Assembly: GCF_024436055.1 (NCBI RefSeq)
Contig: NZ_JANFNH010000005.1
Location: 62,001-126,000, forward strand
DNA from: Streptantibioticus rubrisoli
GTDB taxonomy: Bacteria; Actinomycetota; Actinomycetes; Streptomycetales; Streptomycetaceae
DNA length: 64,000 nt
Reading direction: 5' to 3'
The notes beneath the pieces are model-generated. The model saw only the letters and a list, made by a program, of their open reading frames with translations. It had not been told where the DNA came from and searched no databases. Both the position numbers and the translations under genes were made by a program. This document shows positions 1 through 64,000 of the stretch, in pieces; position 1 is the first letter of the stretch, and each line of letters starts with the position of its first letter.

Positions 1-587
1 GGGGACTCCGGTACGAACAGCGCGGCGAGCAGGAGCGCGACCGCGGCCAGTCCGGCCGACCCCATGAACAGCACGTGCCAGTTGGCGTGTTCGGCCACGA
101 AGGCGGCGGCCGGCATGCCGAGCGCGCTGCCGACGCCCAGCGAGGAGCTCATCAGTGCCATGGCCGAGCCCATCCGCTCGGCGGGCACCTCGTCGCGCAT
201 GATGCTGATGCCGAGCGGGATCACGCCCATCGCGCCGCCCTGCAGGGTGCGGCCGACCACCATCGGCAGCAGATCCGAGGTGAACGCGCAGACCAGCGAG
301 CCGATCAGGAGCAGGCCGAGGCTGCAGAACAGGATCCGCCGCTTGCCGAACATGTCCCCGAGCCTGCCCATGACGGGGGTGGCGACGGCTCCGGCGAGCA
401 GGGTGGCGGTGATCACCCAGGAGGCGTTGGAGGTCGTGGTGTGCAGCAGCCGCGGCAACTCGGCGATGAGCGGCACCACAAGGGTCTGCATCACGGCGAC
501 GACGATGCCAGCGAACGCGAGCACCGCGACGATCGGGCCTCCGGTGCGCGAGCGCGCGGCGGAGGGCTCGGTTATGGGGGAGGACAC
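1..587 (-). CDS. MFS drug exporter, DHA2-like (N-terminal part, cut by window edge)
   Basis: Only about the first 195 codons are present, read from a GTG at 587. The translation has a short polar leader and a first helix containing VVAVMQTLVVPLIAELP. It continues with the loop 2-3 signature GRLGDMFGKRR of the major facilitator superfamily, and then a glycine/alanine-rich helix (GVGSALGMPAAAF) at the place of the antiporter motif C. This pattern fits proton-driven export of small molecules by 14-helix DHA2 carriers. The divergent MarR gene at 813 and the palindrome between them suggest ligand-controlled expression; that link is inference. The start is supported by the end of the hydrophilic leader, but the Shine-Dalgarno is weak. 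Substrate unknown. Confidence 0.85.
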   Translation of the reverse strand, partial: MSSPITEPSAARSRTGGPIVAVLAFAGIVVAVMQTLVVPLIAELPRLLHTTTSNASWVITATLLAGAVATPVMGRLGDMFGKRRILFCSLGLLLIGSLVCAFTSDLLPMVVGRTLQGGAMGVIPLGISIMRDEVPAERMGSAMALMSSSLGVGSALGMPAAAFVAEHANWHVLFMGSAGLAAVALLLAALFVPES

Positions 588-683
588 GCTTACCGCCTAG
601 AGGTTCAGGCTCGGGCTCGCTTCAGGCCCGGGGCCGAGGGGAACGGCCTGGGGCCGACAGGGGGAGTGCACGATACACAGGGT

Positions 684-725
684 GTGCATCATACACATCA
701 CACGCCTGCGATGTGTATGATGCAC
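684..725. promoter_or_regulatory. MarR-type operator between divergent exporter and regulator
   Basis: A perfect 15-nt inverted repeat, GTGCATCATACACAT at 684-698 and ATGTGTATGATGCAC at 711-725, with a 12-nt spacer. Each arm is itself nearly palindromic (TGTG-N7-CACA), so this may be two dimer sites. It lies between the divergent exporter and MarR genes, where a MarR dimer would block both promoters. The protein bound is inferred from position. Confidence 0.75.
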
Positions 726-812
726 ATCACGGGACGGGCGCAGGAGACCCGCACGGTCCCGCGCGGGCTGGGATCGGGAAGAATGCGGTGCCGGGAAGGA
801 GTAGGAGGCGCG

Positions 813-1277
813 GTGCTGGAGAGACTGGAGCGGGAGCTGATGCTGCTCTCGCGGCACCAGGTGATGGCTCGCCGGGAGCGCGACTCCCAGCGCCTGGACC
901 GTTCGGCCTACCTGCTGCTCAGCCGGATCGACGCCCAAGGACCCATGTCCATCGGGCAGTTGGCGGAGGCCTTCGGGCTGGACACCTCGACCGTGAACCG
1001 GCAGACGGCCGCACTGCTCCGCTGCGGTCTGGCCGAACGCGTCGCGGACCCGGAAGGCGGCATGGCCCGCAAGCTGCGCATCACCGACGAGGGCGGGCGA
1101 AGGCTCGCCGCCGACCGCGAGGTCAACTGCTCCTGCCTGGCCCGGGTGGTCGCCGACTGGTCGCCGGAGGAGCTACGGGAGCTGGAGGACGTACTGGTCC
1201 GGCTCAACCGCAGCGCCGAGGCGCTGGAGGGACGGCACTGGCCGCGCGCGGAGGACGACGCGGGCCAGGCGCGGTAG
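813..1277 (+). CDS. MarR-family transcriptional regulator
   Basis: This 154-residue protein has the usual MarR length and layout. An N-terminal dimerisation helix leads into a winged helix-turn-helix (roughly residues 45-105) with the recognition segment SIGQLAEAFGLDTSTVNRQ, followed by a wing (GMARKLRITDEG). The GTG at 813 was chosen because AAGGAGTAGGAGG lies just upstream. Longer readings in the same frame would run through the operator palindrome. MarR repressors release DNA on binding a phenolic or drug-like ligand, and the divergent DHA2-type exporter is the likely target. A strong hairpin follows the stop codon. Confidence 0.9.
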   Translation: MLERLERELMLLSRHQVMARRERDSQRLDRSAYLLLSRIDAQGPMSIGQLAEAFGLDTSTVNRQTAALLRCGLAERVADPEGGMARKLRITDEGGRRLAADREVNCSCLARVVADWSPEELRELEDVLVRLNRSAEALEGRHWPRAEDDAGQAR

Positions 1278-1284
1278 CCCGCCG

Positions 1285-1329
1285 CGCAGCACGAAGCCCC
1301 GGGCCGCTGGCCCGGGGCTTCGTGCTGCG
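1285..1329. terminator. Bidirectional hairpin terminator
   Basis: A perfect 21-bp stem (1285-1305 with 1309-1329) closed by a 3-nt loop lies between the convergent MarR and protease genes. There is no clear T-tract, as is common for actinobacterial terminators. It would serve both strands. Confidence 0.8.
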
Positions 1330-1382
1330 TTGTGTGGGCTGGGCGGACGCCAGCGGTCGGCTGGCCCGGTGGCCCCGGCCGG

Positions 1383-3389
1383 TCAGGGCACGTACTGCCC
1401 GGAGTTGCTGGACCACAGCGCACCGCTGGTGCTCGTGTGGACGACCAGGTTCCCGTCGTCCTGCATGGACGCGTAGGCGCCCGAGTGGCCCCAGGTGCCG
1501 CTGGCCCACAGGGCGCTGCCGCTGCTCGGGTAGACCACCAGGTTGCCGTCGCCCTGCATGTCCACATAGGCACCCGAGTGGCCCGAAGTGCGGCTGGACC
1601 AGATGGCCTTGCCGTCACTGTTGCGGTACATCACGAAGTTGCCGTCCAACTGCACCACCAGCCGGGTGTACTGGGCCTGGGTCCACCAACCGGCCTGGAG
1701 CTTGTGGCCCGAGCCGATGGTCTGGGACCGCGTGTAGGTGCCGTCGGCCCACAGCCCACCGCCCATGCCCGTGCCGCCGGTGCTCTTGTAGACCACGAGG
1801 TTCCCGTCGTCCTGCAGCACGGCGTAGGCACCGGAGTTGCCCCAGGTGCCGCTCGCCCACAGCGCACCGCCACCGCCCGGTCCGCCACCGCTCGGGTAGA
1901 CCACCAGGTTGCCGTCGCTCTGCATGTACGCGTACGCGCCGGGGTGCCCCGAGGTGCGGCTGGCCCACACCGCCGGACCGGTGCCGCTGCCGCCGGTCTT
2001 GAGGTAGGCCACCAGGTTGCCGTCGGGCTGCATCACCACCGTCGCGCTGGCGCTGCTCAGGCTGTGCCCGGGTATCAGCCGCTGGCCCGGCTGGAGCGTG
2101 GTCCCGGTGAGCGGCCCGCTGGTGAAGGCGGCGGTGCCGTTGGGGGTCCCAAGGCCCGTCGGACCGTCGTAGCCGGAGCCCGCGGTGCACAGGTAGCCCG
2201 GGGAGCAGGTGCCGTTGGAACCGGTCGTGACGTCGTTGAGCGCCGATGTCCGGCCGTACGGGTACGAGGCCGGATAGGTGCCCGCGGCCGGGGTCCCCGC
2301 GAGGGCGTAGGTGGCCGCGATGATCGGGGACGAGGCGCTGGTGCCGCCGAAGACGTTCCAGCCGGAGGCCCCGTAGCTGTCGTAGACGGCGACGCCGGTG
2401 GCCGGGTCGGCGACGGCCGAGACGTCCGCGACGGTGCGGTGCGAGCAGCCGGTGTCGGTGGTCTGCCAGGAGGGCTTGGGTTCGTCCGCCGAGCAGCCGG
2501 ACCCGGTGCCGTGGGTGCTGTCGGTGCTCCACACCGACTCGGTCCAGCCACGGGAGTTGGCCGCGCGGCTGAGCGCGGTGCCGCCGACGGCGGTGACGAA
2601 CTGGGAGGAGGCCGGGTACGTGGCACCGTAGCCGCCGTCGCCCGCGCTGACGGTGATGGCGACGCCTGGGTGGTTGAAGTACTGGCTGTCCACGGTGGTT
2701 TCGGCCGGGTTCTCGGCGCCGCCGTAGGAGTTGGATATGTACTTCGCGCCGAGCGAGACGGCCTTGTTCTCGGCCGTGCCGAGGTCGGTCAGGCTCGGCG
2801 AGGCGGCCTCGACCAGCAGGATGTGGCACTGCGGGCAGACGGCGCTGACCATGTCGAGGTCGAGGGAGATCTCACCGGCCCAACTGGAGTCGGCCGCCGG
2901 GTAGTTGGTGCCGCCGTTCTGGTCGACCTTGCGGAAGCAGCCGTTCGCCGTGGTGCAGGCGGGCAGGCCGTACTGGGAGCGGTAGGTGGCGAGGTCCGAC
3001 TCGGCGCTGGGGTCGTCCTGGGCGTCGACGATGGCCACGGTCTGGCCGGAACCGGCGGTGGCGGACGGCAGGTTGTAGGCGCTCTGCAGGTCCGAGGGGC
3101 CGTAGCCGGACGGTGTGGCGGCCGCGCTGACGCTCATGTGCTGGACGATGTCGGTGCGCGCCTCGGCGAAGCAGGCCATCTGGCCGGGCTTGGCGGCCTG
3201 GTCGCACAGGTGCCTGACGTGTGCCGTCGCGGTGGCCGCCGGGTGCCCGGCGGCGACGGACGGGGTCGCCGCGAGCAGTCCGCCGGACACCAGGGCGGCG
3301 GCCGACAGCACGGTGGCCGCGGCATGGCCCGCACGCCTCCCGCGTCTGTTGTCCGGCTCGGTGTTGCGGGGTTCAGTCCTTGAGCGCAA
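1383..3389 (-). CDS. Secreted sedolisin (S53) protease with two B-lectin domains
   Basis: A 668-residue protein is read from a TTG at 3389, preceded by AAGGG at a 7-nt spacing. An ATG at 3440 would add 17 residues but has no Shine-Dalgarno. An arginine-rich n-region and hydrophobic core ending in SVAAG look like a signal peptide. The serine-carboxyl peptidase core keeps Glu173 and Asp177 (GEISLDLD), oxyanion Asp251 (SAGDGG) and Ser351 (GGTSASSP). A calcium-loop-like stretch (GYDGPTGLGTPNG) follows. The last 260 residues hold two bulb-type mannose-lectin domains, each with three QxDxNxVxY-type repeats; the final repeat ends in His instead of Tyr. Sedolisins are acid-active endopeptidases, and the lectins probably tether the enzyme to glycans, which is inference. 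Confidence 0.88.
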   Translation of the reverse strand: MRSRTEPRNTEPDNRRGRRAGHAAATVLSAAALVSGGLLAATPSVAAGHPAATATAHVRHLCDQAAKPGQMACFAEARTDIVQHMSVSAAATPSGYGPSDLQSAYNLPSATAGSGQTVAIVDAQDDPSAESDLATYRSQYGLPACTTANGCFRKVDQNGGTNYPAADSSWAGEISLDLDMVSAVCPQCHILLVEAASPSLTDLGTAENKAVSLGAKYISNSYGGAENPAETTVDSQYFNHPGVAITVSAGDGGYGATYPASSQFVTAVGGTALSRAANSRGWTESVWSTDSTHGTGSGCSADEPKPSWQTTDTGCSHRTVADVSAVADPATGVAVYDSYGASGWNVFGGTSASSPIIAATYALAGTPAAGTYPASYPYGRTSALNDVTTGSNGTCSPGYLCTAGSGYDGPTGLGTPNGTAAFTSGPLTGTTLQPGQRLIPGHSLSSASATVVMQPDGNLVAYLKTGGSGTGPAVWASRTSGHPGAYAYMQSDGNLVVYPSGGGPGGGGALWASGTWGNSGAYAVLQDDGNLVVYKSTGGTGMGGGLWADGTYTRSQTIGSGHKLQAGWWTQAQYTRLVVQLDGNFVMYRNSDGKAIWSSRTSGHSGAYVDMQGDGNLVVYPSSGSALWASGTWGHSGAYASMQDDGNLVVHTSTSGALWSSNSGQYVP

Positions 3390-3830
3390 GGAACCGCCCT
3401 TCTGTGTGGGATGCCGCGCGCCGGTGCCTGCCCTGCCCATGACAGGACGAACCGGTGGATGCGGGATGAGCGAGGAAGAAGATGCCAGTCAGTGCTCAGT
3501 GGCGAGCACCGAACAGCGCGCGATGTCGATGGCGTTCGGCTCCGGCGCACACGGACAAGGCGTTGCGGGTACGGCTAAGCGGCCGCGTACCAGGGCTCGT
3601 TGAGCCACCGTTTCCTCCCGTGCGGGGCGATGGAGCATGGACGGACCCGGCTGGGACGACGGTCCACGCCATCCGGCCAGTCACGTGCGAGGCCCCGACC
3701 ACCCCACCCCGTGCGATGCGCTGGAGGGTAGCGCATGTTCATCTGGGGAGGAAGACACACTCCGACCGTGCCCGGCCGCTGCCCAACCGGAGCGTTCCCC
3801 TGCGGTACCGCGGGTTGTCGCCGCCGCGTC
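3390..3830. other. Non-coding stretch upstream of the protease gene
   Basis: No reading frame here has a convincing start, codon bias or recognisable domain. It should contain the protease promoter (minus strand) and the 3' flank of the LysR remnant. I see no clear operator, hairpin or repeat. The 92-residue minus-strand frame at 3575-3853 looks like noise. Confidence 0.5.
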
Positions 3831-4320
3831 TCAACCGGCCACAAGCCGAGCAAGCCGAGCGAGCTGGTCCGCCACGACCCGCGCCGCCGGGGCGACCCAA
3901 CGCCGCCGGTGCCGGGTCAGCTGCACCGGTACCGGCGGCACCTCCGGCCCGCCGACCACCGCCAACTCCCCGTTACGCAACTGGCGTTCGACCGTCGCCC
4001 GGGGCAGCAGCGTCAGCCCGAGTCCCGCGGCCACGCAGGAGCGGGCGGCCTCGATGCTGCCGAAGCGGGTCAGGCGGGGCCGGGCATCGGGGAGGGCCAG
4101 CAGAGTGCGCACGAGGCGGTCGCTGTACGAGCAGCCCTCCTCGTGCACGAAGAAGCTCTGCGCGGCCAGTTCGTCCCACCCGACCTCGCGCCCGGCGAGC
4201 GGATGGTCGGCGGACGCCACGTACACCAGCGGTTCGCTCGCGATGGGGCGGGCGACCAGGTCGGCGAAGTCCACCTCGGGCTCCAGGAGCAGCGCCATGT
4301 CGAGCATTTCGATCGGGCCG
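3831..4320 (-). pseudogene. LysR-family regulator remnant (C-terminal effector domain only)
   Basis: About 160 codons on the minus strand match the second half of a LysR regulator. They include the hinge-like MLDMALLLEPEVDF, the typical ADHPLAGREV segment, a glycine-rich GSIEAARSCVAAGLGLTLLP strand-helix unit, and a normal stop at 3831. The N-terminal winged helix-turn-helix that every LysR protein needs is absent. The homology ends near 4320, immediately beside the truncated PhzF fragment on the other strand. No start codon with a Shine-Dalgarno precedes it. It is most likely dead, although an isolated effector domain could in principle still be made. Confidence 0.75.
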
Positions 4321-4344
4321 AGCGAAAAGAATCGTTGGACTCGA

Positions 4345-4599
4345 TATCCCGCCGACTTCGACTTCCACGCTCGCGACCCGTTCCCGGTCGGCGGCGTCGT
4401 GGAGGACCCGGCCACCGGCGCCGCGGCCGCCGCCTTCGGCGGTTACCTGCGCTGCCTGGGCCTGGTCGACCAGCCGACCCGGGTCCGCATCCGCCAGGGC
4501 GAGGACATGGGCCGTCCCAGCCGCCTCCTCGTGGACGTGGCCCCCGACGACCCGCGCGTCCGCGTCACCGGCCAGGCCGTCCGGCTCCCGCAGCCGTGA
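4345..4599 (+). pseudogene. PhzF-family isomerase remnant (C-terminal part)
   Basis: This 84-codon plus-strand frame matches the C-terminal end of PhzF/YddE isomerases: a VEDPATGAAAAAFGGYL motif (the family's EDPATGSA substrate-loop region), then GEDMGRPSRLLVDV, and a stop at 4597-4599. The N-terminal two thirds, including the catalytic glutamate region, are missing and no plausible start precedes the fragment. The left end abuts the LysR remnant read in the opposite direction. A single deletion through a divergent LysR-PhzF pair, removing both 5' ends and the shared promoter, explains both fragments. Confidence 0.75.
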
Positions 4600-4633
4600 A
4601 CGCACGGTGCCGACCGCCCACCACCCGCCGTGT

Positions 4634-7273
4634 TCAGGGGAGTTGGCGCCGGTCAGCCGCCTGCCCCGGTGGCAGTTCCTGTTCGGCCCAGATGGTCTTA
4701 CCGGTCGGCGTGTAGCGCGTACCCCACAGGTGGGCCATCTGGGCGATGATGAACAGGCCGCGGCCGCCCTCCTCGTCGGTGGCGGCGTGGCGCAGGTGGG
4801 GCGAGGTGTGGCCGGTGTCGGAGACCTCGCAGATCAGGGTGCGGTCGCGGATCAGGCGGACGTGGATCGGGCCGTCGGCGTGCCGGATGGCGTTGGTGAC
4901 CAGTTCGCTGACGATCAGCTCGGTGGTGAACGCCAGCTCGTCCAGGTGCCATTCGGCCAGCTGGGCGGCGACCACCGTGCGGGCGTGGCCGACCAGTTCC
5001 GGGTCGGCGGGCAGTTCCCACACCGCCGTCTGGTGCTCGCCGAGCATCCGGGTGCGTACCAGGAGCAGTGCGGCGTCGTCGTCCACCGGGCCCGGCAGCA
5101 GCGCCGCGACGGCGCTGTCGCACAGCTCCTCCAGCGGGCGCCGGTGCTGGGCGAGGGTCCGGGCGAGTTCGGTGAGCCCGGCGTCGGTTCCGTGGGCGGC
5201 CTGGACCAGGCCGTCGGTGAACAGGGCGATGAGGCTGCCTGGCGGAAGCTGGAGCTCCGTGCTCTGGTACGGCGGGCCGCCGATGCCCAGCGGCGGCCCG
5301 GGCGGCAGCTCGGGGTAGCTGGCGACGCCGCCGCTGTCCGGCAGGACCACGGCGGGCAGTGTGTGCCCGGCCCGGGCCAGGCTGCACCGTCCGTTGACCG
5401 GGTCGTACACCGCGTACAGGCAGGTCACCCCGCGCACCTCCGCGTCCGCGTGCCGGGCGTCGAGCTGGTCGCCGGACCCCTGCTCCACCAGGTCGTCCAG
5501 CCGGGCCAGCACCTCGTCCGGGGCGAGGTCGAGCCGAGCCAGCACCCGTACCCCGGTACGCACCCGTCCCATGGTGGCTGCGGCGCGCACGCCGTGCCCG
5601 AGCACATCGCCGACGACCAGGCCGACCCTGGTACCGGACAGCGGGATCACGTCGAACCAGTCGCCGCCCACCCCTGACCCGCTGTCGGCGGGCACGTACC
5701 GGCTGGCCAGCTCCACGGCGGTCTGCGGCGGCAGCCGCTGCGGCAACAGGCTGCGCTGCAGCCGGAGCGCCGCGGCGTGCCCACGGGTGACGACCAGCAT
5801 CAGTACCACGCCCAGCAGCAGCGCGCCCAGGCCCACGACGGTCACCCCGCCGACCCGGCCCACCAGCGGTACGGACACCGAGGTCGCGCCGTACTTCGGG
5901 TTCGCGTACACACCGAAGGCGGCGTAGCAGAACAGGAACAGCATCATCAGCCCGCCGAGCCCCGGCAGCAGGCCCTTGAACAGCAGGTCCCTGGCGCTAC
6001 GGGTGAGCACCCCGCGGTAGAACCAGACGCAGGCGAAGCCGGTGAGGCCGTAGTAGAACGCGATCGCCAGTCCCACCGACTGGATCGAGTCGGCCAGTAC
6101 GTCATGGCTGAACGCGGTCAGCAACACCAGGAAGCCGATGGAGGCCAGGCCCATGCCGACCGTCGACCAGGTCGGCGTGAGGAACCGGCGATGCACCCGG
6201 GCGAAGCGGGAGGGCACGGCCTTGTGGGCGGCCATGGAGAAGACGGTCCTGGCCATCGGCAGGATGGTGGTCTGGGTGGAGGAGACCGCCGATGTCAGCA
6301 CCATCAGGACCAGCAGCCGGGACAGCAGCAGTCCCGTGCCGTGACCGCCGAAGACCGCGTTGCCCAGGACGGAGAGCACATCGCCCGAGTTGGCGGCGTT
6401 GCCCAGGCCGATCCCGGTCGGGCCCACTCCGGCGAACGCCTGCGCGGAGGTGGCGACCAGGCCATAGGTGACCAGCAGCGACACGGTGGAGATGACCGCG
6501 GCGCGCCCGGGGATGTGCGCGCTGTCGGCGGTCTCCTCGTTGACCGAGACCGCGGTGTCCCAGCCCCAGTAGATGAAGACCGCGGCCAGGACGCCCTGGG
6601 TGACCGCCCGGGCGGAGGCGACCTGGAAGGGGTCGAACCAGGAGGCGGAGACATGGATCGACGTCGGCCCGGGGCTGGTGTAGACCCGCACCAGGGCGGT
6701 CACCGCGAACAGCACCAGCACCGCCACCTCGACGCACAGCAGCCAGCGCTGCACCGCGGCCGACAGCTCGATGCCCACGTAGCAGATCGTGGTCATCACG
6801 ATGATCCAGCCGACGCCGACGACGGTCGTCCACAGCCGGTTGCCCGCGAGCGCGTCGTACCCCAGCAGCCGGAAGCCGTAGGTACCGGCGATCTCGGCGA
6901 GGTTCGCCATCACGAGGATGTCGGCGACGATGATGCCCCAGCCGCCCATCCAGCCGGTGCGCGGCCCGAAGGCACGGGTGGCCCAGGTGAAGGTGGTGCC
7001 GCAGTCGGCGTTGGCCGCGTTCAGCTCCCGGTACGCGTATGCGATCAGCAGCATCGGTATGAAGGCCAGCATCGTGATGATCGGGGCCTGCAGGCCGACG
7101 CCCGCCACGATGAGGCCCAGGGTGGCGGCGAGGCTGTACGCCGGAGCGGTGGACGCCAGGCCGATGACGACCGAGGAGAACAGCCCCAGGGCGCCGCTCC
7201 TGAGCCCCTTGCGACCCGCACCGGCGGCTGGCGCGAGCCGGGCGGTGTAGGAGGCACCACCGTAGAGCTTCAC
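4634..7273 (-). CDS. APC amino-acid permease fused to SpoIIE phosphatase and RsbW-like ATPase
   Basis: One uninterrupted 879-residue frame combines three parts. Residues about 20-495 form an APC-superfamily permease with the helix 1 GLASTAPAYSLAATLG break and some 12-13 membrane segments. Residues about 497-740 are a PP2C/SpoIIE phosphatase with GGDWFDV, GDVLGHG, FTDGL and VDDDAAL metal-site motifs. Residues about 755-865 are a GHKL ATPase of the anti-sigma kinase type with an intact N box (ELVTNAIRHA), G1 (SDTGHTSP) and G2 (GGRGLFI). The GTG at 7273 is chosen because GGAG lies 10 nt upstream; an upstream TTG at 7285 has no spacing for one. The permease may act as a transporter-receptor steering a partner switch on anti-anti-sigma proteins. 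That role is inference, and no antagonist gene is adjacent. Confidence 0.9.
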   Translation of the reverse strand: MKLYGGASYTARLAPAAGAGRKGLRSGALGLFSSVVIGLASTAPAYSLAATLGLIVAGVGLQAPIITMLAFIPMLLIAYAYRELNAANADCGTTFTWATRAFGPRTGWMGGWGIIVADILVMANLAEIAGTYGFRLLGYDALAGNRLWTTVVGVGWIIVMTTICYVGIELSAAVQRWLLCVEVAVLVLFAVTALVRVYTSPGPTSIHVSASWFDPFQVASARAVTQGVLAAVFIYWGWDTAVSVNEETADSAHIPGRAAVISTVSLLVTYGLVATSAQAFAGVGPTGIGLGNAANSGDVLSVLGNAVFGGHGTGLLLSRLLVLMVLTSAVSSTQTTILPMARTVFSMAAHKAVPSRFARVHRRFLTPTWSTVGMGLASIGFLVLLTAFSHDVLADSIQSVGLAIAFYYGLTGFACVWFYRGVLTRSARDLLFKGLLPGLGGLMMLFLFCYAAFGVYANPKYGATSVSVPLVGRVGGVTVVGLGALLLGVVLMLVVTRGHAAALRLQRSLLPQRLPPQTAVELASRYVPADSGSGVGGDWFDVIPLSGTRVGLVVGDVLGHGVRAAATMGRVRTGVRVLARLDLAPDEVLARLDDLVEQGSGDQLDARHADAEVRGVTCLYAVYDPVNGRCSLARAGHTLPAVVLPDSGGVASYPELPPGPPLGIGGPPYQSTELQLPPGSLIALFTDGLVQAAHGTDAGLTELARTLAQHRRPLEELCDSAVAALLPGPVDDDAALLLVRTRMLGEHQTAVWELPADPELVGHARTVVAAQLAEWHLDELAFTTELIVSELVTNAIRHADGPIHVRLIRDRTLICEVSDTGHTSPHLRHAATDEEGGRGLFIIAQMAHLWGTRYTPTGKTIWAEQELPPGQAADRRQLP

Positions 7274-7747
7274 ACCTGATTCCAACTCCGTGCCCCTCGG
7301 CCCGCAACGCCGGGCCGAGGCGGCGGGGGCCGGTCGGGGACGGCGGTGCGTCGGTCGGCAACGGCGGAGGCCGGTCGGGGACGGTGGAGGGCAAAGGTGG
7401 GTCGGTACGGGTGGAACATTCGGCGGCTTCGTCCCCAGCGCCCCCAGCGCCCCAGAACCCTCAGAGCCCCCACAGCCCCCCCCCCCCCGGACCGCAGGGC
7501 CAGGGCACGCGCGGGCGCCACCACCCCACCCGCCCCAGCCACCTCAACCGCAGGCTCACTGACGCCCCGTCAGCCAGCGCAACGCCCTTACGCACCGGTG
7601 TAGTTGACGCGCGCCCACCACGTGATCCCAAGCCCCGCCTGATCGCAGCCTTAACGGAACCCAAAACCGCACTCCGCGCCCCCGCAACCGCCTAAGTTCG
7701 TTGCCGCCCGGGCACCACTCACCCCCGAAACCGAGAGGTAACGGCAG
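7274..7747. other. Divergent intergenic region with hairpin, direct repeat and C-tract
   Basis: About 470 bp without a gene. It holds a 10-bp hairpin (7295-7304 with 7311-7320) just upstream of the permease-fusion start and a 16-bp direct repeat GGCCGGTCGGGGACGG at 7328-7343 and 7369-7384. It also holds a run of 13 C at 7476-7488. Promoters of the fusion (minus) and the CAP protein (plus) must lie here, but I could not place them. Confidence 0.6.
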
Positions 7748-8464
7748 ATGAGCGCGCACCGTCACACCGAGGTCGGCAGGAGAAGGCACCGCCTGCCCCG
7801 CAGGCCCCGGCTTCGGGTGGCACTGGCAGGCGGCGCCGTGATCGCCGCCCTGGGCGGCGGCACCGCCTTCGCCTGCCTGAGCACCCCCGGCCAACCGCCC
7901 GCCACGACCCGGGCGTACCGGCAAGCGCCTCAGGAACCGGCGGCGGACATCACCTGGCCCCCCTCGCCGCCAAGTCGCCCCGCGGCCCCGCAGATACCCA
8001 CTCCCCGTCCCCCGCGGCCGCCGAAGCCACCAGCGGCCCCCGACGACCCGGTCCACCAGGTGCTCGCGTTGATCAACAAGGCCCGCGCGGCCGAGGGCCT
8101 GGCTCCGTACACCCTGCTGAACGGTCTCGTCCGGGCCGCCGCCGCGCACAACCAGGTGATGGCGGACGGCTGCGGCCTGTCCCACCAGTGCCAGGGCGAG
8201 CCACCGTTCTACGAGCGCGACCGGGCACAGGGCGTACCGGCCTCGGCGGGCGGCGAGAACATAGGCGAAGGCGGCCCGTTGGGCGACACGCGGCAGGCGG
8301 TGGCGTCGATGGCCGTCCAGCTGACGCGGGGCATGCTCGACGAGAGGCCACCGAACGACGGCCACCGCCAGAACATCCTCAGCGCGACCTACACCCACGT
8401 CGGCATAGCCACCTACCGCGACCCGGCGGGCACCGTCTGGCTGACCCAGGACTTCTCCCGGTAG
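7748..8464 (+). CDS. Secreted CAP/SCP-domain protein
   Basis: A 238-residue protein. A basic N-terminus and hydrophobic segment (VALAGGAVIAALGGGTAFA) form a signal peptide or anchor. A proline-rich linker covers about residues 45-105, and a CAP (SCP/PR1) domain fills the rest. The CAP signatures are visible: NKARAAEGLAPYTLL with a following HNQVMA helix, GENIGEG, and DGHRQNIL near the C-terminus. DGCGLSHQC suggests a disulfide. Bacterial CAP proteins are exported and bind lipids or other ligands; no enzymatic role can be assigned. The ATG has GAGAGG about 9 nt upstream. The linker suggests spanning of the cell wall. Confidence 0.85.
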   Translation: MSAHRHTEVGRRRHRLPRRPRLRVALAGGAVIAALGGGTAFACLSTPGQPPATTRAYRQAPQEPAADITWPPSPPSRPAAPQIPTPRPPRPPKPPAAPDDPVHQVLALINKARAAEGLAPYTLLNGLVRAAAAHNQVMADGCGLSHQCQGEPPFYERDRAQGVPASAGGENIGEGGPLGDTRQAVASMAVQLTRGMLDERPPNDGHRQNILSATYTHVGIATYRDPAGTVWLTQDFSR

Positions 8465-8575
8465 CACCCGACGTCACCAACCGAGTCGCGCCGCGGACCG
8501 GAACGCTGGCGCCCGGAAGAGGCCGGAGTCCGGGCGACCAGCGGGCGTTCTTGGCCGATGTTTTGCCCCCCGCCC

Positions 8576-8603
8576 GCAACCGTTCGCGTGGGTCGCGTGT
8601 CTC
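8576..8603 (+). promoter_or_regulatory. ECF-type promoter of first L,D-transpeptidase
   Basis: GCAACC at 8576-8581, 16 nt, then TGTCTC at 8598-8603, about 42 nt before the start. The same elements with the same 16-nt spacing precede the paralogue at 9741-9768. AAC plus GTCT resembles promoters of envelope-stress ECF sigma factors such as SigE. The sigma factor is inference. Confidence 0.5.
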
Positions 8604-8644
8604 AGACGGCGGTGACGTCTGACTGACATGAACGGAGCAGGAGC

Positions 8645-9616
8645 GTGGGGCGGAGAAAGCGCAGCGCTGGGATAGCACTGCTGGCCGGTGCGGTACTGGC
8701 CAGTACGGGTGTGTTCGGCGGTAACGCGGTGGCGGCGACGCCGGGCGCCAAGGCGGCGACGAAGGCTCCGGCGAAGGCGAGTGCGCGTCCGGCGGCGGCC
8801 AGTTCGTCGCGCGCGGCGATGCTGCTGGACTCGATCACACCCAGCAGCGGCAGCACCGTCGGTGTGGCCATGCCGGTCTCGGTGGTGTTCTCCGACCCCG
8901 TGGCGCCCTCGGCGCGGGCCAACATCGAGCGGCATCTGAAGCTGACCACCTCGGTTCCGGTCACCGGCGCCTGGCACTGGTTCGGCGACCGGCGGGTCGA
9001 CTTCCGCCCCAAGCACTACTGGCCGTCCGGCACCAAGGTCACCCTCAACGCCAACCTGACCGGTGTGGGCGACGGTTATGGCCGTTACGGCACCCACGGC
9101 TACACGCACACCTTCACCATCGGCGCCGACGTGGAATCCACCATCTCCGTGCCGGGCCACACCATGAAGGTGTACCGCGACGGCAAGGTGGTCCGCACGA
9201 TGCCGATCGACGCGGGCAGCCCGCAGTTCCCCTCCTGGGACGGCACCATGGCGGTGATCGACAAGCAGGCCAAGGTGCGAATGACCTCGTGCAGCGTCGG
9301 CATCACCTGCGACCCGCACAACCCCAACTACTACGACATCACGCTGCCTTGGGACGTCCACCTGACCTTCTCGGGCACCTACGTCCACTACTCCACCGCC
9401 GACCCGCACCCGGGGCACGCCAACGGCTCGCACGGCTGCGTCCACCTGTCGTGGAATGACTCGGAGTGGTTCTACAACTACTCGAAGCAAGGCGACCCGG
9501 TGACCATCACCGGATCGCCGCGCGGCAAGGCCGCCGGGGACAACGGCTACGCGGACTACGACCTCAGTTGGTCGCAATGGCTGGCGGGCAGCGCCACCGG
9601 CGCCATCACGGTCTGA
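8645..9616 (+). CDS. L,D-transpeptidase, secreted form
   Basis: A 323-residue protein with a GTG start preceded by GGAGCAGGAGC. The signal peptide ends at NAVAAT. An alanine-rich spacer is followed by a bacterial Ig-like domain (about residues 60-155) and a YkuD catalytic domain (about 160-290). The active-site signature SHGCVHLS carries the nucleophilic cysteine, and HYSTADPHP supplies the upstream conserved histidine region. The C-terminal tail YADYDLSWSQWLAG is typical of actinobacterial Ldts. These enzymes make 3-3 cross-links in peptidoglycan, accepting carbapenems as inhibitors. It has no lipobox cysteine, unlike its neighbour at 9814, with which it shares most of the sequence and the promoter design; they are a tandem duplication. 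Confidence 0.93.
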   Translation: MGRRKRSAGIALLAGAVLASTGVFGGNAVAATPGAKAATKAPAKASARPAAASSSRAAMLLDSITPSSGSTVGVAMPVSVVFSDPVAPSARANIERHLKLTTSVPVTGAWHWFGDRRVDFRPKHYWPSGTKVTLNANLTGVGDGYGRYGTHGYTHTFTIGADVESTISVPGHTMKVYRDGKVVRTMPIDAGSPQFPSWDGTMAVIDKQAKVRMTSCSVGITCDPHNPNYYDITLPWDVHLTFSGTYVHYSTADPHPGHANGSHGCVHLSWNDSEWFYNYSKQGDPVTITGSPRGKAAGDNGYADYDLSWSQWLAGSATGAITV

Positions 9617-9640
9617 CCGTCCGACACCCACAACGCGTCA

Positions 9641-9667
9641 CAGGCCCAGGTCAGCGACCTGGGCCTG
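9641..9667 (+). terminator. Terminator between the two L,D-transpeptidase genes
   Basis: An 11-bp perfect stem (9641-9651 with 9657-9667), a 5-nt loop and a downstream CCCTTTTCG run. It follows the first transpeptidase, so the second has its own promoter. Confidence 0.8.
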
Positions 9668-9740
9668 GCCCTTTTCGCGGGTCGTTCCTGTGAATCCGCC
9701 CACCGAGTCCGACTTTTGGCCTTTGCTTTGCAACCTCCCT

Positions 9741-9768
9741 GGAACCCGTTGCCTACAGTCGGTGTCTC
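9741..9768 (+). promoter_or_regulatory. ECF-type promoter of second L,D-transpeptidase
   Basis: GGAACC at 9741-9746, 16 nt, then TGTCTC at 9763-9768, about 46 nt before the GTG at 9814. GGAAC is the classical -35 of SigE-type envelope-stress promoters. The arrangement matches the promoter at 8576-8603. Confidence 0.55.
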
Positions 9769-9813
9769 TGGGGATGTCGAACATCCAGTGAAGTAACGGG
9801 AGTGGAGCAAGGC

Positions 9814-10797
9814 GTGGGGCGGATCAAGCACGGCATCGGGATGGCGCTACTGGCTGGTGCGGTGCTGGCAAGCGCCACCGCGTGCGGTGGGCATGCGGTG
9901 GCCTCGACCACCGACGCGAAGGCGTCCGCGCAGCCCAGCGCGAAGGCCAGGCCGAGCGCCCACCCGTCGCCGACCCGGCCCGCCGGGCCGCCGATGCTGC
10001 TGGACACCATCGCGCCGCAGGACGGCAGCACCGTGGGCGTGGCCATGCCGATCTCCGTCGAGTACAGCAACCCGGTGGCGAAGTCGGCCCGGGCCGATGT
10101 CGAAAAGCACCTGAAGGTGACCACCTCGACCCCGGTCACCGGTGCGTGGCACTGGTTCAGCGAGACCCGGGTCGACTTCCGGCCCAAGGACTACTGGCCG
10201 TCCGGCACCAAGGTCACCCTCAACGCCGACCTGAACGGCGTCAGTGACGGCAACGGCCGCTACGGCACCCGTAGTTACCAGCACACCTTCACCATCGGCG
10301 GCGACTTCGAGGCCAGCGTCTCGGTGACCGGGCACACCATGAAGGTCACCCGCGACGGCAAGGTGGTCCGCACCATGCCGATCGACGCGGGCAGCCCGGA
10401 CTTCCCGTCGTGGGACGGCACCATGGCCGTGATGGACAAGCAGGCCAAGGTACGGATGACCTCGTGCAGCGTCGGCATCACCTGCGACAAGAAGAACCCG
10501 AACTTCTACGACCTGACGCTGCCTTGGGACGTACAGCTCACCACGTCCGGTACGTACGTCCACTACTCCACCGGCGACCCGTACCCGGGCAACAGCTATG
10601 GCTCGCACGGCTGTGTGCACCTGTCGATGGACGACGCGAAGTGGTTCTACGACAACGTCGAGACGGGCGACCCGGTGACCATCTCCGGATCGCCGCGCGG
10701 GGGCGCCGCCGGGGACAACGGCTACGCGGACTACAACGTCTCCTGGACCCAGTGGCTGGCCGACAGCGCCACCGGCCAGCAGACCACCGGCGCGTAG
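9814..10797 (+). CDS. L,D-transpeptidase, lipoprotein form
   Basis: A 327-residue paralogue of the preceding gene. The GTG at 9814 is chosen because GGAG sits 6 nt before it and the product then begins VGRIKHG like its neighbour; a GTG at 9802 is the alternative. The signal segment ends in ASATACGG, a lipobox-like cysteine, so this copy is probably lipid-anchored. Ig-like and YkuD domains follow, with SHGCVHLS giving the catalytic cysteine. It should form 3-3 peptidoglycan cross-links at the outer face of the membrane. A weak hairpin at 10809-10828 may end the transcript. Confidence 0.93.
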   Translation: MGRIKHGIGMALLAGAVLASATACGGHAVASTTDAKASAQPSAKARPSAHPSPTRPAGPPMLLDTIAPQDGSTVGVAMPISVEYSNPVAKSARADVEKHLKVTTSTPVTGAWHWFSETRVDFRPKDYWPSGTKVTLNADLNGVSDGNGRYGTRSYQHTFTIGGDFEASVSVTGHTMKVTRDGKVVRTMPIDAGSPDFPSWDGTMAVMDKQAKVRMTSCSVGITCDKKNPNFYDLTLPWDVQLTTSGTYVHYSTGDPYPGNSYGSHGCVHLSMDDAKWFYDNVETGDPVTISGSPRGGAAGDNGYADYNVSWTQWLADSATGQQTTGA

Positions 10798-10970
10798 CCG
10801 CAGGGGGCGTCGGGGGCCCGCGCCCGACCTTAAGTCCCGCCGTGGCGGCGAACAGCCCCACGGCGTGGACCGGCGGCGTCCGCATCCCCCGCGCCCCGAT
10901 CGCACACCCCCGGTGGCCGGGCACGGCCCGGCTACCGCCCGCACAGGTGGATCGGCCATACTTGCCCGCC

Positions 10971-11504
10971 GTGGAGCACCGCATAGGTCAGAACAGCCCG
11001 CCCGTGCACGCCGCCGGAACCGACCCGGCGTACGTCCCCGGCCTGACCCCGCCGCGCCCTGCCGAGGCGGAGAAGCAGCCGCCGGTGGTGGCGGACGCCC
11101 CCGTGGCGGGCGCCTCACGCACCGAACGGGAACCGGAGCCGAAACTGGAGCCCAAACCGGAACCGCAACCGGACGCCGCGGCGGAAGCCGCCGCCGAGGA
11201 GCCGCGCCCGGTGGCCGACGGCCCGGCCTTCGAGGCGTCCGACCGGCGTGGTTCGGTCACCGTCGACGGCACCGGTGTCACCTTCCGGCTGGACGACGAG
11301 ACGGCCGAGTTCGGCTGGCCGGAGATCGGCGCGGTGGAACTGGACACCCCCCGGTTCGGCCGTCGCCTCACCGTCACCGTCTACACCACCGACCGCCGCA
11401 GCTACGACGCCGACATCGAGGCGCCGAATCGCGGCCTGCCCAAGCAGTGGGCGGCGGAACTGGACGCGGTACTGGACGCCTACTTCGAGGACGCCTCGAA
11501 CTGA
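10971..11504 (+). CDS. Conserved hypothetical protein with a small C-terminal beta domain
   Basis: A 177-residue protein of unknown function. The first half is low-complexity: proline-rich, then a run of alternating E-P-K/Q dipeptides and alanine-glutamate. The second half (about residues 85-177) looks folded, with alternating beta strands around GSVTVDGTGVTFRLDD, FGWPEIGAVELD and RLTVTVYTTDRRSYD, then a helix ending LDAVLDAYFEDA. This resembles small PH-like actinobacterial domains, but I cannot name a family. No signal peptide is seen. CATACT at 10957-10962 lies 8 nt before the GTG, so translation may be leaderless; no Shine-Dalgarno is present. Confidence 0.7.
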   Translation: MEHRIGQNSPPVHAAGTDPAYVPGLTPPRPAEAEKQPPVVADAPVAGASRTEREPEPKLEPKPEPQPDAAAEAAAEEPRPVADGPAFEASDRRGSVTVDGTGVTFRLDDETAEFGWPEIGAVELDTPRFGRRLTVTVYTTDRRSYDADIEAPNRGLPKQWAAELDAVLDAYFEDASN

Positions 11505-11546
11505 CGCCACCGGGCGCCGGTGACGCTGAGAACACGTCCGCGTCCG

Positions 11547-11552
11547 TACAGT
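11547..11552 (+). promoter_or_regulatory. Leaderless-type -10 of the PEBP lipoprotein gene
   Basis: TACAGT ends exactly 7 nt before the ATG at 11560. There is no Shine-Dalgarno, so transcription probably begins at the start codon. Confidence 0.5.
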
Positions 11553-11559
11553 AGGCACC

Positions 11560-12132
11560 ATGCGAGGACACCGAGTCCAGGCGTTCATGGTGACCGCGAC
11601 GGCACTGCTGGTGTGTGCCGCCTGCTCCGGTGCCGGGCCGAAGGCCGCGCCCGGCGCCCAGCCCTCCGCCACGCCGTCCACCGCCCTCACTCTGAGCCCA
11701 GGGCAGGGCTTCGACCGGTCGGGCGCCTTCATCACCCAGATGACCTGTGACGACCCGCGGGACTACTCACCGGGCCTGGACTTCGCCCATGTCCCCGCCG
11801 GAACGGCCGAACTGGCCGTCTCCATGGTCGACTTGGACGTTCACAAGATCCACTGGCTGCAACTCGGCATCCCCGCCGACTCCCGTGGCCTGACCGCCCA
11901 CCACCTAGCGCCCGGCGCTCGCGAGGCGCTCAACGACTTCGGCGAGGCCGCCTATGACGGCCCGTGCCCACCGTCCGGCACCACCCATCACTACCAACTC
12001 ACCCTGTACGCACTGCGCCAGCCGACCCCCGCTTCCCTGAACGCCAGGACTCCGCCCGCGCAGACCCTGCGGGAGCTCCAGCGCCGCGCATCCGCCACCG
12101 CGACGCTGGTCGCCCCCTACACCCGCCACTGA
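11560..12132 (+). CDS. PEBP (RKIP/YbhB)-like lipoprotein
   Basis: A 190-residue protein with a signal peptide ending in a lipobox (LVCAACSG), hence probably anchored outside the membrane. A threonine/proline-rich spacer leads into a phosphatidylethanolamine-binding-protein fold. Visible signatures are FAHVPAGTAELAVSMVDLD, IHWLQLGIPADS and a good match to the family's GPCPPxGxxHxY ligand-site motif (YDGPCPPSGTTHHYQLTLYAL). The usual DxD of the ligand pocket reads DLD. Ligand and role are unknown; bacterial PEBP proteins are poorly understood. It is convergent with the NuoF-like gene. TACAGT 7 nt upstream suggests a leaderless transcript. Confidence 0.82.
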   Translation: MRGHRVQAFMVTATALLVCAACSGAGPKAAPGAQPSATPSTALTLSPGQGFDRSGAFITQMTCDDPRDYSPGLDFAHVPAGTAELAVSMVDLDVHKIHWLQLGIPADSRGLTAHHLAPGAREALNDFGEAAYDGPCPPSGTTHHYQLTLYALRQPTPASLNARTPPAQTLRELQRRASATATLVAPYTRH

Positions 12133-12243
12133 CCCGGGACCATCGCACCTTCCGGGGTAGCCGCCAACCCCGCCGCCCCGTCCGCCACTTACGCCGGGGC
12201 GGGCCGGGATTCCCGCGTGCGGAGGCCCGCCGGGCAGGCCGCC

Positions 12244-13752
12244 TTACCGCCGTTCCAGCCGCAGCGCCAGTGCCGGGCAGCGGGCCACCGCTCTGCGGGC
12301 GCGCGGCAGTAGGTACTCAGGGAGCGGTGCGTCGTCGAAGACCGGGTAGCCGTCGCGGTCCAGCCGCATCGCCTCCGGCAGCAAATCCGCGCACAGCCCG
12401 TGCCCCACGCACAACGTCCAGTCCACGGAGAGCCGTTCGCCGACGCTCGGCCCGTCCTCCGTCGGCAGCGGCAGCAGCCCGGCGACCGGCCGCCCGCAAC
12501 CGCCGCCCAGCACATGGGCGGCCAGGTCATCGGTGAAGGTGTTCACCGCCGACAGCACGAACCGGGCCGAACCGTCCGGATGTTTGCACGCGCCCCGGCC
12601 CCGCACCAGCCCCGCGTACTGCCGCAGCGTCTCCAGCGCGGGCTGCCCGCCGCCAGCCAGCACGTCGGCCAGCGCACCGGCGAGCGCGGGCAGGCCCAGG
12701 CGGCACGGCCCGCACTGGCCCGCGGTCTCGGCCGCCAGCCACCGCGCGACCAGCAGCGTCTCACCCAGCGGGCACACGTCGTACGACAGCGGCAGCACCG
12801 CCCCCGCGCCGAGCGTCGCGCGGTGCGCGGCCATGCTGGTCCGGGAGATCGAGGCCATTGAGGCGGCACTCGGGTCCAGCCAGGCGCCGTGGTAACCGCC
12901 GACCAGCACGCCCTGGCCGATGCCGGTGCCGCAACTCTCCAGCACGTGCGCCAACGGCACCCCGGTCGGGGTCTCCACCACCATGCGCCGCGGCACGGAG
13001 CCGCCAAGGGTGAGCAGCACGGTGCCCGGCTCCTCCGGCGCACCCGTCGCCGCGTAGTACTCCGCGCCCAACCGCGCGGCCACCGCGATCTGCGCGAACG
13101 TCTCGGTGTTGGACACCAGTGTGGGCAGCCCGGACAGCCCGCGCTCCGCGGACCGCACCCGCCGCCCCGGCGGCAGCGGCGGACCGCCGTCCGCCGCCCG
13201 CAGCAACGCCGTGGCCTCGCCGGAGACGAAGCGCTCGGGCATCCGGAACACCCGGGCCCGCAGCCGTCGGCCGCGCCGGTCGGACAGTCCCCGCTCCGCC
13301 AGCGCCCCGCGCACCGACTCCTCCAGCGCCCCCTGGGTGACGCCCACCACCAGTTGCTCAGCGCCGAGCGCCTCGGCGGCCAACAGCGCGCCGTCCAGCA
13401 CCAGATGCGGGGCGCGGGCCAGCAGCACGGTGTCCTTGCGGCAGGCCGGTTCGCCCTCGCAGCCGTTGACCACGACGGCGGTACGGGTGCGCCGCTTGCG
13501 GGCCGAGTCGGCGACGGCGCGTAGTTTGCGGGCGAACGGGAAGCCCGCGCCGCCCCGGCCGCGCAGGTCGATGTCGGTTGCCAGGGCGGTGAGTTGGGAC
13601 AGCGTGAGGTCCGGTAGCGAACCGTGTACGGACAGGTGGGTCGTCCAGTCGAGCCGCGCCGCCATGTCCATCCCGGCGGTCAGCCGCGGCAGCCCGAACG
13701 GGCGCACCTCGGGCAGGTCACTGGCCATACTGCGGACCGGCAGGTTGTTCAT
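12244..13752 (-). CDS. NuoF-like NADH/FMN flavoprotein fused to a P450-type ferredoxin
   Basis: A 502-residue protein. The N-terminal 400 residues resemble the 51-kDa NuoF subunit of complex I: the FMN/NADH loop GRGGAGFP at about 65, NGCEGEPACRKD, an SLBB-like domain (TPTGVPLAHVLES) and the 4Fe-4S region. That region reads ETAGQCGPCR, with alanine (344) where the first cluster cysteine should be; Cys347, Cys350 and Cys389 remain. Residues about 440-502 form a small ferredoxin with Cys448, Cys454 and a late Cys492-Pro. The ATG at 13752 overlaps the stop of the upstream membrane gene (ATGA) and is preceded by GAGGG. Together they look like an NAD(P)H-to-haem electron path; the substrate is unknown. 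Confidence 0.85.
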   Translation of the reverse strand: MNNLPVRSMASDLPEVRPFGLPRLTAGMDMAARLDWTTHLSVHGSLPDLTLSQLTALATDIDLRGRGGAGFPFARKLRAVADSARKRRTRTAVVVNGCEGEPACRKDTVLLARAPHLVLDGALLAAEALGAEQLVVGVTQGALEESVRGALAERGLSDRRGRRLRARVFRMPERFVSGEATALLRAADGGPPLPPGRRVRSAERGLSGLPTLVSNTETFAQIAVAARLGAEYYAATGAPEEPGTVLLTLGGSVPRRMVVETPTGVPLAHVLESCGTGIGQGVLVGGYHGAWLDPSAASMASISRTSMAAHRATLGAGAVLPLSYDVCPLGETLLVARWLAAETAGQCGPCRLGLPALAGALADVLAGGGQPALETLRQYAGLVRGRGACKHPDGSARFVLSAVNTFTDDLAAHVLGGGCGRPVAGLLPLPTEDGPSVGERLSVDWTLCVGHGLCADLLPEAMRLDRDGYPVFDDAPLPEYLLPRARRAVARCPALALRLERR

Positions 13753-14612
13753 CGGCGGCCCTCGCTCCATGCTCCGGGCGCCTCGGGGGCGGACAGGTAC
13801 GGTACGTCGGCCATGACGCGCATCCTCCGGTCAGCCCTTCTGCGCCGACCGCCCGCCCGGCGGCGGCCGGTGGGCCCGAGGGGGGGTCGGCGAATCGACG
13901 GGGCGCGCTCCTGGCGAGCCGGACCGCTCATCCGCACCGCCACCACGGCCGTCACGGCGATCATGCAGGCGATGTACGAGGCGGTGACCCACCACGCGGC
14001 GGGCCGCCCGGCCTTGAGGCCGTGCACCAGCGCCGCCAGCCACGACACGTACGAGCCCGCGTGCAGGATCCGCCAGCGCACCGGGTGCCGCCGCGCGGCG
14101 AACGCCCGGCGGGCCACCCCGGTGCCCACCGCGAGCACCAGCAGATAGGCCGCGACCACACCGGCCGCGATCAGCACGCCGCGGGCGGAGAACCCGATCG
14201 GCAGGAACGCATCGATGAGCGAGATGTGCTGCTCGGAGATCTTGATGCCCACGTGCAGCATCAGGAATCCCAGCGACACCACGCCGAGCCCTCGGTGCAT
14301 GCCCTGTGCCCACAGTCGGCTGCGCGGTCCGAGGAACGCGGTGTCGGTGGTGATGACGCCCCACAGCACGGCGCCGGTCAGGGCCACCAGCGAGATGACT
14401 CCGGCGAAGTAGTCAAGGAATCCGCGCACCCCGGCCCCGGCGCTCAGCATCAGCCCGAGCCCCACCGCGGAGGCCACCACGGCCAGCACGGTGCCCATCA
14501 ATATCCGTGTGGACGGGCTGAGTTCGACGGCGATCGTCGGCGGAGCGTCCGCCGAACCGTTGAAGCGCCCACGTGCCTGGCCGCGCCCCGAATCCACCGC
14601 TCGCCTCATCAC
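13749..14612 (-). CDS. Ferric-reductase-like / cytochrome b-type membrane protein
   Basis: A 287-residue integral membrane protein with about six helices. Paired histidines in MHRGLGVVSLGFLMLHVGIK and in WRILHAGSYVSWLAALVHGL have the spacing expected for two b-type haems, as in the ferric reductase-like transmembrane family. The C-terminal 60 residues are arginine-rich and cytosolic. Start codons GTG 14612 and ATG 14609 are adjacent; GGAG is very close upstream, so the exact start is uncertain. The stop overlaps the NuoF-like start by the ATGA arrangement, so the two are translationally coupled. Electrons probably pass from NADH through the flavoprotein and ferredoxin to this haem protein (inference). 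Confidence 0.82.
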   Translation of the reverse strand: MMRRAVDSGRGQARGRFNGSADAPPTIAVELSPSTRILMGTVLAVVASAVGLGLMLSAGAGVRGFLDYFAGVISLVALTGAVLWGVITTDTAFLGPRSRLWAQGMHRGLGVVSLGFLMLHVGIKISEQHISLIDAFLPIGFSARGVLIAAGVVAAYLLVLAVGTGVARRAFAARRHPVRWRILHAGSYVSWLAALVHGLKAGRPAAWWVTASYIACMIAVTAVVAVRMSGPARQERAPSIRRPPLGPTGRRRAGGRRRRADRRMRVMADVPYLSAPEAPGAWSEGRR

Positions 14613-14709
14613 GCTCCGATCCCCCTACCGATGCCGTTCCGTTTGGCCTTGGTTACGGAATCGAGACGTTGGCGGTTCAATCCGGAACTCGCCTGCCGGG
14701 GCGGGCAGT

Positions 14710-15567
14710 TCACGCCCCTTTGCGGAACTCCTCGGTCAGCCGACGGCCGATCGCGGGCGTGACCCGGTCGGCCGGAAGGTCGACGCCGAGGGCCTGGGCG
14801 AGGTCACGGACATGCAGGTCAACGGCCGACTCCGTCAGGTCGGCCAGGGTGGCGGCGGCCACCCGCCCGCGCCGCCAGCCGACGGCCCCGGTGACCAGAC
14901 CGGCGAGCACCGCGGGCCACCAGCGGGCGCCCAGGCCGACGTAGAGCGCGCCCCAGCCGGTCTGGGTGGCCGCCTGTGTCAGAGCGCCGCGCGCGGCGAG
15001 CAGATCCGCCCTGCACTGCTCCGGCAGCAGCCCCCACAGCCTCGGCCAGCCGAACTCCAGGTCGAGCCCGTACTGGTGGCGCACCCGGACGCCCGCGCCG
15101 CGCAGCCGGTCACCGATCCAGGTGGGGCGCGCCGGGCGGGTGAGCGCGATCGCGTTGCGCGCCGCGGCCAGGGCGGCCACGTCCCGGTCGGCCGCCCGTC
15201 GCAGGGCCTGGTCGGCCCGTTCCCAGCGGGCACGGCGGCGCCGCACCAGCGGGTCGGCCAGCCAGGACGGTCCGGCCGCCGACCACACCGCCTCGACCAG
15301 CATCCCGGCCCCCCGCGCCAACAGCCCGACCGCCAGTGCGGCCAGCACCACGGCCGCGGCCAGCAGCGCCGCCGGTACCGGGCGGTGGTCGTAGGCGTTC
15401 GCCCAGCCGCTGACCGTATCGGCCAACCGCCGCAGGCCCAGCGCGTGCCGCTGCCCGAGCCGGGACGCCGCCATGACGAGCGCGGCGTAAAGGGCGCCCG
15501 GCAACACCAGCAACGCCATCCAGCGCTCGGCGAACCGCTTGCCCAACTCGGCCAGGAAGGCGTTCAT
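14710..15567 (-). CDS. Membrane protein of a CHAT-associated (CATRA-like) cassette
   Basis: A 285-residue protein whose ATG at 15567 overlaps the stop of the upstream small gene (ATGA), indicating coupling. Two strong helices lie near the N-terminus (WMALLVLPGALYAALVMAA and PAALLAAAVVLAALAVGLLA). A charged cytoplasmic stretch follows, with a conserved-looking core (GLDLEFGWPRLWGLLPEQ), and then one or two more helices around residue 225. I do not recognise an enzyme domain. Its place next to a TPR-CHAT protease suggests a membrane effector or signalling component of the same cassette. A longer frame starting at 15645 merely reads through the upstream gene. Confidence 0.65.
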   Translation of the reverse strand: MNAFLAELGKRFAERWMALLVLPGALYAALVMAASRLGQRHALGLRRLADTVSGWANAYDHRPVPAALLAAAVVLAALAVGLLARGAGMLVEAVWSAAGPSWLADPLVRRRRARWERADQALRRAADRDVAALAAARNAIALTRPARPTWIGDRLRGAGVRVRHQYGLDLEFGWPRLWGLLPEQCRADLLAARGALTQAATQTGWGALYVGLGARWWPAVLAGLVTGAVGWRRGRVAAATLADLTESAVDLHVRDLAQALGVDLPADRVTPAIGRRLTEEFRKGA

Positions 15568-15914
15568 CCGAAGGCCAGCGGCTCGTCGAACAGCGCGCAC
15601 TCCGGGCGCGGACCGCCGGGTTCGCGGCGCTCCGTCCTGCTGCACAGTTGCCGTGGGCAGCCGTAGCGGCCGGACGGCGGCGGCGCGGCCTCCTGTCCGG
15701 GCACCGCCTGGTAGCTGCGCTGCTGCCCCGGCAGTCCCAGACCCAGCCAGAACTCCCGCAGCACATCGGCCACCGGCCCTGTGCCGTCGCGCAGTTGCCG
15801 CAGCGTGGTCCGCAACTCGTGCGGCCAGCCCTCCGCGGCGGCGCGTTCCCGCAGTGCGGGCAGCAGCGCGCAGAACCGCGCCAACTCCCGGGCATCGGTC
15901 GCGGTGATGTCCAT
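15564..15914 (-). CDS. Small CHAT-associated protein (CATRA-associated-like)
   Basis: A 116-residue soluble protein with a helical first two thirds (ARELARFCALLPALRERAA, ELRTTLRQLRDG, VADVLREFWLGLGLP). A disordered tail with several cysteines and arginines follows. The ATG at 15914 is preferred over 15926 because GGGGGG lies upstream at suitable spacing. It sits divergent to the CHAT protease and is coupled to the membrane gene. Small helical partners of this size accompany caspase/TPR proteins in actinobacterial CATRA conflict systems; membership here is judged from size, position and helical pattern only. Confidence 0.6.
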   Translation of the reverse strand: MDITATDARELARFCALLPALRERAAAEGWPHELRTTLRQLRDGTGPVADVLREFWLGLGLPGQQRSYQAVPGQEAAPPPSGRYGCPRQLCSRTERREPGGPRPECALFDEPLAFG

Positions 15915-15972
15915 CCGGCCCCCCATCAACGCCAGAATCGCGGAAATCCTATGCATCCCGGGTACCGGCGCA

Positions 15973-15978
15973 TAAGGT
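15973..15978 (+). promoter_or_regulatory. Candidate -10 element of the TPR-CHAT gene
   Basis: TAAGGT in the short divergent gap between the CHAT gene and the small partner gene. Transcription would begin near 15985, giving a very short or no leader. No -35 stands out. Confidence 0.35.
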
Positions 15979-15991
15979 CAAGGACACCGCT

Positions 15992-18900
15992 TTGGGGGAT
16001 GTGTCCTGGGGGGCCGAAGTGGGCATCGAGGATCTGGCGTTCGCTCTTGAGGACCGGCTCGCCGCGGTCCAGGGCGGCGGTGTGGCGGTACTGACCGACC
16101 CCGACGCCGTCGCGCTGGCGGAACGCCTGTACCTGGCGGTGGACTGGTTCGCGCCGATCGAGGGTGCGGTGCCGACGGCGCGGGCCTTCAACCTCGCGGT
16201 GCTGGTCGCCACCTTCCACTGGCACCGGTATACCCACACCGGGGCGGAGCAGGACCTGAGCCGGTCCGCCTTCCTGTATCTGGTGGTCTATGGGTTCGCC
16301 ACCCACCTCGTTCCGGAACCCATCCGCTCCGCCCACGAGAAGCGGGGTCACCACCATCACGCCTTTACCGCAGCGGAGTTGGAGGGCTTTGTCGGCCACG
16401 CCGTGTCCCTGCTCCGGCAGGCCGAACGCACCGGTGCGGTGGAGCCGTTGGACGACGCCACCGCGGTCCTGCGGTGGGTCATATGGCTCGCCCCGGTCGG
16501 CCACCGGCTGGGCGGCGCCGCGTTCGCCGAACTGGGCAATGTGCTGACCCGCAAGTACGAGTACACCGGCGACACCGACGCGCTCGCCCGGGCGTTGAAC
16601 GTCAACCTCCGGGCGCTGGGCCTGCTTTCGCGGAACGACCCCTACTACCCGGTCGTCCTGTCCAACCTCGGGCACACCACGATCCGGCGGTTCGAACGCG
16701 ACGGTGAACTGGAACCGCTCCGGGCCGCCATCGACGGGCTGCGGCGGGCCGTGGCCCTCGCCGCGCCCGATGATGTCAACGGTGCCGCCTACCGCACCAA
16801 TCTGGCCGCCGCGCTGACCCTTTGGTACCGCCACACCGGCCAGGCGGCCGCCCTCGACGAAGCGGTCGAGGCGCTGACCGAGGCGGTGCGGGACACCGCC
16901 GAGGACCACCCCGACCTGCCGAGCCGACTGGGCAGCCTCGCCCAGTTGCTCGACCTGCGGGACGAGGCGTCCTCCGCCGACGAGGACAGCACGGCCACCA
17001 TCATCACGCTCTTCCGGCGGGCCCTGTCGATCACGACGGACGGCCATCCGGACCGGCCGGCGTGCATGCTGGGGCTGGCCTCGGCGCTGCACACCCGGTT
17101 CGAGAGCGCGGGTGACCCGGACGACCTGCGCATGGCGATCGACCTGTGCCGACGGGTGTGCCGCACCATGCCGACGACCGGCTACCTCTACCCGAAGGCG
17201 CTGAGCGGCCTGGCGCAGGGTCTTCAGATCCGCTTCCGGCACTTCGGCCAACGCCGGGCACTGGATGAGGCGGTGAAGGTACTGCGCGTCGCGGCCGGTG
17301 CGCTGCCTCGCGATCATCCGGAGCGCGCCCAGCTCCTCACCGAGCTCGGTGGCGCACTGCGCGACCGGTTCACCGCCGAAGGCCGCCCGGCCGATCGCGA
17401 ACTCGCCCTACAGGCGCTGCGCGAGGCGTCGCAGTGCGCGTCGGCACCCGCCGTGTGGCGGGTCAAGGCAGCCGTGGACGGCGCCGGTCTCGCCGCCGCG
17501 GCACACGACTTCACCGCCGCGACCGAGCTGTACGCCACCGCGCTGGAGCAGTTGGACCTCGCCGCATGGCGCGGCGCGGAGCGCGGCGACCAAGAACGCG
17601 TCCTGTCGCAGTTCAACCCGCTGTCCAACGAAGCGGCGGCGTGCGCCATACGGGCCGGTCAGCCGGAACGGGCGGTGGAACTGCTGGAGCAGGGGCGCGG
17701 CGTGCTGCTCGCCCGGGTCCTGGAGGCCCGCACCGACCACGGTGCGTTACGCGACCACGCCCCGGCCCTCGCCGACCAACTGGCCGAGGTACTGGACGCG
17801 TTGCACCGCATGCCCGACACCCGGACGCCAGCGCCCGACCAGGCCGCCCGCACCGCCAACGACCACCGCGCCGACCTGGCCCGGCGCCGCGACGCCCTAC
17901 TGGCCGAGGTGCGGTCGCTGCCGGGATTCGGCGACTTCCTGCGCCCGCCGCGCTTCGCCACCCTGCGCGCGGCCGCCGCCAACGGTCCGGTGGTGCTGCT
18001 GAACGCCAGCCGCCACGGCTGCGACGCGCTTCTGCTCACGCGGGACGGCGTACGGGTGCTGCCGTTGCGCTGTTCGGTCGAGGAACTGCTCGACCGTGCC
18101 ACGGCGTTCACCCAGGCTCTGGTCGCCGCCCGAGATCCCGAGCCCGGGGACGAGGACGGCGAACTGACCCGCTTCGAGGCCCGCAACACCGTGACGGACG
18201 TCCTCGGCTGGTTGTGGGACACCGTGGCCGGTCCGCTGCTGGCCGAGCTACCCGCCAACGGCCGTCTGGACGACGGTGGTTGCCCGCGTCTGTGGTGGTG
18301 CCCCACCAGCCTGTTCACCCTCCTTCCGCTGCATGCCGCCGGACACCACGCCCCAGGCGGGGAAGCCGTACTGGACCGGGTGGTCTCCTCCTACACACCA
18401 ACCCTGCGCGCGCTGCTCCACGCCAGAGAGCACGCCCAGGACGCGTCCGGCGCACCACCACGACGACTGGTGGTCTCGTTGCCCTGCACACCGGGCTGGC
18501 CCGACCTGCCGAACGCCGAGCGTGAGGCCGCGGACCTGCTCGCCCGCTATCCGGACGCCGAGTCGCTCACCGGGCGGGCCGCCGAGTCCACGGCCGTGCT
18601 CGACGCGCTTGCCCGCTGCTCTTGGGCACACTTCGCCTGCCATGGCGCGCAGGCCCTGGAACAGCCCTCGCTCGGTGCCCTGTTCCTGTACGACCGTCCG
18701 CTGTTGCTGCGCGAGATCATGGAGCTACGCCTGGACCGGGCGTCCCTCGCGTTCCTCTCCGCCTGTGACTCCTCTCGTGGCGGACTGCGACTGGCCAACG
18801 AGGCGATCAGCTTCGCCGCCGCACTCCATGTCGCGGGTTTCCGTCATGTCATCGGCACCCTGTGGCCGATCAACGACGCCCTGGCACCCGAGGTCGCCGC

Positions 18901-19036
18901 CCTCGTCTACGACGAACTCGCCCGTCGCGGCACCGACTTCACCGCTGCCGCACTGCACGACGCGATACGCCGAACACGGTCCCGCTACCCCCGCGCGCCG
19001 CTGACCTGGGCCCCGTATGTGCACATCGGGCCATAA
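15992..19036 (+). CDS. TPR-CHAT caspase-like protease
   Basis: A 1014-residue protein, if begun at the TTG 15992. GTG 16001 and GTG 16019 are alternatives, and none has a clear Shine-Dalgarno. Residues about 50-600 are helical repeats of the TPR kind (many ALA/LDEAV units). The C-terminal 300 residues are a CHAT peptidase with His884 in HFACHG and Cys925 in FLSACDSSRGG, the expected caspase-like dyad, followed by GTLWPIND. CHAT proteases act after a sensor is triggered, often killing or arresting infected cells. Codon 586 (17747-17749) is a TTA, so translation may depend on the bldA tRNA. With the divergent small and membrane genes it resembles a CATRA-type conflict module. Confidence 0.85.
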   Translation: MGDVSWGAEVGIEDLAFALEDRLAAVQGGGVAVLTDPDAVALAERLYLAVDWFAPIEGAVPTARAFNLAVLVATFHWHRYTHTGAEQDLSRSAFLYLVVYGFATHLVPEPIRSAHEKRGHHHHAFTAAELEGFVGHAVSLLRQAERTGAVEPLDDATAVLRWVIWLAPVGHRLGGAAFAELGNVLTRKYEYTGDTDALARALNVNLRALGLLSRNDPYYPVVLSNLGHTTIRRFERDGELEPLRAAIDGLRRAVALAAPDDVNGAAYRTNLAAALTLWYRHTGQAAALDEAVEALTEAVRDTAEDHPDLPSRLGSLAQLLDLRDEASSADEDSTATIITLFRRALSITTDGHPDRPACMLGLASALHTRFESAGDPDDLRMAIDLCRRVCRTMPTTGYLYPKALSGLAQGLQIRFRHFGQRRALDEAVKVLRVAAGALPRDHPERAQLLTELGGALRDRFTAEGRPADRELALQALREASQCASAPAVWRVKAAVDGAGLAAAAHDFTAATELYATALEQLDLAAWRGAERGDQERVLSQFNPLSNEAAACAIRAGQPERAVELLEQGRGVLLARVLEARTDHGALRDHAPALADQLAEVLDALHRMPDTRTPAPDQAARTANDHRADLARRRDALLAEVRSLPGFGDFLRPPRFATLRAAAANGPVVLLNASRHGCDALLLTRDGVRVLPLRCSVEELLDRATAFTQALVAARDPEPGDEDGELTRFEARNTVTDVLGWLWDTVAGPLLAELPANGRLDDGGCPRLWWCPTSLFTLLPLHAAGHHAPGGEAVLDRVVSSYTPTLRALLHAREHAQDASGAPPRRLVVSLPCTPGWPDLPNAEREAADLLARYPDAESLTGRAAESTAVLDALARCSWAHFACHGAQALEQPSLGALFLYDRPLLLREIMELRLDRASLAFLSACDSSRGGLRLANEAISFAAALHVAGFRHVIGTLWPINDALAPEVAALVYDELARRGTDFTAAALHDAIRRTRSRYPRAPLTWAPYVHIGP

Positions 19037-19041
19037 CGGCT

Positions 19042-20052
19042 TCAGCCAGCCTTCGCCTCGGCATAGGCGGCGGCGATGGTGTGGAAGACGTCCTTCGGTC
19101 GCAGCGTGCCGTCCGGCAGTACCGCCTGCACACCGTAACCGGCCATGTCGGTGTCGCGGGCGGGGTCGGCGTCGTGGTGTATCAGCTGCCAGGCCGCGTA
19201 GGTGAACCAGAAGGCCGCGTCGAGGCCCTCCTCCTCGAACACGCCGAGAAGTTCGGTGAAGTACCGGGACTGCTCCCGCTCGTCCCGCTCCAACGGCTCC
19301 TTGAAGTGCCGCTCCCCGTCGTCGCCCTTCTCCAGCACCATCCATCCGACGCCACCACGCTGTCCCGCGCCCCGGTACGTACAGCAGCCGAACTCGGTGG
19401 CGGCCACCGGCTTGCCGTGCCGCAGGTGGCCGCGTATCTCGTCGCGGAAGGTGGCCTCGTTGTGGTCGGCGCGGTAGGCGTCCACTCCGACGATGTCGAA
19501 CGGCGTCCAGTCGATGTGCTCCCAGGGGCCCGCCGCGTAACTGACCGGTCCGCCGAAGTGCTTGCGGGCCTCGGCCACGACATCGGCGAGGAAGGTGCTC
19601 AACCGGGCGATGACCGCTGGTAACTCGGTCGTGTACCACTCCCGCGGCGAGCGCATCATGGTGTGCAGCCGGGCGTTCAGGTCGTCCCCGGGGATGAAGC
19701 CCGGGTTGAACAGGCTCACCTCGCAGCCGGTGACAAGGATGACCTGGGCACCAGTGGCCCGGATACGCTCGGCGCGCTGGGCGCAGTCCGCGAAGTACTC
19801 GACCAGCGGATCCCGCGCCATGTCGCAGGGGAACGGCGCGAACCACACCTCAAGCCCGGCCGCCGCTGCCGCCTCGGCGGCGATCGAGAGCCGCTCCGGC
19901 TCGCCACCGGAGACGCGGACCGCGTCGCAGTGCAGTTCGTTGACGATGACCGCCATGTCCCGGCGAACGGCGTCAGGATCGAAGTCCGGACGGCTGCTGC
20001 CATCACCGAACGGGTCGAACCCGGTGTCGTAGTTGATGCCGTGACGACGCAT
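19042..20052 (-). CDS. Glycosidase-like TIM-barrel protein
   Basis: A 336-residue soluble protein with a good Shine-Dalgarno (AAGGAG, 8 nt before ATG). The sequence starts MRRHGINYDTGF and shows alternating strands and helices typical of a glycoside hydrolase barrel. AVRVSGG is followed by an acidic strand end (VTGCEVSLFNPGF) and a possible catalytic glutamate strand KPVAATEFGCCTY. FWFTYAAWQLIHH near the C-terminus also fits the fold. No signal peptide is present, so it acts inside the cell; the substrate is unknown. Codon 144 (19621-19623) is a rare TTA. It ends 5 bp from the convergent CHAT gene, which also has a TTA codon; whether they work together is unclear. Confidence 0.7.
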   Translation of the reverse strand: MRRHGINYDTGFDPFGDGSSRPDFDPDAVRRDMAVIVNELHCDAVRVSGGEPERLSIAAEAAAAAGLEVWFAPFPCDMARDPLVEYFADCAQRAERIRATGAQVILVTGCEVSLFNPGFIPGDDLNARLHTMMRSPREWYTTELPAVIARLSTFLADVVAEARKHFGGPVSYAAGPWEHIDWTPFDIVGVDAYRADHNEATFRDEIRGHLRHGKPVAATEFGCCTYRGAGQRGGVGWMVLEKGDDGERHFKEPLERDEREQSRYFTELLGVFEEEGLDAAFWFTYAAWQLIHHDADPARDTDMAGYGVQAVLPDGTLRPKDVFHTIAAAYAEAKAG

Positions 20053-20165
20053 GACTGCAACTCCTTACTCCTTGGAACTCCTCAGTACCCGCAGATCAAT
20101 AACGCTCCTTCAGGATCGGGGAGTTGGCGCCCGGTCCGGCAGGGTCTGGCGTCCATACTTCGCCA

Positions 20166-20177
20166 TGACATTTGTCA
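20166..20177. promoter_or_regulatory. TGACATTTGTCA palindrome upstream of the glycosidase-like gene
   Basis: A perfect 5-bp inverted repeat with a 2-nt centre about 115 bp upstream of the glycosidase-like start, in the gap before the MarR gene. It could be an operator. No regulator can be assigned. Confidence 0.3.
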
Positions 20178-20192
20178 GGGAAATCAACTGAC

Positions 20193-20217
20193 AGCCCCCG
20201 CGCCTGCGGCGGGGGCT
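20193..20217 (-). terminator. Hairpin downstream of the MarR gene
   Basis: AGCCCCCGC (20193-20201) pairs with GCGGGGGCT (20209-20217) across a 7-nt loop. It is placed to end MarR transcription on the minus strand. Confidence 0.5.
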
Positions 20218-20240
20218 TGCCGCCAGGAAAGCCTTCGGTC

Positions 20241-20358
20241 GCGCCCTGAAGGGGCGCGGGGCTGTGTTCATGTGCGGCTCCGCCGCGCGGGCGCGACCAG
20301 CCACAACGGTGCCGCAGGCGATCGACGGCCCATCGCCGCACTCCCAGCGGAGCGCTCA
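20241..20358. repeat. Dispersed intergenic repeat, copy A
   Basis: The longest copy of a family seen four times in the window. It begins with a GCGCCCT/AGGGGCGC hairpin and carries an extra segment after it. The shared core GCGCGACCAGCCACAACGG starts at 20291, and the copy finishes with CTCCCAGCGGAGCGCTCA. The last three bases are the stop codon of the MarR gene on the minus strand. Confidence 0.75.
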
Positions 20359-20826
20359 GCGCTGGGGCGACTGCTTGAGCTTGCGCCAGACCGTCTCCAG
20401 CGCCTCGATGTCCTCCGGACCGAGCAACTCCGTGAAGACCGGCGCGAGCACCGCCCGCCGTGTCTCGTCGGCCGCGCGGAAGGCCGCGCGGCCTTCGGCG
20501 GTCAGCTCGACCTGCACCGACCGGGCGTCCGTCGGCGACGGCGTACGCTCCACCAGCCCCCGGGCCGCCAGCGAGTCCAGTACGCGGGAGACCTGGCTGC
20601 GGCTGAGCATCGTCTTGGCGCCCAGGTCGGAGGAGGCCACCGGCTCGCTCTGGCCGTTGAGCCACAGCAGCACCTCGAACCAGGACAGCGGCAGTTCATG
20701 GGCCCGCGACAACGCGCGGTCCACCCGTGCGGCGAGCGTGGTGCCCGCCCAGACCAGACCGTAGAAGGCATGGTCCTCGTCGGACAGGGCTCCAATGGTC
20801 AGCTCGGGACGGCTCATGACACTCAT
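20356..20826 (-). CDS. MarR-family transcriptional regulator
   Basis: A 156-residue winged-helix protein: dimerisation helix (HAFYGLVWAGTTLAARVDRAL), recognition region SSDLGAKTMLSRSQVSRVLDSL, wing DARSVQVELTAEG and a C-terminal helix. ATG 20826 or 20817 are both possible; neither has a Shine-Dalgarno. The longer frame to 20880 would translate the operator. It is divergent to an SDR gene and separated by a 10-bp inverted repeat, so it probably represses both. Its stop codon lies at the end of a dispersed repeat copy. The ligand is unknown. Confidence 0.87.
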   Translation of the reverse strand: MSVMSRPELTIGALSDEDHAFYGLVWAGTTLAARVDRALSRAHELPLSWFEVLLWLNGQSEPVASSDLGAKTMLSRSQVSRVLDSLAARGLVERTPSPTDARSVQVELTAEGRAAFRAADETRRAVLAPVFTELLGPEDIEALETVWRKLKQSPQR

Positions 20827-20840
20827 CGTACGTCTTGCGT

Positions 20841-20870
20841 GTACACACACGCATCTATTAGTGTGTGTAC
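20841..20870. promoter_or_regulatory. MarR operator between MarR and SDR genes
   Basis: GTACACACAC (20841-20850) and GTGTGTGTAC (20861-20870) form a perfect inverted repeat with a 10-nt spacer, and homology extends a few bases outward. Likely SDR promoter elements TTGCGT (20835-20840) and TAGTGT (20859-20864) overlap it. Confidence 0.7.
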
Positions 20871-20909
20871 GCACACACAATCAAGCTCAGCCCCCTGAGA
20901 CGAGGCCTC

Positions 20910-21773
20910 ATGCCCTCCACCAGCACCAACGCCCGACCCAAGACCGTCCTGATCACCGGAACCTCCTCCGGAATCGGCCTCGCCACCGCCGTAGCCGCCG
21001 CGCGGGAGGGCTGGCACGCCGTGGCCACCATGCGCGACACCTCCCGCGCCGACGCCCTGCGCAAGGCGGCCAGCGAAGCCGGGGTCGCCGACCGGGTCGA
21101 GGTGCGCCGCCTGGACGTCACCGACCCGGCCTCGGTGGCCGCCTGCGTCGACGCCGTGATCACCGAGCACGGACGGCTGGACGCGGTGGTCAACAACGCG
21201 GGCGCCGGCCACCTCGGCACCGTCGAGCAGGAAACCGTCGCCGATGTACGTGCCGTGATGGAGGTCAACTTCTTCGGCGTGGTGGAGGTGACCCGGGCCG
21301 CCCTCCCCCATCTGCGTGCCTCGCGCGGCCGTCTGATCACCGTCACCAGCGTCGGCGGCGTGGTCGGCCAGCCGTTCAACGAGGCGTACTGCGCCGCCAA
21401 GTTCGCGGTCGAGGGCTTCATGGAGTCGCTCGCCCCCCTCGCCGCGACCACCGGCGTCACCGTCACCCTGGTCGAACCCGGCGCGGTGGCGAGCGAGTTC
21501 GTGGCGAACGTCAACGTCGACATCCCGGCCGCGCTGGAGGCGGCGGGCCCGTACGCACCGGCGCTGCGCAACTACCTGGACCGTACGGCAGGGGCCTTCG
21601 CCGACGCGCAGAGCCCCGCGGAGGCCGCCGCGACGATCACCGAGGCGCTGCGGGCGGTCCGGCCAGCGCTGCGCATGCAGACCTCCGATGCCGCGGGCGG
21701 ATTCGTCGCCACCAAGCTCAAGGACCTGGACGGCTCCGCCACGCTCGCCGTCACCAACGGCTGGGTCGCCTGA
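20910..21773 (+). CDS. Short-chain dehydrogenase/reductase
   Basis: A 287-residue classical SDR. The NAD(P) loop TGTSSGIG is at about residue 17, NNAG at about 92, and the catalytic Ser (TVTSVGG) and YxxxK (AYCAAK) follow at the usual distances. The ATG at 20910 has GAGG four bases upstream; ATG 20865 would start inside the operator region. Such enzymes oxidise or reduce alcohols or ketones; the substrate cannot be told. Control by the divergent MarR protein is likely and suggests a role in handling a reactive or aromatic compound (inference). Confidence 0.9.
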   Translation: MPSTSTNARPKTVLITGTSSGIGLATAVAAAREGWHAVATMRDTSRADALRKAASEAGVADRVEVRRLDVTDPASVAACVDAVITEHGRLDAVVNNAGAGHLGTVEQETVADVRAVMEVNFFGVVEVTRAALPHLRASRGRLITVTSVGGVVGQPFNEAYCAAKFAVEGFMESLAPLAATTGVTVTLVEPGAVASEFVANVNVDIPAALEAAGPYAPALRNYLDRTAGAFADAQSPAEAAATITEALRAVRPALRMQTSDAAGGFVATKLKDLDGSATLAVTNGWVA

Positions 21774-21845
21774 CCCGGGCCGCACCCGGCCGCGCGGCGT
21801 ATCTTTCGGTACGCGGGAGTCCGGGCGGCGCAGGGAGGGCACGAC

Positions 21846-22511
21846 GTGGCTGAGCCACGCAGGTCTCGGTGGGGTGTCGGCCTGGCGGTCGCCGTGCTGA
21901 TCGTGGCGGGGTGGGCCGCCAGCCGCGGCGGGCACGGTACGGGGTCGGCCGCGCCGCACGAGCCCGGGAAGTCCACGGCGCCCAGCGCCACCAGCACGCC
22001 GAGTGAGCGGCCCACAGCGGACGGCCAGGACCCTGCCCGTTATGCGCCGCAGGTCATCAAGTACGCCAAACAGGCGGATATCGACCCGCGGTTGCTGATG
22101 GCGATTCTCTACAACGAGTCGTACAAACCGCATGACCCCGCCTGGGAGCGGGCCTGGCAGCGCATCAAGCCGGACGCCGCGTTCGGTGTCGCCAACATGC
22201 ACAAGGCGGCGTTCGACGAGACCAAGCAGGGCCGGGACTTCGCCGACCGGGACTGGCGGCAACTGCCCGACGACCCGTCGCTCGCGGTCGAGGCCGCCGC
22301 CTGGTACCTGCACGACCTGGCCCGGCAACTCCCCGCGGAGCACGGCCGCTACACCGAGGACGAGTTGCTGGCCCTGGGCTACAACACCGGCCCGGGCAAC
22401 ATGCTGGCGTTCGCCCGGGGCGCGAAACCCGGCGTGGCGGCCCAGTCCTATCTCCACCAACTCCACACGAACTGGACGTCGGCCGCACAGGCGCTGCGTA
22501 ACGCAGGGTGA
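21846..22511 (+). CDS. Membrane-anchored lytic transglycosylase-like (SLT) protein
   Basis: A 221-residue protein from a GTG with AGGGAGGG upstream. One N-terminal membrane anchor or signal (WGVGLAVAVLIVAGWAA) is followed by a Ser/Pro/Thr spacer. A lysozyme-like transglycosylase domain follows, with the catalytic-glutamate motif ILYNESYKPH at about residue 91, AFGVANMHKAAFDE, and the family's YNTGPGNM near residue 180. It should cut the glycan strand of peptidoglycan between MurNAc and GlcNAc outside the membrane. Sequence conservation around the glutamate is good, but activity is inferred. Confidence 0.8.
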   Translation: MAEPRRSRWGVGLAVAVLIVAGWAASRGGHGTGSAAPHEPGKSTAPSATSTPSERPTADGQDPARYAPQVIKYAKQADIDPRLLMAILYNESYKPHDPAWERAWQRIKPDAAFGVANMHKAAFDETKQGRDFADRDWRQLPDDPSLAVEAAAWYLHDLARQLPAEHGRYTEDELLALGYNTGPGNMLAFARGAKPGVAAQSYLHQLHTNWTSAAQALRNAG

Positions 22512-22619
22512 ACAACCGGCGGTTCGTGCGAGGCCCGGCATGGCGTTCGCATGAGCGCGTCAGTATGGTGTGCGCGTCGAGGGGGACGGGGGGCTGTTCC
22601 AAAAGGACGGACTCAGCGC

Positions 22620-23381
22620 ATGCGCTACTGCGAACGGTGCGGAAGCCACCTCGCGGAGGTATACGCCTGCCCGGCGTGCGGCACACCCGCCAGCACGCCG
22701 CCACGGTGGATCGCACAGCCGACGGCCGAACGGCCGCCCGCCAGGCACCCCCTGTACCACAGCCTCATCCCCCCGATGCCGGAGCCGCAGCCCTACGAGG
22801 CCCCGGAGCCGCCGGACGAGGAACCGCCCGAGGCCGAGCATTCGCCCGAGGCCGAGCAATCGCCCGAAGCGGAGGAGTCGCCCGAGGCGGAGGAGTCGCC
22901 CGCGCCCCCTGCCCCAGCGCACCGCCGTACCGCCCCCCGCTCCCGCAGAGCGCCACGCCGCAGAGGCAGAACCGCCAAGCTGGTGCTGGGCGTTACCGGA
23001 GGACTCGTCCTGATCGGTGCCGCCGCGACCGTACTGCCCGGAGAGCTGCTGCCGACCGGCTCGTCGCAGGCGGACAACACCCAGGCGACGGCATCCTCCA
23101 CCGCGCCGGAACCGGCGGCGACGGCGAGCGCGGTGCCGACGACCGCCCAGTCGGTCCCCGTCAGGAAGTCGGTACCGCACCGCGCCTCGCACTCCGCGCA
23201 GCCGTCCCTTTCCGCGGGCCCTGCTGGAGCCACCGCGCACACGGCGGTTCCGGTTTCGGCCCCGGTACCGTCACAGGCCCAGGGCAGCCCCGCGCCACCC
23301 GCCCCCGCGACGACACCCACGCCGAGTCCTCGGCCGCGGCCGACCCACCAGCCAACGTGCTTCCTGCTCTGGTGCAGCTAG
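22620..23381 (+). CDS. Zinc-ribbon membrane protein with acidic repeat
   Basis: A 253-residue protein. The N-terminus is a zinc ribbon (CERCGSHLAEVYACPACG, two CxxC pairs). An acidic proline-rich stretch follows with four near-identical six-residue repeats of the EAEESP kind, encoded by an 18-bp tandem repeat around 22832-22903. Next come an arginine-rich patch, a single membrane helix (LVLGVTGGLVLIGAAATVL) and a long Ser/Thr/Pro/Ala extracellular tail ending in CFLLWCS. The ATG at 22620 is preferred since the protein then begins at the zinc ribbon; AAGGA lies 12 nt upstream. TATGGT at 22565-22570 may be its -10. Function unknown; the layout suggests a cytoplasmic sensor region and an exported tail. 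Confidence 0.7.
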   Translation: MRYCERCGSHLAEVYACPACGTPASTPPRWIAQPTAERPPARHPLYHSLIPPMPEPQPYEAPEPPDEEPPEAEHSPEAEQSPEAEESPEAEESPAPPAPAHRRTAPRSRRAPRRRGRTAKLVLGVTGGLVLIGAAATVLPGELLPTGSSQADNTQATASSTAPEPAATASAVPTTAQSVPVRKSVPHRASHSAQPSLSAGPAGATAHTAVPVSAPVPSQAQGSPAPPAPATTPTPSPRPRPTHQPTCFLLWCS

Positions 23382-23403
23382 TTCTCCGCATCGGCTCGGC
23401 AGC

Positions 23404-23507
23404 GCCCCGAAGGGCGCTGGGAACCGCGCGACCAGCCACAGTGGTGCCGCAGACGATCGACGGCCCCTGACCCGCACTCCCAGCGCAAACTCCCAGCGGA
23501 GCGCCTA
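23404..23507. repeat. Dispersed intergenic repeat, copy B
   Basis: GCGCCCCGAAGGGCGC hairpin, then GGGAACCGCGCGACCAGCC, CGCAGACGATCGACGGCCC, and CTCCCAGCGGAGCGCC. The end merges with the TAG stop codon of the XRE gene on the minus strand (23505-23507). A short internal duplication of ACTCCCAGCG is present. Confidence 0.75.
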
Positions 23508-24380
23508 GCGGTTCAGGGCCGTCGGCTCGGCCGAGGCGGTCTCCGGAACCCCCAGGTCCAGCAGCGTCATCGCGTCATGGTCCGGGGTGCCCGGTGTGGC
23601 CATGTAGACCACCATCCGCTGGCCGTCGGTCTTGTTCAGGCTCACCACCTCGTGTACCAGGGTCAGCGTGCCGACCAGCGGGTGCCGGAAGGTCTTCGCA
23701 CCGTCGCCGATCGACCGGACCTCGTAGCGCTCCCACAGCCGGTTGAACTCCGCGCTCTTGACGATGAGTTCGCCGACCAGCGCGGCCAGGTCCGGCGCGT
23801 CGGGGTCGCTTCCGGCGACCGCGCGCAGTTGCGCGACGCAGTTCTTCGCCTTCTGCTCCCAGTCCGGCCACAGGTCGCGGGCGACCGGGTGCAAGAAGGT
23901 GTACCTGATGGTGTTGCGCTGGCGGGCGGGCCATTCCGCCATGCCGGGCATCAGCCGCATCCCGCCGGGATTGGCGGCCAGCAGATCGTTGGTGCGGCTG
24001 ACGACGTACGCCGGGCTGGGCCGCACCGTCTCCAGCAGCTGCTTGACGCTGGGCCGCACCGTGCGGCTCGCCCGTGGCCGTGGCTCGGGGGCGCGCCGGG
24101 CCGCCTGGGCCGCGAGGTCGCGCAGGTACTGCCGCTCCTCGTCGTTCAGCCGCAGCGCGTTGGCCAGTGCCTCGACCACCGCCGGGCTGGGCCGGGTCTC
24201 CTTGCCGCGCTCAAGGCGGGTGTAGTAGTCGATGCTCACCCCGGCCAGCGTGGCCAGTTCCTCGCGCCGCAGTCCCGGGGTACGGCGTACTCCGGCGCCG
24301 ATGGGCAACCCCACGTCGGTGGGCCGCACGCCTTCGCGGCGGGCCCGCAGGAACCGTCCCAGCTCGGTCTGCTCGGTCAT
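23505..24380 (-). CDS. XRE-family regulator with MmyB-like ligand domain
   Basis: A 291-residue protein starting MTEQTELGRF. An XRE helix-turn-helix covers residues about 5-75 (RREELATLAGVSIDYYTRLERG). The rest is the MmyB-like ligand-binding domain that defines this actinobacterial group, with the typical VRPSPAYVVSRTNDLLAANP and NTIRYTFLHPVARDLWPDW. Members bind fatty-acid-like or other hydrophobic ligands and usually control a divergent gene. Here that is the MFS exporter at 24542, 161 bp away. The longer frame to 24719 has no support. Confidence 0.88.
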   Translation of the reverse strand: MTEQTELGRFLRARREGVRPTDVGLPIGAGVRRTPGLRREELATLAGVSIDYYTRLERGKETRPSPAVVEALANALRLNDEERQYLRDLAAQAARRAPEPRPRASRTVRPSVKQLLETVRPSPAYVVSRTNDLLAANPGGMRLMPGMAEWPARQRNTIRYTFLHPVARDLWPDWEQKAKNCVAQLRAVAGSDPDAPDLAALVGELIVKSAEFNRLWERYEVRSIGDGAKTFRHPLVGTLTLVHEVVSLNKTDGQRMVVYMATPGTPDHDAMTLLDLGVPETASAEPTALNR

Positions 24381-24541
24381 GGCCACAGTCTGCCAGCGCG
24401 TCATCACCGCAGCGCAACGCGTCTGGGGGGCCGTATCACTCCCTGGCTGGCAACACCCCGGAGCATCGCGGTCTGCCTCTGCCCGCACGGCCCGAGGAGT
24501 CTGTAACGCGAGTCGTACCGGACCACGGGGAGGAAGAACCG

Positions 24542-25951
24542 ATGCACACGACCGTGCGCGAACCCATACGCACCGAAGCGCCACCGGCCGCCGAGCCGCG
24601 GCGGGTGTCCCCCACTTTGGTGCTGGGCGCGGCCCTGCTGGGGTTCTTCGTGATCGGGTTGGACGCCTCGGCGGTGAACGTGGCGCTGCCCGCCATCGGC
24701 CGGACGCTGGGCGGTACAACCGCCGGTCTGCAGTGGATCGTTGACGCCTACACGCTGATGTTCGCGGCGCTGCTGCTGTCCGCGGGCGCGTTGTCGGACC
24801 GGCTCGGCGCCAACCGGGTGTTCGGCGCGGGCCTCGCGGTGTTCACCGCGGCGTCGGCGCTGTGCGGACTGGCGCCCGCGCTGGGCGCGTTGATCGGCGC
24901 GCGGGTGGTCCAGGGCAGCGCGGCGGCGGTGATGCTGCCGTCGTCGCTGGCGCTGGTGCGGCAGGCGTTCCCGCACACCGCCGAGCGGGCGCGGGCGATC
25001 GCCCTGTGGACGGTCGGCGGCGCGGTGTCGACCGCGGCGGGGCCGGTGGTGGGTGGCGCGCTGACCAGTTCGCTGGGCTGGCGGTCGATCTTCTTCCTCA
25101 ACCTCCCGGTGGGGCTGCTCACGCTGGCGGTACTGGTCAGGGTGCCGCGTTCGCCGCGCCGGGCCGCTCCGCTCGACCCGCTGGGGCAGTTGACCGCGGT
25201 GATCGCGCTGGGCGCGCTGACGTACGGGGTGATCGAGGGCGGTGCGTCGGGCTTCGGTACACCGACGGCCGTGGTCAGCCTGGTGGTCGCCGGGGTGGCG
25301 CTGGCCGCGTTCGTGGTGGCGGAGGCGCGGGTCGGCGAGCCGATGGTGCCGCTCGGCCTGTTCCGGTCGCGTACCGCGACGCTGTGCCTGGCGATCGGGT
25401 TCGCGGTGAACGCCGCGTTCTACGGGACGGTGTTCGTGCTCGGGCTGTTCTTCCAGCAGGTGCTGGGGCTGTCCGCGGTGACGGCGGGGCTGATGTTCTT
25501 GCCGATGACCGCGCTGGTCGCCGGGGCGAACGTGGCCTCCGCGCGGGCCGCGGCGCGGTTCGGGCCGCGGGTGCCGATCACGATCGGCCAACTGGTCTGC
25601 GCGCTCGGGCTGTTCGGCCTGCTGGGGGTGGACACGCACACCGACCGGCTGCTGACCGCGGTGCTGTTGGTGCCGATGGGGATCGGGCTGGGGTTCGCGG
25701 TGCCGTCGCTGACCGCCGCGATGCTGAGTGACATCCCGGCGGACCGGGCCGGGATGGCTGGGGGCGTGCTCAACGCGGGCCGCCAGACTGGCGGCGCGCT
25801 GGCGGTGGCGGTCTTTGGCGCGCTGGTGGCGCACGGTACGCGGTTCGTCTCCGGGATGCACATCAGCCTGCTGGCCTCCGCACTCCTGCTGCTCGCCACC
25901 GCGGCCGGGGCGTTGGCGCTGCCCGGGCGGGGTGCGGCGGGAGCGCGGTGA
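24542..25951 (+). CDS. MFS exporter, DHA2 family
   Basis: A 469-residue transporter with about 14 helices. Key features are the helix 1 signature DASAVNVALPAIGRTLGG, LQWIVDAYTLMFAALLLSAGALSDRLGANRVF (helix 2 and motif A), and motif C-like GGAVSTAAGPVVGGAL. Proton-driven export of drugs or metabolites is expected. The ATG at 24542 has GGAGGAAG upstream. It is divergent to the MmyB-like regulator, the probable controller. A long hairpin follows the stop. Confidence 0.9.
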   Translation: MHTTVREPIRTEAPPAAEPRRVSPTLVLGAALLGFFVIGLDASAVNVALPAIGRTLGGTTAGLQWIVDAYTLMFAALLLSAGALSDRLGANRVFGAGLAVFTAASALCGLAPALGALIGARVVQGSAAAVMLPSSLALVRQAFPHTAERARAIALWTVGGAVSTAAGPVVGGALTSSLGWRSIFFLNLPVGLLTLAVLVRVPRSPRRAAPLDPLGQLTAVIALGALTYGVIEGGASGFGTPTAVVSLVVAGVALAAFVVAEARVGEPMVPLGLFRSRTATLCLAIGFAVNAAFYGTVFVLGLFFQQVLGLSAVTAGLMFLPMTALVAGANVASARAAARFGPRVPITIGQLVCALGLFGLLGVDTHTDRLLTAVLLVPMGIGLGFAVPSLTAAMLSDIPADRAGMAGGVLNAGRQTGGALAVAVFGALVAHGTRFVSGMHISLLASALLLLATAAGALALPGRGAAGAR

Positions 25952-26007
25952 GTCGGGCACACGACGGCGAGCCCCGAGCCGACGCCCCCCTCGTCACCGT
26001 GGACGCG

Positions 26008-26046
26008 CCGCGGCCCCGACCCGGGGTGACGGGGTCGGGGCCGCGG
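26008..26046. terminator. Bidirectional terminator
   Basis: A 15-bp perfect stem (26008-26022 with 26032-26046) and 9-nt loop between the convergent MFS and PEP mutase-like genes. It should stop transcription from both. Confidence 0.8.
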
Positions 26047-26049
26047 TGG

Positions 26050-26883
26050 TCAGGCCGCGGTGGTGCGCTCCAGCAGCGCCAGGCAGCTGGCCACGGTGGT
26101 GGCGTCCGGCCTCGGCTCGGGAAGCCTGCCGTCGGCCGCCTTCAGCTCGGACATCGCGCGCCGCATGGCGTCCTGCGCGGCGAACAGGCACGGGGTGCTG
26201 TAGATCGCCACGTTGACGCCCAGCTCGCCGAGCTCGCCGAGGGACAGCCGGGGCGACTTGCCGCCGCCGATCTGGTTGAACAGCAGCGGTTTGTCGCCGA
26301 TGGTCTCCCGGATGGCCCGGATCGCCTCGACACTGCGGACCCCGTCGACCAGCACCACGTCGGCTTCGGTGGCGGCCAGCGCCTTGGCCCGGCGCAGGAT
26401 CTCCTGCTCCTCGGTGGCATCGGTCCTGGCCACGACGAGCAGATCGCGCCGGGCCTCCAGCACCGCCTGGAGCTTGTCCAGGTACTCCTCAAGCGGCAGC
26501 ACCTTCTTGCCGTCCACATGCCCGCAGCGCCGCGGCCGCGCCTGGTCCTCCAGGATCACCCCGGAGGCCCCCACCGCCTCCAACTGCCGTACCACGTGCG
26601 TCGCCACATGGGTGTCGACATAGCCGTCGTCGATGTCTACCAGCAGGTGCACGTCGGGGAAGGCGCCCCTGACGCGCTGGGCGAAGGAGAGGACGTCCGG
26701 CCAGGCGATGTATCCGATGTCGGGAAGTCCGTAGTGCGAGGCGGCCAGTCCGAACCCCGACAGGAACAGGCCGTCGTAGAACTGCGTCGCCACGGCCGCG
26801 GAGTGCATGTCGTGCACACCGATCAACGGCGTGGTCCCGGGCTCGTTCACTGCCTGCCGCAAAAGAGTTCCGTACTGCGTCAT
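26050..26883 (-). CDS. Isocitrate lyase/PEP mutase superfamily enzyme
   Basis: A 277-residue enzyme with GAGGAG upstream of the ATG. The superfamily barrel is clear: IGVHDMHSAAVATQF, the Mg-binding VDIDDGYVD, and the flexible-loop signature ILEDQARPRRCGHVDGKKVLP, the counterpart of the KKCGH catalytic loop, whose cysteine and histidine are both present. VVARTDA and LFNQIGGGKSP follow. These enzymes cleave or form C-C or P-C bonds next to an oxyanion. PEP mutase, oxaloacetate hydrolase and 2-methylisocitrate lyase roles are all possible. No phosphonate genes are nearby, so I do not assign a substrate. Confidence 0.85.
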   Translation of the reverse strand: MTQYGTLLRQAVNEPGTTPLIGVHDMHSAAVATQFYDGLFLSGFGLAASHYGLPDIGYIAWPDVLSFAQRVRGAFPDVHLLVDIDDGYVDTHVATHVVRQLEAVGASGVILEDQARPRRCGHVDGKKVLPLEEYLDKLQAVLEARRDLLVVARTDATEEQEILRRAKALAATEADVVLVDGVRSVEAIRAIRETIGDKPLLFNQIGGGKSPRLSLGELGELGVNVAIYSTPCLFAAQDAMRRAMSELKAADGRLPEPRPDATTVASCLALLERTTAA

Positions 26884-27094
26884 GCCGGATTCTCCTCACG
26901 CTCGGATAGCCGGTCCCGTACGGTTTCGGAACCGCGCTCGACGAACGTATGCGCCTGGGGGTGAGATCCTCCTCCGAGGAGTGCAAACAATCCGTTTACC
27001 AACCACCTTGCGGCAAGTCGGCAATGCGCCAGCGGGTAACACTCGAAGGTGGCCGAAAACCGCGACGGATGCGGTTCCGGAAACATTCCGCTGA

Positions 27095-27100
27095 TCTAAT
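27095..27100 (+). promoter_or_regulatory. Leaderless-type -10 of the response regulator gene
   Basis: TCTAAT ends 7 nt before the ATG at 27108 (second base off consensus). This supports that ATG over the one at 27099. Confidence 0.35.
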
Positions 27101-27107
27101 GGGCGGC

Positions 27108-27800
27108 ATGGCTCTCGCGGAACTCCTGGTGGTGGAGGACGACCCCGAGATCGCGTCTGAACTCGGCCAGGCGCTCACCGGGCACGGCTACAACGTGCAG
27201 CACGCACACAGTGGTGCGAAGGCCTCCGAGGAAGCGCTGCGCGGCAGTTGGGACCTGGTCCTGCTCGACCTCGGGCTGCCGGATATCGACGGGGTGACGC
27301 TGTGCCGTCGGCTGCGGTCGTGTCTGCCGGTGGAGACGGTCATCGTCGTGCTCACCGCCCGTACCCAGGAATTCGAGGTCATCGTCACGCTGGACGCCGG
27401 TGCGGATGATTACCTCACCAAGCCGTTCCGCATCACCGAGTTGCTGGCCCGGCTGCGCGCGCATCTACGGCGTCGTGCGGTGGCCGGTGGACCGCAGGTG
27501 TTACAGGTCGGTGCCACCCGCATCGACCGGCACGCACGGCGGGTGTACGTGGGGCCGCGGGAAGTTCCTTTGCGGCCGAAGGAGTTCGACCTGCTGGCAA
27601 CGCTGGCCGCTTCGGCGGGCACGGTGGTGCGGCGCGAGCAACTGATGGCGGAGGTGTGGGACGACAACTGGTTCGGTTCCACCAAGACGCTCGACGTCCA
27701 CATCTCCGCCCTACGGCGCAAGTTGATCGACGCCGGGGAGGCGCCGGAACGCATCACCACGCTGCGCGGCACCGGGTACCGGCTGGAGCAGGATCTCTAG
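27108..27800 (+). CDS. OmpR-family response regulator
   Basis: A 230-residue regulator. The receiver domain has the acidic pair (VVEDDPE), phospho-acceptor Asp54 (VLLDLGLPDIDG), a conserved Thr (VLTART) and Lys105 (YLTKPFR). The C-terminal winged helix (about 130-228) includes RPKEFDLLATLAASAG and TLDVHISALRRKLI. Codon 132, TTA at 27501-27503, is rare in such genomes, so translation probably waits on the bldA tRNA. The histidine kinase at 27850-29175 is convergent rather than in an operon, but is the obvious partner. The target genes are unknown. Confidence 0.92.
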   Translation: MALAELLVVEDDPEIASELGQALTGHGYNVQHAHSGAKASEEALRGSWDLVLLDLGLPDIDGVTLCRRLRSCLPVETVIVVLTARTQEFEVIVTLDAGADDYLTKPFRITELLARLRAHLRRRAVAGGPQVLQVGATRIDRHARRVYVGPREVPLRPKEFDLLATLAASAGTVVRREQLMAEVWDDNWFGSTKTLDVHISALRRKLIDAGEAPERITTLRGTGYRLEQDL

Positions 27801-27849
27801 GTGGTCCTTCCCGGCCGCACGCTCACCGGCCCCCCGTCCCGCCGTCCCC

Positions 27850-29175
27850 CTACGCGGGCAGCAGCAGGGCGAACACCGGGCCGGGACCGGGCCGTCTGAG
27901 GACCAGGCGGCCGCCCTCCGCCTCCGCGAGCGAGCGGGCCAGGGCGAGCCCGATGCCGTGGCCACGCTGCCGTGGCACCGCGAAAGCCGCGTCACCGCCA
28001 CCGGCCGGTCCCGGCCCCTCGTCGCCGACCTCCAGCGCCACCCCGGCACCGACGTCCGCCGCCACCAGGCTGATCTCACCGCGGCCGTGCGCCAGCGCGT
28101 TGTCCAGCAGCACGTCCACGATCTGCAAGATGGCCACCTCGGACGCCCGTACCGGGGGCAGATCGGGTTCGCACCGTAGGGCCAGCGAGCGCCCGGCGTC
28201 GTTGATCGCGTCCCGGTGGCGTGCCGCCGCCTGCTCAAGCAACCGGCCGACGTCGACCGACCCGGCGCAGCGGTGGGTGTCCCGGGACAGGTGGAGCAAC
28301 TCCTCGACGGTCCGGCCCAGTTGGTCGGCCCGCCGCAACGCCGTGGTCAGCGACTCGCGCGGCACCGGTCCCTGCTGTTCCAGTGCCCGCTCCAGGCCGA
28401 GGATCAGCGCGGTGAGCGGGGTGCGCAGCTGGTGCGACACCGCGGTGCTGAACCGCCGTTCCCGCTCCAGCAGTTGCCCCAGCCGCTCGGCGGTGGCGCT
28501 CAGCGCCTGGCCGACCGCGTCCGCCTCCCGGATGCCGCTGCGCGCGGGCTGGATGCTGAAGTCCCCGTCGCCCAGCGCCCGCGCGGTGGCCGTCAGCCGC
28601 TCCAGGGGTATCGCGATGCGGCGGGCCAGATGCCGGGCCAGCACCGCGGACAGCGCCACCACCACCGCGCCGAGCGCGGCGAGCAGCAGCCAGACGCCCA
28701 GGGTGCGGTCGGTGACGAAGTCCCACGGCAGCCAGGCCCGTACCACCGCGACCACCTTGCCGTTCCTGGACACCGGTGCCGCCACGGCGAGTTGGTCGTC
28801 CTCCACCGCCTCGTGCAGTCGCCCGTCGCGGGCCTGGAGCACCACCTCGGAGAAGTCCGGGCCCCGGCCGTCCATCCGATGCCCTGAGGTGGTGTAGATC
28901 GCCACATGGGTGTCCGGGGTACGGCTGCTGGGCAGCAGCGCACGTCCGTGCCGGGTGCTCGCCGGTACCGGCAGCGAGAGCGCCGCCCACACCGCGTTGC
29001 GTTCCACGGTGACCACCGCGTTGCTGCGGTAGATCCGATGCACCGTCAGCGCCAGCGGCAGGGTGAAGACCAGCACCGCGCACGCGGTGACCGCCACGAT
29101 GGACACCAGCACCCGCCTGCGCAGCGAGCCCGCCCGCACCGGGGCGCCGCGAGGGCGCCGACGCCCGCGCATCAT
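27850..29175 (-). CDS. Sensor histidine kinase
   Basis: A 441-residue membrane kinase. TM1 is at about 21-45, an extracytoplasmic sensor at about 46-155 and TM2 at about 157-180. A HAMP domain follows, then HisKA with phospho-acceptor His248 (FSTAVSHQLRTPLTAL), and a HATPase with LLDNALAHG and a late GHGIGLALARSLAEAEGG. The ATG at 29175 has GGAGG 8 nt upstream. It ends 49 bp from the convergent OmpR regulator. Separate promoters for kinase and regulator are unusual and could set their ratio; only the regulator carries a TTA codon. Confidence 0.9.
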   Translation of the reverse strand: MMRGRRRPRGAPVRAGSLRRRVLVSIVAVTACAVLVFTLPLALTVHRIYRSNAVVTVERNAVWAALSLPVPASTRHGRALLPSSRTPDTHVAIYTTSGHRMDGRGPDFSEVVLQARDGRLHEAVEDDQLAVAAPVSRNGKVVAVVRAWLPWDFVTDRTLGVWLLLAALGAVVVALSAVLARHLARRIAIPLERLTATARALGDGDFSIQPARSGIREADAVGQALSATAERLGQLLERERRFSTAVSHQLRTPLTALILGLERALEQQGPVPRESLTTALRRADQLGRTVEELLHLSRDTHRCAGSVDVGRLLEQAAARHRDAINDAGRSLALRCEPDLPPVRASEVAILQIVDVLLDNALAHGRGEISLVAADVGAGVALEVGDEGPGPAGGGDAAFAVPRQRGHGIGLALARSLAEAEGGRLVLRRPGPGPVFALLLPA

Positions 29176-29389
29176 GGCGCGGCCCTCCTCGACGGGCGGC
29201 GCACGGCGCGCCCCGGTAACCGTTCCGGCGGAGCAGCAGTGGAGGCGGTCACGCCCAGACGATATGGCACGCCCGCCGAATCCGCCTTTTTCCGACGGCC
29301 GGGCCGGTGCGACGCGGATGCGGATCACCCAGCGGGGTCCGACGATGAAGACGAGGCGGTTCGGACACGGGACAGGAGGAGGTAGCCGG

Positions 29390-31150
29390 GTGTGCCCCGA
29401 TGCTTCCGGCCGGGACGACGCCGACGCGCTGCACGCCGACGCCCTCTTCGACGCGGCCGCCGCCGCGCTCGCGGCGCACAGCACCGACCAGGTGCTGCGC
29501 GGCGTGCTGAACGGCACCTCCGCCGGCATCGTCATCCTCGATCCGCGGCTGCGCCACCTGTACGCCAACCCCGCCTTCACCCGGATGACCGGCGTACCCG
29601 CCGCCGACCTGCTCGGCCGGACCCTGGCCGAGGCGCTGCCCGAGGTGGCCGACCGGCCGGACGTGCAGCGGCAGGTGCTGGACGACGGCCAGCCGAGGGA
29701 AGTGGTGATCAGCGGCCGTACCCACGCCGACGCGCCCGAGGACCGCCGCTGGTGGCACTGCGCGTACCACCGGCTGACGGCCGAGGGCGGACGGGTCGGT
29801 CTGGTCGGGATCATGCTGGAGATCACCGAGTTCCGTCAGCAGCAGCACGACCTTGAGCAGGCCCGCCACCGGCTGTCGTTGCTGGACACCGCCGCCACCC
29901 GGATCGGCACCACGCTCGACGTGGACATGACCTGTGCCGAACTGGCCGACTTCATCGTGCCCCGGCTGGCCGACCTGGCCACCGTCGAGGTCGTCCCGTC
30001 CGACGCCCCGCACGGCACCGCGACCAGGCCGGGCGCGCTACGGCTGCGCAGGACCGCGCTCGCCACCATCCCCACGCTGACCGCCCGGGCCCACGCGGTG
30101 GGGGTGACCGGGGAGTACGTGCGGCATCCGGCCGGTTCCGCCGTGCAGCGCTGCGTGGCCAACGGCTCACCGGTGCTGTGGCGGCCGGGGGACGACGAGC
30201 GGCCGGAGGCGGAGCACGTCGCCGAGTACCGGGCGATGGGCGTCCACTCGCTGCTGGTCGTACCGCTCACCGCCCGCGGCCACACCATCGGCGCGATGAC
30301 CCTGGCCAGGGCCGGGCTGACGCCGCCGTTCGGTGAGGAGGACACCGTGCTCGCCCAGGACCTGGCGGGCCGGGCAGCGATCAGCGTCGACAACGCGAGC
30401 CGGTACGCCCGCTCCCAGGGCATCGCCCTGGAACTCCAGCGCGCCCTGCTCGCCGAGCCGGGCAGCCCGCACCCCAACCTGGAGATGGCCTCGCGCTACC
30501 TTCCGTCCGGCACCAGCGCGGTGGTCGGCGGCGACTGGTACGAGACCATCCGGCTGCCGTACGGGCGGACGCTGCTGGCCATGGGCGATGTGATGGGGCA
30601 CGGCATCGAGGCCGCCGTCGACATGAGCAACTACCGCTCGATACTGCGTTATGTGGCCGCCACCGACCTGCCACCGCACCGGATCCTGCGCCAGCTGGAC
30701 ACCCTGATCTGCGAGGAGAGCGAGGCGAGCCGCCCCGCCACCTGTCTGCTCGCGCTGACCGACCCCGCCCGCGAGCGCTGCGCCTACGCCAGCGCCGGGC
30801 ACCTGCCACCCGCACTGCTCGGCGAGGACGGCGGCACCGAGCTGATCAACGTGCCGGGCGGTCCGCCGCTGGGCACCTGCTTCGGCGGGTATGAGCTGGT
30901 GACCAGTCCCTTCCGGCCCGGTCAGGTGCTGCTGCTGTACACCGACGGGCTGGTGGAGCGGCGCGGTGAGGACATCGACGTCTCACTGGCCCGGCTGGCC
31001 GACCTCAAACTGCCGGTGGCAGGCGATCTGGACGACCTGCTCGACGAGGTGCTGCGCGGCCTGGTACCGCAGGCCGCCGAGGACGACATCGCCGTGCTCG
31101 CCGCCCGGCTGCGACCGCGGCCGGGGCCGGACGTCGTCGAGCCGACCTGA
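29390..31150 (+). CDS. PAS-GAF-SpoIIE protein phosphatase
   Basis: A 586-residue soluble protein from a GTG with AGGAGGAGG upstream; an ATG at 29345 is less likely. PAS domain at about 35-150 (SAGIVILDPRLRHLYANPAF), linker helix, GAF domain at about 165-345, and a PP2C/SpoIIE phosphatase at about 365-580. The phosphatase keeps GGDWYET, GDVMGHG, LYTDGLVE and EDDIAVL, so the metal site looks intact. It should dephosphorylate an anti-anti-sigma factor of the STAS type, after sensing through PAS/GAF. It is divergent to the histidine kinase and has no adjacent anti-sigma gene. Unlike the fusion at 4634 it carries no kinase domain. Confidence 0.9.
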   Translation: MCPDASGRDDADALHADALFDAAAAALAAHSTDQVLRGVLNGTSAGIVILDPRLRHLYANPAFTRMTGVPAADLLGRTLAEALPEVADRPDVQRQVLDDGQPREVVISGRTHADAPEDRRWWHCAYHRLTAEGGRVGLVGIMLEITEFRQQQHDLEQARHRLSLLDTAATRIGTTLDVDMTCAELADFIVPRLADLATVEVVPSDAPHGTATRPGALRLRRTALATIPTLTARAHAVGVTGEYVRHPAGSAVQRCVANGSPVLWRPGDDERPEAEHVAEYRAMGVHSLLVVPLTARGHTIGAMTLARAGLTPPFGEEDTVLAQDLAGRAAISVDNASRYARSQGIALELQRALLAEPGSPHPNLEMASRYLPSGTSAVVGGDWYETIRLPYGRTLLAMGDVMGHGIEAAVDMSNYRSILRYVAATDLPPHRILRQLDTLICEESEASRPATCLLALTDPARERCAYASAGHLPPALLGEDGGTELINVPGGPPLGTCFGGYELVTSPFRPGQVLLLYTDGLVERRGEDIDVSLARLADLKLPVAGDLDDLLDEVLRGLVPQAAEDDIAVLAARLRPRPGPDVVEPT

Positions 31151-31181
31151 GCAGGTCAGGCGAAGTCCGCCGCTGTCCGGT

Positions 31182-31225
31182 AGCGCCTCCAAGGGGCGCG
31201 GGGAACCGCGCGGCGCAGCGCTCCA
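31182..31225. repeat. Dispersed intergenic repeat, copy D (truncated)
   Basis: AGCGCCTCCAAGGGGCGC followed by GGGGAACCGCGCGGCGC and CAGCGCTCCACC. It has the hairpin start of the family but lacks the central GACCAGCCAC core. It lies between the SpoIIE gene and the SoxR-type promoter. Confidence 0.5.
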
Positions 31226-31253
31226 CCCAGGATCCGCCCGTGGCATCGAGCAG

Positions 31254-31284
31254 TTGACTTGAACCTAAGTTCAACTTCTAGCGT
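31254..31284 (+). promoter_or_regulatory. SoxR-type promoter of the FMN reductase gene
   Basis: TTGACT (-35, 31254-31259) and TAGCGT (-10, 31279-31284) are 19 bp apart, the long spacer that MerR-family activators need. The spacer holds the dyad TTGAACCTAAGTTCAA (31259-31274). A soxR gene lies 1.9 kb away, so SoxR control is likely. Confidence 0.7.
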
Positions 31285-31378
31285 CAGGCCGTGCTCGCCT
31301 CCGAGCGCCCCCATGCCGACCTCGGCGGACGCCGGGCCGACAGCCGGTCCTTTCGATTTCCTGTCAGCTTTCCTGCCC

Positions 31379-31422
31379 TTTTCCTGTCGTTTTCCTGTCG
31401 TTTTCCTGTCGTTTTTCCGTCC
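31379..31422. repeat. 11-bp pyrimidine tandem repeat in the FMN reductase leader
   Basis: TTTTCCTGTCG is repeated three times perfectly (31379-31411), with a decayed fourth unit to 31422. The flanking bases are also T/C-rich. It lies between the SoxR-type promoter and the ATG at 31463, and so would be in the untranslated leader. Confidence 0.85.
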
Positions 31423-31462
31423 TTTCAACTGCCTTGCCAAGCAATCCCGTTAGGAGCACCCC

Positions 31463-32047
31463 ATGTCCACCACACCCCTGCGCCTCGCGATCGTGGTCGC
31501 CAGCGTTCGCGAAGGCCGCTTCGGCCCCACGGTTGCCAACTGGTTCACCGGCGTCGCCGAGCAGCGTGAGGACCTGGCCGTCGAGGTGATCGACCTGGTC
31601 GACCACCAGTTGCCGATGGCGCTGTCGAAGGACCCGTCGCCCGAGGTGGCCGCCGAGTTGGCCAGGGTCTCGCCGCGACTGGAGCAGGCCGACGCCTTCG
31701 TCGTGGTGACCCCGGAGTACAACCACAGCTTCCCGGCCTCGCTGAAGTCCCTGATCGACTGGCACTACACGCAGTGGCGGGCCAAGCCGGTCGGCTTCGT
31801 CTCCTACGGCGGTCTGTCCGGCGGTCTGCGCTCGGTGGAGCAGCTCCGGCCGATCTTCGCCGAGCTGCACGCCGTGACGGTCCGGGACGTGGTCAGCTTC
31901 CACAACCCCTGGGGGCAGTTCGACGCGGACGGCGCGCCGAAGGACCCGTCGGGCCCGGAGGCCGCCGCCAAGGTCCTTCTCGACCAGCTCTCCTGGTGGG
32001 GCAACGCGCTGCGCGACGCCCGCGCCAAGCACCCGTACGGCGGCTGA
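31463..32047 (+). CDS. NADPH-dependent FMN reductase family protein
   Basis: A 194-residue flavodoxin-fold protein with AGGAG before the ATG. The FMN-binding signature IVVASVREGRFGPTVANWF is at the N-terminus, VVVTPEYNHSFPASLKSLIDWHY in the middle, and FVSYGGLSGGLRSVEQLR beyond it. These are the standard motifs of the family. Such enzymes reduce flavins or quinones with NAD(P)H. Its promoter looks SoxR-activated, and in Streptomyces SoxR is known to switch on NAD(P)H-dependent reductases in response to redox-active metabolites. A hairpin terminator follows. Confidence 0.92.
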   Translation: MSTTPLRLAIVVASVREGRFGPTVANWFTGVAEQREDLAVEVIDLVDHQLPMALSKDPSPEVAAELARVSPRLEQADAFVVVTPEYNHSFPASLKSLIDWHYTQWRAKPVGFVSYGGLSGGLRSVEQLRPIFAELHAVTVRDVVSFHNPWGQFDADGAPKDPSGPEAAAKVLLDQLSWWGNALRDARAKHPYGG

Positions 32048-32131
32048 TCCGTTCCCGGCCGCCCGGACGGGCGGGATCTGACGGACCTACTGTTTCTTCC
32101 TGGGACCAGCGGCCCGCGTCGTGATCTGATG

Positions 32132-32169
32132 CGCGGGGTGCGTTCGAATTCTTTCGGGCGCACCCCGCG
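32132..32169 (+). terminator. Terminator after the FMN reductase
   Basis: CGCGGGGTGCG (32132-32142) pairs with CGCACCCCGCG (32159-32169); a T/C-rich stretch follows. It separates the reductase from the hydrolase gene. Confidence 0.7.
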
Positions 32170-32203
32170 ATTCGCCTTTCACGCCTCCTGGATACGGACC
32201 GAC

Positions 32204-33112
32204 ATGACTGAGCCGATCAATTCCGCCGTACCCAAAGCACGGGACATCGTCCTGGACGCGGACGGCGTCCAGCTCTCCGCGCTGCTCGCCGAACCCGAGC
32301 ACCTGCCGCCGCGGGCCGTGGTGGTCGCCGTGCCCGGCGGCGGCATGAAGGGTGGCTACTTCCACGGTCCGGCGCACCCCAGCCTCTCGCTGCTGGCCCT
32401 CGGGGCCCGGCTGGGCTTCACGGTGCTCGCGGTCGACCGTCCCGGCTACGGGCTGTCTGCCAGCCAACTCCCCGAGGGAATGGGCCTGGCCGAGCAGTCG
32501 GCGACGCTGCACGCCGCGCTGGGCGACTTCGCGCTGCGCCACCAGATCGGCGCCGGTTTCTTCCTCGTCGCCCACTCCTACGGCGGCAAGCTCGCGCTGA
32601 CCGCCGCGGCGGACAACCGCGGCGCCGAGCTGATCGGAATGGACATCTCCGGGGTCAGCCATCGCTACGCGGTGGACGTGTCACAACTGCTGGACGGGGA
32701 GGGCCCGTTGAACGGGGTGCGGCACGGCGCGCTCAACTGGGGGCCGCTGCGGCTGTATCCGCCGGACACGTTCCGGCTCGCCGAACCGCTGGTGTCCCCG
32801 ATGCCGGTGCGCGAGGCCAAGGAGATCTGGCGCTGGCCGGAGGTCTTCCCCTCGGTGGCGGCCCGGTTGCGGGTCCCGGTGCGCTTCACCTTCGCGGAGC
32901 ACGAACGCTGGTGGCGGCACGACGAGGAAACCCTGTCCGCCATGCGGGACCTGCTGGCCGCCCCCAAGGTCCTCTTCGCCCAACACCCCCACGCGGGCCA
33001 CAACATCAGCCTGGGCTGGGCCGCCCGCTCCTACCACCTGAAGGCCCTGGCCTTCGCGGAGGAGTGCCTGCTCACCCGCCAGCTGGGGGCTTGGGGGCAA
33101 GGCCCCCGATAG
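32204..33112 (+). CDS. Alpha/beta hydrolase
   Basis: A 302-residue enzyme starting MTEPINSA. An oxyanion-type VAVPGGGMKGG lies after strand 3, the nucleophile elbow is VAHSYGGKLAL, and the likely catalytic histidine is in HPHAGHNIS near the C-terminus. No signal peptide. It probably hydrolyses an ester or a similar bond; the substrate is unknown. The last codons run into a hairpin (33093-33098 with 33102-33107) that may act as terminator. It is convergent with soxR, so the reductase, hydrolase and soxR form a small redox neighbourhood, but only the reductase has a visible SoxR-type promoter. Confidence 0.82.
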   Translation: MTEPINSAVPKARDIVLDADGVQLSALLAEPEHLPPRAVVVAVPGGGMKGGYFHGPAHPSLSLLALGARLGFTVLAVDRPGYGLSASQLPEGMGLAEQSATLHAALGDFALRHQIGAGFFLVAHSYGGKLALTAAADNRGAELIGMDISGVSHRYAVDVSQLLDGEGPLNGVRHGALNWGPLRLYPPDTFRLAEPLVSPMPVREAKEIWRWPEVFPSVAARLRVPVRFTFAEHERWWRHDEETLSAMRDLLAAPKVLFAQHPHAGHNISLGWAARSYHLKALAFAEECLLTRQLGAWGQGPR

Positions 33113-33180
33113 GGGTTCCACCGCGACGGCGCGCCCACCTCACGGCACGGTCCGGCGGTGCCGGTCGAACCCCGGCGCCG

Positions 33181-33636
33181 TCAAGAGATCTGTAACCGCC
33201 GTGCGCCGGTGCCTTGTTCACCCAGCACATCATGCGGGTTCGCCAGCGCACAGCGTTCCAGCGTCAAGCACCCGCACCCGATGCAGTCGGTGAGTTTGTC
33301 GAGCAGCATCGTCAACTGCTCGATCCGCTCCGTCAGATCCTTCCGCCAGTGCTCGGAGACGCACGCCCAGTCCTCCTTGCTCGGCGTACGCCCCTCCGGC
33401 AGCAGGGCAAGCGCGTCGCGAATGGTGGCCAGCGGGATGCCGACCCGCTGGGAGACCCGGATGAAGGCGACCCGGCGCAGGGTGTCCCGTGCGTAGCGGC
33501 GCTGGTTGCCGCTGGTGCGACGGCTGTCTATCAGCCCTTGCCGCTCGTAGAACCGCAGGGCGGAGGCAGGAACTCCGCTGCGTCGCGACAACTCGCCGAC
33601 GGTCAGTTCCTTGGCCTGCCAGGACACGCTGCTCAC
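33181..33636 (-). CDS. soxR: Redox-sensing MerR-family activator SoxR
   Basis: A 151-residue MerR protein. The N-terminal helix-turn-helix (LTVGELSRRSGVPASALRFYERQGLI) is followed by the dimerisation helix and the SoxR-specific [2Fe-2S] motif CIGCGCLTLERC with Cys118, 121, 123 and 129. SoxR turns on genes when its cluster is oxidised by redox-cycling compounds. The GTG at 33636 follows TAGGGT by 6 nt, so translation is probably leaderless. The fourth codon from the end is TTA (33193-33195), which suggests bldA control. The FMN reductase promoter at 31254 is a good target. Confidence 0.95.
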   Translation of the reverse strand: MSSVSWQAKELTVGELSRRSGVPASALRFYERQGLIDSRRTSGNQRRYARDTLRRVAFIRVSQRVGIPLATIRDALALLPEGRTPSKEDWACVSEHWRKDLTERIEQLTMLLDKLTDCIGCGCLTLERCALANPHDVLGEQGTGARRLQIS

Positions 33637-33642
33637 AAGATC

Positions 33643-33648
33643 ACCCTA
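33643..33648 (-). promoter_or_regulatory. Leaderless-type -10 of soxR
   Basis: TAGGGT on the minus strand, 6 nt before the GTG at 33636. No Shine-Dalgarno is present. Confidence 0.4.
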
Positions 33649-33679
33649 GCCGGGCCTGGGGTGTTGGCCCAGGCCCGGC
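33649..33679 (-). terminator. Hairpin terminator of the repetitive membrane protein gene
   Basis: A 12-bp perfect stem (33649-33660 with 33668-33679) with a 7-nt loop, downstream of the gene ending at 33707. It abuts the soxR promoter. Confidence 0.7.
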
Positions 33680-33706
33680 CAGGGTGTTCAGCGGCTGAGG
33701 CGCCGA

Positions 33707-35104
33707 CTACCAGTCGCCGCCGCCGAATCCACCGGAGTCGCCGCCGCCGAAGTCGCCGAATCCGCCGCCGGTGTCCCCGAACCCACCGGAGAAGTCAGCG
33801 GGGTTGAAGTCGGCACCGGAGAAGTCGCCGCCCTGCGGACCGGCGTCGAAACCGCCGCCCATGTCGCCACCGTCGAACCCGACGCCGTCATAGGCGTACG
33901 CGGGCGTGCTCAGCGCGCTGCCGAGCATGGTGCCGATCAGCAGCCCCGGCAGCATCCCGCCGCCGAAGTAGCCGCCCGCCCACGGCGCGTAGGCCGGTCC
34001 GGCGTCCCAGTAGGGCTGCGGGCCGTACGCGGTCTGCACATGGCGGGTCATCGGCTCGTTGCCGTCGGCGATCCGGGCGGCGTCCGCCGCACACGCCGGA
34101 ACGCTGCGCACCGCGCCACCGGCGGGCGCCCACTCCACGTCCCGCACCGAAGGCCCGTGCCGCGGGTCGAAGAAGCACGGCACCCGGCGCTCCGGCAGCG
34201 GCGCACCGCTGCGTCGGGCCGCCAGGGTGGCCAGCGAGAACCGGCCGTCCTCCAGCGCCTCGGTGACCGGCCGCACGTCATCCGGCCTGGTCGCGGCCGC
34301 CATCAGCGACTTGGCGCGGTCGTACGCGTCCAGCGCGTGCGTGTAGTCCGTCCGCATCGCGTCCGTGGCGGACGGATCGGTGGGGCTGAAGTCCAGCCGC
34401 TCCAGCTCCTCACCGAAGGCGGTGATGTCCTCGTCCACCACGGTGCGCAGCTGGTCCAGGGCGGCCCGCTCGCGCTCGGCCTTCTTCTTCTTGGCCCGCC
34501 GGTACAGCACGTACCCGCCGCCGCCCGCGCCCAGCACGATCACGCCCGCGGCGATCGCACCGGCCGCCGCGCCGGATCCACCAGAACCGCCGGAGTCACC
34601 CCAGGAGTCGGGCGCGTGGCCCTTGGCCACCTGGTCCGCCTGGTCCACGAACGTGTTCAGCTCGGTCTTGACGTCACTCGCGGAGGACCTGGCGTCCAGC
34701 AAGGCGTTACTGATCGTGCTGCGGGACATCACCTGGCGGTCCGCCGCGGCGTTGAAGCCCTTGTCACCCAGGTGGACCGCGTACACGCCGGTGATGCCGA
34801 CCTTGGTGCGCAGCAGCCGCAGCAGCGTGGCCTTCGGGTACTCAGGCGAGTTGGGCAGCACGGCGACGAACACCGGCTTGTTCGCGTCCTTGATCTTCTT
34901 CGCCAGCGCCGCGGCGTCGGCCGACGACAACTGCGAAGCCGCCCCCGGGTCCACATAGACCGGGCTCTTCTTCAGCCCGTCGGCCACCGCGTCCAATCCT
35001 CCGGCGGCGTGCGCTGGCGGGGCCGCCAGTGCCAGTACGGCGAGCAGCATGGCCGGGAGCAGCGCGAGCAGCCCCCGGCGTGCTCTGTTCAGGGACGTGC
35101 CCAC
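33707..35104 (-). CDS. Exported membrane protein with a glycine/aspartate-rich tail
   Basis: A 466-residue protein. The GTG at 35104 is chosen for its strong GGAGG at 6 nt; the frame open to 35158 is upstream sequence. A signal peptide (LLALLPAMLLAVLALAAPPAHA) is followed by an extracytoplasmic alpha/beta domain with PVYVDPGAASQLSSADAAALAKKIKDANKPVFVAVLP, resembling TPM-like exported domains. A Ser/Gly linker and one membrane helix (AIAAGVIVLGAGGGGYVLY) come next, then a charged cytoplasmic helical part. The last 110 residues are a low-complexity, Gly/Phe/Asp-rich tail with repeated GFGDFGG-like units. Function unknown; envelope-related by layout. Confidence 0.75.
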   Translation of the reverse strand: MGTSLNRARRGLLALLPAMLLAVLALAAPPAHAAGGLDAVADGLKKSPVYVDPGAASQLSSADAAALAKKIKDANKPVFVAVLPNSPEYPKATLLRLLRTKVGITGVYAVHLGDKGFNAAADRQVMSRSTISNALLDARSSASDVKTELNTFVDQADQVAKGHAPDSWGDSGGSGGSGAAAGAIAAGVIVLGAGGGGYVLYRRAKKKKAERERAALDQLRTVVDEDITAFGEELERLDFSPTDPSATDAMRTDYTHALDAYDRAKSLMAAATRPDDVRPVTEALEDGRFSLATLAARRSGAPLPERRVPCFFDPRHGPSVRDVEWAPAGGAVRSVPACAADAARIADGNEPMTRHVQTAYGPQPYWDAGPAYAPWAGGYFGGGMLPGLLIGTMLGSALSTPAYAYDGVGFDGGDMGGGFDAGPQGGDFSGADFNPADFSGGFGDTGGGFGDFGGGDSGGFGGGDW

Positions 35105-35222
35105 GAAAAGCCTCCGTAGTTCCTGCTGACGTTCCTGTGATCGATCCTCAGCGATCAATCAGTCACCAAAGAGTACGTAAAGACAGGACGCGGCGGCGCG
35201 CACGGAGGTTGACAGCCGGAAC

Positions 35223-35525
35223 CTAATCGTTACGCGCCTGACGGGGCTCCTCCACGGGCCGGGCGCTGGCCGTGTCTCCGGGCGCCGACTGGATGGTGCG
35301 CCGCACGGGCTCGTCCTGCGGCTTGTCCTGCGCCCTGGGCGCGGCCGGCTCGCCGGTGGCGCCCTCCTTGAAGTCGTCCTTCAGCGCCTTGGTCTCGCTC
35401 TTGAGGATCCGCAGCGACTTTCCGAGCGCCCGGGCCGTGTCGGGCAGCCGCTTCGCTCCGAACAGCAGGAACACCACGAGTACGACAACGACCAGGTGCC
35501 AGGGTTCCAAACCGTTGCGCAGCAT
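35223..35525 (-). CDS. TatA-family twin-arginine translocase component
   Basis: A 100-residue protein. The single N-terminal helix LVVVVLVVFLLFGAKRLPDTARALGKSLR with its FGAKRLP hinge and amphipathic helix is diagnostic for TatA/E. A proline- and charge-rich tail follows. It forms part of the channel that exports folded proteins. The ATG at 35525 is supported by GAGGTGGGG upstream. It is separate from any tatC here, so it is probably a secondary TatA copy. It is divergent to the ABC exporter. Confidence 0.9.
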   Translation of the reverse strand: MLRNGLEPWHLVVVVLVVFLLFGAKRLPDTARALGKSLRILKSETKALKDDFKEGATGEPAAPRAQDKPQDEPVRRTIQSAPGDTASARPVEEPRQARND

Positions 35526-35664
35526 CGGCGCCCCACCTCTTCTTCCTCTTGTTTCTCTTGGCTGGTCCGGGCCCGCACGCCCCTCATTGCAGTATTCCCG
35601 AAACCCGTGCGCGACATGGTCCGGGCTCCCGGAAATACGTGCGCATCCGGACGCCCGGTTCACG

Positions 35665-35670
35665 TACTCT
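35665..35670 (+). promoter_or_regulatory. Leaderless-type -10 of the ABC exporter operon
   Basis: TACTCT lies exactly 7 nt before the GTG at 35678, with no Shine-Dalgarno. Confidence 0.5.
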
Positions 35671-35677
35671 GCGCGAT

Positions 35678-37411
35678 GTGCTGGTCCGACTTATGCGGGC
35701 TTACCTCAAGCCCTACACCAAACCCATAGCGCTGATCGTGCTTCTCCAGCTGGTCCAAACGCTGGCGACGCTGTACCTGCCGACGCTCAACGCCGACATC
35801 ATCGACAAGGGCGTCGTCAAAGGTGATACCGGTTACATTTTCCGCACCGGCGGTTTCATGATCGCCGTAACCCTGCTCCAGATCATTTGCGCGATCGGAG
35901 CTGTCTACTTCGGCGCACGCACCTCCATGGCCCTCGGCCGGGACGTGCGGGGCGCGGTGTTCGACCGGGTGCAGTCCTTCTCGGCCCGCGAGGTCGGGCG
36001 GTTCGGCGCGCCCTCGCTGATCACCCGCACGACCAACGACGTCCAGCAGGTCCAGATGCTGACCCTGATGACGTTCACCCTGATGGTCTCAGCACCCATC
36101 ATGTGCGTCGGCGGCATCCTGATGGCGCTCAACCAGGACGTACCGCTGTCCGGGTTGCTCCTGGTCATCGTGCCCGTGCTGGGCATCATCGTCTCCCTGC
36201 TGGTGCGCAGGCTGCGGCCGCTGTTCCGCGGCATGCAAGAGCGCATCGACACCGTCAACCGCATTCTGCGCGAGCAGATCACCGGCATCCGGGTGATCCG
36301 CGCCTTCGTCCGCGACACCCACGAGCGCCAGCGGTTCGAGACGGCCAACGACGACCTGATGGCCGTCTCGCTGCGCACCGGTCGCCTGATGTCGATGATG
36401 TTCCCGGCGGTCATGTTCGTGGTGAACGCCTCCAGCGTGGCCGTGCTGTGGTTCGGCGGCCACCGCATCGACAGCGGCGGCATGCAGGTGGGCGCGCTGA
36501 CCGCGTTCCTCAGCTATCTGATGCAGATCCTGATGAGCGTCATGATGGCCACGTTCATGTTCATGATGATCCCGCGCGCCGAGGTGTGCGCGGAGCGCAT
36601 CCAGGAAGTGCTCGACACCGAGACCAGCGTGGTGCCGCCGGTGACGCCCATCTCGTCGGTCACCCGGCACGGCCAACTGGAGCTGCGCGGCGTGGAGTTC
36701 CGCTACCCCGGCGCCGAGGAGCCGGTGCTCAAGGACATCGATCTGATCGCGCTGCCCGGTGAGACCACCGCCATCATCGGTTCCACCGGAAGCGGCAAGT
36801 CCACCCTGCTCGGCCTGGTGCCCCGGCTGTTCGACGCGACCGCCGGTTCGGTACTGGTGGACGGGGAGGACGTACGGGAGCTGGATCCGGCCACGATGGC
36901 CGAACTGATCAGCCTGGTGCCGCAGAAGCCGTACCTGTTCAGCGGCACGGTCGCCTCCAACCTGCGCTACGGCAAGCCCGATGCGACCGACGAGGAGCTG
37001 TGGCGCGCGCTGGAGATCGCGCAGGCCCGCGACTTCGTCGAGCGCATGCCCGAAGGCCTTGACGCGCCTATCGCACAGGGCGGCGGCAACGTCTCCGGCG
37101 GCCAGCGGCAACGCCTCGCGATCGCCCGGGCGTTGGTCCGGCGCCCCGAGATCTACCTCTTCGACGACTCCTTCTCCGCCCTGGACTACGCGACCGACGC
37201 CCGGCTGCGCGCCGCGCTCGCTCGCGAGACCCGGGATGCCACCGTGGTCATCGTCGCGCAGCGGGTCAGCACCATCCGCGACGCCGACCGCATCGTGGTC
37301 CTGGACGAGGGCCGCATCGTCGGCACCGGCACCCACACGGAACTGATGGACGGCAACGAGACCTACCGGGAGATCGTGCTCTCCCAGCTCACCGAGCAGG
37401 AGGCGGCGTGA
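35678..37411 (+). CDS. ABC exporter half-transporter (degenerate site subunit)
   Basis: A 577-residue type-IV (MsbA-like) exporter half with six membrane helices (about 1-310) and an ATPase domain (about 335-570). Walker A is GSTGSGKST and the signature is VSGGQRQRL. Walker B ends [11 protein letters not shown], with Asp replacing the catalytic Glu. That change marks one half of a heterodimeric exporter with a single active ATP site. The GTG at 35678 is set by the promoter. Its stop overlaps the GTG of the next gene (GTGA), so the subunits are coupled. Substrate unknown. Confidence 0.92.
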
Positions 37412-39375
37412 GTACTCCCCCCGCCCGCAGAGGTCCGGCCCCCGCGGCCGGACCGGCGCGTTGGATGGGCGCCCAACCCACCGAGAAGTCCATGGACTTC
37501 AAGGGATCGAGCAAACGGCTCCTCGGCATGCTGCGCCCCGAGCGCGGCATCATCATGCTCGCCCTGGCGCTCGGCGTCTTCAGCGTCGGGCTGTCCGTGC
37601 TCGGTCCCAGGATCCTCGGCCAGGCCACCGACCTGATCTTCGCGGGCGTCATCGGCCGCCAACTGCCGCCCGGCACCACCCAGGCGCAGGCCGTGGCCGC
37701 CATGCGCGCCCACGGCCAGGGCAAGATCGCCGATATCGTCGCCTCGATGCACAACGTGCACCCGGGCCACGGCATCGACTTCGGCGCGGTCGGCGTCGTT
37801 TTGCTGTGGGTGCTGCTGATCTACGTGGCCGCCGCGCTGTGCGGCTTCGGCCAGGCCCGGATCGCCACCTATGTGGTGCAGCGGTCCGTCTACCGGCTGC
37901 GCCAGCAGGTGGAGGACAAGCTCAGCCGACTGCCGCTCAGCTACTTCGACAAGCAGCAGCGCGGTGAGGTGCTCTCCCGCGCCACCAACGACATCGACAA
38001 CATCGCGCAGACGCTCCAGCAGACGCTCAGCCAGATCGTGGCGTCCGTGCTGACCATCGTCGGCGTGCTGGTCATGATGTTCTGGATCTCGTGGCTGCTC
38101 GCCCTGGTCGCGCTGCTCACCGTGCCGTTGTCGGTGTTCGTCGCCACCCGGGTCGGCAAGCGCGCCCAGCCGCAGTTCGTCGCCCAGTGGAAGTCGACGG
38201 GCAAGCTGAACGCGCACATCGAGGAGATGTACACCGGCCACTCCCTGGTGAAGGTCTTCGGCCGTCAGAAGGAGTCCGCCGAGATCTTCGAGGAGCACAA
38301 CGAGGCGCTGTTCCAGGCGGGTTTCAAGGCCCAGTTCATCTCCGGGACCATCCAGCCCGCGATGATGTTCATCGGCAACCTGCAGTACGTGCTGATCGCC
38401 GTCATCGGCGGTCTGCGGGTCGCCTCCGGCACCCTGTCCATCGGTGACGTGCAGGCGTTCGTCCAGTACTCGCGCCAGTTCAGCCAGCCGCTGACCCAGG
38501 TGGCCAGCATGGCCAACCTGGTGCAGTCCGGTGTCGCCTCCGCCGAGCGGGTCTTCGACCTCCTCGACGCCGACGAGCAGGAGGCGGACCCGGCCCAGCC
38601 GCTGCGTCCTGAACAGGTGACCGGCAAGGTGGAGTTCGAGGGCGTGCGCTTCCAGTACGACCCGGAGAAGCCGCTCATCGAGGACCTGTCGCTGTCCGTC
38701 AGCCCCGGCCAGACGGTGGCCATCGTCGGGCCGACGGGCGCGGGCAAGACCACGCTGGTCAACCTGCTGATGCGGTTCTACGAGGTGACCGGCGGCCGGA
38801 TCACCCTGGACGGGGTGGACATCGCCGGTATGTCCCGCGAGGAACTGCGCGCCAACATCGGCATGGTTCTCCAGGACACCTGGCTGTTCGGCGGAACGAT
38901 CGCCGACAACATCGCGTACGGATGTGAGGGCGCCACCCGCGAGCAGATCATCGAGGCGGCCAAGGCGACCCACGTCGACCGCTTCGTCCGCACCCTGCCC
39001 GACGGTTACGACACGGTCCTGGACGACGAGGGCTCCAACGTCTCCGCGGGCGAGAAGCAGCTGATCACCATCGCCCGGGCGTTCCTCGCCGAACCGGCGA
39101 TCCTGGTACTGGACGAGGCGACCAGCTCGGTCGACACCCGCACCGAGGTGCTGATACAGCACGCGATGGCCCAACTCCGCTCCGGCCGCACGAGTTTCGT
39201 CATCGCCCACCGCCTCTCCACCATCCGCGACGCCGACGTGATCCTGGTGATGGAGTCCGGCCACATCGTTGAACAGGGCACCCACGAGGAACTCCTGGCA
39301 TCCGGCGGCGCGTACGCCCGCCTGTACGCCGCCCAGTTCGCGGAACCGATCACGGAAGCAGCAGAGCCCGTCTGA
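37408..39375 (+). CDS. ABC exporter half-transporter (catalytic subunit)
   Basis: A 655-residue partner of the preceding gene. It has an N-terminal Pro/Ala extension of about 30 residues and six membrane helices, with an insert of some 55 residues between TM1 and TM2. The ATPase domain has GPTGAGKTT, Walker [13 protein letters not shown] with an intact Glu, and a weakened signature VSAGEKQ in place of LSGGQ. The altered signature pairs with the altered Walker B of the partner, so the two defects fall in the same composite site, as in known heterodimeric exporters. Probably exports a lipid or drug; not assigned. Confidence 0.93.
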
Positions 39376-39435
39376 GCAGGCGGGGGGTTCGGGGGCGCGA
39401 CCCCCGAACCCCCCGCCCCCGGCAGACAGCGAGAT

Positions 39436-39530
39436 AGCGCCCCAAAGGGGCGCGGGGAACCGCGCGACCAGCCACAACGGCGTCGCAGACGATCGACAAC
39501 ACATCGCCCCCTCCCAGCGGAGCGCTTAGC
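39436..39530. repeat. Dispersed intergenic repeat, copy C
   Basis: GCGCCCCAAAGGGGCGC hairpin, GGGGAACCGCGCGACCAGCC, CGCAGACGATCGACAAC and CTCCCAGCGGAGCGCTTAG. It lies between the ABC exporter and the methyltransferase. It ends in TTAG although no minus-strand gene is present there. Confidence 0.75.
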
Positions 39531-39583
39531 ACCTCCCACGAAGGATCCCGGCGGCCCAAACGCACCCCAACCAGCCCACGCGC

Positions 39584-39589
39584 TAGCGT
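39584..39589 (+). promoter_or_regulatory. Leaderless-type -10 of the methyltransferase gene
   Basis: TAGCGT, exactly 7 nt before the ATG at 39597; no Shine-Dalgarno. Confidence 0.5.
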
Positions 39590-39596
39590 GACCCGC

Positions 39597-40406
39597 ATGC
39601 CCGGCTTCGCCCTCCTGACCTGCCCCCTCTGCGGGCAAAACCTCACTTCGCGCGAGGGCGCCCTCAGGTGCCCCGAAGCGCACACCTACGACGTGGCCCG
39701 CCAGGGTTACGTCAACCTCCTGTCGGGCGGAGCCCAGACCGGAACCGCCGACACCGCCGAAATGGTCCGCGCCCGAGCCGACTTCCTGGCCGCGGGCCAC
39801 TACGCACCGCTGGCCGAAGCGATCGCGCGCACCGCCGCGCGACTCTCCCCACAGGCGATCCTGGACGCCGGAACCGGCACCGGCTACTACCTGGCCGCCG
39901 TCCTCGACGCACTCCCCACCGCCATCGGCCTGGGCCTGGACCTGTCCAAGTACGCCCTGCGCCGCGCCGCCCGCGCCCACGAGCGGGCCGCCGCGGCGGT
40001 ATGGGACGTATGGCAGCCGCTCCCCGTCCGCTCGGCGGCCGTCGACCTCGTGCTGAACGTGTTCGCCCCACGCAACGCCCCCGAGTTCGCCCGCGTACTG
40101 CGACCGGACGGCGCACTGCTGGTCGTCACCCCGACCCCCGCGCACCTCCGCGAACTCCGCGCGAAAGCAGGCACCTTGGAGGTCGACGCCGCAAAGGAGG
40201 AGCGGCTGGACCGCACCCTGTCCGGCCACTTCGAGCTGGCCCACACCGAACTGCTGGAGTACCCGCTCACCCTCAGCGCCGCCGAGGCGACCAACGCCGT
40301 GGCGATGGGCCCCTCAGCCCACCACGCCCCCCGCGCCCTGGAAGGCGACCAACAGGTGACCGCCTCGTTCCGCCTCTCTCTGTACCGCCCAGCACCTCAA
40401 CCCTGA
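39597..40406 (+). CDS. RlmA-type 23S rRNA (guanine-N1) methyltransferase
   Basis: A 269-residue enzyme. The N-terminal zinc finger uses Cys9, Cys12, Cys25 and His29 (CPLCGQNL, CPEAH) and is followed by YDVARQGYVNLL, a hallmark of the RlmA/TlrB family. The methyltransferase core has motif I ILDAGTGTGYYLAAV, LGLDLSKYALRRAAR, and LVLNVFAPRNAPEFARVLRPDG. It should methylate N1 of G745 or G748 in helix 35 of 23S rRNA; TlrB members give resistance to mycinosyl-type macrolides, so a resistance role is possible but unproven. The ATG is chosen from the TAGCGT element 7 nt upstream; GTG 39588 lies inside it. The 3' end overlaps the rhomboid gene by 10 bp. Confidence 0.9.
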   Translation: MPGFALLTCPLCGQNLTSREGALRCPEAHTYDVARQGYVNLLSGGAQTGTADTAEMVRARADFLAAGHYAPLAEAIARTAARLSPQAILDAGTGTGYYLAAVLDALPTAIGLGLDLSKYALRRAARAHERAAAAVWDVWQPLPVRSAAVDLVLNVFAPRNAPEFARVLRPDGALLVVTPTPAHLRELRAKAGTLEVDAAKEERLDRTLSGHFELAHTELLEYPLTLSAAEATNAVAMGPSAHHAPRALEGDQQVTASFRLSLYRPAPQP

Positions 40407-41188
40407 GACCGCACGGCCAACGGCCCGCCCCCGGGCCCGACCCGCAGCCACGTCCGCGACCCACCGCCAGACGGCGGCCCCCCGGTGCCGCCGGGCGGCC
40501 GACGCCTCCCCGGCCGCGCCGCGGGCGTCAACGCGTAGCACGCGAACCCCAACAGCAGCGCCGTGAAGTGCCCGAGATCGGTGAACGTGCGCCCGTTGAC
40601 CACCGACCAGCCGAAGAACCCGGTCACCAGCACCACGTACCCCCACCGCCACGGTCTGGGCACCACATACGCCAGGATCCCGATCACGCCCGCGAGCCCG
40701 TAGCTCACCCCGATGTCCACCGTGTGCGCCATGGACTTCGGCAGCCGTTCGTACTGGATGCCGAGCCGCACCGCCTGCTGACTCACCAGCGTCGCGCCCA
40801 CATGGGCGATCGCCACTGTCGTCAACCACCGCCATGTGCCCAGCCAGCGCTCCGCGGGCGCGTGGATCAGCTCGAAGAACACCCCGTAGATCAGGAAGCC
40901 CGAGGGCGACTCGATCCACAGCGCGCTGACGAACAGCACCCGAAGGGGGTGATCCCGCAACTGCACCAGATTGGTGCTGTTGTGGTGCAGCAGGAAGTTG
41001 CGCACCCCCGGTGAGACCACCGCGATCACCCCACTGGTCACCGCCAGCATCAGCAGCCAGATGTGTGTGCCCGGCGAATGCCCCACCCACTCCCCGGCGG
41101 CGCGCACACCGATCCTGGCCACCTCGCGTGGTGTGACGCGGCGGCCCTTACGGGGCTCATGGTCGGTTGCGGTCACCTTCCACATCAT
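40397..41188 (-). CDS. Rhomboid-like intramembrane serine protease
   Basis: A 263-residue protein with six to seven helices. The likely catalytic serine sits in the GxSxG-like VDIGVSYGLAGVIG and the histidine in a later helix start (DLGHFTALLLGF). This is the rhomboid dyad arrangement. Pairs such as ELIHAPAERWLG and AIAHVGATL resemble the L1-loop and helix 2 of the family. The ATG 41188 has AGGGA upstream; the frame to 41263 has no support. The C-terminal 35 residues are Gly/Pro/Arg-rich and cytosolic. Substrates unknown. Confidence 0.8.
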   Translation of the reverse strand: MMWKVTATDHEPRKGRRVTPREVARIGVRAAGEWVGHSPGTHIWLLMLAVTSGVIAVVSPGVRNFLLHHNSTNLVQLRDHPLRVLFVSALWIESPSGFLIYGVFFELIHAPAERWLGTWRWLTTVAIAHVGATLVSQQAVRLGIQYERLPKSMAHTVDIGVSYGLAGVIGILAYVVPRPWRWGYVVLVTGFFGWSVVNGRTFTDLGHFTALLLGFACYALTPAARPGRRRPPGGTGGPPSGGGSRTWLRVGPGGGPLAVRSQG

Positions 41189-41280
41189 GACGGCTTTCCC
41201 TGAGCACAGGCACCGAACGGACTCGCCCTCCGCAATTTGTAGGATGACCGGGTGACCCCTCAACTCCGCCGGAGGACGCC

Positions 41281-41994
41281 GTGACCCCAGAGCTGCGCGC
41301 CGCCGATCGCCGTTCCCTCGTGGACACCGTCGTGGAACAGCTCAGGAACCAGCTCGCCGAACGCGCCTGGCGGGTCGGCGACCGCATCCCCACCGAACAC
41401 GAGTTGGCCGACCGCCTGGGCGTCGGCCGCAACACCGTGCGCGAGGCGGTCCGCGTCCTGGTGCACGCCGGACTGCTGGAGTCCCGCCAGGGCCAGGGCA
41501 CCTTCGTCCGGTCCACCGCCGACCCCTCGGCGGTCCTGCGCGGGATGAAACAGGCGAACGTCCGGGACGTACTGGAACTGCGCATCGCCCTGGAGACCGA
41601 GGCCGCCCGCCTCGCCGCCACCCGCCGCACCCGCGACGACCTGCGCCGACTGCGCGCCGGGCTGCGCGCACTCCACCAGCACGGCCCCCAACCCGAGGGC
41701 GCCGTCCAGGCCGACGACGACATCGACTTCCACCTGGCGGTCGTCGCCGCCGCGCACAACACCGCACTCACCGAGGTCTACGGCTACTTCAGCTCGTCCG
41801 TGCGCGAGGCGCTGGTCGCCTCGCTCGGCCAGGACGGCATGCCGCGCCTCGACCTGGAAACCCACACCGCGCTGGTCGACGCCATCGAGTCCGGTGACCC
41901 GCAGGCCGCCGAGACCGCGGCCAGGAACCTGTTGATGTCCCCGTTGCGCGCCGTGGAAGCGCTCATTCCACACGACACGGACACCCGGCCCTAG
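41281..41994 (+). CDS. FadR-type GntR transcriptional regulator
   Basis: A 237-residue regulator from a GTG with GGAGGA upstream. The winged helix reads DRIPTEHELADRLGVGRNTVREAVRVLVHAGLLESRQGQGTF over its characteristic length. The all-helical FCD effector domain follows, with the metal-type residues in DIDFHLAVVAAAHN and ETHTALVDAIESGD. FCD proteins bind carboxylates or amino acids. It stops 36 bp before an MFS gene on the same strand, so it is probably co-transcribed with it and controls it. Confidence 0.92.
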   Translation: MTPELRAADRRSLVDTVVEQLRNQLAERAWRVGDRIPTEHELADRLGVGRNTVREAVRVLVHAGLLESRQGQGTFVRSTADPSAVLRGMKQANVRDVLELRIALETEAARLAATRRTRDDLRRLRAGLRALHQHGPQPEGAVQADDDIDFHLAVVAAAHNTALTEVYGYFSSSVREALVASLGQDGMPRLDLETHTALVDAIESGDPQAAETAARNLLMSPLRAVEALIPHDTDTRP

Positions 41995-42029
41995 CAACAC
42001 CTCCCGCGAGGAGACGAAAGGAGCAACGC

Positions 42030-43292
42030 TTGACCCGCCCCGACACCGACCACCTACTCGTCGACGCCGAGATCGACCTGCGCCCCACCCCAGCCGGTGT
42101 CGCCGCACGCCGCGCGCTCCTCGCGCACCCGGTCGTGCTCCTGGTCGGCGTCGTACTCGCCTCCTTGAACATGCGCGCCGCGCTCGCCAGCATGTCCCCG
42201 CTGGTGAGTGAGGTCAGCGCGCACTTCGGGCTCTCCTCGACGGCGAGCAGCCTGGTCACCTCGGTGCCCGTGCTCTTCCTCGGCCTCGGCGGCCTCATCG
42301 CTCCCGGCCTCGCCCGACGCTTCGGCACCGAACTGGTGCTGTTCTGCGCCCTGGTGCTGCTCGGCATCGGCATCCTGGTGCGCGTCCTGCCCTCCGCCGG
42401 GGCGCTCTATGGCGGCGGCCTGCTCGCCGGTACCGCGATAGCCCTGCTCAACGTCCTTATGCCGGGCCTGATCAAGCGCGACTTCCCGGACCGCGCCGCC
42501 TCGATGACCTCCGTCTACACCGGCGCGATGATCACCGGTGCCACGCTCGCCGCCGCGACCTCCGTGCCGCTGGAGAAGGCGTTCGGCGGCAGTTGGCAGG
42601 CGTCGTTGGCCACCTGGTCGCTGCTCGCGGGCGTCGCCGCCCTCGCCTGGCTGCCGCAGGTGATCATCGCGCGCGGCCGAACCGGCCGTGAGTCCAGGGC
42701 CGTTGCGGCACCTGGGTCCGGCAGCAGCGTGTGGCGCAACGCGCTCGCCTGGCAGGTCACCGGGTTCATGGCGCTGCAGTCGCTGTGGACGTACGTACTG
42801 ATCGCCTGGCTTCCGACGATCCTCACCGACCACGGAATGAGCCGTTCCACGGCCGGTGCCGTCTTCGCCTTCAACACCCTCGTCCAACTCGCGGGCGCCT
42901 TCGGGGTACCGCTGCTCGCGGGCCGGATGAGCAGCCAGCGCCTGCTGGTCGTCCTGGTCACCGGCCTGGTCGGCGCCGGGTACGCGGGCCTGCTGGCCGC
43001 GCCCGCCGCGTACGCCTGGCTGTGGGCCGCACTGCTCGGCGTCGGCCAGGGCGGCGGCATCGGCCTGGCGCTCGCCCTGATCGTGCTGCGCGCGGGCGAC
43101 GCCCACACCGCCGCACGCCTCTCGGGCATGTCCCAGACGGTCGGCTACCTGGTGGCCGCGGCGGGCCCCTTCGCGGCGGGCGCCCTGTACCAGGCGACGG
43201 GCAACTGGACGGCACCACTGGTCGTCATGCTCGGCGTCTGCCTGACGGCTCTACTGGTCGGCCTGGCAGCCGCACGGCGCCGCACGATCTAA
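42030..43292 (+). CDS. MFS transporter of the CynX/NimT group
   Basis: A 420-residue, 12-helix carrier from a TTG with GGAG 6 nt upstream. The first helix LASLNMRAALASMSPLVSEV is typical of the CynX/NimT cyanate/nitroimidazole transporter group. GGLIAPGLARRFGTE gives the motif A region. Many members export or take up small organic anions. Its gene follows the GntR regulator closely, which suggests a carboxylate or amino-acid-like substrate. Confidence 0.88.
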   Translation: MTRPDTDHLLVDAEIDLRPTPAGVAARRALLAHPVVLLVGVVLASLNMRAALASMSPLVSEVSAHFGLSSTASSLVTSVPVLFLGLGGLIAPGLARRFGTELVLFCALVLLGIGILVRVLPSAGALYGGGLLAGTAIALLNVLMPGLIKRDFPDRAASMTSVYTGAMITGATLAAATSVPLEKAFGGSWQASLATWSLLAGVAALAWLPQVIIARGRTGRESRAVAAPGSGSSVWRNALAWQVTGFMALQSLWTYVLIAWLPTILTDHGMSRSTAGAVFAFNTLVQLAGAFGVPLLAGRMSSQRLLVVLVTGLVGAGYAGLLAAPAAYAWLWAALLGVGQGGGIGLALALIVLRAGDAHTAARLSGMSQTVGYLVAAAGPFAAGALYQATGNWTAPLVVMLGVCLTALLVGLAAARRRTI

Positions 43293-43340
43293 GCCGCACG
43301 ACTAAAGGTTGTGGACAGTCGCTCCGCAGGGCGGAGGGGC

Positions 43341-43366
43341 ACCTCCCAGCGGTAGCTGGGGGAGGG
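43341..43366. terminator. Hairpin between convergent MFS and hypothetical genes
   Basis: CCTCCCAGC pairs with GCTGGGGGAGG with one bulge, around 43342-43366. A smaller hairpin CTCCGC/GCGGAG precedes it (43322-43336). Confidence 0.6.
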
Positions 43367-43395
43367 GTGGGCACAACCGGCCCGCACCGGCTCCA

Positions 43396-43824
43396 TCACC
43401 GCACCCGGGCCGCCCCCAACCGCAGACGGCCCCCAAGCGTGCTCACCCCCAGATACTCCTCAACCCGCTCCCGAGGCGAGCACCGCGCCAAAGGATCCAG
43501 CCCCACAAGCAAAAGCACCGGCCCCCCGCCTCCCACGAACGCCGACCACCGCTCCCCCACCTCCACCTGCACCCGGTGCGCGCAACCGTCCAGTTGGACC
43601 ACCGCCCGCCCCGGCCCCACCAACGTCACCCGCGCCCCCGTGTCCGGCACCCGGGTACACGGCGGCACCAGCCCCAACGCCTTCGCGAGCCCGGTCAACT
43701 CCCGCTCCACCGCCCTCGCGTCAGGATGCGCCAGCAGCAGGAACGCGACCGGCCCCGCACTGGTGCGCTCCAACCACGCCCAGGACGCCAGCGAGTTGAC
43801 GAACCCGGGCGTGGGCGTCGCCAT
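43396..43824 (-). CDS. Small hypothetical protein coupled to an RsbW-like gene
   Basis: A 142-residue protein of unknown family starting MATPTPGF. It shows an alpha/beta pattern (SAGPVAFLLLAHPDARAVERELTGLAKALGL, ARVTLVGPGRAVVQLDGC, RWSAFVGGGGPVLLLVGL) and no signal peptide or membrane span. Its ATG overlaps the stop of the RsbW-like gene (ATGA), so the two are translated together. Its place beside a WhiJ-like set suggests a developmental or stress role, which is inference only. Confidence 0.7.
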   Translation of the reverse strand: MATPTPGFVNSLASWAWLERTSAGPVAFLLLAHPDARAVERELTGLAKALGLVPPCTRVPDTGARVTLVGPGRAVVQLDGCAHRVQVEVGERWSAFVGGGGPVLLLVGLDPLARCSPRERVEEYLGVSTLGGRLRLGAARVR

Positions 43825-44249
43825 CACGCGCCCTCCCGCAACAGCACCCACACCTGCTTGCCGCCGCCCTCGACCGGCGAAGTCCCCCACAGGTCCGCGG
43901 TGTTCGCGACGATAAACATCCCCCGGCCACTTTCCCCGAGCCAGTTCTCCCCCTCCACCACCACCGGCAGCACGCTCGACTGATCGCGCACGGCCGCCCG
44001 TACCCCCTCCGGCATGTTCTCCAGAACGAGCTCGCACTCCGACGGGTTCACATGGCGGTGCACGTTGGCCAGTATTTCCGTCACACAGACCACGGCCGAG
44101 TCGATCAGCCCAGTTCGTCCCCACAGCCGCAGATAGGCGCTGACAATCCGCCGTACGGCGCCGAACTGGGCGGGTTCCGCGCGGAGTTGAAGTCGGCACA
44201 GGCCCGACGTCGTCACGATGGGTGGAGATTCCAGCGTCATACCTTCCAC
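43824..44249 (-). CDS. RsbW/AbaA-like ATP-binding protein with weakened G1 box
   Basis: A 141-residue GHKL-fold protein. The N box is recognisable (VTEILANVHRHV) and the G2 box intact (SGRGMFIVANTADLWG). The G1 motif, normally DxGxxxP, reads DQSSVLP with Ser in place of Gly. It is of the anti-sigma kinase type often found next to XRE/DUF397 pairs in Streptomyces. GTG 44249 and ATG 44240 are alternative starts. It is divergent to the XRE gene. Whether it binds ATP is open. Confidence 0.8.
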   Translation of the reverse strand: MEGMTLESPPIVTTSGLCRLQLRAEPAQFGAVRRIVSAYLRLWGRTGLIDSAVVCVTEILANVHRHVNPSECELVLENMPEGVRAAVRDQSSVLPVVVEGENWLGESGRGMFIVANTADLWGTSPVEGGGKQVWVLLREGA

Positions 44250-44356
44250 GTTCCCGGCCCGAAGCTAGCCTGACCAGGCAGGAACGGATCGCACACCAAA
44301 GTGTGCGTTCCGTAATCATGTGCTGTGGTGAGAGCGTGACACCGGGGAGGCGTGAG

Positions 44357-45172
44357 GTGGCGGCCAAGGACGAAGGCTCCGACAGCATGCGCATGTTCGG
44401 CGCGATCAGCAAGGCGCTGCGCACGGCGGCCGGAATCAGCCAGGAGGCGCTGGGGGAGCACGTCGGCTACTCCAAGTCCCTTGTTCAGGGCGTGGAGAGC
44501 GGCACGAGAATGCCGAGCCAGCGGTATGTGGAGCTGGCGGATCCGTTCCTAGATGCCAACGGGACGCTGCTGGCCGCTGCGGCGCATCTGTCGCGGGAGC
44601 GGTTCCCGTCGTGGTTCATCGATTACTTGGAGGCGGAGAAGACCGCCCTCAGCCTGTGGGTTTACGACACGCAGGTGATCAACGGCCTGCTCCAGACCGA
44701 GGAGTACGCGCGAGCAGTCTTCAGCGCTAGGTGCCCGGCTCTAGAGGAAGAGGACATCGAAGCCCGCGTTCAAGCGCGGCTGGAGCGCCAGAGTCTGCTA
44801 ACCCGCAAGAAGCCGCCGTGCATGATGTCGTTCGTCATGGAGGAGTGGCTGCTTTACCGCCGCATCGGCGGACTGGACGCCCATAGGGGGCAGTTGGAAC
44901 ATTTGTTGGAGCTATCGGAGCGGCGGAACGTCTCCATCCAGATCATGCCGACGGTATGCGAGTCACACGCCGGATTCAACGGCCCCATGCACCTGCTGGA
45001 GACACCAGCGCACCAGTGGCTCGTGTACGTGGAAGGCCAGAAGGTAGGCGTGATGATCGATGATCCAGATCAGGTAAGCGAGTTGTACCAGCGATATGCG
45101 ATGATCCGGAGCCAAGCCCTCGCACCGGGTGACTCCGTGAAGTTGATCGAGAAGCTGCTAGGGGAGCTATGA
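44357..45172 (+). CDS. WhiJ-like XRE regulator with DUF5753-type C-terminus
   Basis: A 271-residue regulator. The GTG at 44357 has GGGGAGG at 6 nt spacing and is strongly preferred over the frame start 44222, which would overlap the divergent gene. The helix-turn-helix covers about 10-70 (ISQEALGEHVGYSKSLVQGVESG). The rest is the C-terminal domain typical of WhiJ-type proteins, with PSWFIDYLEAEKTALSLWVYDTQVINGLLQTEEYARAVF and later FNGPMHLLE. In S. coelicolor WhiJ-type proteins work with a small DUF397 protein; here that gene overlaps the stop by ATGA. Codon use is a little less GC-biased than its neighbours. Confidence 0.9.
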   Translation: MAAKDEGSDSMRMFGAISKALRTAAGISQEALGEHVGYSKSLVQGVESGTRMPSQRYVELADPFLDANGTLLAAAAHLSRERFPSWFIDYLEAEKTALSLWVYDTQVINGLLQTEEYARAVFSARCPALEEEDIEARVQARLERQSLLTRKKPPCMMSFVMEEWLLYRRIGGLDAHRGQLEHLLELSERRNVSIQIMPTVCESHAGFNGPMHLLETPAHQWLVYVEGQKVGVMIDDPDQVSELYQRYAMIRSQALAPGDSVKLIEKLLGEL

Positions 45173-45414
45173 GCGCCGAACTCACATGGTTTAAGAGCAG
45201 CTACAGCGGCGACGAGGGCGGCGCGTGCATAGAGGTGGCCCTGGACTGGCGGAAGTCCAGCCACAGCGGCAGCCAGGGCGGTCAATGTGTCGAGGTCGCA
45301 ACCTGCCCCAAGGCCATCCACGTCCGGGACTCCAAGGACCCCCAAGGCCCCACCCTCACCTTCACGCCTGACGCGTGGACGTCCTTCCTGGCGGCGGCGC
45401 CGCAAATAGGCTGA
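45169..45414 (+). CDS. DUF397 protein with an internal duplication
   Basis: An 81-residue protein. A DUF397 domain usually begins LxWxKSSxSGxxGGxCVEVA. Here this 20-residue half occurs twice in tandem (residues 5-24 and 25-44), encoded by adjacent 60-bp units (45181-45240 and 45241-45300), before a single C-terminal half (HVRDSKDPQGPTLTFTPDAW). DUF397 proteins act as small partners of WhiJ-type XRE regulators. The overlap with the XRE stop codon (ATGA) fits a one-to-one complex. The duplicated half could alter that contact. Confidence 0.88.
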   Translation: MSAELTWFKSSYSGDEGGACIEVALDWRKSSHSGSQGGQCVEVATCPKAIHVRDSKDPQGPTLTFTPDAWTSFLAAAPQIG

Positions 45415-45447
45415 TTCCCGGCACCCAGGCCGGGTATCCATACCTAC

Positions 45448-46263
45448 GTGCCCGTGCACGTAGGTACCTCGGGATGGATGTACCGGGATTGGCGCGAGGT
45501 CCTCTACCCGGCAGGGTGCCCGCAACGCCTGTGGCTGGAGGAGTACGCGAAGCGCTTCCTCACCGTCGAGAACAACGGCGCCTTTTACCGGCTGCCGACG
45601 GCCGAAACCTTCGCCGAGTGGCGCGACCGTACGCCCGACGGGTTTGTCATGGCCGTGAAGGCCAGCCGCTACCTGACCCACATCAAGCGCTTGCGGGAAC
45701 CGGAGGAACCGGTGGAGCGTCTGATGTCCCGCGCCGAGGCGCTGGGACCGCGCCTCGGCCCCGTACTGCTTCAGCTACCCCCGACGCTCCGCGCGGACGC
45801 GGAGACCCTGGGGTCGCTGGACGCCTGCCTGACCGCGTTCCCGAAGGGCACCCGCGTGGCCGTCGAACCACGCCACGAGTCGTGGTGGACCCCCACCCTC
45901 CGCGCTTTGCTGGAGCGCCACCGCGCCGCCCTGTGCTGGGCGGACTGGCGGGCTCGGCCCACCGGACCGCTGTGGCGTACCGCCGACTGGGGCTACGTCC
46001 GCTTCCACGTGGGCATCGCCCACCCCTGGCCGCGCTACGGCCGCCAGGCCCTGACCACCTGGGTGCGACGCATCACGGAGACCTGGCCGGACGCGTCCGA
46101 CGTGTACGCGTACTTCAACAACGACCCGGGCGGCGCGGCCGTACTGGACGCGGAAACCTTCCTCCGCGCCCTATCGCGCACCCAGCAGACAGGTCAGCGC
46201 CGCCATGGCCAGCAGCGCAGCCAGGATCACGCCGAAGCGGCCGTTGGCCGTGTACGGGCTTGA
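45448..46263 (+). CDS. DUF72 protein
   Basis: A 271-residue TIM-barrel protein of the DUF72/YecE family: VGTSGWMYRDWREVLYP at the N-terminus, then FLTVENNGAFYRLP, FVMAVKASRYLTHIKRL, and VYAYFNNDPGG. The biochemical role of the family is unknown. The GTG has no Shine-Dalgarno; TATCCA lies 7 nt upstream. The last 30 residues (SRTQQTGQRRHGQQRSQ onward) do not look like the family. They lie over the oppositely read small gene at 46171-46413, so the original stop may have been lost or the overlap may be natural. Confidence 0.85.
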   Translation: MPVHVGTSGWMYRDWREVLYPAGCPQRLWLEEYAKRFLTVENNGAFYRLPTAETFAEWRDRTPDGFVMAVKASRYLTHIKRLREPEEPVERLMSRAEALGPRLGPVLLQLPPTLRADAETLGSLDACLTAFPKGTRVAVEPRHESWWTPTLRALLERHRAALCWADWRARPTGPLWRTADWGYVRFHVGIAHPWPRYGRQALTTWVRRITETWPDASDVYAYFNNDPGGAAVLDAETFLRALSRTQQTGQRRHGQQRSQDHAEAAVGRVRA

Positions 46264-46413
46264 CGCGGGGCGACGGCGGCCAATAGCGGCCCAGACGAAG
46301 CCCGGCGAACCGTCTCCCGTGTGGTGATGGTGGTGGCTGATCCCGCTGTGGTGGTGCCCGCCGAACCCCCCACCGTGGTGGCCGCCCCCACTGAATCCGC
46401 CGCCGCCGTGCAT
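46171..46413 (-). CDS. Small His/Gly-rich membrane protein
   Basis: An 80-residue protein. The first 35 residues are almost only glycine and histidine (MHGGGGFSGGGHHGGGF, then GGHHHSGISHHHHHTG), followed by a short linker and a C-terminal membrane helix (GVILAALLAMAALTCLLGA). GGAG lies 8 nt before the ATG. Histidine-rich segments often bind metals such as Ni, Zn or Cu; that is inference. It overlaps 93 bp of the DUF72 gene in convergent orientation. Confidence 0.6.
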   Translation of the reverse strand: MHGGGGFSGGGHHGGGFGGHHHSGISHHHHHTGDGSPGFVWAAIGRRRPASSPYTANGRFGVILAALLAMAALTCLLGAR

Positions 46414-46471
46414 GCCGCTCACTCCGTCCGTGATCAGTTCTGGAGCGGAGCACCTGCCCGGTTTCCGGCGG

Positions 46472-47200
46472 CTAACACATCCAGGACGCGCCAGCTTGCG
46501 TGGCGAACGCCACAATCGCGTCCAGCCGCCCGTGGTGCGCACCGTGCCAGTACACCTGCCCGCACTCCCGACACCGGACGAACGCGTCATACGTGCGCCG
46601 CGTCCCCGGCTTGAGCAGATGCACCACCGCCTCCTTGCTGACCGGCTCCAGCCCACCGTTGCACCCCATGCACCGCGTCCACGGCGCCAGCGTCGGTGCG
46701 AACCGGTCGAGTACATCGGCGAGTTGAGCGTCCGGCCGCGCTCCCCGTACGAACGCCCCGCGCCACAGACTCCGACGGAACAGCAGCCCCCGGTCCTGTG
46801 TGAGCAGAACCCTGCGTTCCGCGTTGGCCTGCGCGACCAACGCATCGTCGTCCATGTCGTTGCGGTACGCCGTGTCCAGTCCCACCAGCCGCAACCGCCT
46901 TGCCAGCGCGCCCAGATGGACGTCCAGCACGAACCGCGCGTCCTCGGTCCGCTGCGGCCGCGTCACCTCACGCACCCGCACCCGCTCCCCACCCCGCGGC
47001 CGGTACGTGTCCGCCACCGCCCGCCCGTCGACCTCCAGCGCGCCGACCTCCGTCAGCGGCACCCCGATCGACTGCACCACATGCCCGAGCGACGACGTCC
47101 CGTCCACCACCACCCGCACCCCCGACGCCCCCCGGTTCCGCGCCGCAAGGAAAAACCGCAGGTCATCCGCTACAAAGACCCGCAGCTCAGCACCACTCAC
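46472..47200 (-). CDS. Mut7-C RNase domain protein with ubiquitin-like N-terminus
   Basis: A 242-residue protein. Residues about 1-80 are a ubiquitin-like fold (LRVFVADDLRFFLAARNRGA to RGGERVRVREV). Residues about 90-170 match the Mut7-C RNase domain, a PIN-type nuclease (FVLDVHLGALARRLRLVGLDTAYRND, RRVLLTQDRGLLFRR). A zinc ribbon (CMGC, CREC) closes the protein. An RNA-processing or degrading role is expected. The GTG at 47200 directly follows GGAAGG, an unusually short spacing, so the start is approximate. Confidence 0.85.
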   Translation of the reverse strand: MSGAELRVFVADDLRFFLAARNRGASGVRVVVDGTSSLGHVVQSIGVPLTEVGALEVDGRAVADTYRPRGGERVRVREVTRPQRTEDARFVLDVHLGALARRLRLVGLDTAYRNDMDDDALVAQANAERRVLLTQDRGLLFRRSLWRGAFVRGARPDAQLADVLDRFAPTLAPWTRCMGCNGGLEPVSKEAVVHLLKPGTRRTYDAFVRCRECGQVYWHGAHHGRLDAIVAFATQAGASWMC

Positions 47201-47314
47201 CCTTCCAGCCTGCCACGGTGCCCGCCGCCGCGACGGCAGCGCGTTCCCGCCGCCGCGACGAGCAGCCAACGACGCGGTCCGGCGGCGCCGAACCCACCGC
47301 GCCCCAGCCGGGGG

Positions 47315-48106
47315 CTAGATCTCCTGCCACCCGACGGAGTCGTACAGCTCCACCAACCCCCGCATGCGCTCCACGTCGACCGGAAGCTCCACCCCGTCGA
47401 TCCGCCCCACCGCCACGATCCCCCTGGCGTTGCAGACGAACGCCCCGTCGTAGGAGGCGACTTCCACCAACCGCACAACCGCCCGCCGCGAAGGCGTACC
47501 CCGTTCAGCCAGCGCACCCTCGATCAACTGCATGGTGATCCCATGCAGCATCGGCGCCTCCGGCCAGACGATGGTCGGACCGGCGAAGAACCCGATGTTG
47601 GCGATCGCTCCTTCCGCCACCACCGCATCGGGACCGACGAGCAACGCATGGTCGAACCCCTCCCGCTGCGCCTGCCGCTCATGATGCTGTTGCCCGAACC
47701 CTCCGAGGTGCTTGATGTGCGCCACCGGCCGCAGGTACCGCACCGCCCGCAACCGCTGCGGATGATCCGGATCATCCGCAGGCGGCTTGACCGTGACCAG
47801 GACCGACGGCGGCAGACCCACCTCAGGCTGGAACGCGTAGACCCGCACCGACGCGTCCACGACATCCGTCCCAAGGGCGTGCCGCACCAGCTCCCGGACC
47901 CGGTCGGCGTCCAACCCGACCCCGAACAGCTCCCGCGAGGCCGCGTCCAGCCTCCGCAGATGCAGCTCCAGGCCCCGGGTCTTCCCGCCGCGCACCTGCA
48001 TGGCCGTGAAGTGGCCGTACGGGAACGTGGCCAGGAACCCCAACTGCTCAGCGGTGGCCGGGTGTCCGTCAATCTCGATCCGTGAGGTGATCGCCGAGGT
48101 CTCCAC
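47315..48106 (-). CDS. Class IV aminotransferase family PLP enzyme
   Basis: A 263-residue protein of fold type IV, as in branched-chain aminotransferases and aminodeoxychorismate lyase. The phosphate- and PLP-site features are YGHFTAMQVRGGKTRGLELHLRRLDAA, a lysine in HIKHLGGFGQQ that would bind PLP, and the glutamate loop VVAEGAIANIGFF. Substrate is not clear from sequence. The GTG is 7 nt after TACCCT, which lies 4 bp beyond the stop of the upstream permease gene, so it has its own leaderless promoter. Confidence 0.85.
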   Translation of the reverse strand: METSAITSRIEIDGHPATAEQLGFLATFPYGHFTAMQVRGGKTRGLELHLRRLDAASRELFGVGLDADRVRELVRHALGTDVVDASVRVYAFQPEVGLPPSVLVTVKPPADDPDHPQRLRAVRYLRPVAHIKHLGGFGQQHHERQAQREGFDHALLVGPDAVVAEGAIANIGFFAGPTIVWPEAPMLHGITMQLIEGALAERGTPSRRAVVRLVEVASYDGAFVCNARGIVAVGRIDGVELPVDVERMRGLVELYDSVGWQEI

Positions 48107-48113
48107 GCGGGCC

Positions 48114-48119
48114 AGGGTA
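48114..48119 (-). promoter_or_regulatory. Leaderless-type -10 of the class IV aminotransferase gene
   Basis: TACCCT on the minus strand, exactly 7 nt before the GTG at 48106. No Shine-Dalgarno. Confidence 0.5.
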
Positions 48120-48122
48120 TTC

Positions 48123-48851
48123 CTACTCCTCGCCCGCCAGCGTCAGCGCCCGCAGCCTGCGTCCCGCGAACCAGGTCGCCACCAGCGTCACGCCCACCAG
48201 CAGGACCACCGCCGTCGGCAGCGCCACGTCGGAGGAGACCGCACCGCCATCCGCCACCTTGGCGGCCAGCGCCAACGCCCACTGCTGAACGCTCAACGTC
48301 CGCGCTCCCGGCACCAGATTGCCTATCAGCGACTCCCATACCAGCGCGTACACCAACCCCGCGACCACCGCGTGCCGCGTGACAACGCCCAGCAGCAGGA
48401 ACACCGCGCTGTACGTGAGCGAGGCCACCGCCGCCGCGACCCCGAAGGCCACCGCGAGGTGCTGGCTGTTGCCGTCGAGTATCAGGCCCGCCAGGAACGT
48501 CGGTATGGCGGCGAAGCCCACCGAGACCAGCATGGCGACCAGCAGTTTGGTGAGGATGATCGTCGGCCGCTTCACCGGCTTGGAAAGCAGATAGGCGATC
48601 GAGCCGTCATCGATCTCCGGGGCGATCGCGCCGGTACCGGCGATCACCCCGATCAGCGGAACCATGGTGGCCAGCGCGAACCCGGACAGCACCTCGCGTG
48701 CCGTGGAGTCATCGGCGCCGGTCAGCGCCCGCACCGCGGCGGAGATGACGAGCAGCAGCAGCGGCAGCGCGAACAGGATCGCCGCGCGGCGCCTGCCGAG
48801 CAGCGCCCGGTAGGTCAGCCTGGCGACGGTCGGGTGGTACACCGTGGACAT
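48123..48851 (-). CDS. ABC-2 type permease (second system)
   Basis: A 242-residue membrane protein with about six helices. Typical ABC-2 features are YRALLGRRRAAILFALPLLLLVISA, the EIDDGSIAYLLSKPVKRPTIILTKLLVA segment that contacts the ATPase, and a tail ending LRALTLAGEE. The ATG at 48851 has GGGAG 8 nt upstream. It lies 13 bp after its ATPase gene. It is the last gene of a four-gene operon with two complete two-component exporters. Confidence 0.88.
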   Translation of the reverse strand: MSTVYHPTVARLTYRALLGRRRAAILFALPLLLLVISAAVRALTGADDSTAREVLSGFALATMVPLIGVIAGTGAIAPEIDDGSIAYLLSKPVKRPTIILTKLLVAMLVSVGFAAIPTFLAGLILDGNSQHLAVAFGVAAAVASLTYSAVFLLLGVVTRHAVVAGLVYALVWESLIGNLVPGARTLSVQQWALALAAKVADGGAVSSDVALPTAVVLLVGVTLVATWFAGRRLRALTLAGEE

Positions 48852-48863
48852 GTCGTTCACTCC

Positions 48864-49787
48864 CTATGCCGCGACCAGGTAGGAGAAGACGCTTTCCAGC
48901 GACTCGTCGGAGGGCGACACCTCGTAGAGCCGGATGCCGTGCTCGCGGGCGACACGCGGCAGCAGTTCGGTGAAGCGCGCGAAGTCGACGGCCTGGATGC
49001 GCAGCGCGCCGCGCCCCGCCTCTATGCCGAGTTCCAGACCTGTCGTACTGTCGTCGGCGATCAGCGCCGCGGCCAGCGCGCGGTCGTCGCTGGACCGCAC
49101 CAGGTAGCGGTGCGGGCGGTCGGTCATCAACCTGCGGATCTTGCGGAAGTCACCCGACGCCGCATGCCGCCCGGCGACGATCACCTCGATGTGGTGGGCG
49201 AGCTGCTCGACCTCCTCCAGGATGTGCGAGGAGAACAGGACGGTCCGGCCCTCGGCACCCATCTGCCGTAGCAGATCCATCAGTTGGAGCCGCTGACGCG
49301 GGTCCATCCCGTTGAACGGCTCGTCGAGCAGTAGCACCGACGGATCGTGGACCAGGGCGGAGGCCATCTTGACCCGCTGCCGCATGCCCTTGCTGTAGGT
49401 GTCGATGCGGCGGCCCTGCGCGTACTCCATCTCCACCGTGGCCAGCGCCTTGCGCGCCGCCGCCTCAGGGTTCGGCAGACCGTGCAACTCCGCGTTGGCC
49501 AGTACGAATTCGGCTCCGGTGAGGAAGTCGTACATCGACTCGCGCTCGGGCACGATGCCGATGTGCCGGTACGCCCGCTCGTTGCGCCAGATGGTCTGGC
49601 CGTCGAGCGTGACGCTGCCCGTGGAGGGCGCCAGGAAGCCGCCCATCATGTTGATCAGGGTGGACTTTCCGGCCCCGTTGGGACCCAGCAGTCCGGTCAC
49701 GCCGGGCCCGATGGTCATGCTGACGTCGTTGACGGCGACGACGTTGCCGAACCAGCGAGAGACATTGTCGATCGTTACGGTGGTCAT
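48864..49787 (-). CDS. ABC transporter ATPase (second system)
   Basis: A 307-residue ATPase with Walker A GPNGAGKST, signature YSKGMRQRV, Walker B LLLDEPFNGMD and H loop SSHILEEVE; about 80 C-terminal residues extend beyond the core. This matches subfamily DRA/CcmA-type exporters. The ATG overlaps the stop of the upstream permease gene (ATGA). It pairs with the permease at 48123. Substrate unknown. Confidence 0.92.
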   Translation of the reverse strand: MTTVTIDNVSRWFGNVVAVNDVSMTIGPGVTGLLGPNGAGKSTLINMMGGFLAPSTGSVTLDGQTIWRNERAYRHIGIVPERESMYDFLTGAEFVLANAELHGLPNPEAAARKALATVEMEYAQGRRIDTYSKGMRQRVKMASALVHDPSVLLLDEPFNGMDPRQRLQLMDLLRQMGAEGRTVLFSSHILEEVEQLAHHIEVIVAGRHAASGDFRKIRRLMTDRPHRYLVRSSDDRALAAALIADDSTTGLELGIEAGRGALRIQAVDFARFTELLPRVAREHGIRLYEVSPSDESLESVFSYLVAA

Positions 49788-50710
49788 CCCAGCCCGACCT
49801 TCCGGTAGCGGCGCATCAGTAGCGCGAACGAGCCTGCGATCAGGCCGAGCACGACGATCAGGTAGCAGGCTCCGGCCGCGGCGTTGGGCGGCCCGTAGCC
49901 CCCTACGAAGTGCGAGTGCGCGCCCAGCCACCAGGTCTGCAGCCCGTCGATCAACGTGACCGGCGAGAACAGTCCGAGCCAACCGATCGCCGTCTGGGCA
50001 CCCTGGTGGAAGGCCACGGCCTGCACACTGGTCACCGCTCCGAACGAGATGGTGAACAACGCGATCACCGCCGCCACCCCGAACCCGCGGCGCGGGGTGA
50101 GCGCGGCCAGTACCAGCCCTATGCCGCCGAACAGCAGCGACATCAGCGCGGCGGCCAGCAGCCCCTTGCCGAAGCCCGCGGTCTGCGCGGCGAAGTCGAG
50201 CTTCGCCAGCAGCGCGCCGAGGTAGAGGATCACCAGCGGCGTGCCGATGAGTATGAACAGGGCCGCGGCCATCGCCCCGAACTTCGCTATGACGTAGTCG
50301 ATGCGTTCCATGGGACGGGAGAAGTAGAGCGGAACCGTCTTGAACCGCAGGTCACGGGAGACGGACTGGGGCGCCTGGGCGGCGAGGTACAGCCCGATGA
50401 CCGCCTGGAGGAGGAGCGCGTACTCCGTGTACTCCAGCGGGAGTTTGGTCATGTGGGTGTAGATCGCGACCGCGTCGATGATGCCCGCGGGCAGGCACAT
50501 CACGGCGAACAGGATCATCGGCAGGACCTTGGACTTCGCTGACCTGCCGAGCCCGTACGCACCGCGCAGGCTCTGGACGAACAGCGAGCGCCGGATGTAC
50601 GAGCGGTCCAGCCTGACGCCGTCGTAGTGCCGGTAACCAATGTCGTGGATGCGGGAGTTGTCGGCGGGCGTGTTCGCCGCCGTCACTGCTGCTGCGGGCT
50701 CAGGCGGCAT
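49784..50710 (-). CDS. ABC-2 type permease (first system)
   Basis: A 308-residue membrane protein starting MPPEPAAAV, with AAGGAGG 8 nt upstream. It has a conserved amphipathic N-terminus (YRHYDGVRLDRSYIRRSLFVQSLRGAYGLGRS) and six helices, with the ABC-2 motif AQAPQSVSRDLRFKTVPLYFSRPMERIDYVIAKF. Its start overlaps the stop of the upstream ATPase gene by 11 bp. Together with that ATPase it should form a full exporter. Confidence 0.88.
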   Translation of the reverse strand: MPPEPAAAVTAANTPADNSRIHDIGYRHYDGVRLDRSYIRRSLFVQSLRGAYGLGRSAKSKVLPMILFAVMCLPAGIIDAVAIYTHMTKLPLEYTEYALLLQAVIGLYLAAQAPQSVSRDLRFKTVPLYFSRPMERIDYVIAKFGAMAAALFILIGTPLVILYLGALLAKLDFAAQTAGFGKGLLAAALMSLLFGGIGLVLAALTPRRGFGVAAVIALFTISFGAVTSVQAVAFHQGAQTAIGWLGLFSPVTLIDGLQTWWLGAHSHFVGGYGPPNAAAGACYLIVVLGLIAGSFALLMRRYRKVGLG

Positions 50711-51647
50711 CTCGGCTGCCTCCTTCCTTTTCCTGCTTGCTCTTGAAGACCTCGGCGATGCGGTGGCGGCGCTGTTCCATACGGACCAGGCCCAAACCGA
50801 GCGCGACGACCGCGTCACGGACGGTGTCGTACGTCGACTCGTCGGCTATGTCGACCAGCAGCAGATGACCGTCGGCGCGCGCCGTCAGCCCCGCGGCGGT
50901 GAACGCATCCAGCGCGGCGCGGGTGCCGTCGGGATGGCGTTCGGTGTCCGTCACCTCCACCGCCAGCGAGGCGGTGGCCTGTGTGAAGTCCCTTGTGGAA
51001 GAGGCACGCAGCAGCTTTCCACCGTCGATGACGACGATCTGGTCACTGGTGCGCTCCAGCTCGCCCAGTAGATGGGAGGTGACCAGGACCGAGATGCCGA
51101 AGTCGCTGTGCACCCGGCGGATCAGGCCGAGCATCTCGTCCCGGCCGACCGGGTCGAGACCGTTGGTCGGCTCGTCCAGCAGCACCAGCTTCGGGTCGTG
51201 CACCAGCGCCTGCGCCAGCTTCACCCGCTGCTTCATACCCGTGGAGTAGCCGCCGATCGGCCGGTACCGCTCCTCGTACAGACCGACGTGACGCAGAGTG
51301 TCAGCGGTGCGTTCGCGCGCGGCCGTCGGCGGGAGCCCGGACATCCGGGCCATGTGCACCACGAACTCGGTGGCCGACACGTCGGGCGGCAGGCAGTCGT
51401 GCTCCGGCATATAGCCGACCAGCGACCTGATCCGCGGTCCCTCGGTGGCGACGTCGAGACCGAGCACCGCGGCGGTGCCCTCGGTCGCCGGGGACAGGCC
51501 GAGCAGGATTTTGATCAGCGTGGACTTCCCGGCCCCGTTGGCGCCCACCAACCCGGTCACACCCGGCTCGATGCCCACGGTCAGCCGGTCCAAAGCGGTC
51601 ACCCGCGGGTACCGCTTGGTCAGGCTTTCGGTCTCGATCACAGTCAC
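50700..51647 (-). CDS. ABC transporter ATPase (first system)
   Basis: A 315-residue ATPase: Walker A GANGAGKST, signature YSTGMKQRV, Walker B VLLDEPTNGLD, and TSHLLGELE; a C-terminal domain of about 90 residues follows. The GTG at 51647 begins the domain directly; the frame reaching 51863 reads through the promoter. TACCGT lies 6 nt before the GTG, suggesting a leaderless operon start. This gene heads the operon ATPase-permease-ATPase-permease. Confidence 0.92.
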   Translation of the reverse strand: MTVIETESLTKRYPRVTALDRLTVGIEPGVTGLVGANGAGKSTLIKILLGLSPATEGTAAVLGLDVATEGPRIRSLVGYMPEHDCLPPDVSATEFVVHMARMSGLPPTAARERTADTLRHVGLYEERYRPIGGYSTGMKQRVKLAQALVHDPKLVLLDEPTNGLDPVGRDEMLGLIRRVHSDFGISVLVTSHLLGELERTSDQIVVIDGGKLLRASSTRDFTQATASLAVEVTDTERHPDGTRAALDAFTAAGLTARADGHLLLVDIADESTYDTVRDAVVALGLGLVRMEQRRHRIAEVFKSKQEKEGGSRDAA

Positions 51648-51653
51648 GCTTCG

Positions 51654-51659
51654 ACGGTA
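51654..51659 (-). promoter_or_regulatory. Leaderless-type -10 of the double ABC operon
   Basis: TACCGT on the minus strand, 6 nt before the GTG at 51647. Confidence 0.4.
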
Positions 51660-51807
51660 GGGGTAGCTACCGACATCCGTCGTCACTCCCGCGGGTCGGG
51701 TTCTCGTAGTCCTCCAGGCTGACCCCCCGTAGGGGACCCGCGACCTGGGGATTACCGGGTATCGGGGTCGGCGGTGCCGCGCGGTTTCCGTCCTGCGGGT
51801 GACGGGG

Positions 51808-51834
51808 TTGTCCACACCGGCCGAGTTCTCCACA
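51808..51834 (+). promoter_or_regulatory. Two DnaA-box-like sites
   Basis: TTGTCCACA at 51808-51816 is a perfect actinobacterial DnaA box; TTCTCCACA at 51826-51834 differs by one base. They are directly repeated with starts 18 bp apart, in the divergent gap between the ABC operon and the M24 operon. No dnaA/dnaN genes are near, so this is not oriC. Confidence 0.5.
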
Positions 51835-51850
51835 GGCCGGTGCGCGACTC

Positions 51851-51896
51851 TTGACTCAGCCATCGGGTGTTGTCACATTCGTTGATGTCATATTCG
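51851..51896 (+). promoter_or_regulatory. Promoter of the M24-EphD operon with direct repeats
   Basis: TTGACT (51851-51856), 17-bp spacer, CACATT (51874-51879). The direct repeats TGTCACATTCG (51871-51881) and TGTCATATTCG (51886-51896) overlap the -10 and the expected start site, and may be an operator. Confidence 0.5.
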
Positions 51897-51962
51897 CAAG
51901 CGCTCGCGCGCGGACGGTGTGGACCGGACCGCGCGGCAGCTGAGGGGGATGGGAGGGCGGCC

Positions 51963-52820
51963 ATGTCAGCGGTGCTTTCCGCGGAGCTGCGCGGCTTCCA
52001 GGCGGTGCAGCGGCTCGCGTACGAGTGCGCGGAGGTGGTGGCGGCCCAGCTCAGACCAGGCACGACCGAGCGGGAGGCGGCACGCGCGCTGCGTGCGGAA
52101 GCCGACGCGCGCGGCGTACGGGACTGGTTCCATCTGCCGTTCGCGTGGTTCGGAGACCGCACGGCGTTCACCGGGTTCAAGGTGCCGACGCAGTTCTTCC
52201 CCACCAACCGCCCGTTGGAGCCGGGCATGCCGTTCATCCTCGATCTCGCCCCAATACACGGCGGGTTCACCGCCGACATCGGCTACTCCGGCAGCCTCGG
52301 CCCCAACCCCCTGCAGGACCGGCTGATGACCGATCTGCGCGAGCACCGCGAGCTCATCCTGCGCGAGGTCAGAAAGCGGCGTTCGCTGCGGCAGATATAT
52401 GAGGACGTCGACCGGCTGATGGTCAGGCAGGGCTACCAGAACCGGCACCGCGCCTACCCGTTCGGGGTGATCGCGCACAAGGTCGACCAGGTCAAGGAGC
52501 GCCGCTGGTCACCGCGGGTCGCCGGGTTCGGCACCCAGGGTCTGCGCGGTCTGGTCAAGGACGCGGTGCACGGCCACCGCGAGGGCTGGTCACCGCTGTG
52601 GAGCCCGTATCGGATCTCGGATCATCCACCGCACCCGGGTCTGTGGGCGGTTGAGCCGCACCTGGGATTCCGCGGCACCGGCGCGAAGTTCGAGGAGATC
52701 CTCGTCGTCACCGACTCGGCCGATCCGGAACAGAGCGCCTTCTGGCTCGATGACGAACTGCCGCATGTGAAGCGGTGGAAGCAAGCAGCGTCACTCACAG
52801 ACGCGAAGGGGGGAGCATGA
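51963..52820 (+). CDS. M24-family (creatinase/aminopeptidase-fold) protein
   Basis: A 285-residue pita-bread protein with GGGAGGG before the ATG. The metal ligands of M24 peptidases appear in order: two Asp in FILDLAPIHGGFTADIGYSG, a His in PFGVIAHKVDQ, and Glu in LWAVEPHLGF and AKFEEILVV. It therefore looks able to bind two metals and act as an X-Pro-type hydrolase, though a non-peptidase role is possible. Its stop overlaps the start of the EphD-like gene (ATGA). It is the first gene of a four-gene operon. Confidence 0.85.
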   Translation: MSAVLSAELRGFQAVQRLAYECAEVVAAQLRPGTTEREAARALRAEADARGVRDWFHLPFAWFGDRTAFTGFKVPTQFFPTNRPLEPGMPFILDLAPIHGGFTADIGYSGSLGPNPLQDRLMTDLREHRELILREVRKRRSLRQIYEDVDRLMVRQGYQNRHRAYPFGVIAHKVDQVKERRWSPRVAGFGTQGLRGLVKDAVHGHREGWSPLWSPYRISDHPPHPGLWAVEPHLGFRGTGAKFEEILVVTDSADPEQSAFWLDDELPHVKRWKQAASLTDAKGGA

Positions 52821-54637
52821 TGTCCGAGGTTCGCGAGCGCATGGTGCGCTCGGGCGAAGTCGAGCTGTGCGCCGTCGAGTACGGGGACACCGCGCACCCG
52901 ACCGTCGTCTTGGTGCACGGCTATCCGGACAGCAAGGAAGTGTGGACTCCGGTCGCCGAGCGGCTGGCCGACCGCTTCCATGTGGTGCTGTACGACGTGC
53001 GGGGGCACGGCCGGTCATCTGCTCCGGCGCCGCTGCGCGGCGGATTCCGGCTGGAGAGGCTGACCGATGACTTCCTGGCGGTGGCGAACGCGGTCAGCCC
53101 GGAGCGCCCGGTCCATCTCGTCGGCCACGACTGGGGTTCGGTACAGGGCTGGGAGTTCGCCACCGTTGGCCGCACGGAGGGCCGGATCGCCTCCTTCACC
53201 TCCATCTCCGGTCCGTCCCTGGACCACTTCGGCCACTGGATCAACCAGCGCCTGAAACGCCCCACTCCACGGCGAGCCGCGCAACTCCTCGGCCAGTGCG
53301 CCAAGTCGTGGTACGTCTACGCCCTCCATACGCCGCTGCTACCGGAGTTGGCCTGGCGCGGCCCGCTCGGCAGGCAGTGGCCAAAGCTCCTGGCCCGCGC
53401 CGAACGGCTTGTACCGGACAGCTACCCCACTCGGTCGCTCCCGGACGACGCGGCTCACGGCGCCTGGCTGTACCGGGACAACGTCCGCGCCCGGCTGCGC
53501 AATCCGCGCGACGACGCCTACGCCCATGTGCCGGTGCAGCTGATCACCCCGCTCGACGATCCGTTCCTGTCCCCACGGCTCTACGACGATCTGGAGCGCT
53601 GGGCGCCCGATCTACGGCGCAGGACCCTGCCCACCAAGCACTGGGTGCCACGCACCAGGCCGGACCAACTGGCCGAGTGGATCGGCCAGTTCGTCCTGGC
53701 TCACCAGCACGCCGATGTCGGCCAACCGCTCGGCACGGCCGCGAACCGCCCGGCTCACAGAGCACGCAGCGGCAGGCCGCCCAGCAGGTCCGCCCGGGTC
53801 CAGGCGGCATACGCACAGCGATTCGCCGGACAGCTGGTGCTGGTGACCGGTGCGGGAAGCGGCATAGGCCGCGCCACGTCCTTCGCGTTCGCCGAGGCGG
53901 GGGCGCGGGTGATCGCCGTCGACCGGGACGCGCAGGCCGCGAGCAGAACGGCCGAGCTCTCACGGCTGTTGGGCGCCGGGGCCGCGTGGGCGGAGACGGT
54001 GGACGTCTCGGACGAGCAGGCGATGGAGAAGCTCGCCGCCCGGACCGCCACCGAACACGGCGTGGTGGACATCCTGGTGAACAACGCCGGGATCGGTATG
54101 TCCGGCTCGTTCCTGACCACCTCCACCGACGACTGGCGCAAGGTGCTGGATGTCAACCTGTGGGGCGTCATCCACGGCTGCCGGGCCTTTGCCCAGCAGA
54201 TGGTGGAACGCGGCCAGGGCGGCCACATCGTCAACACAGCCTCCGCCGCGGCCTACCAGCCCTCCCGCGCGCTGCCCGCGTACAGCACCTCCAAAGCCGC
54301 CGTCCTCATGCTCAGCGAGTGCCTGCGCGCCGAGTTGTCCGCACACGGCATCGGGGTGACCGCGATATGCCCCGGCATTGTCAACACCAACATCACCGCC
54401 ACGGCGCACTTCACCGGCGCCTCGGAGAGCGAGCAGGAACGCCTGCGCGCCAAGTCCTCGCGGCTGTACCGAATACGCAACTACCCGCCGGAGAAAGTCG
54501 CCGACGCCGTACTGAACGGCGTCCTGCGCAACGCCGCGGTGGTGCCGGTGACGCCCGAGGCACGCGGCGCCCATCTGCTCGCCCGGCTGTCGCCCAAGGC
54601 CCTGCGGGCGATGGCCCGGATCGACCCGCCCCTGTAG
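52817..54637 (+). CDS. EphD-like fusion: alpha/beta hydrolase plus short-chain dehydrogenase
   Basis: A 606-residue two-domain enzyme. Residues about 10-300 are an alpha/beta hydrolase with HGYPDSKEVW (oxyanion), the nucleophile elbow VGHDWGSVQG with Asp as nucleophile, as in epoxide hydrolases, and a late TKHWVP histidine. Residues about 335-590 are an SDR with TGAGSGIG, NNAG and YSTSK. This architecture is known as EphD in mycobacteria. The ATG overlaps the M24 stop; GGGGGGAG lies just upstream. It may open an epoxide and oxidise the product in a lipid-type substrate (inference). Next gene follows after 36 bp. Confidence 0.9.
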   Translation: MMSEVRERMVRSGEVELCAVEYGDTAHPTVVLVHGYPDSKEVWTPVAERLADRFHVVLYDVRGHGRSSAPAPLRGGFRLERLTDDFLAVANAVSPERPVHLVGHDWGSVQGWEFATVGRTEGRIASFTSISGPSLDHFGHWINQRLKRPTPRRAAQLLGQCAKSWYVYALHTPLLPELAWRGPLGRQWPKLLARAERLVPDSYPTRSLPDDAAHGAWLYRDNVRARLRNPRDDAYAHVPVQLITPLDDPFLSPRLYDDLERWAPDLRRRTLPTKHWVPRTRPDQLAEWIGQFVLAHQHADVGQPLGTAANRPAHRARSGRPPSRSARVQAAYAQRFAGQLVLVTGAGSGIGRATSFAFAEAGARVIAVDRDAQAASRTAELSRLLGAGAAWAETVDVSDEQAMEKLAARTATEHGVVDILVNNAGIGMSGSFLTTSTDDWRKVLDVNLWGVIHGCRAFAQQMVERGQGGHIVNTASAAAYQPSRALPAYSTSKAAVLMLSECLRAELSAHGIGVTAICPGIVNTNITATAHFTGASESEQERLRAKSSRLYRIRNYPPEKVADAVLNGVLRNAAVVPVTPEARGAHLLARLSPKALRAMARIDPPL

Positions 54638-54673
54638 GCACCGCACCAGCCACCGTCAGAAGGAAGCACCGCC

Positions 54674-55621
54674 ATGGACACCACGGACCCGGCCCCGAGC
54701 CCCACCTCGACAACGCCGTCCGCCGCCACTCACCCCATAAGGCCGCGCCGCGTCTCCTTCGACTGGCAGCGCACCCCACTGCACTGGATACCGGACGAAC
54801 CCACCGCCACCCATGTCATCAACGTGCTGCACCTGCTGCTCCCGGCCGGAGAGCGCTGGTTCGTCAAGGTCTTCAAGGAGGCGCTGCCGCTGGTCACCGA
54901 TCCCGAACTACTCAAGGACGTCAAGGGCTTCATGGGCCAGGAGGCCACCCACAGCATCCAACACTCCTACGTACTGGACCACTTGGCGGAGCAGGGACTG
55001 GATACCCGTCCCTACACCAAGCACGTGGACTGGATGTTCGACGTCATGCTCGGCGAACGTCCGCCCGGCGGACTGCCGGTCTCAGCACGCGAGTGGCTGC
55101 GCTTCCGGCTGTCGCTGATCGCCGCGATAGAGCAGTTCACCGCTGTGCTCGGCGACTGGGTGCTGCGCGCCGAGGGGCTGGAGCGGGCACAGTCGGACGA
55201 GGTGATGCTGGATCTGCTGCGCTGGCACGGTGCGGAGGAGGTCGAGCACCGCGCGGTCGCCTTCGACATGTACCAGCACACCGGTGGCAGCGGGCTGCCC
55301 CGGTACGCTCGGCGGATCGGGGGCATGGCGTTCACCGCCCCGATACTGGTGTGGCTGTGGGCGTTCGGGGCCGCTTACCTCATACGCCACGACCCTCAGC
55401 TTCGCGGCCGACTGCGGTACACGCTGCACGAGCACAACACGGCGGTGCGCAAGGGCCTGCTGCCCTCCTGGCGCGAGCTCGGCGCGGCCATCCCACGCTA
55501 CCTGCGACGGTCGTACCATCCCTCTCAGGAAGGGTCGCTGCGTGCGGCCGTCGAGTACCTGGCCACGTCCCCGGCGGCCAGGGCGGCGGCGGGCGCGATC
55601 GGCCGGGCGGCGGTGTCGTAG
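54674..55621 (+). CDS. Predicted metal-dependent hydrolase (ferritin-like helical)
   Basis: A 315-residue all-helical protein of the predicted metal-dependent hydrolase group. Likely metal ligands lie in GFMGQEATHSIQH, IAAIEQFTA and the HGAEEVEHRAVAFD helix, a diiron-like spacing of Glu and His. The N-terminus (about 35 residues) is Pro/Thr-rich. Members are found next to lipid and hydrocarbon genes. Position in the operon links it to the EphD-like enzyme; its reaction is unknown. Confidence 0.82.
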   Translation: MDTTDPAPSPTSTTPSAATHPIRPRRVSFDWQRTPLHWIPDEPTATHVINVLHLLLPAGERWFVKVFKEALPLVTDPELLKDVKGFMGQEATHSIQHSYVLDHLAEQGLDTRPYTKHVDWMFDVMLGERPPGGLPVSAREWLRFRLSLIAAIEQFTAVLGDWVLRAEGLERAQSDEVMLDLLRWHGAEEVEHRAVAFDMYQHTGGSGLPRYARRIGGMAFTAPILVWLWAFGAAYLIRHDPQLRGRLRYTLHEHNTAVRKGLLPSWRELGAAIPRYLRRSYHPSQEGSLRAAVEYLATSPAARAAAGAIGRAAVS

Positions 55622-55648
55622 CCGAAGCCCCGTAAGGAGCACGAGGAA

Positions 55649-56626
55649 GTGACGGGAAAGTCGCCGGGCACCACCCCGGAACCACCGACCGGCACGGTCG
55701 ACGATCCGGCGTACCGCATCGAGGACCTGGCCCACGAGAGCGGCACCACGGTCCGGACCATTCGCGCCTATCTGGACCGAGGCCTGCTGCCCAAGCCCGA
55801 GCGACGCGGCCGAGCCAACCTGTACGGGGATGCGCATCTGGCCCGGCTGCGGCAGATCGCCGAACTGCTGGAGCGCGGATACACCCTCGCCAGCATCAAG
55901 GAGCTGTTGGAGGCCTGGGACGCCGGTACCGGGCTCGGCGGAGTCCTGGGACTGGTCAGCGAGGTGGATCGGCCGTGGTCCGACGAGCGCCCGGCGCGGA
56001 TGGGGCGGACCCAGCTCAGCGAGGCGTTCGGCGGCATCGCGGACGATGAGGCCATCGCCGAGGCCGTCGAACTCGGTGTGCTGGAACCGGTGCCGGGCAC
56101 GGACGACGAGTTCGTGGTGCCCAGCCCGCAGGAGTTGGCGGTCGCCGCCGAACTCCACGCGGTGGGCGTGCCGTTGTCCGCGATCACCGGTCACCTCAGG
56201 GAGCTACGCGGCCAGGTCGAGCACATGGCCGAGCGGTTCATGGCGTTCACCACCGAGTACGTGTTCCAGCCCTACCTCGACCACCCGCCGACCGACGCGG
56301 AGGCCACCGAGGCCGCCGCGCTGGTGCGTCGGCTGCGCCCGCTCGCCCAGCAGACCGTGGACGCAGAACTCGCCCGCGCGATGCGGCAGTTGGCGATCCA
56401 GCTGGTACAGCGCCACCTCGGCCCGCACCACCAGCGGCCGGAACCACGCCAGGCACCGGCAGCACAGGAGCCACCGGCACAGCCGCGGTACAGCACCGTC
56501 ACCCTGCCCGCGTCCACGGTGCGGTCGGTGCGGGCACTGGTCGGCCCCCGCAACACAGCGGCGTTCATCGCCGCCGCCGCCGAACGCGAGGTCCAGGCCC
56601 GCACGATGGACAGGCTGATGCCATAG
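55649..56626 (+). CDS. MerR-family regulator closing the EphD operon
   Basis: A 325-residue regulator from a GTG with AAGGAG upstream. The MerR helix-turn-helix (YRIEDLAHESGTTVRTIRAYLDRGLLPKPER) lies at about 22-90. A long C-terminal region with mainly helices follows. The last 60 residues are rich in Gln/Pro/Ala, followed by ALVGPRNTAAFIAAAAEREV. No cysteine cluster as in SoxR. It is the last gene of the operon and may act on the direct repeats at 51871-51896. Its ligand is unknown. Confidence 0.87.
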   Translation: MTGKSPGTTPEPPTGTVDDPAYRIEDLAHESGTTVRTIRAYLDRGLLPKPERRGRANLYGDAHLARLRQIAELLERGYTLASIKELLEAWDAGTGLGGVLGLVSEVDRPWSDERPARMGRTQLSEAFGGIADDEAIAEAVELGVLEPVPGTDDEFVVPSPQELAVAAELHAVGVPLSAITGHLRELRGQVEHMAERFMAFTTEYVFQPYLDHPPTDAEATEAAALVRRLRPLAQQTVDAELARAMRQLAIQLVQRHLGPHHQRPEPRQAPAAQEPPAQPRYSTVTLPASTVRSVRALVGPRNTAAFIAAAAEREVQARTMDRLMP

Positions 56627-56760
56627 GCCGGAAACACCCGCAGCCCCACGAGCAACCGCACCGCGAACAACGCACCGGCGAGCAGCACCGGCGCGCCCAC
56701 CCCAACGCCGGAGCCCGGCGGTGCCGGACAAGCCGCACCCGACCCCAGCAGCGCCGAAGG

Positions 56761-57645
56761 CTAGAGCTGCGCCAGCCCGTCCGTGGCGATCTTCTCGAAG
56801 GTCGCCAGGTCCGCCTCGAAGATCGAATCCGGAATCGGCCAGTGCAGAACGATCTCGGTGATGCCCAGCTCCGCGTACCGGCCCGCGTAGTCGACGAAGG
56901 CGTCCACCGAGTCCAGCGGGCGCTCACTCGTGGACCCCTGAAGCAGGATCCGGTCCAGCTCACGCGGATCACGGCCGGTCTCGGCGCAAGCCGCCTGCAG
57001 CTTCTCGATCTGCGCCCGCACCACACCCGGGCAGTCCGCCACCGGCACGTCCTTCGGCCCGCGCGGGTCGCCGTACGTCACCCACGCCTGCCCGTACCGG
57101 GCGGCGAGCCGCAGACCGCGCGGACCGGTCGCGGCAACCGCGAACGGCAGCCGCGGGCGCTGTACACAACCGGGGATGTTGCGGACCTCATGCGCCGAGT
57201 AGAACTGGCCCTCCCGCGACACCACATCGTTGGTCAGCAGCTCGTCGAGCAGCCCGACGAACTCCCCGAAGCGGTCGGCGCGTTCGCGCGGCGACCACGC
57301 CTCGTTGCCCAGCGCGGTCGCGTCGAACCCGGTGCCGCCCGCGCCGATCCCGAGCGTCACCCGGCCACCGCTGACATCGTCCAGCGTGATCAGTTCCTTC
57401 GCCAGGGTCACCGGGTGCCGGAAGTTCGGCGAGGTTACCAGCGTGCCCAGGCGCATCCGCGATGTCACCCCGGCCGCCGCCGTCAGCGTCGGCACCGCCC
57501 CGAACCACGGCAGATCACGGAAGCTGCGCCAGGAAAGGTGGTCGTAGGTGTACGCGGCGTGAAAGCCGAGCTGCTCGGCGCGCCACCACAGCTCGCGCCC
57601 CTCAGACCAGCGGTGTACCGGGAGAATCACAGTGCTCAGTCGCAT
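56761..57645 (-). CDS. F420-dependent luciferase-like oxidoreductase
   Basis: A 294-residue enzyme of the luciferase-like monooxygenase fold. RLSTVILPVHRWSEGRELWWRAEQLGFHAAYTYDHLS, MRLGTLVTSPNFRHPVTLAKELITLDDVSGGRVTLGIGAGG, and IPFAVAATG-like PFAVAATGPRGLRLAARYG are strongly typical of F420-using members. The reaction is not predictable. The ATG at 57645 follows TACAGT by 7 nt, so it is probably leaderless; the frame to 57777 reads through the promoter. Confidence 0.9.
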   Translation of the reverse strand: MRLSTVILPVHRWSEGRELWWRAEQLGFHAAYTYDHLSWRSFRDLPWFGAVPTLTAAAGVTSRMRLGTLVTSPNFRHPVTLAKELITLDDVSGGRVTLGIGAGGTGFDATALGNEAWSPRERADRFGEFVGLLDELLTNDVVSREGQFYSAHEVRNIPGCVQRPRLPFAVAATGPRGLRLAARYGQAWVTYGDPRGPKDVPVADCPGVVRAQIEKLQAACAETGRDPRELDRILLQGSTSERPLDSVDAFVDYAGRYAELGITEIVLHWPIPDSIFEADLATFEKIATDGLAQL

Positions 57646-57652
57646 GCCGTCG

Positions 57653-57658
57653 ACTGTA
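57653..57658 (-). promoter_or_regulatory. Leaderless-type -10 of the luciferase-like gene
   Basis: TACAGT on the minus strand, exactly 7 nt before the ATG at 57645; no Shine-Dalgarno. Confidence 0.5.
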
Positions 57659-57820
57659 AGCGGCCCGCCGCGCGAACCAAGAAGCCGCCCGAAACGCCCT
57701 CCCCGCACGAGCCGACGACAAGTGGGCGACAGATCACCACGTAAGGCGCCCTCTGCTGCGCGAGACGTCCATTTCACACGGGTTTAACCTGAATAGCGAG
57801 GTTCGCCCCAGGAGGCCGTG

Positions 57821-58060
57821 ATGACAAGGAAAATCGCCGACTGCAGCAAGTTCCCCAGTGAGTCGCACTGCACGATCGCCATCGCCGGGGAAGAAGAGGA
57901 AGTGGTCCGGGTAGCCGTCGAGCACGCGGTCGCCGACCACCACCACAAGGACAGTCCGGAGCTGCGCCAGCAAATCCGCGGGATGCTGGAGGACGAGCGC
58001 ATCCCCCCCATCCCGAAGTCGGGGCCGCCGCCTCCCGAAGGCGAGATATTCGATCTCTGA
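57821..58060 (+). CDS. DUF1059 small protein
   Basis: A 79-residue protein beginning MTRKIADCSKFPSESHC. The conserved cysteine, the central AIAGEEEEVVRVAVEHAVADHH helix and the following HHHKDSPELRQQIRGML segment match DUF1059, a small family of unknown role. The ATG at 57821 has AGGAGG 5 nt upstream; the GTG at 57818 would be too close. Confidence 0.85.
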   Translation: MTRKIADCSKFPSESHCTIAIAGEEEEVVRVAVEHAVADHHHKDSPELRQQIRGMLEDERIPPIPKSGPPPPEGEIFDL

Positions 58061-58177
58061 TCCCGCCGGCGTGCCCCCTGCACGCTGCGAACACAGTGGC
58101 CGGTCCCCAGGACCGGCCACCCGCGTCTACCGCCCCTCCCGCGCACCCGCGCACCGCGGTGCGCCACTATGGACCCC

Positions 58178-59077
58178 GTGACCTCGCTCTCCCGGCCCCC
58201 GCACCCTTCCCGGTCCCAGCAGCAGCTCCCGGGTCACCTCAAGGCACCCCGGCTGATCGCCACCGACCTGGACGGCACCCTGCTGCGCGACGACCGCACG
58301 GTCTCCGCCCGGACCATCGCGGCGCTGGCCGCCGCGGAGGCGGCGGGCATCGAGGTCTTCTTCGTCACCGGCCGCCCGGCCCGCTGGATGCATGTGGTGG
58401 CCACCGCTCCGCTGGACGGCGACCCCGCCCGCCGGTCGTTCCTCACCAACGGCATCGCGATCTGCGCCAACGGCGCCGCCGTCTACGACCTCCACCGCGA
58501 CCTGCTGCTCGAGGCGTTCCCGCTGGCCGAGCCGGACGCCCGCGCGGTGGTGGCGGCGGTACGGGATGCCGTGCCCGGCACCACCTTCGCGATCGAGCGG
58601 ACCGGTGGATTCCACTACGAGCCGGAGTACGCCGCTGCCTGGGCGGAGGCCGACTCCCTCGTCGGCCCCATCGAGGAACTGCTGGCCTCCGACGCGGACC
58701 AGCCGGTGCTCAAGCTGCTGGCAAGGCACGACTCGGCGGACCCGGATGCGTTCCTGGCAGCGGCACGCGGCGTGGCCGGGCAGCACGCGGAGTTCACCAG
58801 GTCCAGCCCCTCGGCGTTGCTGGAGATCAGCGGGGTTGGTGTCAGTAAGGCCAGCACCCTGGCCCGCTGCTGCGCGGAGCGCGGCATCACCGCCGACGAG
58901 GTGATCGCCTTCGGCGACATGCCGAACGACCTGGCGATGCTCAGCTGGGCCGGTACGTCGTACGCGGTGGCCAACGCCCACCCCGATGTCCTCGCCGCGA
59001 CCACCCACCGCACCTCCGCCAACGAGGACGACGGCGTGGCCCACGTCATCGAAGCCATCCTGAGCGACTACGCGTAG
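58178..59077 (+). CDS. HAD-superfamily (Cof-type) phosphatase
   Basis: A 299-residue hydrolase with motif I ATDLDGTLL, motif II FVTGRPARW, the Lys of motif III in VSKASTL, and motif IV GDMPNDLAML; the C2 cap lies between II and III. This is the Cof-like sugar-phosphate/nucleotide phosphatase group. CACTAT lies 7 nt before the GTG at 58178, which suggests a leaderless start there; ATG 58169 would add three residues. No adjacent partner tells the substrate. Confidence 0.88.
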   Translation: MTSLSRPPHPSRSQQQLPGHLKAPRLIATDLDGTLLRDDRTVSARTIAALAAAEAAGIEVFFVTGRPARWMHVVATAPLDGDPARRSFLTNGIAICANGAAVYDLHRDLLLEAFPLAEPDARAVVAAVRDAVPGTTFAIERTGGFHYEPEYAAAWAEADSLVGPIEELLASDADQPVLKLLARHDSADPDAFLAAARGVAGQHAEFTRSSPSALLEISGVGVSKASTLARCCAERGITADEVIAFGDMPNDLAMLSWAGTSYAVANAHPDVLAATTHRTSANEDDGVAHVIEAILSDYA

Positions 59078-59322
59078 CCGAGGGCCCCCGGGGCTCGCCT
59101 CCGCGCAGATGCTGGCGCCTGGCCCCCGGAACCGTCCCGCCGCGACGGCAAGCAGACAGCCCCGAACCAGCCGGGTGCCGCCGCAACGGCCAGCAGCCCC
59201 CCAACCAGCCCGGCTCCCGCCGAACCCCACCGCGACGCACCGCACCCCACCGCACCGCGCCCCTCTGCAGGCCCCCTCGCACCGCAGGCCCCGTCGCACC
59301 CCCCGTGGTTCCGCCGGACCGG

Positions 59323-60933
59323 CTAAAGCGGCGCCTCCCAGACCACCTGAGCCCCCACACCGTCCGGCCCCTCGCCGTAGCTGCTGGAGCCGCCCAAGGC
59401 CTCCGCGCGGCGGGAGAGGTTCCGCAGGCCGCTGCGGCGGCCGCCCTCCGGAATGCCGATCCCGTCATCGACCACCGTCAAGCGCACCCCGCTCCGCCCA
59501 CTCGGCAGGGTGACCGTCGCATCCACGTGGATGTCGATGCGCGAGGCCCTGGCGTGCCGGAACGCGTTCGACAACGTCTCCCGCAGTGCCGCGATGAGGT
59601 TCTTCGCGGTCGTGTCGCTCACCAGGGCGTCCACCGCGCCGGTGAACCGCACCGACGGCGCGAACCCGAGCGGCACCGAGGCCTGCCCAAGCTCGCGCAG
59701 CACGCGGGTGCGCAGTCCGGCCGGTGCGTCGGCGGGACCCTGCTGCAGCGCGAAGATCGCGGTGCGCACCTCCTGGATCGTGGCGTCCAGCTCGTCCGCC
59801 GCGTCGCCGATGCGTTCCCGCACCTCGGGGACCTCCGCCCGGTGCTGCGCGCTCTCCAGCAGCATCCCGGTGGCGAACAGCCGCTGGACCACCAGGTCGT
59901 GCAGGTCCCGCGCGATCCGGTCCCGGTCCTCGAAGACCGCGAGCCGCTCGCGGTCCCGCTGCGCGTCGGCGAGCACCAGCACCACCGCGGCCTGGTGCGC
60001 GAACTGTTCGGCCAGCCGCCGCTCCGTGTCCGAGAACGGCCTGTCCCCTCGCCTACGCGGCACCGCCAGCGTGCCGATCACCTGTCCGCCGCTGCTCAGC
60101 GGCAGCATCATGCTCGGGCCGAAGAAGCGGGAGACATCAGTGGTCATCCGCGGGTCGGTGGCCGAGTCGTCGACGAACACCGGCTCGCCCGCGAGGAGTT
60201 GGGAGACGACCGGGCTGGTGGGCGCGACCACCGTGCCGAGCAGCGGCAGCGGTTCCTCGGTGGAGGCCGCGACGATCTCCATTCCGCGCTCCTGTGTGGG
60301 CAGCAGCACCACCCCGGCCACCGAGTCGGCCAGCCGCCGTGCCTGCTCGGCGACCACCTGCAGCGCCTCGTCCGGGTCGCTTCCGCTGACCAGTGCCGTG
60401 GTGACGGCGTGGACGCCTTCGATCCACCGGTCGCGCTGCCGCGTCGCCTCGTACAGCCGGGCGTTGCCGATCGCCACGCCCGCCTGGGCGGCGAGTATCC
60501 GCGCGGTGTGCAGGTCGGCTTCGGAGAACTGGCCGCCGTCGCGTTTCCCGGTCAGGTAGAGGTCCCCGAGAACCTCCCCGTCCACCCGCACGGGAACGCC
60601 CAGGACGGGGCGCGACGCCGGATCGTGCAGCAGCGCGTCCAGCAGCCCCTGGTCTCCGTCCGGCAGCGCACCGACGCGGTCGGCCACGTTCTGGTCGATC
60701 TGGTCGATGCCGTGGGTGACGACATCGCGCAGCCCGTCGCCGCCCGGGTCGGCCACCCCGAGCGCGGCACAGCGGGCACCGACCAGTTCGGCGCCGGTCG
60801 CGACGATCCGGCGCAGCGTCTCACGGAGATCACGGCCGGAGCCCACGGGGACCACGGCGGACAGCAGCTGAGGAAGCCGGCCCAGCTCGCCCAGCTCGCT
60901 CAGCTCCGCGAGGTCATCTGCGCGGTCTGCCAT
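59323..60933 (-). CDS. DevS/DosS-like sensor histidine kinase with two GAF domains
   Basis: A 536-residue soluble kinase. GAF-1 (about 20-165) contains THGIDQ and a VPVRVDGEVLGDLYLT strand like the haem-binding DevS GAF. GAF-2 (about 180-325) follows, then a HisKA_3 domain with phospho-acceptor His in RIARDLHDLVVQRLF. The ATPase ends the protein (LRETLSNAFRHARAS, VVDDGIGIPEGGRRSGLRNL). DevS-type kinases sense O2, NO or redox state and phosphorylate NarL-type regulators. No regulator is adjacent in the window. Its position just downstream of cydDC fits oxygen sensing. TACCCT lies 7 nt before the ATG. Confidence 0.9.
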   Translation of the reverse strand: MADRADDLAELSELGELGRLPQLLSAVVPVGSGRDLRETLRRIVATGAELVGARCAALGVADPGGDGLRDVVTHGIDQIDQNVADRVGALPDGDQGLLDALLHDPASRPVLGVPVRVDGEVLGDLYLTGKRDGGQFSEADLHTARILAAQAGVAIGNARLYEATRQRDRWIEGVHAVTTALVSGSDPDEALQVVAEQARRLADSVAGVVLLPTQERGMEIVAASTEEPLPLLGTVVAPTSPVVSQLLAGEPVFVDDSATDPRMTTDVSRFFGPSMMLPLSSGGQVIGTLAVPRRRGDRPFSDTERRLAEQFAHQAAVVLVLADAQRDRERLAVFEDRDRIARDLHDLVVQRLFATGMLLESAQHRAEVPEVRERIGDAADELDATIQEVRTAIFALQQGPADAPAGLRTRVLRELGQASVPLGFAPSVRFTGAVDALVSDTTAKNLIAALRETLSNAFRHARASRIDIHVDATVTLPSGRSGVRLTVVDDGIGIPEGGRRSGLRNLSRRAEALGGSSSYGEGPDGVGAQVVWEAPL

Positions 60934-60940
60934 GCAGACG

Positions 60941-60946
60941 AGGGTA
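60941..60946 (-). promoter_or_regulatory. Leaderless-type -10 of the DevS-like kinase gene
   Basis: TACCCT on the minus strand, exactly 7 nt before the ATG at 60933. Confidence 0.5.
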
Positions 60947-60969
60947 AATGGACCGCTTTGCTATGAGAA

Positions 60970-61010
60970 GTGGCTAAAGAATACATAAGTTGGCATTCGC
61001 TGACGCCAAC
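60970..61010 (-). terminator. Terminator of cydDC
   Basis: GTTGGC (60989-60994) pairs with GCCAAC (61005-61010) and, read on the minus strand, is followed by a T-rich run (TTATGTATTCTTTAG). It lies just after the cydDC stop at 61037. Confidence 0.55.
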
Positions 61011-61036
61011 CAGGCGGCGGAGCGCCGGGCGGCGCA

Positions 61037-64000
61037 TTAACCCACCGGTACGGCCTCGCTGGCCCGCTCACGTTCCAGCAGGCGGCGGAACGGCCCCTCG
61101 ACGGCGGCCAGCTCCTGGTACGTACCGCGCTGTACCGCCTGGCCGCGATCGAGGACGATGATCTCGTCCACCGCGCCGGATGCCGCGAGCCCGGCGAGCC
61201 GATGGGTGATCAGCACGGTGGTACGGCCCTCGGTCGCCCGCAGCAGATCGGCGGTGAGCGCGTCCGCGGTCGGCAGGTCAAGGTGCTCGGCGGGCTCGTC
61301 CAGCACCAGGACCGGGAAGTCGGCGAGCAGCGCGCGGGCCAGCGCCAGCCGCTGTCGTTGCCCACCGGACATCCGCGCGCCGTGTTCACCGACGAGGGTG
61401 TCCAAACCGTCGGGCAGCGAATCCACCCAGTCGAGTAGGCGCGCGGCGGCGAGTGCGCCGCGCAACTGCGCCTCGTCCGCCGTGGGACGCGCCAGGCGCA
61501 GGTTCTCCCGCACCGAACTGTCGAAGACATGGGCGTCCTGTGCGCACAGCCCGATCATGCGGCGCACCTCGTCCCCGTCCAGCGCCGCCGCGTCAACGCC
61601 GCCCAGCGTGTAGGTCCCGGCCTCCCGGTCCACGAACCGCAGCAGCGCCTGAGCAAGTGTCGTCTTCCCGGCCCCCGACGGCCCGATGACGGCGATCCGA
61701 CGCCCGGCGACGAGCTCCAAGTCAAGCCCGTCCAGCGCCAGGCCCGCCTGGCCTGGGTGACGTACCGTCAGTCCCCGTACGGCGAGCGGGAACGGGGACG
61801 CGGGCGGAGCGGCTGGCTCCGCCGGTTCGCGCACCGGAACGGGCGCGTCCAGCACCTCATGAACGCGCTCGGCGGCCCTGCGGCTACGGCGCCGATGCAG
61901 CGCCGCCAGCGGCATCCCGGCCACCGCCTCGAACGCGGCGAGCGGGGTGAGGACGACAACGGCCAGCTCCACCCCGGCCAGCCGACCGTCGGCCACCGCC
62001 CGCACGCCCACGTAGGCGCTGGCCGCGACGGTCACACCGGTGATCAGCGCGGAGAGCCCGGCACCGAGCGCGGTGGCCGACGCCGAGCGGGCGGCGATAC
62101 GGGTCAGCAGCCGGTCCGCCCGGACGGTCCCGTCCAGCCGGACGGGCAAGGCGCCCGCGACCGTCAACTCGGCGGTGCCGGAGAGCAGGTCCACCACCTG
62201 GGTGGACAACTCGCCACGCGCTGGCGCCAGTTTGACCTCGGTACGCCGGGACACCACGGCGGCCAGCGCCGGAACACCGGCTCCGGCGGCGAGCAGACCT
62301 CCGGCGAGCACCGCGCCCGCCACCGGCAGCAGCCAGCCGACGAACCCGACGCAGGCCGCGCTGACCACCACCGCGGTGACCGCCGGAAGCAGCCAGCGCA
62401 GGAAGTAGTCCTGCAGCGAGTCGACGTCGGCGACCAGCCGGGAGAGCAGGTCGCCGCGCCGGGTGTGGCGCAGTCCGGCGGGCGCCAGCCGCTCCAGCCG
62501 CCGGTAGACGGCGGCCCGCAGGTCGGCGAGCGCGCGGAAGACCGCGTCATGGGAGACCAGGCGCTCGGCGTAGCGGAAGACCGCGCGGCCGATGCCGAAG
62601 GCGCGGGTCGCGGTGGTGGCCACAAGTAGGTAGAGCACCGGCGGGTGTTGGGAGGCGCGGGATATCAGCCACCCCGAGATGGCCATCAGCCCGATCGCAC
62701 TGCCCAGCGTGAGGGCTCCCAGGAGCACGGCGAGCGCGAACCGCGCCCGCAGGGGGCGCGCCATCCGCCGCACGCGGGCCAACGCACCGGGCGCGCTTGG
62801 AGGATCACCGGTTACGGGGCTCGTTACGGCCGCGGGGCTCGCTACGCCCGTGGGCCCGGCGACGGCGCCCGTCGCAGCGGCGTCCGCTACGGTGACGGCG
62901 CCCTCTCCGGGAGCGCCCGCCACCCCGGCGCCCGGCCCCCGCAACTCCACGTCACCGTACGCCCGTTGGTCGCCGTCGCCCACTCGTACCACCCGGTCCG
63001 CGACCGCCAGCAACGCCGGACGGTGCACGACCAGAATCACCGTGCGCCCCTCGGCGAGCCGCCGCACCGCGTCCACCACGGCCGCCTCGGTCTCCCCGTC
63101 CAAGTTCGCCGTCGGCTCGTCCAGCAGCAGCACCGGACGGTCGGCCAGAAACGCCCGGGCCAGCGCGAGGCGTTGCCGCTGCCCGGCCGACAGGCCCGTG
63201 CCGTCCTCGCCGAGCCGAGTGTCAGACCCCCGTGGCAAGCTTTCAGTGAAGTCGAGGGCGTTGGCACTCCGAAGCGCTTCGGTGACCTCCGCGTCGCTCG
63301 CTTCAGGGCGCGCCAGCCGGACGTTGTCGGCGATCGATCCGGCGAACAGGTACGGACGTTGCGGAACCCAGGCGATCTGGCTCCGCCAACTGTCGGGACA
63401 AAGGGAGGTGAGATCCGTGGAGTTGACGCGAATACGGCCGCACGTTGGCCGTACGAAGCCCAGTAGGGCGCCCAGCAGCGTGGTCTTGCCCGCGCCGGAC
63501 GGGCCGGTGATCGCCACCGTCTCGCCCGGCCGGATCGTGAAGCTGGTCTCCGGAAGCGAGGGTTCGCCCCGCCCCTGATGGGTCACGGTCAGCCGTTCCA
63601 CGGTGATCGTGGCGGTCCGGGCATCGGGGGCCACGGCAGTGCCCTCGGCCGGTGCCGGGGTCTCCAGCAGCGCGAACACCTCGTCCGCGGCGGCGAGCCC
63701 CTCCGCCGCCGCGTGATACTGGGCGCCGACCTGGCGCAGCGGTAGGTACGCCTCGGGTGCCAGGACGAGCACCAGCAGACCGGTGTAGAGGTCGAGCCCG
63801 CCGTCGACCAGCCGGAAGCCGATGCCGACCGCGACCAGTGCCACCGAGATTGTGGAGAGCAGTTCCAGTGCGAAGGAGGAGAGGAACGCTATGCGCAGTG
63901 TCTTGAGCGTCGCCCGCCGGTAGTCGTCGGTGATCTTTCGGATCGAGGCCGCCTGGGCCTTGGCCCGGCCGAAGACCTTCAACGTGGGCAGCCCGCAGAC
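61037..64000 (-). CDS. cydDC: CydDC fused ABC transporter (cytochrome bd assembly), partial
   Basis: The frame is open to the right edge, so the CydD N-terminus is missing; 987 codons are seen. Part of the first membrane domain is followed by ATPase 1 (GPSGAGKTT, LSAGQRQRL, VLLLDEPTANLD). A Gly/Ala/Val/Pro linker of about 60 residues follows, then a second six-helix domain and ATPase 2 ([29 protein letters not shown]). The order and the FAGSIADNV/FDSSVRENL segments match CydD and CydC joined in one chain, as in other streptomycetes. CydDC exports thiols needed to assemble cytochrome bd oxidase. cydAB would be expected just beyond the window. Confidence 0.92.
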   Translation of the reverse strand, partial: VCGLPTLKVFGRAKAQAASIRKITDDYRRATLKTLRIAFLSSFALELLSTISVALVAVGIGFRLVDGGLDLYTGLLVLVLAPEAYLPLRQVGAQYHAAAEGLAAADEVFALLETPAPAEGTAVAPDARTATITVERLTVTHQGRGEPSLPETSFTIRPGETVAITGPSGAGKTTLLGALLGFVRPTCGRIRVNSTDLTSLCPDSWRSQIAWVPQRPYLFAGSIADNVRLARPEASDAEVTEALRSANALDFTESLPRGSDTRLGEDGTGLSAGQRQRLALARAFLADRPVLLLDEPTANLDGETEAAVVDAVRRLAEGRTVILVVHRPALLAVADRVVRVGDGDQRAYGDVELRGPGAGVAGAPGEGAVTVADAAATGAVAGPTGVASPAAVTSPVTGDPPSAPGALARVRRMARPLRARFALAVLLGALTLGSAIGLMAISGWLISRASQHPPVLYLLVATTATRAFGIGRAVFRYAERLVSHDAVFRALADLRAAVYRRLERLAPAGLRHTRRGDLLSRLVADVDSLQDYFLRWLLPAVTAVVVSAACVGFVGWLLPVAGAVLAGGLLAAGAGVPALAAVVSRRTEVKLAPARGELSTQVVDLLSGTAELTVAGALPVRLDGTVRADRLLTRIAARSASATALGAGLSALITGVTVAASAYVGVRAVADGRLAGVELAVVVLTPLAAFEAVAGMPLAALHRRRSRRAAERVHEVLDAPVPVREPAEPAAPPASPFPLAVRGLTVRHPGQAGLALDGLDLELVAGRRIAVIGPSGAGKTTLAQALLRFVDREAGTYTLGGVDAAALDGDEVRRMIGLCAQDAHVFDSSVRENLRLARPTADEAQLRGALAAARLLDWVDSLPDGLDTLVGEHGARMSGGQRQRLALARALLADFPVLVLDEPAEHLDLPTADALTADLLRATEGRTTVLITHRLAGLAASGAVDEIIVLDRGQAVQRGTYQELAAVEGPFRRLLERERASEAVPVG

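Follow-up and report, generated by a model that had tools for sequence, protein, structure and literature searches.

A single gene in the 64,000-nucleotide stretch of Streptantibioticus rubrisoli DNA analyzed here (the window) joins an APC-family permease, a SpoIIE/PP2C phosphatase and a GHKL ATPase in one polypeptide. The phosphatase-ATPase pair is a known module, and what stands in front of it as the presumed sensor is new. Taking the mechanism as a whole, we consider it fairly probable that the fused protein is a transceptor-type membrane switch that feeds a partner-switch module. The features on which the analysis draws are the following, with residues numbered from the TTG codon at 7285 as residue 1.

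4634 to 7285 (start at 7285 or 7273), minus strand: fused gene for APC permease, SpoIIE/PP2C phosphatase and GHKL ATPase (open reading frame and Pfam)
5876 to 7189, minus strand: APC permease domain AA_permease_2, residues 33-470 (Pfam; 12 predicted membrane helices including TM12)
5747 to 5848, minus strand: continuous predicted helix, residues 480-513, from TM12 into the phosphatase linker (AlphaFold2 model and sequence comparison)
5051 to 5635, minus strand: SpoIIE/PP2C phosphatase domain, residues 551-745 (Pfam match; the fold starts earlier)
5606 to 5608, minus strand: presumed metal-ligand codon D560 (E or N in 9 of 44 fused genes)
5213 to 5215, minus strand: presumed metal-ligand codon D691 (changed in 12 of 44 fused genes)
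5078 to 5080, minus strand: presumed metal-ligand codon D736 (V or E in 21 of 44 fused genes)
4688 to 5014, minus strand: RsbW-like GHKL ATPase domain HATPase_c_2, residues 758-866 (Pfam; N, G1 and G2 boxes)

The frame is uninterrupted over 883 codons, from TTG at 7285 to 4634 on the minus strand. The gene may start at 7285 or at 7273. A start-type codon (TTG, ATG or GTG) stands at 7285 in the window and in all 11 relatives inspected, which speaks for that position. The codon at 7273 (residue 5), which a sequence-only reading of the window had taken as the start, is GTG in the window and in 11 of 11 relatives, and a GGAG found in the window and in 5 of the 11 either abuts the 7285 start or lies 12 bases before the one at 7273. 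Pfam placed AA_permease_2 (4e-25, 88.9 bits, cut-off 27), SpoIIE (7e-49, 166.9 bits, cut-off 25) and HATPase_c_2 (4e-15, 56.6 bits, cut-off 27.4) on the protein; the AA_permease profile also passed (51.9 bits, cut-off 24.6), and no GAF, PAS, SLC5, STAC or histidine kinase DHp domain was detected in the chain at E values up to 1. In an NCBIfam scan, no model reached its cut-off, with RsbA_anti_sig at 53.1 bits against 210 and anti-sigma F at 16.1 against 135; the ATPase is therefore not assigned to RsbA or SpoIIAB. The four presumed metal-binding aspartates (D542, D560, D691 and D736) are all present in the window protein, as are E794 and N798 (N box), D823 (G1) and G841 and G843 (G2) of the ATPase, and by these residues both of its enzymes look intact. 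Frame, Pfam matches and relatives thus bear out the domain order that had been read from the window.

An AlphaFold2 model of the fused protein (monomer, 59-row alignment; mean pLDDT 85, pTM 0.69) contains twelve membrane helices, counted by eye, and both cytosolic domains. Searching with this model, Foldseek returned Rv1364c first, followed by LAT1, BasC, ApcT and AdiC-type carriers, whose TM-scores, taken by target length, were about 0.72-0.81; the permease part is modeled as a 12-helix LeuT-type fold. The sole solved relative with an E value below 0.001 for the whole protein was again Rv1364c (3ke6), matched across the phosphatase into the ATPase.

The fusion is present in three of three genomes of the window's genus, including the window's own. 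Among Streptomycetaceae, at least 29 of 394 genomes carry a match that reaches the junction in a long frame; loci fetched from 24 of these contain phosphatase sequence (L025 ends at a contig edge), and the fused status of the remaining five is taken from match end and frame length. The 80 named loci comprise 30 fused loci, one (L084) split by an N run, and 14 Streptomycetaceae and 35 other loci with the permease alone. The named fused loci come from Streptomyces, Kitasatospora and L040 (S. ferralitis), plus L060. The last of these is labelled Streptosporangium and was placed among Streptomyces in the permease tree. In that tree (101 rows, short search), L084 groups with the 45 fused rows in a single clade (SH-aLRT 100) nested within the stand-alone Streptomycetaceae permeases; L084, whose halves flank an assembly gap, is treated as a gap case within the clade and is not counted as stand-alone. 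A second tree of 78 rows combined the 45 fused rows with 33 other phosphatase-ATPase modules from seven genomes, and here a branch with support 100 separates the fused rows from all the others. Module counts refer to 44 fused genes, since row L122 duplicates L014. Because there is one permease clade and one module group, the fusion most simply arose once.

Outside the family, no fusion appeared among the matches listed in an order search of 293 genomes and a class search of 394 genomes; these searches covered relatives of the window permease's subgroup, and SpoIIE fusions of other APC subgroups would escape them. We fetched 18 other long permease frames as candidate fusions, namely all 11 of at least 790 aa outside the family, the shorter G451 outside the family and six from the family that fall outside the fused clade. 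All 18 were rejected, as their extra length is open frame upstream of the permease and merely 15-74 residues follow the permease match. The 1059-aa frame of L118 was likewise rejected as a second fusion: Pfam finds a permease only, and its tail resembles readthrough antisense to a neighbor.

The three domains show signs of purifying selection. Between the window gene and five fused relatives, pairwise dN/dS was 0.2-0.4 in permease, phosphatase and ATPase and higher in the first 30 residues, while the 40-codon junction ranked lowest among the five regions compared in three pairs (0.08-0.13), second lowest in another (0.23) and highest in the fifth (0.30). Across fused pairs, values in the three domains were mostly 0.2-0.5.

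What the permease replaced can be read from the paralogues. Besides the fused gene, the window genome encodes 13 other SpoIIE-HATPase modules, 12 of them 42-59% identical to the fused module and one 36%. The sequence-only reading had held that known partner switches keep phosphatase and kinase on separate chains or combine them with PAS/GAF sensors; as these 13 modules illustrate, the one-chain pair is common in this genome, so the new part is the carrier as sensor. In the seven nearest paralogues scanned, a GAF domain immediately precedes SpoIIE in every case, accompanied by PAS in four and by an extracytoplasmic sCache sensor domain, outside the sensor types first named, in three. The helix that leads from GAF into the phosphatase of these paralogues carries the motif TREHxxALTLQRSLLP, and the junction of the fused proteins matches it with TR[E/G]HxxALxLQRSLLP. 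From the end of TM12 the fused protein reads ...VVLMLVVTRGHAAALRLQRSLLP, and residues 499-516 are similar to the GAF-phosphatase linker. At T500, R501, H503, L509, Q510, L514 and P515, fused and other modules share the most frequent residue, which occurs in 44 or 45 of the 45 fused rows and in 26 to 33 of the 33 others. In the comparison of the junction with its counterparts that had been proposed, the fused linker matches the GAF-phosphatase linker motif, whereas stand-alone permeases have short tails, for example ...VLMLVQWAVQGSWFRDPDVP or ...PAFFRGETL.

In the AlphaFold2 model, helix 480-513 is unbroken, with block pLDDT values of 82, 71 and 79 over residues 491-520, and TM12 is thus predicted to run without a break into the phosphatase linker helix. 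The linker part of this helix is a less certain stretch of the model. Together, the linker motif, the position of GAF in the paralogues and the unbroken helix argue that the carrier replaced the sensor at the signal helix. Support for the earlier suggestion that a transporter acts as the sensor is thus anatomical, coming from the place that GAF holds in 7/7 paralogues and from TM12 being predicted as one helix with the linker. Linker helices that enter PPM domains have been shown or proposed to carry signals from many sensor types; for RsbU, transmission through this helix is reported, with the same proposed for others, and the transfer is described as pairing and movement of the phosphatase switch helices (PMC12143880; PMC5468089). 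The word "transporter" is absent from the main text of both papers.

Based on this anatomy, we propose that a single ancient fusion put an APC permease where the GAF-containing sensor of a Streptomyces-type module had been, a module that would have contributed the SpoIIE phosphatase and the RsbW-like kinase/anti-sigma domain. TM12 would be moved or paired when a solute binds or as the permease goes through its transport cycle. As TM12 is predicted to form one helix with the phosphatase linker, its movement would set the pairing and the switch helices of the phosphatase and, behind it, the activity of the ATPase. In AdiC, the dimer interface is made by TM11/12; if such an interface is valid here, two TM12 helices would reach the cytosol next to each other. 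As its output, the module would set how far one or more STAS anti-anti-sigma proteins with genes elsewhere are phosphorylated or, alternatively, would bind a sigma factor directly.

The active sites of the two enzymes bear on which of them would carry this output. In SpoIIE, the manganese ligands are D628, D746 and D795, and D610 would be a ligand of a second metal, as described in PMC3517971. Assigned by motif to SpoIIE, the counterparts of D610, D628, D746 and D795 are D542, D560, D691 and D736, and all four motifs align with Rv1364c. D542 is invariant in 44/44 fused genes. At least one of D560, D691 and D736 is changed in 30 of the 44, with a non-acidic residue at one or more of these positions in 21 and Asp-to-Glu changes only in nine, whose phosphatases might keep some metal. 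The remaining 14 genes, including that of the window, keep all three. Streptomyces triculaminicus JCM 4242 (L049) also carries an intact form, and the relative from S. filipinensis (L059) has a natural D736V change. The statement that all metal motifs are present thus holds for the window protein and fails for the family. None of the 33 other modules differs at D542, D560 or D736, and three differ at D691, so that 30/33 retain D560, D691 and D736 together. On the 44-row tree, a single change suffices for D736, placed where a Streptomyces clade of 21 rows begins; this clade adjoins the window's genus (support for the pairing 90/87 in this tree and 99 in the permease tree). D560 requires four changes and D691 seven. 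This repeated ligand change is an unexpected feature of the family that goes beyond what the window sequence alone shows.

E794, N798, D823, G841 and G843 of the ATPase, by comparison, do not vary in any of the 44 fused genes or 33 other modules. Some other ATPase box residues vary. Summed dN/dS of the phosphatase was 0.385 for eight pairs of the D736 clade and 0.322 for four pairs with D560 changes, compared to 0.327 for seven intact pairs, which gives no clear relaxation of the domain where its ligands are changed; the highest single-pair value, 0.94, came from L023-L028, a pair with few changes. We read the ligand-changed domain as retained for its shape, and phosphatase activity may have been lost in these relatives. 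With ligands changed in 30/44 genes and no change in the key ATPase residues, it is unlikely that the conserved output is phosphatase activity, and on these residue patterns the best reading is that the kinase/anti-sigma domain is the output of the fused family. Since the phosphatase domain is conserved despite its changed ligands, it may serve as a structural relay in most relatives, in which the ATPase would be the output. We tentatively extend this to a more specific proposal, which we hold at somewhat less than even chances: through its last transmembrane helix, the APC permease signals to sigma factors whether solute is available, the phosphatase has repeatedly been switched off and kept as a relay, and what remains is a permease-gated kinase/anti-sigma protein, a new class of bacterial transceptor.

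The permease itself bears on the direction of the signal. Its motifs in TM1 (S45, P48-A49-Y50), TM3 (GWMGGWG), TM6 (YWGWD...NEE) and TM8 (TTILP) are common to fused and stand-alone permeases, and the window genome has no second close copy, the next best being 26-27% identical. These two observations would suit a protein that is primarily a transporter and the only one of its type available for uptake, with a cytosolic part that, on binding a STAS protein or nucleotide, opens or closes the permease, as is seen with regulatory domains of other carriers; ligand changes in many relatives would then be harmless, the phosphatase domain having a regulatory role only. We regard such a reverse signal as unlikely. 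The same module follows GAF with PAS or sCache in 7/7 paralogues, where it is taken as the output, the linker sequence is kept, and residues near-invariant in stand-alone permeases have changed in several fused lineages, which fits altered transport or ligand use. Among positions near-invariant in 55 stand-alone rows, D122N occurs in 18/45 and Q338E in 10/45 fused rows, and A47, T337, T344 and Y411 also vary, most such changes falling in the D736-changed Streptomyces clade; in the window permease A47, D122, T337, Q338 and Y411 are unchanged and position 344 is Met. The fused clade departs from the stand-alone rows at 14 positions that are at least 95% conserved in the latter, and 10 of these map to TM1, 3, 6, 8 or 10, an excess in the cavity-lining helices that is suggestive only (10/14 vs 64/139 unchanged positions, not significant, Fisher p = 0.09).

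It is also conceivable, and in our view quite improbable, that the permease is a mere membrane anchor for a module that is constitutive or obeys other signals. The best conserved catalytic residues are indeed those of the ATPase, and the coupling of transport to output is something we infer, but a 12-helix carrier is needless for anchoring, and the permease keeps its signature motifs and shows signs of purifying selection (summed dN/dS 0.25-0.36). Finally, there is a negligible chance that two adjoining genes were merged through sequencing or assembly error: the junction is conserved in 45 distinct fused genes from many assemblies that form one clade, which rules out the missing stop or frameshift near residues 490-515 considered at the outset, and the lone apparent exception, L084, is an N run in a scaffold with both halves in place.

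If the permease senses a solute, as in the switch that we favor, its relatives hint weakly at a diamine, a polyamine or a GABA-like compound. The hints come from stand-alone permeases, mostly 51-60% identical. At the 35 loci of other groups with the permease alone, an L115-like aminotransferase lies near the permease in eight (seven at ≥50% identity), an aldehyde dehydrogenase in 10 (five at ≥50% identity) and an Lrp-type regulator in eight, counts that include L115 and L116, the sources of the query genes, and several loci closely related to one another. The L115 dehydrogenase scored above the NCBIfam cut-off for aminobutyraldehyde dehydrogenase, and the L115-type aminotransferase above that for a class-III family. 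Plasmid homologues of the permease amount to 13 records, 12 annotated as APC family permease and one without annotation, and two of the 13 touch a gene named glutathionylspermidine synthase family. No aminotransferase, aldehyde dehydrogenase or Lrp-type regulator was found near the 31 fused loci (L084 included), and the 14 near stand-alone loci yielded one distant dehydrogenase and nothing else of that set.

The neighborhood of the fused gene gave no substrate clue and no recurrent gene: the three most frequent families occur in 10, 9 and 7 of 30 fused loci as called by a simple gene caller, some of them on short contigs; two of these families are DUF2344 and RNase E/G, and one has no Pfam match. 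The window genome encodes eight STAS_2 proteins (STAS_2 model only) and seven SigB/F/G-type sigma factors above cut-off, and none of either type lies on the contig of the fused gene; partners would act in trans.

We found no description of an APC-SpoIIE-HATPase fusion in the open papers searched, the nearest being 5TMR-SpoIIE (PMC11109136), and as far as these papers show, the domain order is undescribed, as had been surmised. The sensors described for partner-switch phosphatases are PAS, GAF, receiver, HAMP and similar domains, and S. coelicolor OsaC is a PPM phosphatase with GAF and PAS domains (PMC12143880). A carrier as sensor, if true, would couple the transport of nutrients directly to the activity of sigma factors in bacteria noted for their antibiotics and development, and would mean that the linker-helix toolkit of PPM phosphatases accepts transporters too. 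The family is also a natural experiment, with phosphatase sites that are intact or altered and key ATPase residues that are always intact, so the signal-carrying enzyme can be told apart by test.

Compared to the Streptomyces-type GAF-SpoIIE-HATPase regulators with PAS or sCache, the fused protein has the same phosphatase-ATPase module and the same linker motif, but a 12-helix APC permease in place of the GAF-containing sensor and metal ligands changed in 30/44 genes as opposed to 3/33. In the B. subtilis SpoIIE system, the kinase is a separate protein. SpoIIE resembles the fused protein as a partner-switch PP2C phosphatase on a many-helix membrane part, which has 10 transmembrane segments, is not called a carrier where PMC5468089 describes it and is followed by a regulatory domain in between. 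M. tuberculosis Rv1364c (PDB 3ke6), the best match by sequence and fold, likewise has the phosphatase followed by an RsbW-like domain in one chain, but is described with a PAS sensor in front, an anti-anti-sigma domain behind and no transporter (PMC12143880). A precedent for a non-catalytic PPM relay is E. coli RssB, which is PPM-derived, uses linker-switch logic and has no phosphatase activity; part of its PPM domain is missing, its input is a receiver domain and its output that of a protease adaptor (PMC12143880). The 5TMR-SpoIIE fusions, prevalent in archaea, also join a transporter-related membrane fold to a SpoIIE-type domain, 5TMR being a receptor fold akin to ECF S-components, and neither an APC permease nor a GHKL ATPase is mentioned alongside them in the relevant passages of PMC11109136. 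CbrA and other SLC5-STAC histidine kinases share with the fused protein the union of transporter and signaling enzyme in one chain, for which the preprint PMC13022988 uses the term "transceptor". CbrA consists of an SLC5 symporter, STAC and a histidine kinase, and a partly disordered linker of 30 residues leads from TM13 to STAC (PMC13022988), whereas TM12 of the fused protein is predicted to pass straight into the phosphatase helix.

A tandem pair of similar L,D-transpeptidase genes lies close to the gene for the fused permease-phosphatase-ATPase in the window, among the following features:

1383-3440, minus strand, 685-aa protein with a B_lectin match
3831-4415, minus strand, 194-aa frame with a LysR substrate-binding domain
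7748-8464, plus strand, CAP-domain (SCP-like) protein by domain match, divergent from the fused gene
8645-9616, plus strand, L,D-transpeptidase (Big_10 and YkuD domains)
9802-10797, plus strand, L,D-transpeptidase (Big_10 and YkuD domains)
29063-31150, plus strand, second SpoIIE-family protein of the window (PAS, GAF and SpoIIE domains)

At the fused locus of the S. ferralitis contig (L040), two L,D-transpeptidases of the same family likewise lie close to the fused gene. The 685-aa protein has an N-terminal half that presumably resembles a sedolisin-type protease, and the LysR-type frame, for which a domain search listed no DNA-binding domain, is perhaps a gene remnant.

A 1059-aa frame in a Pseudonocardia locus (L118:9950-13129), which begins with a permease of the fused-gene kind, is open to misreading as a fusion; we rejected it as a further example, as the stretch after the permease is apparent antisense readthrough.

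Streptomyces sp. NBC_01549 carries two fused permease-SpoIIE-ATPase genes on one contig (L045 and L055). The presumed metal ligand D560 is changed in one of them, while the other belongs to the Streptomyces clade in which D736 is changed.

The domain search of the window's second SpoIIE-family protein listed no ATPase domain, and the protein shares 40% identity with the phosphatase part of the fused protein.
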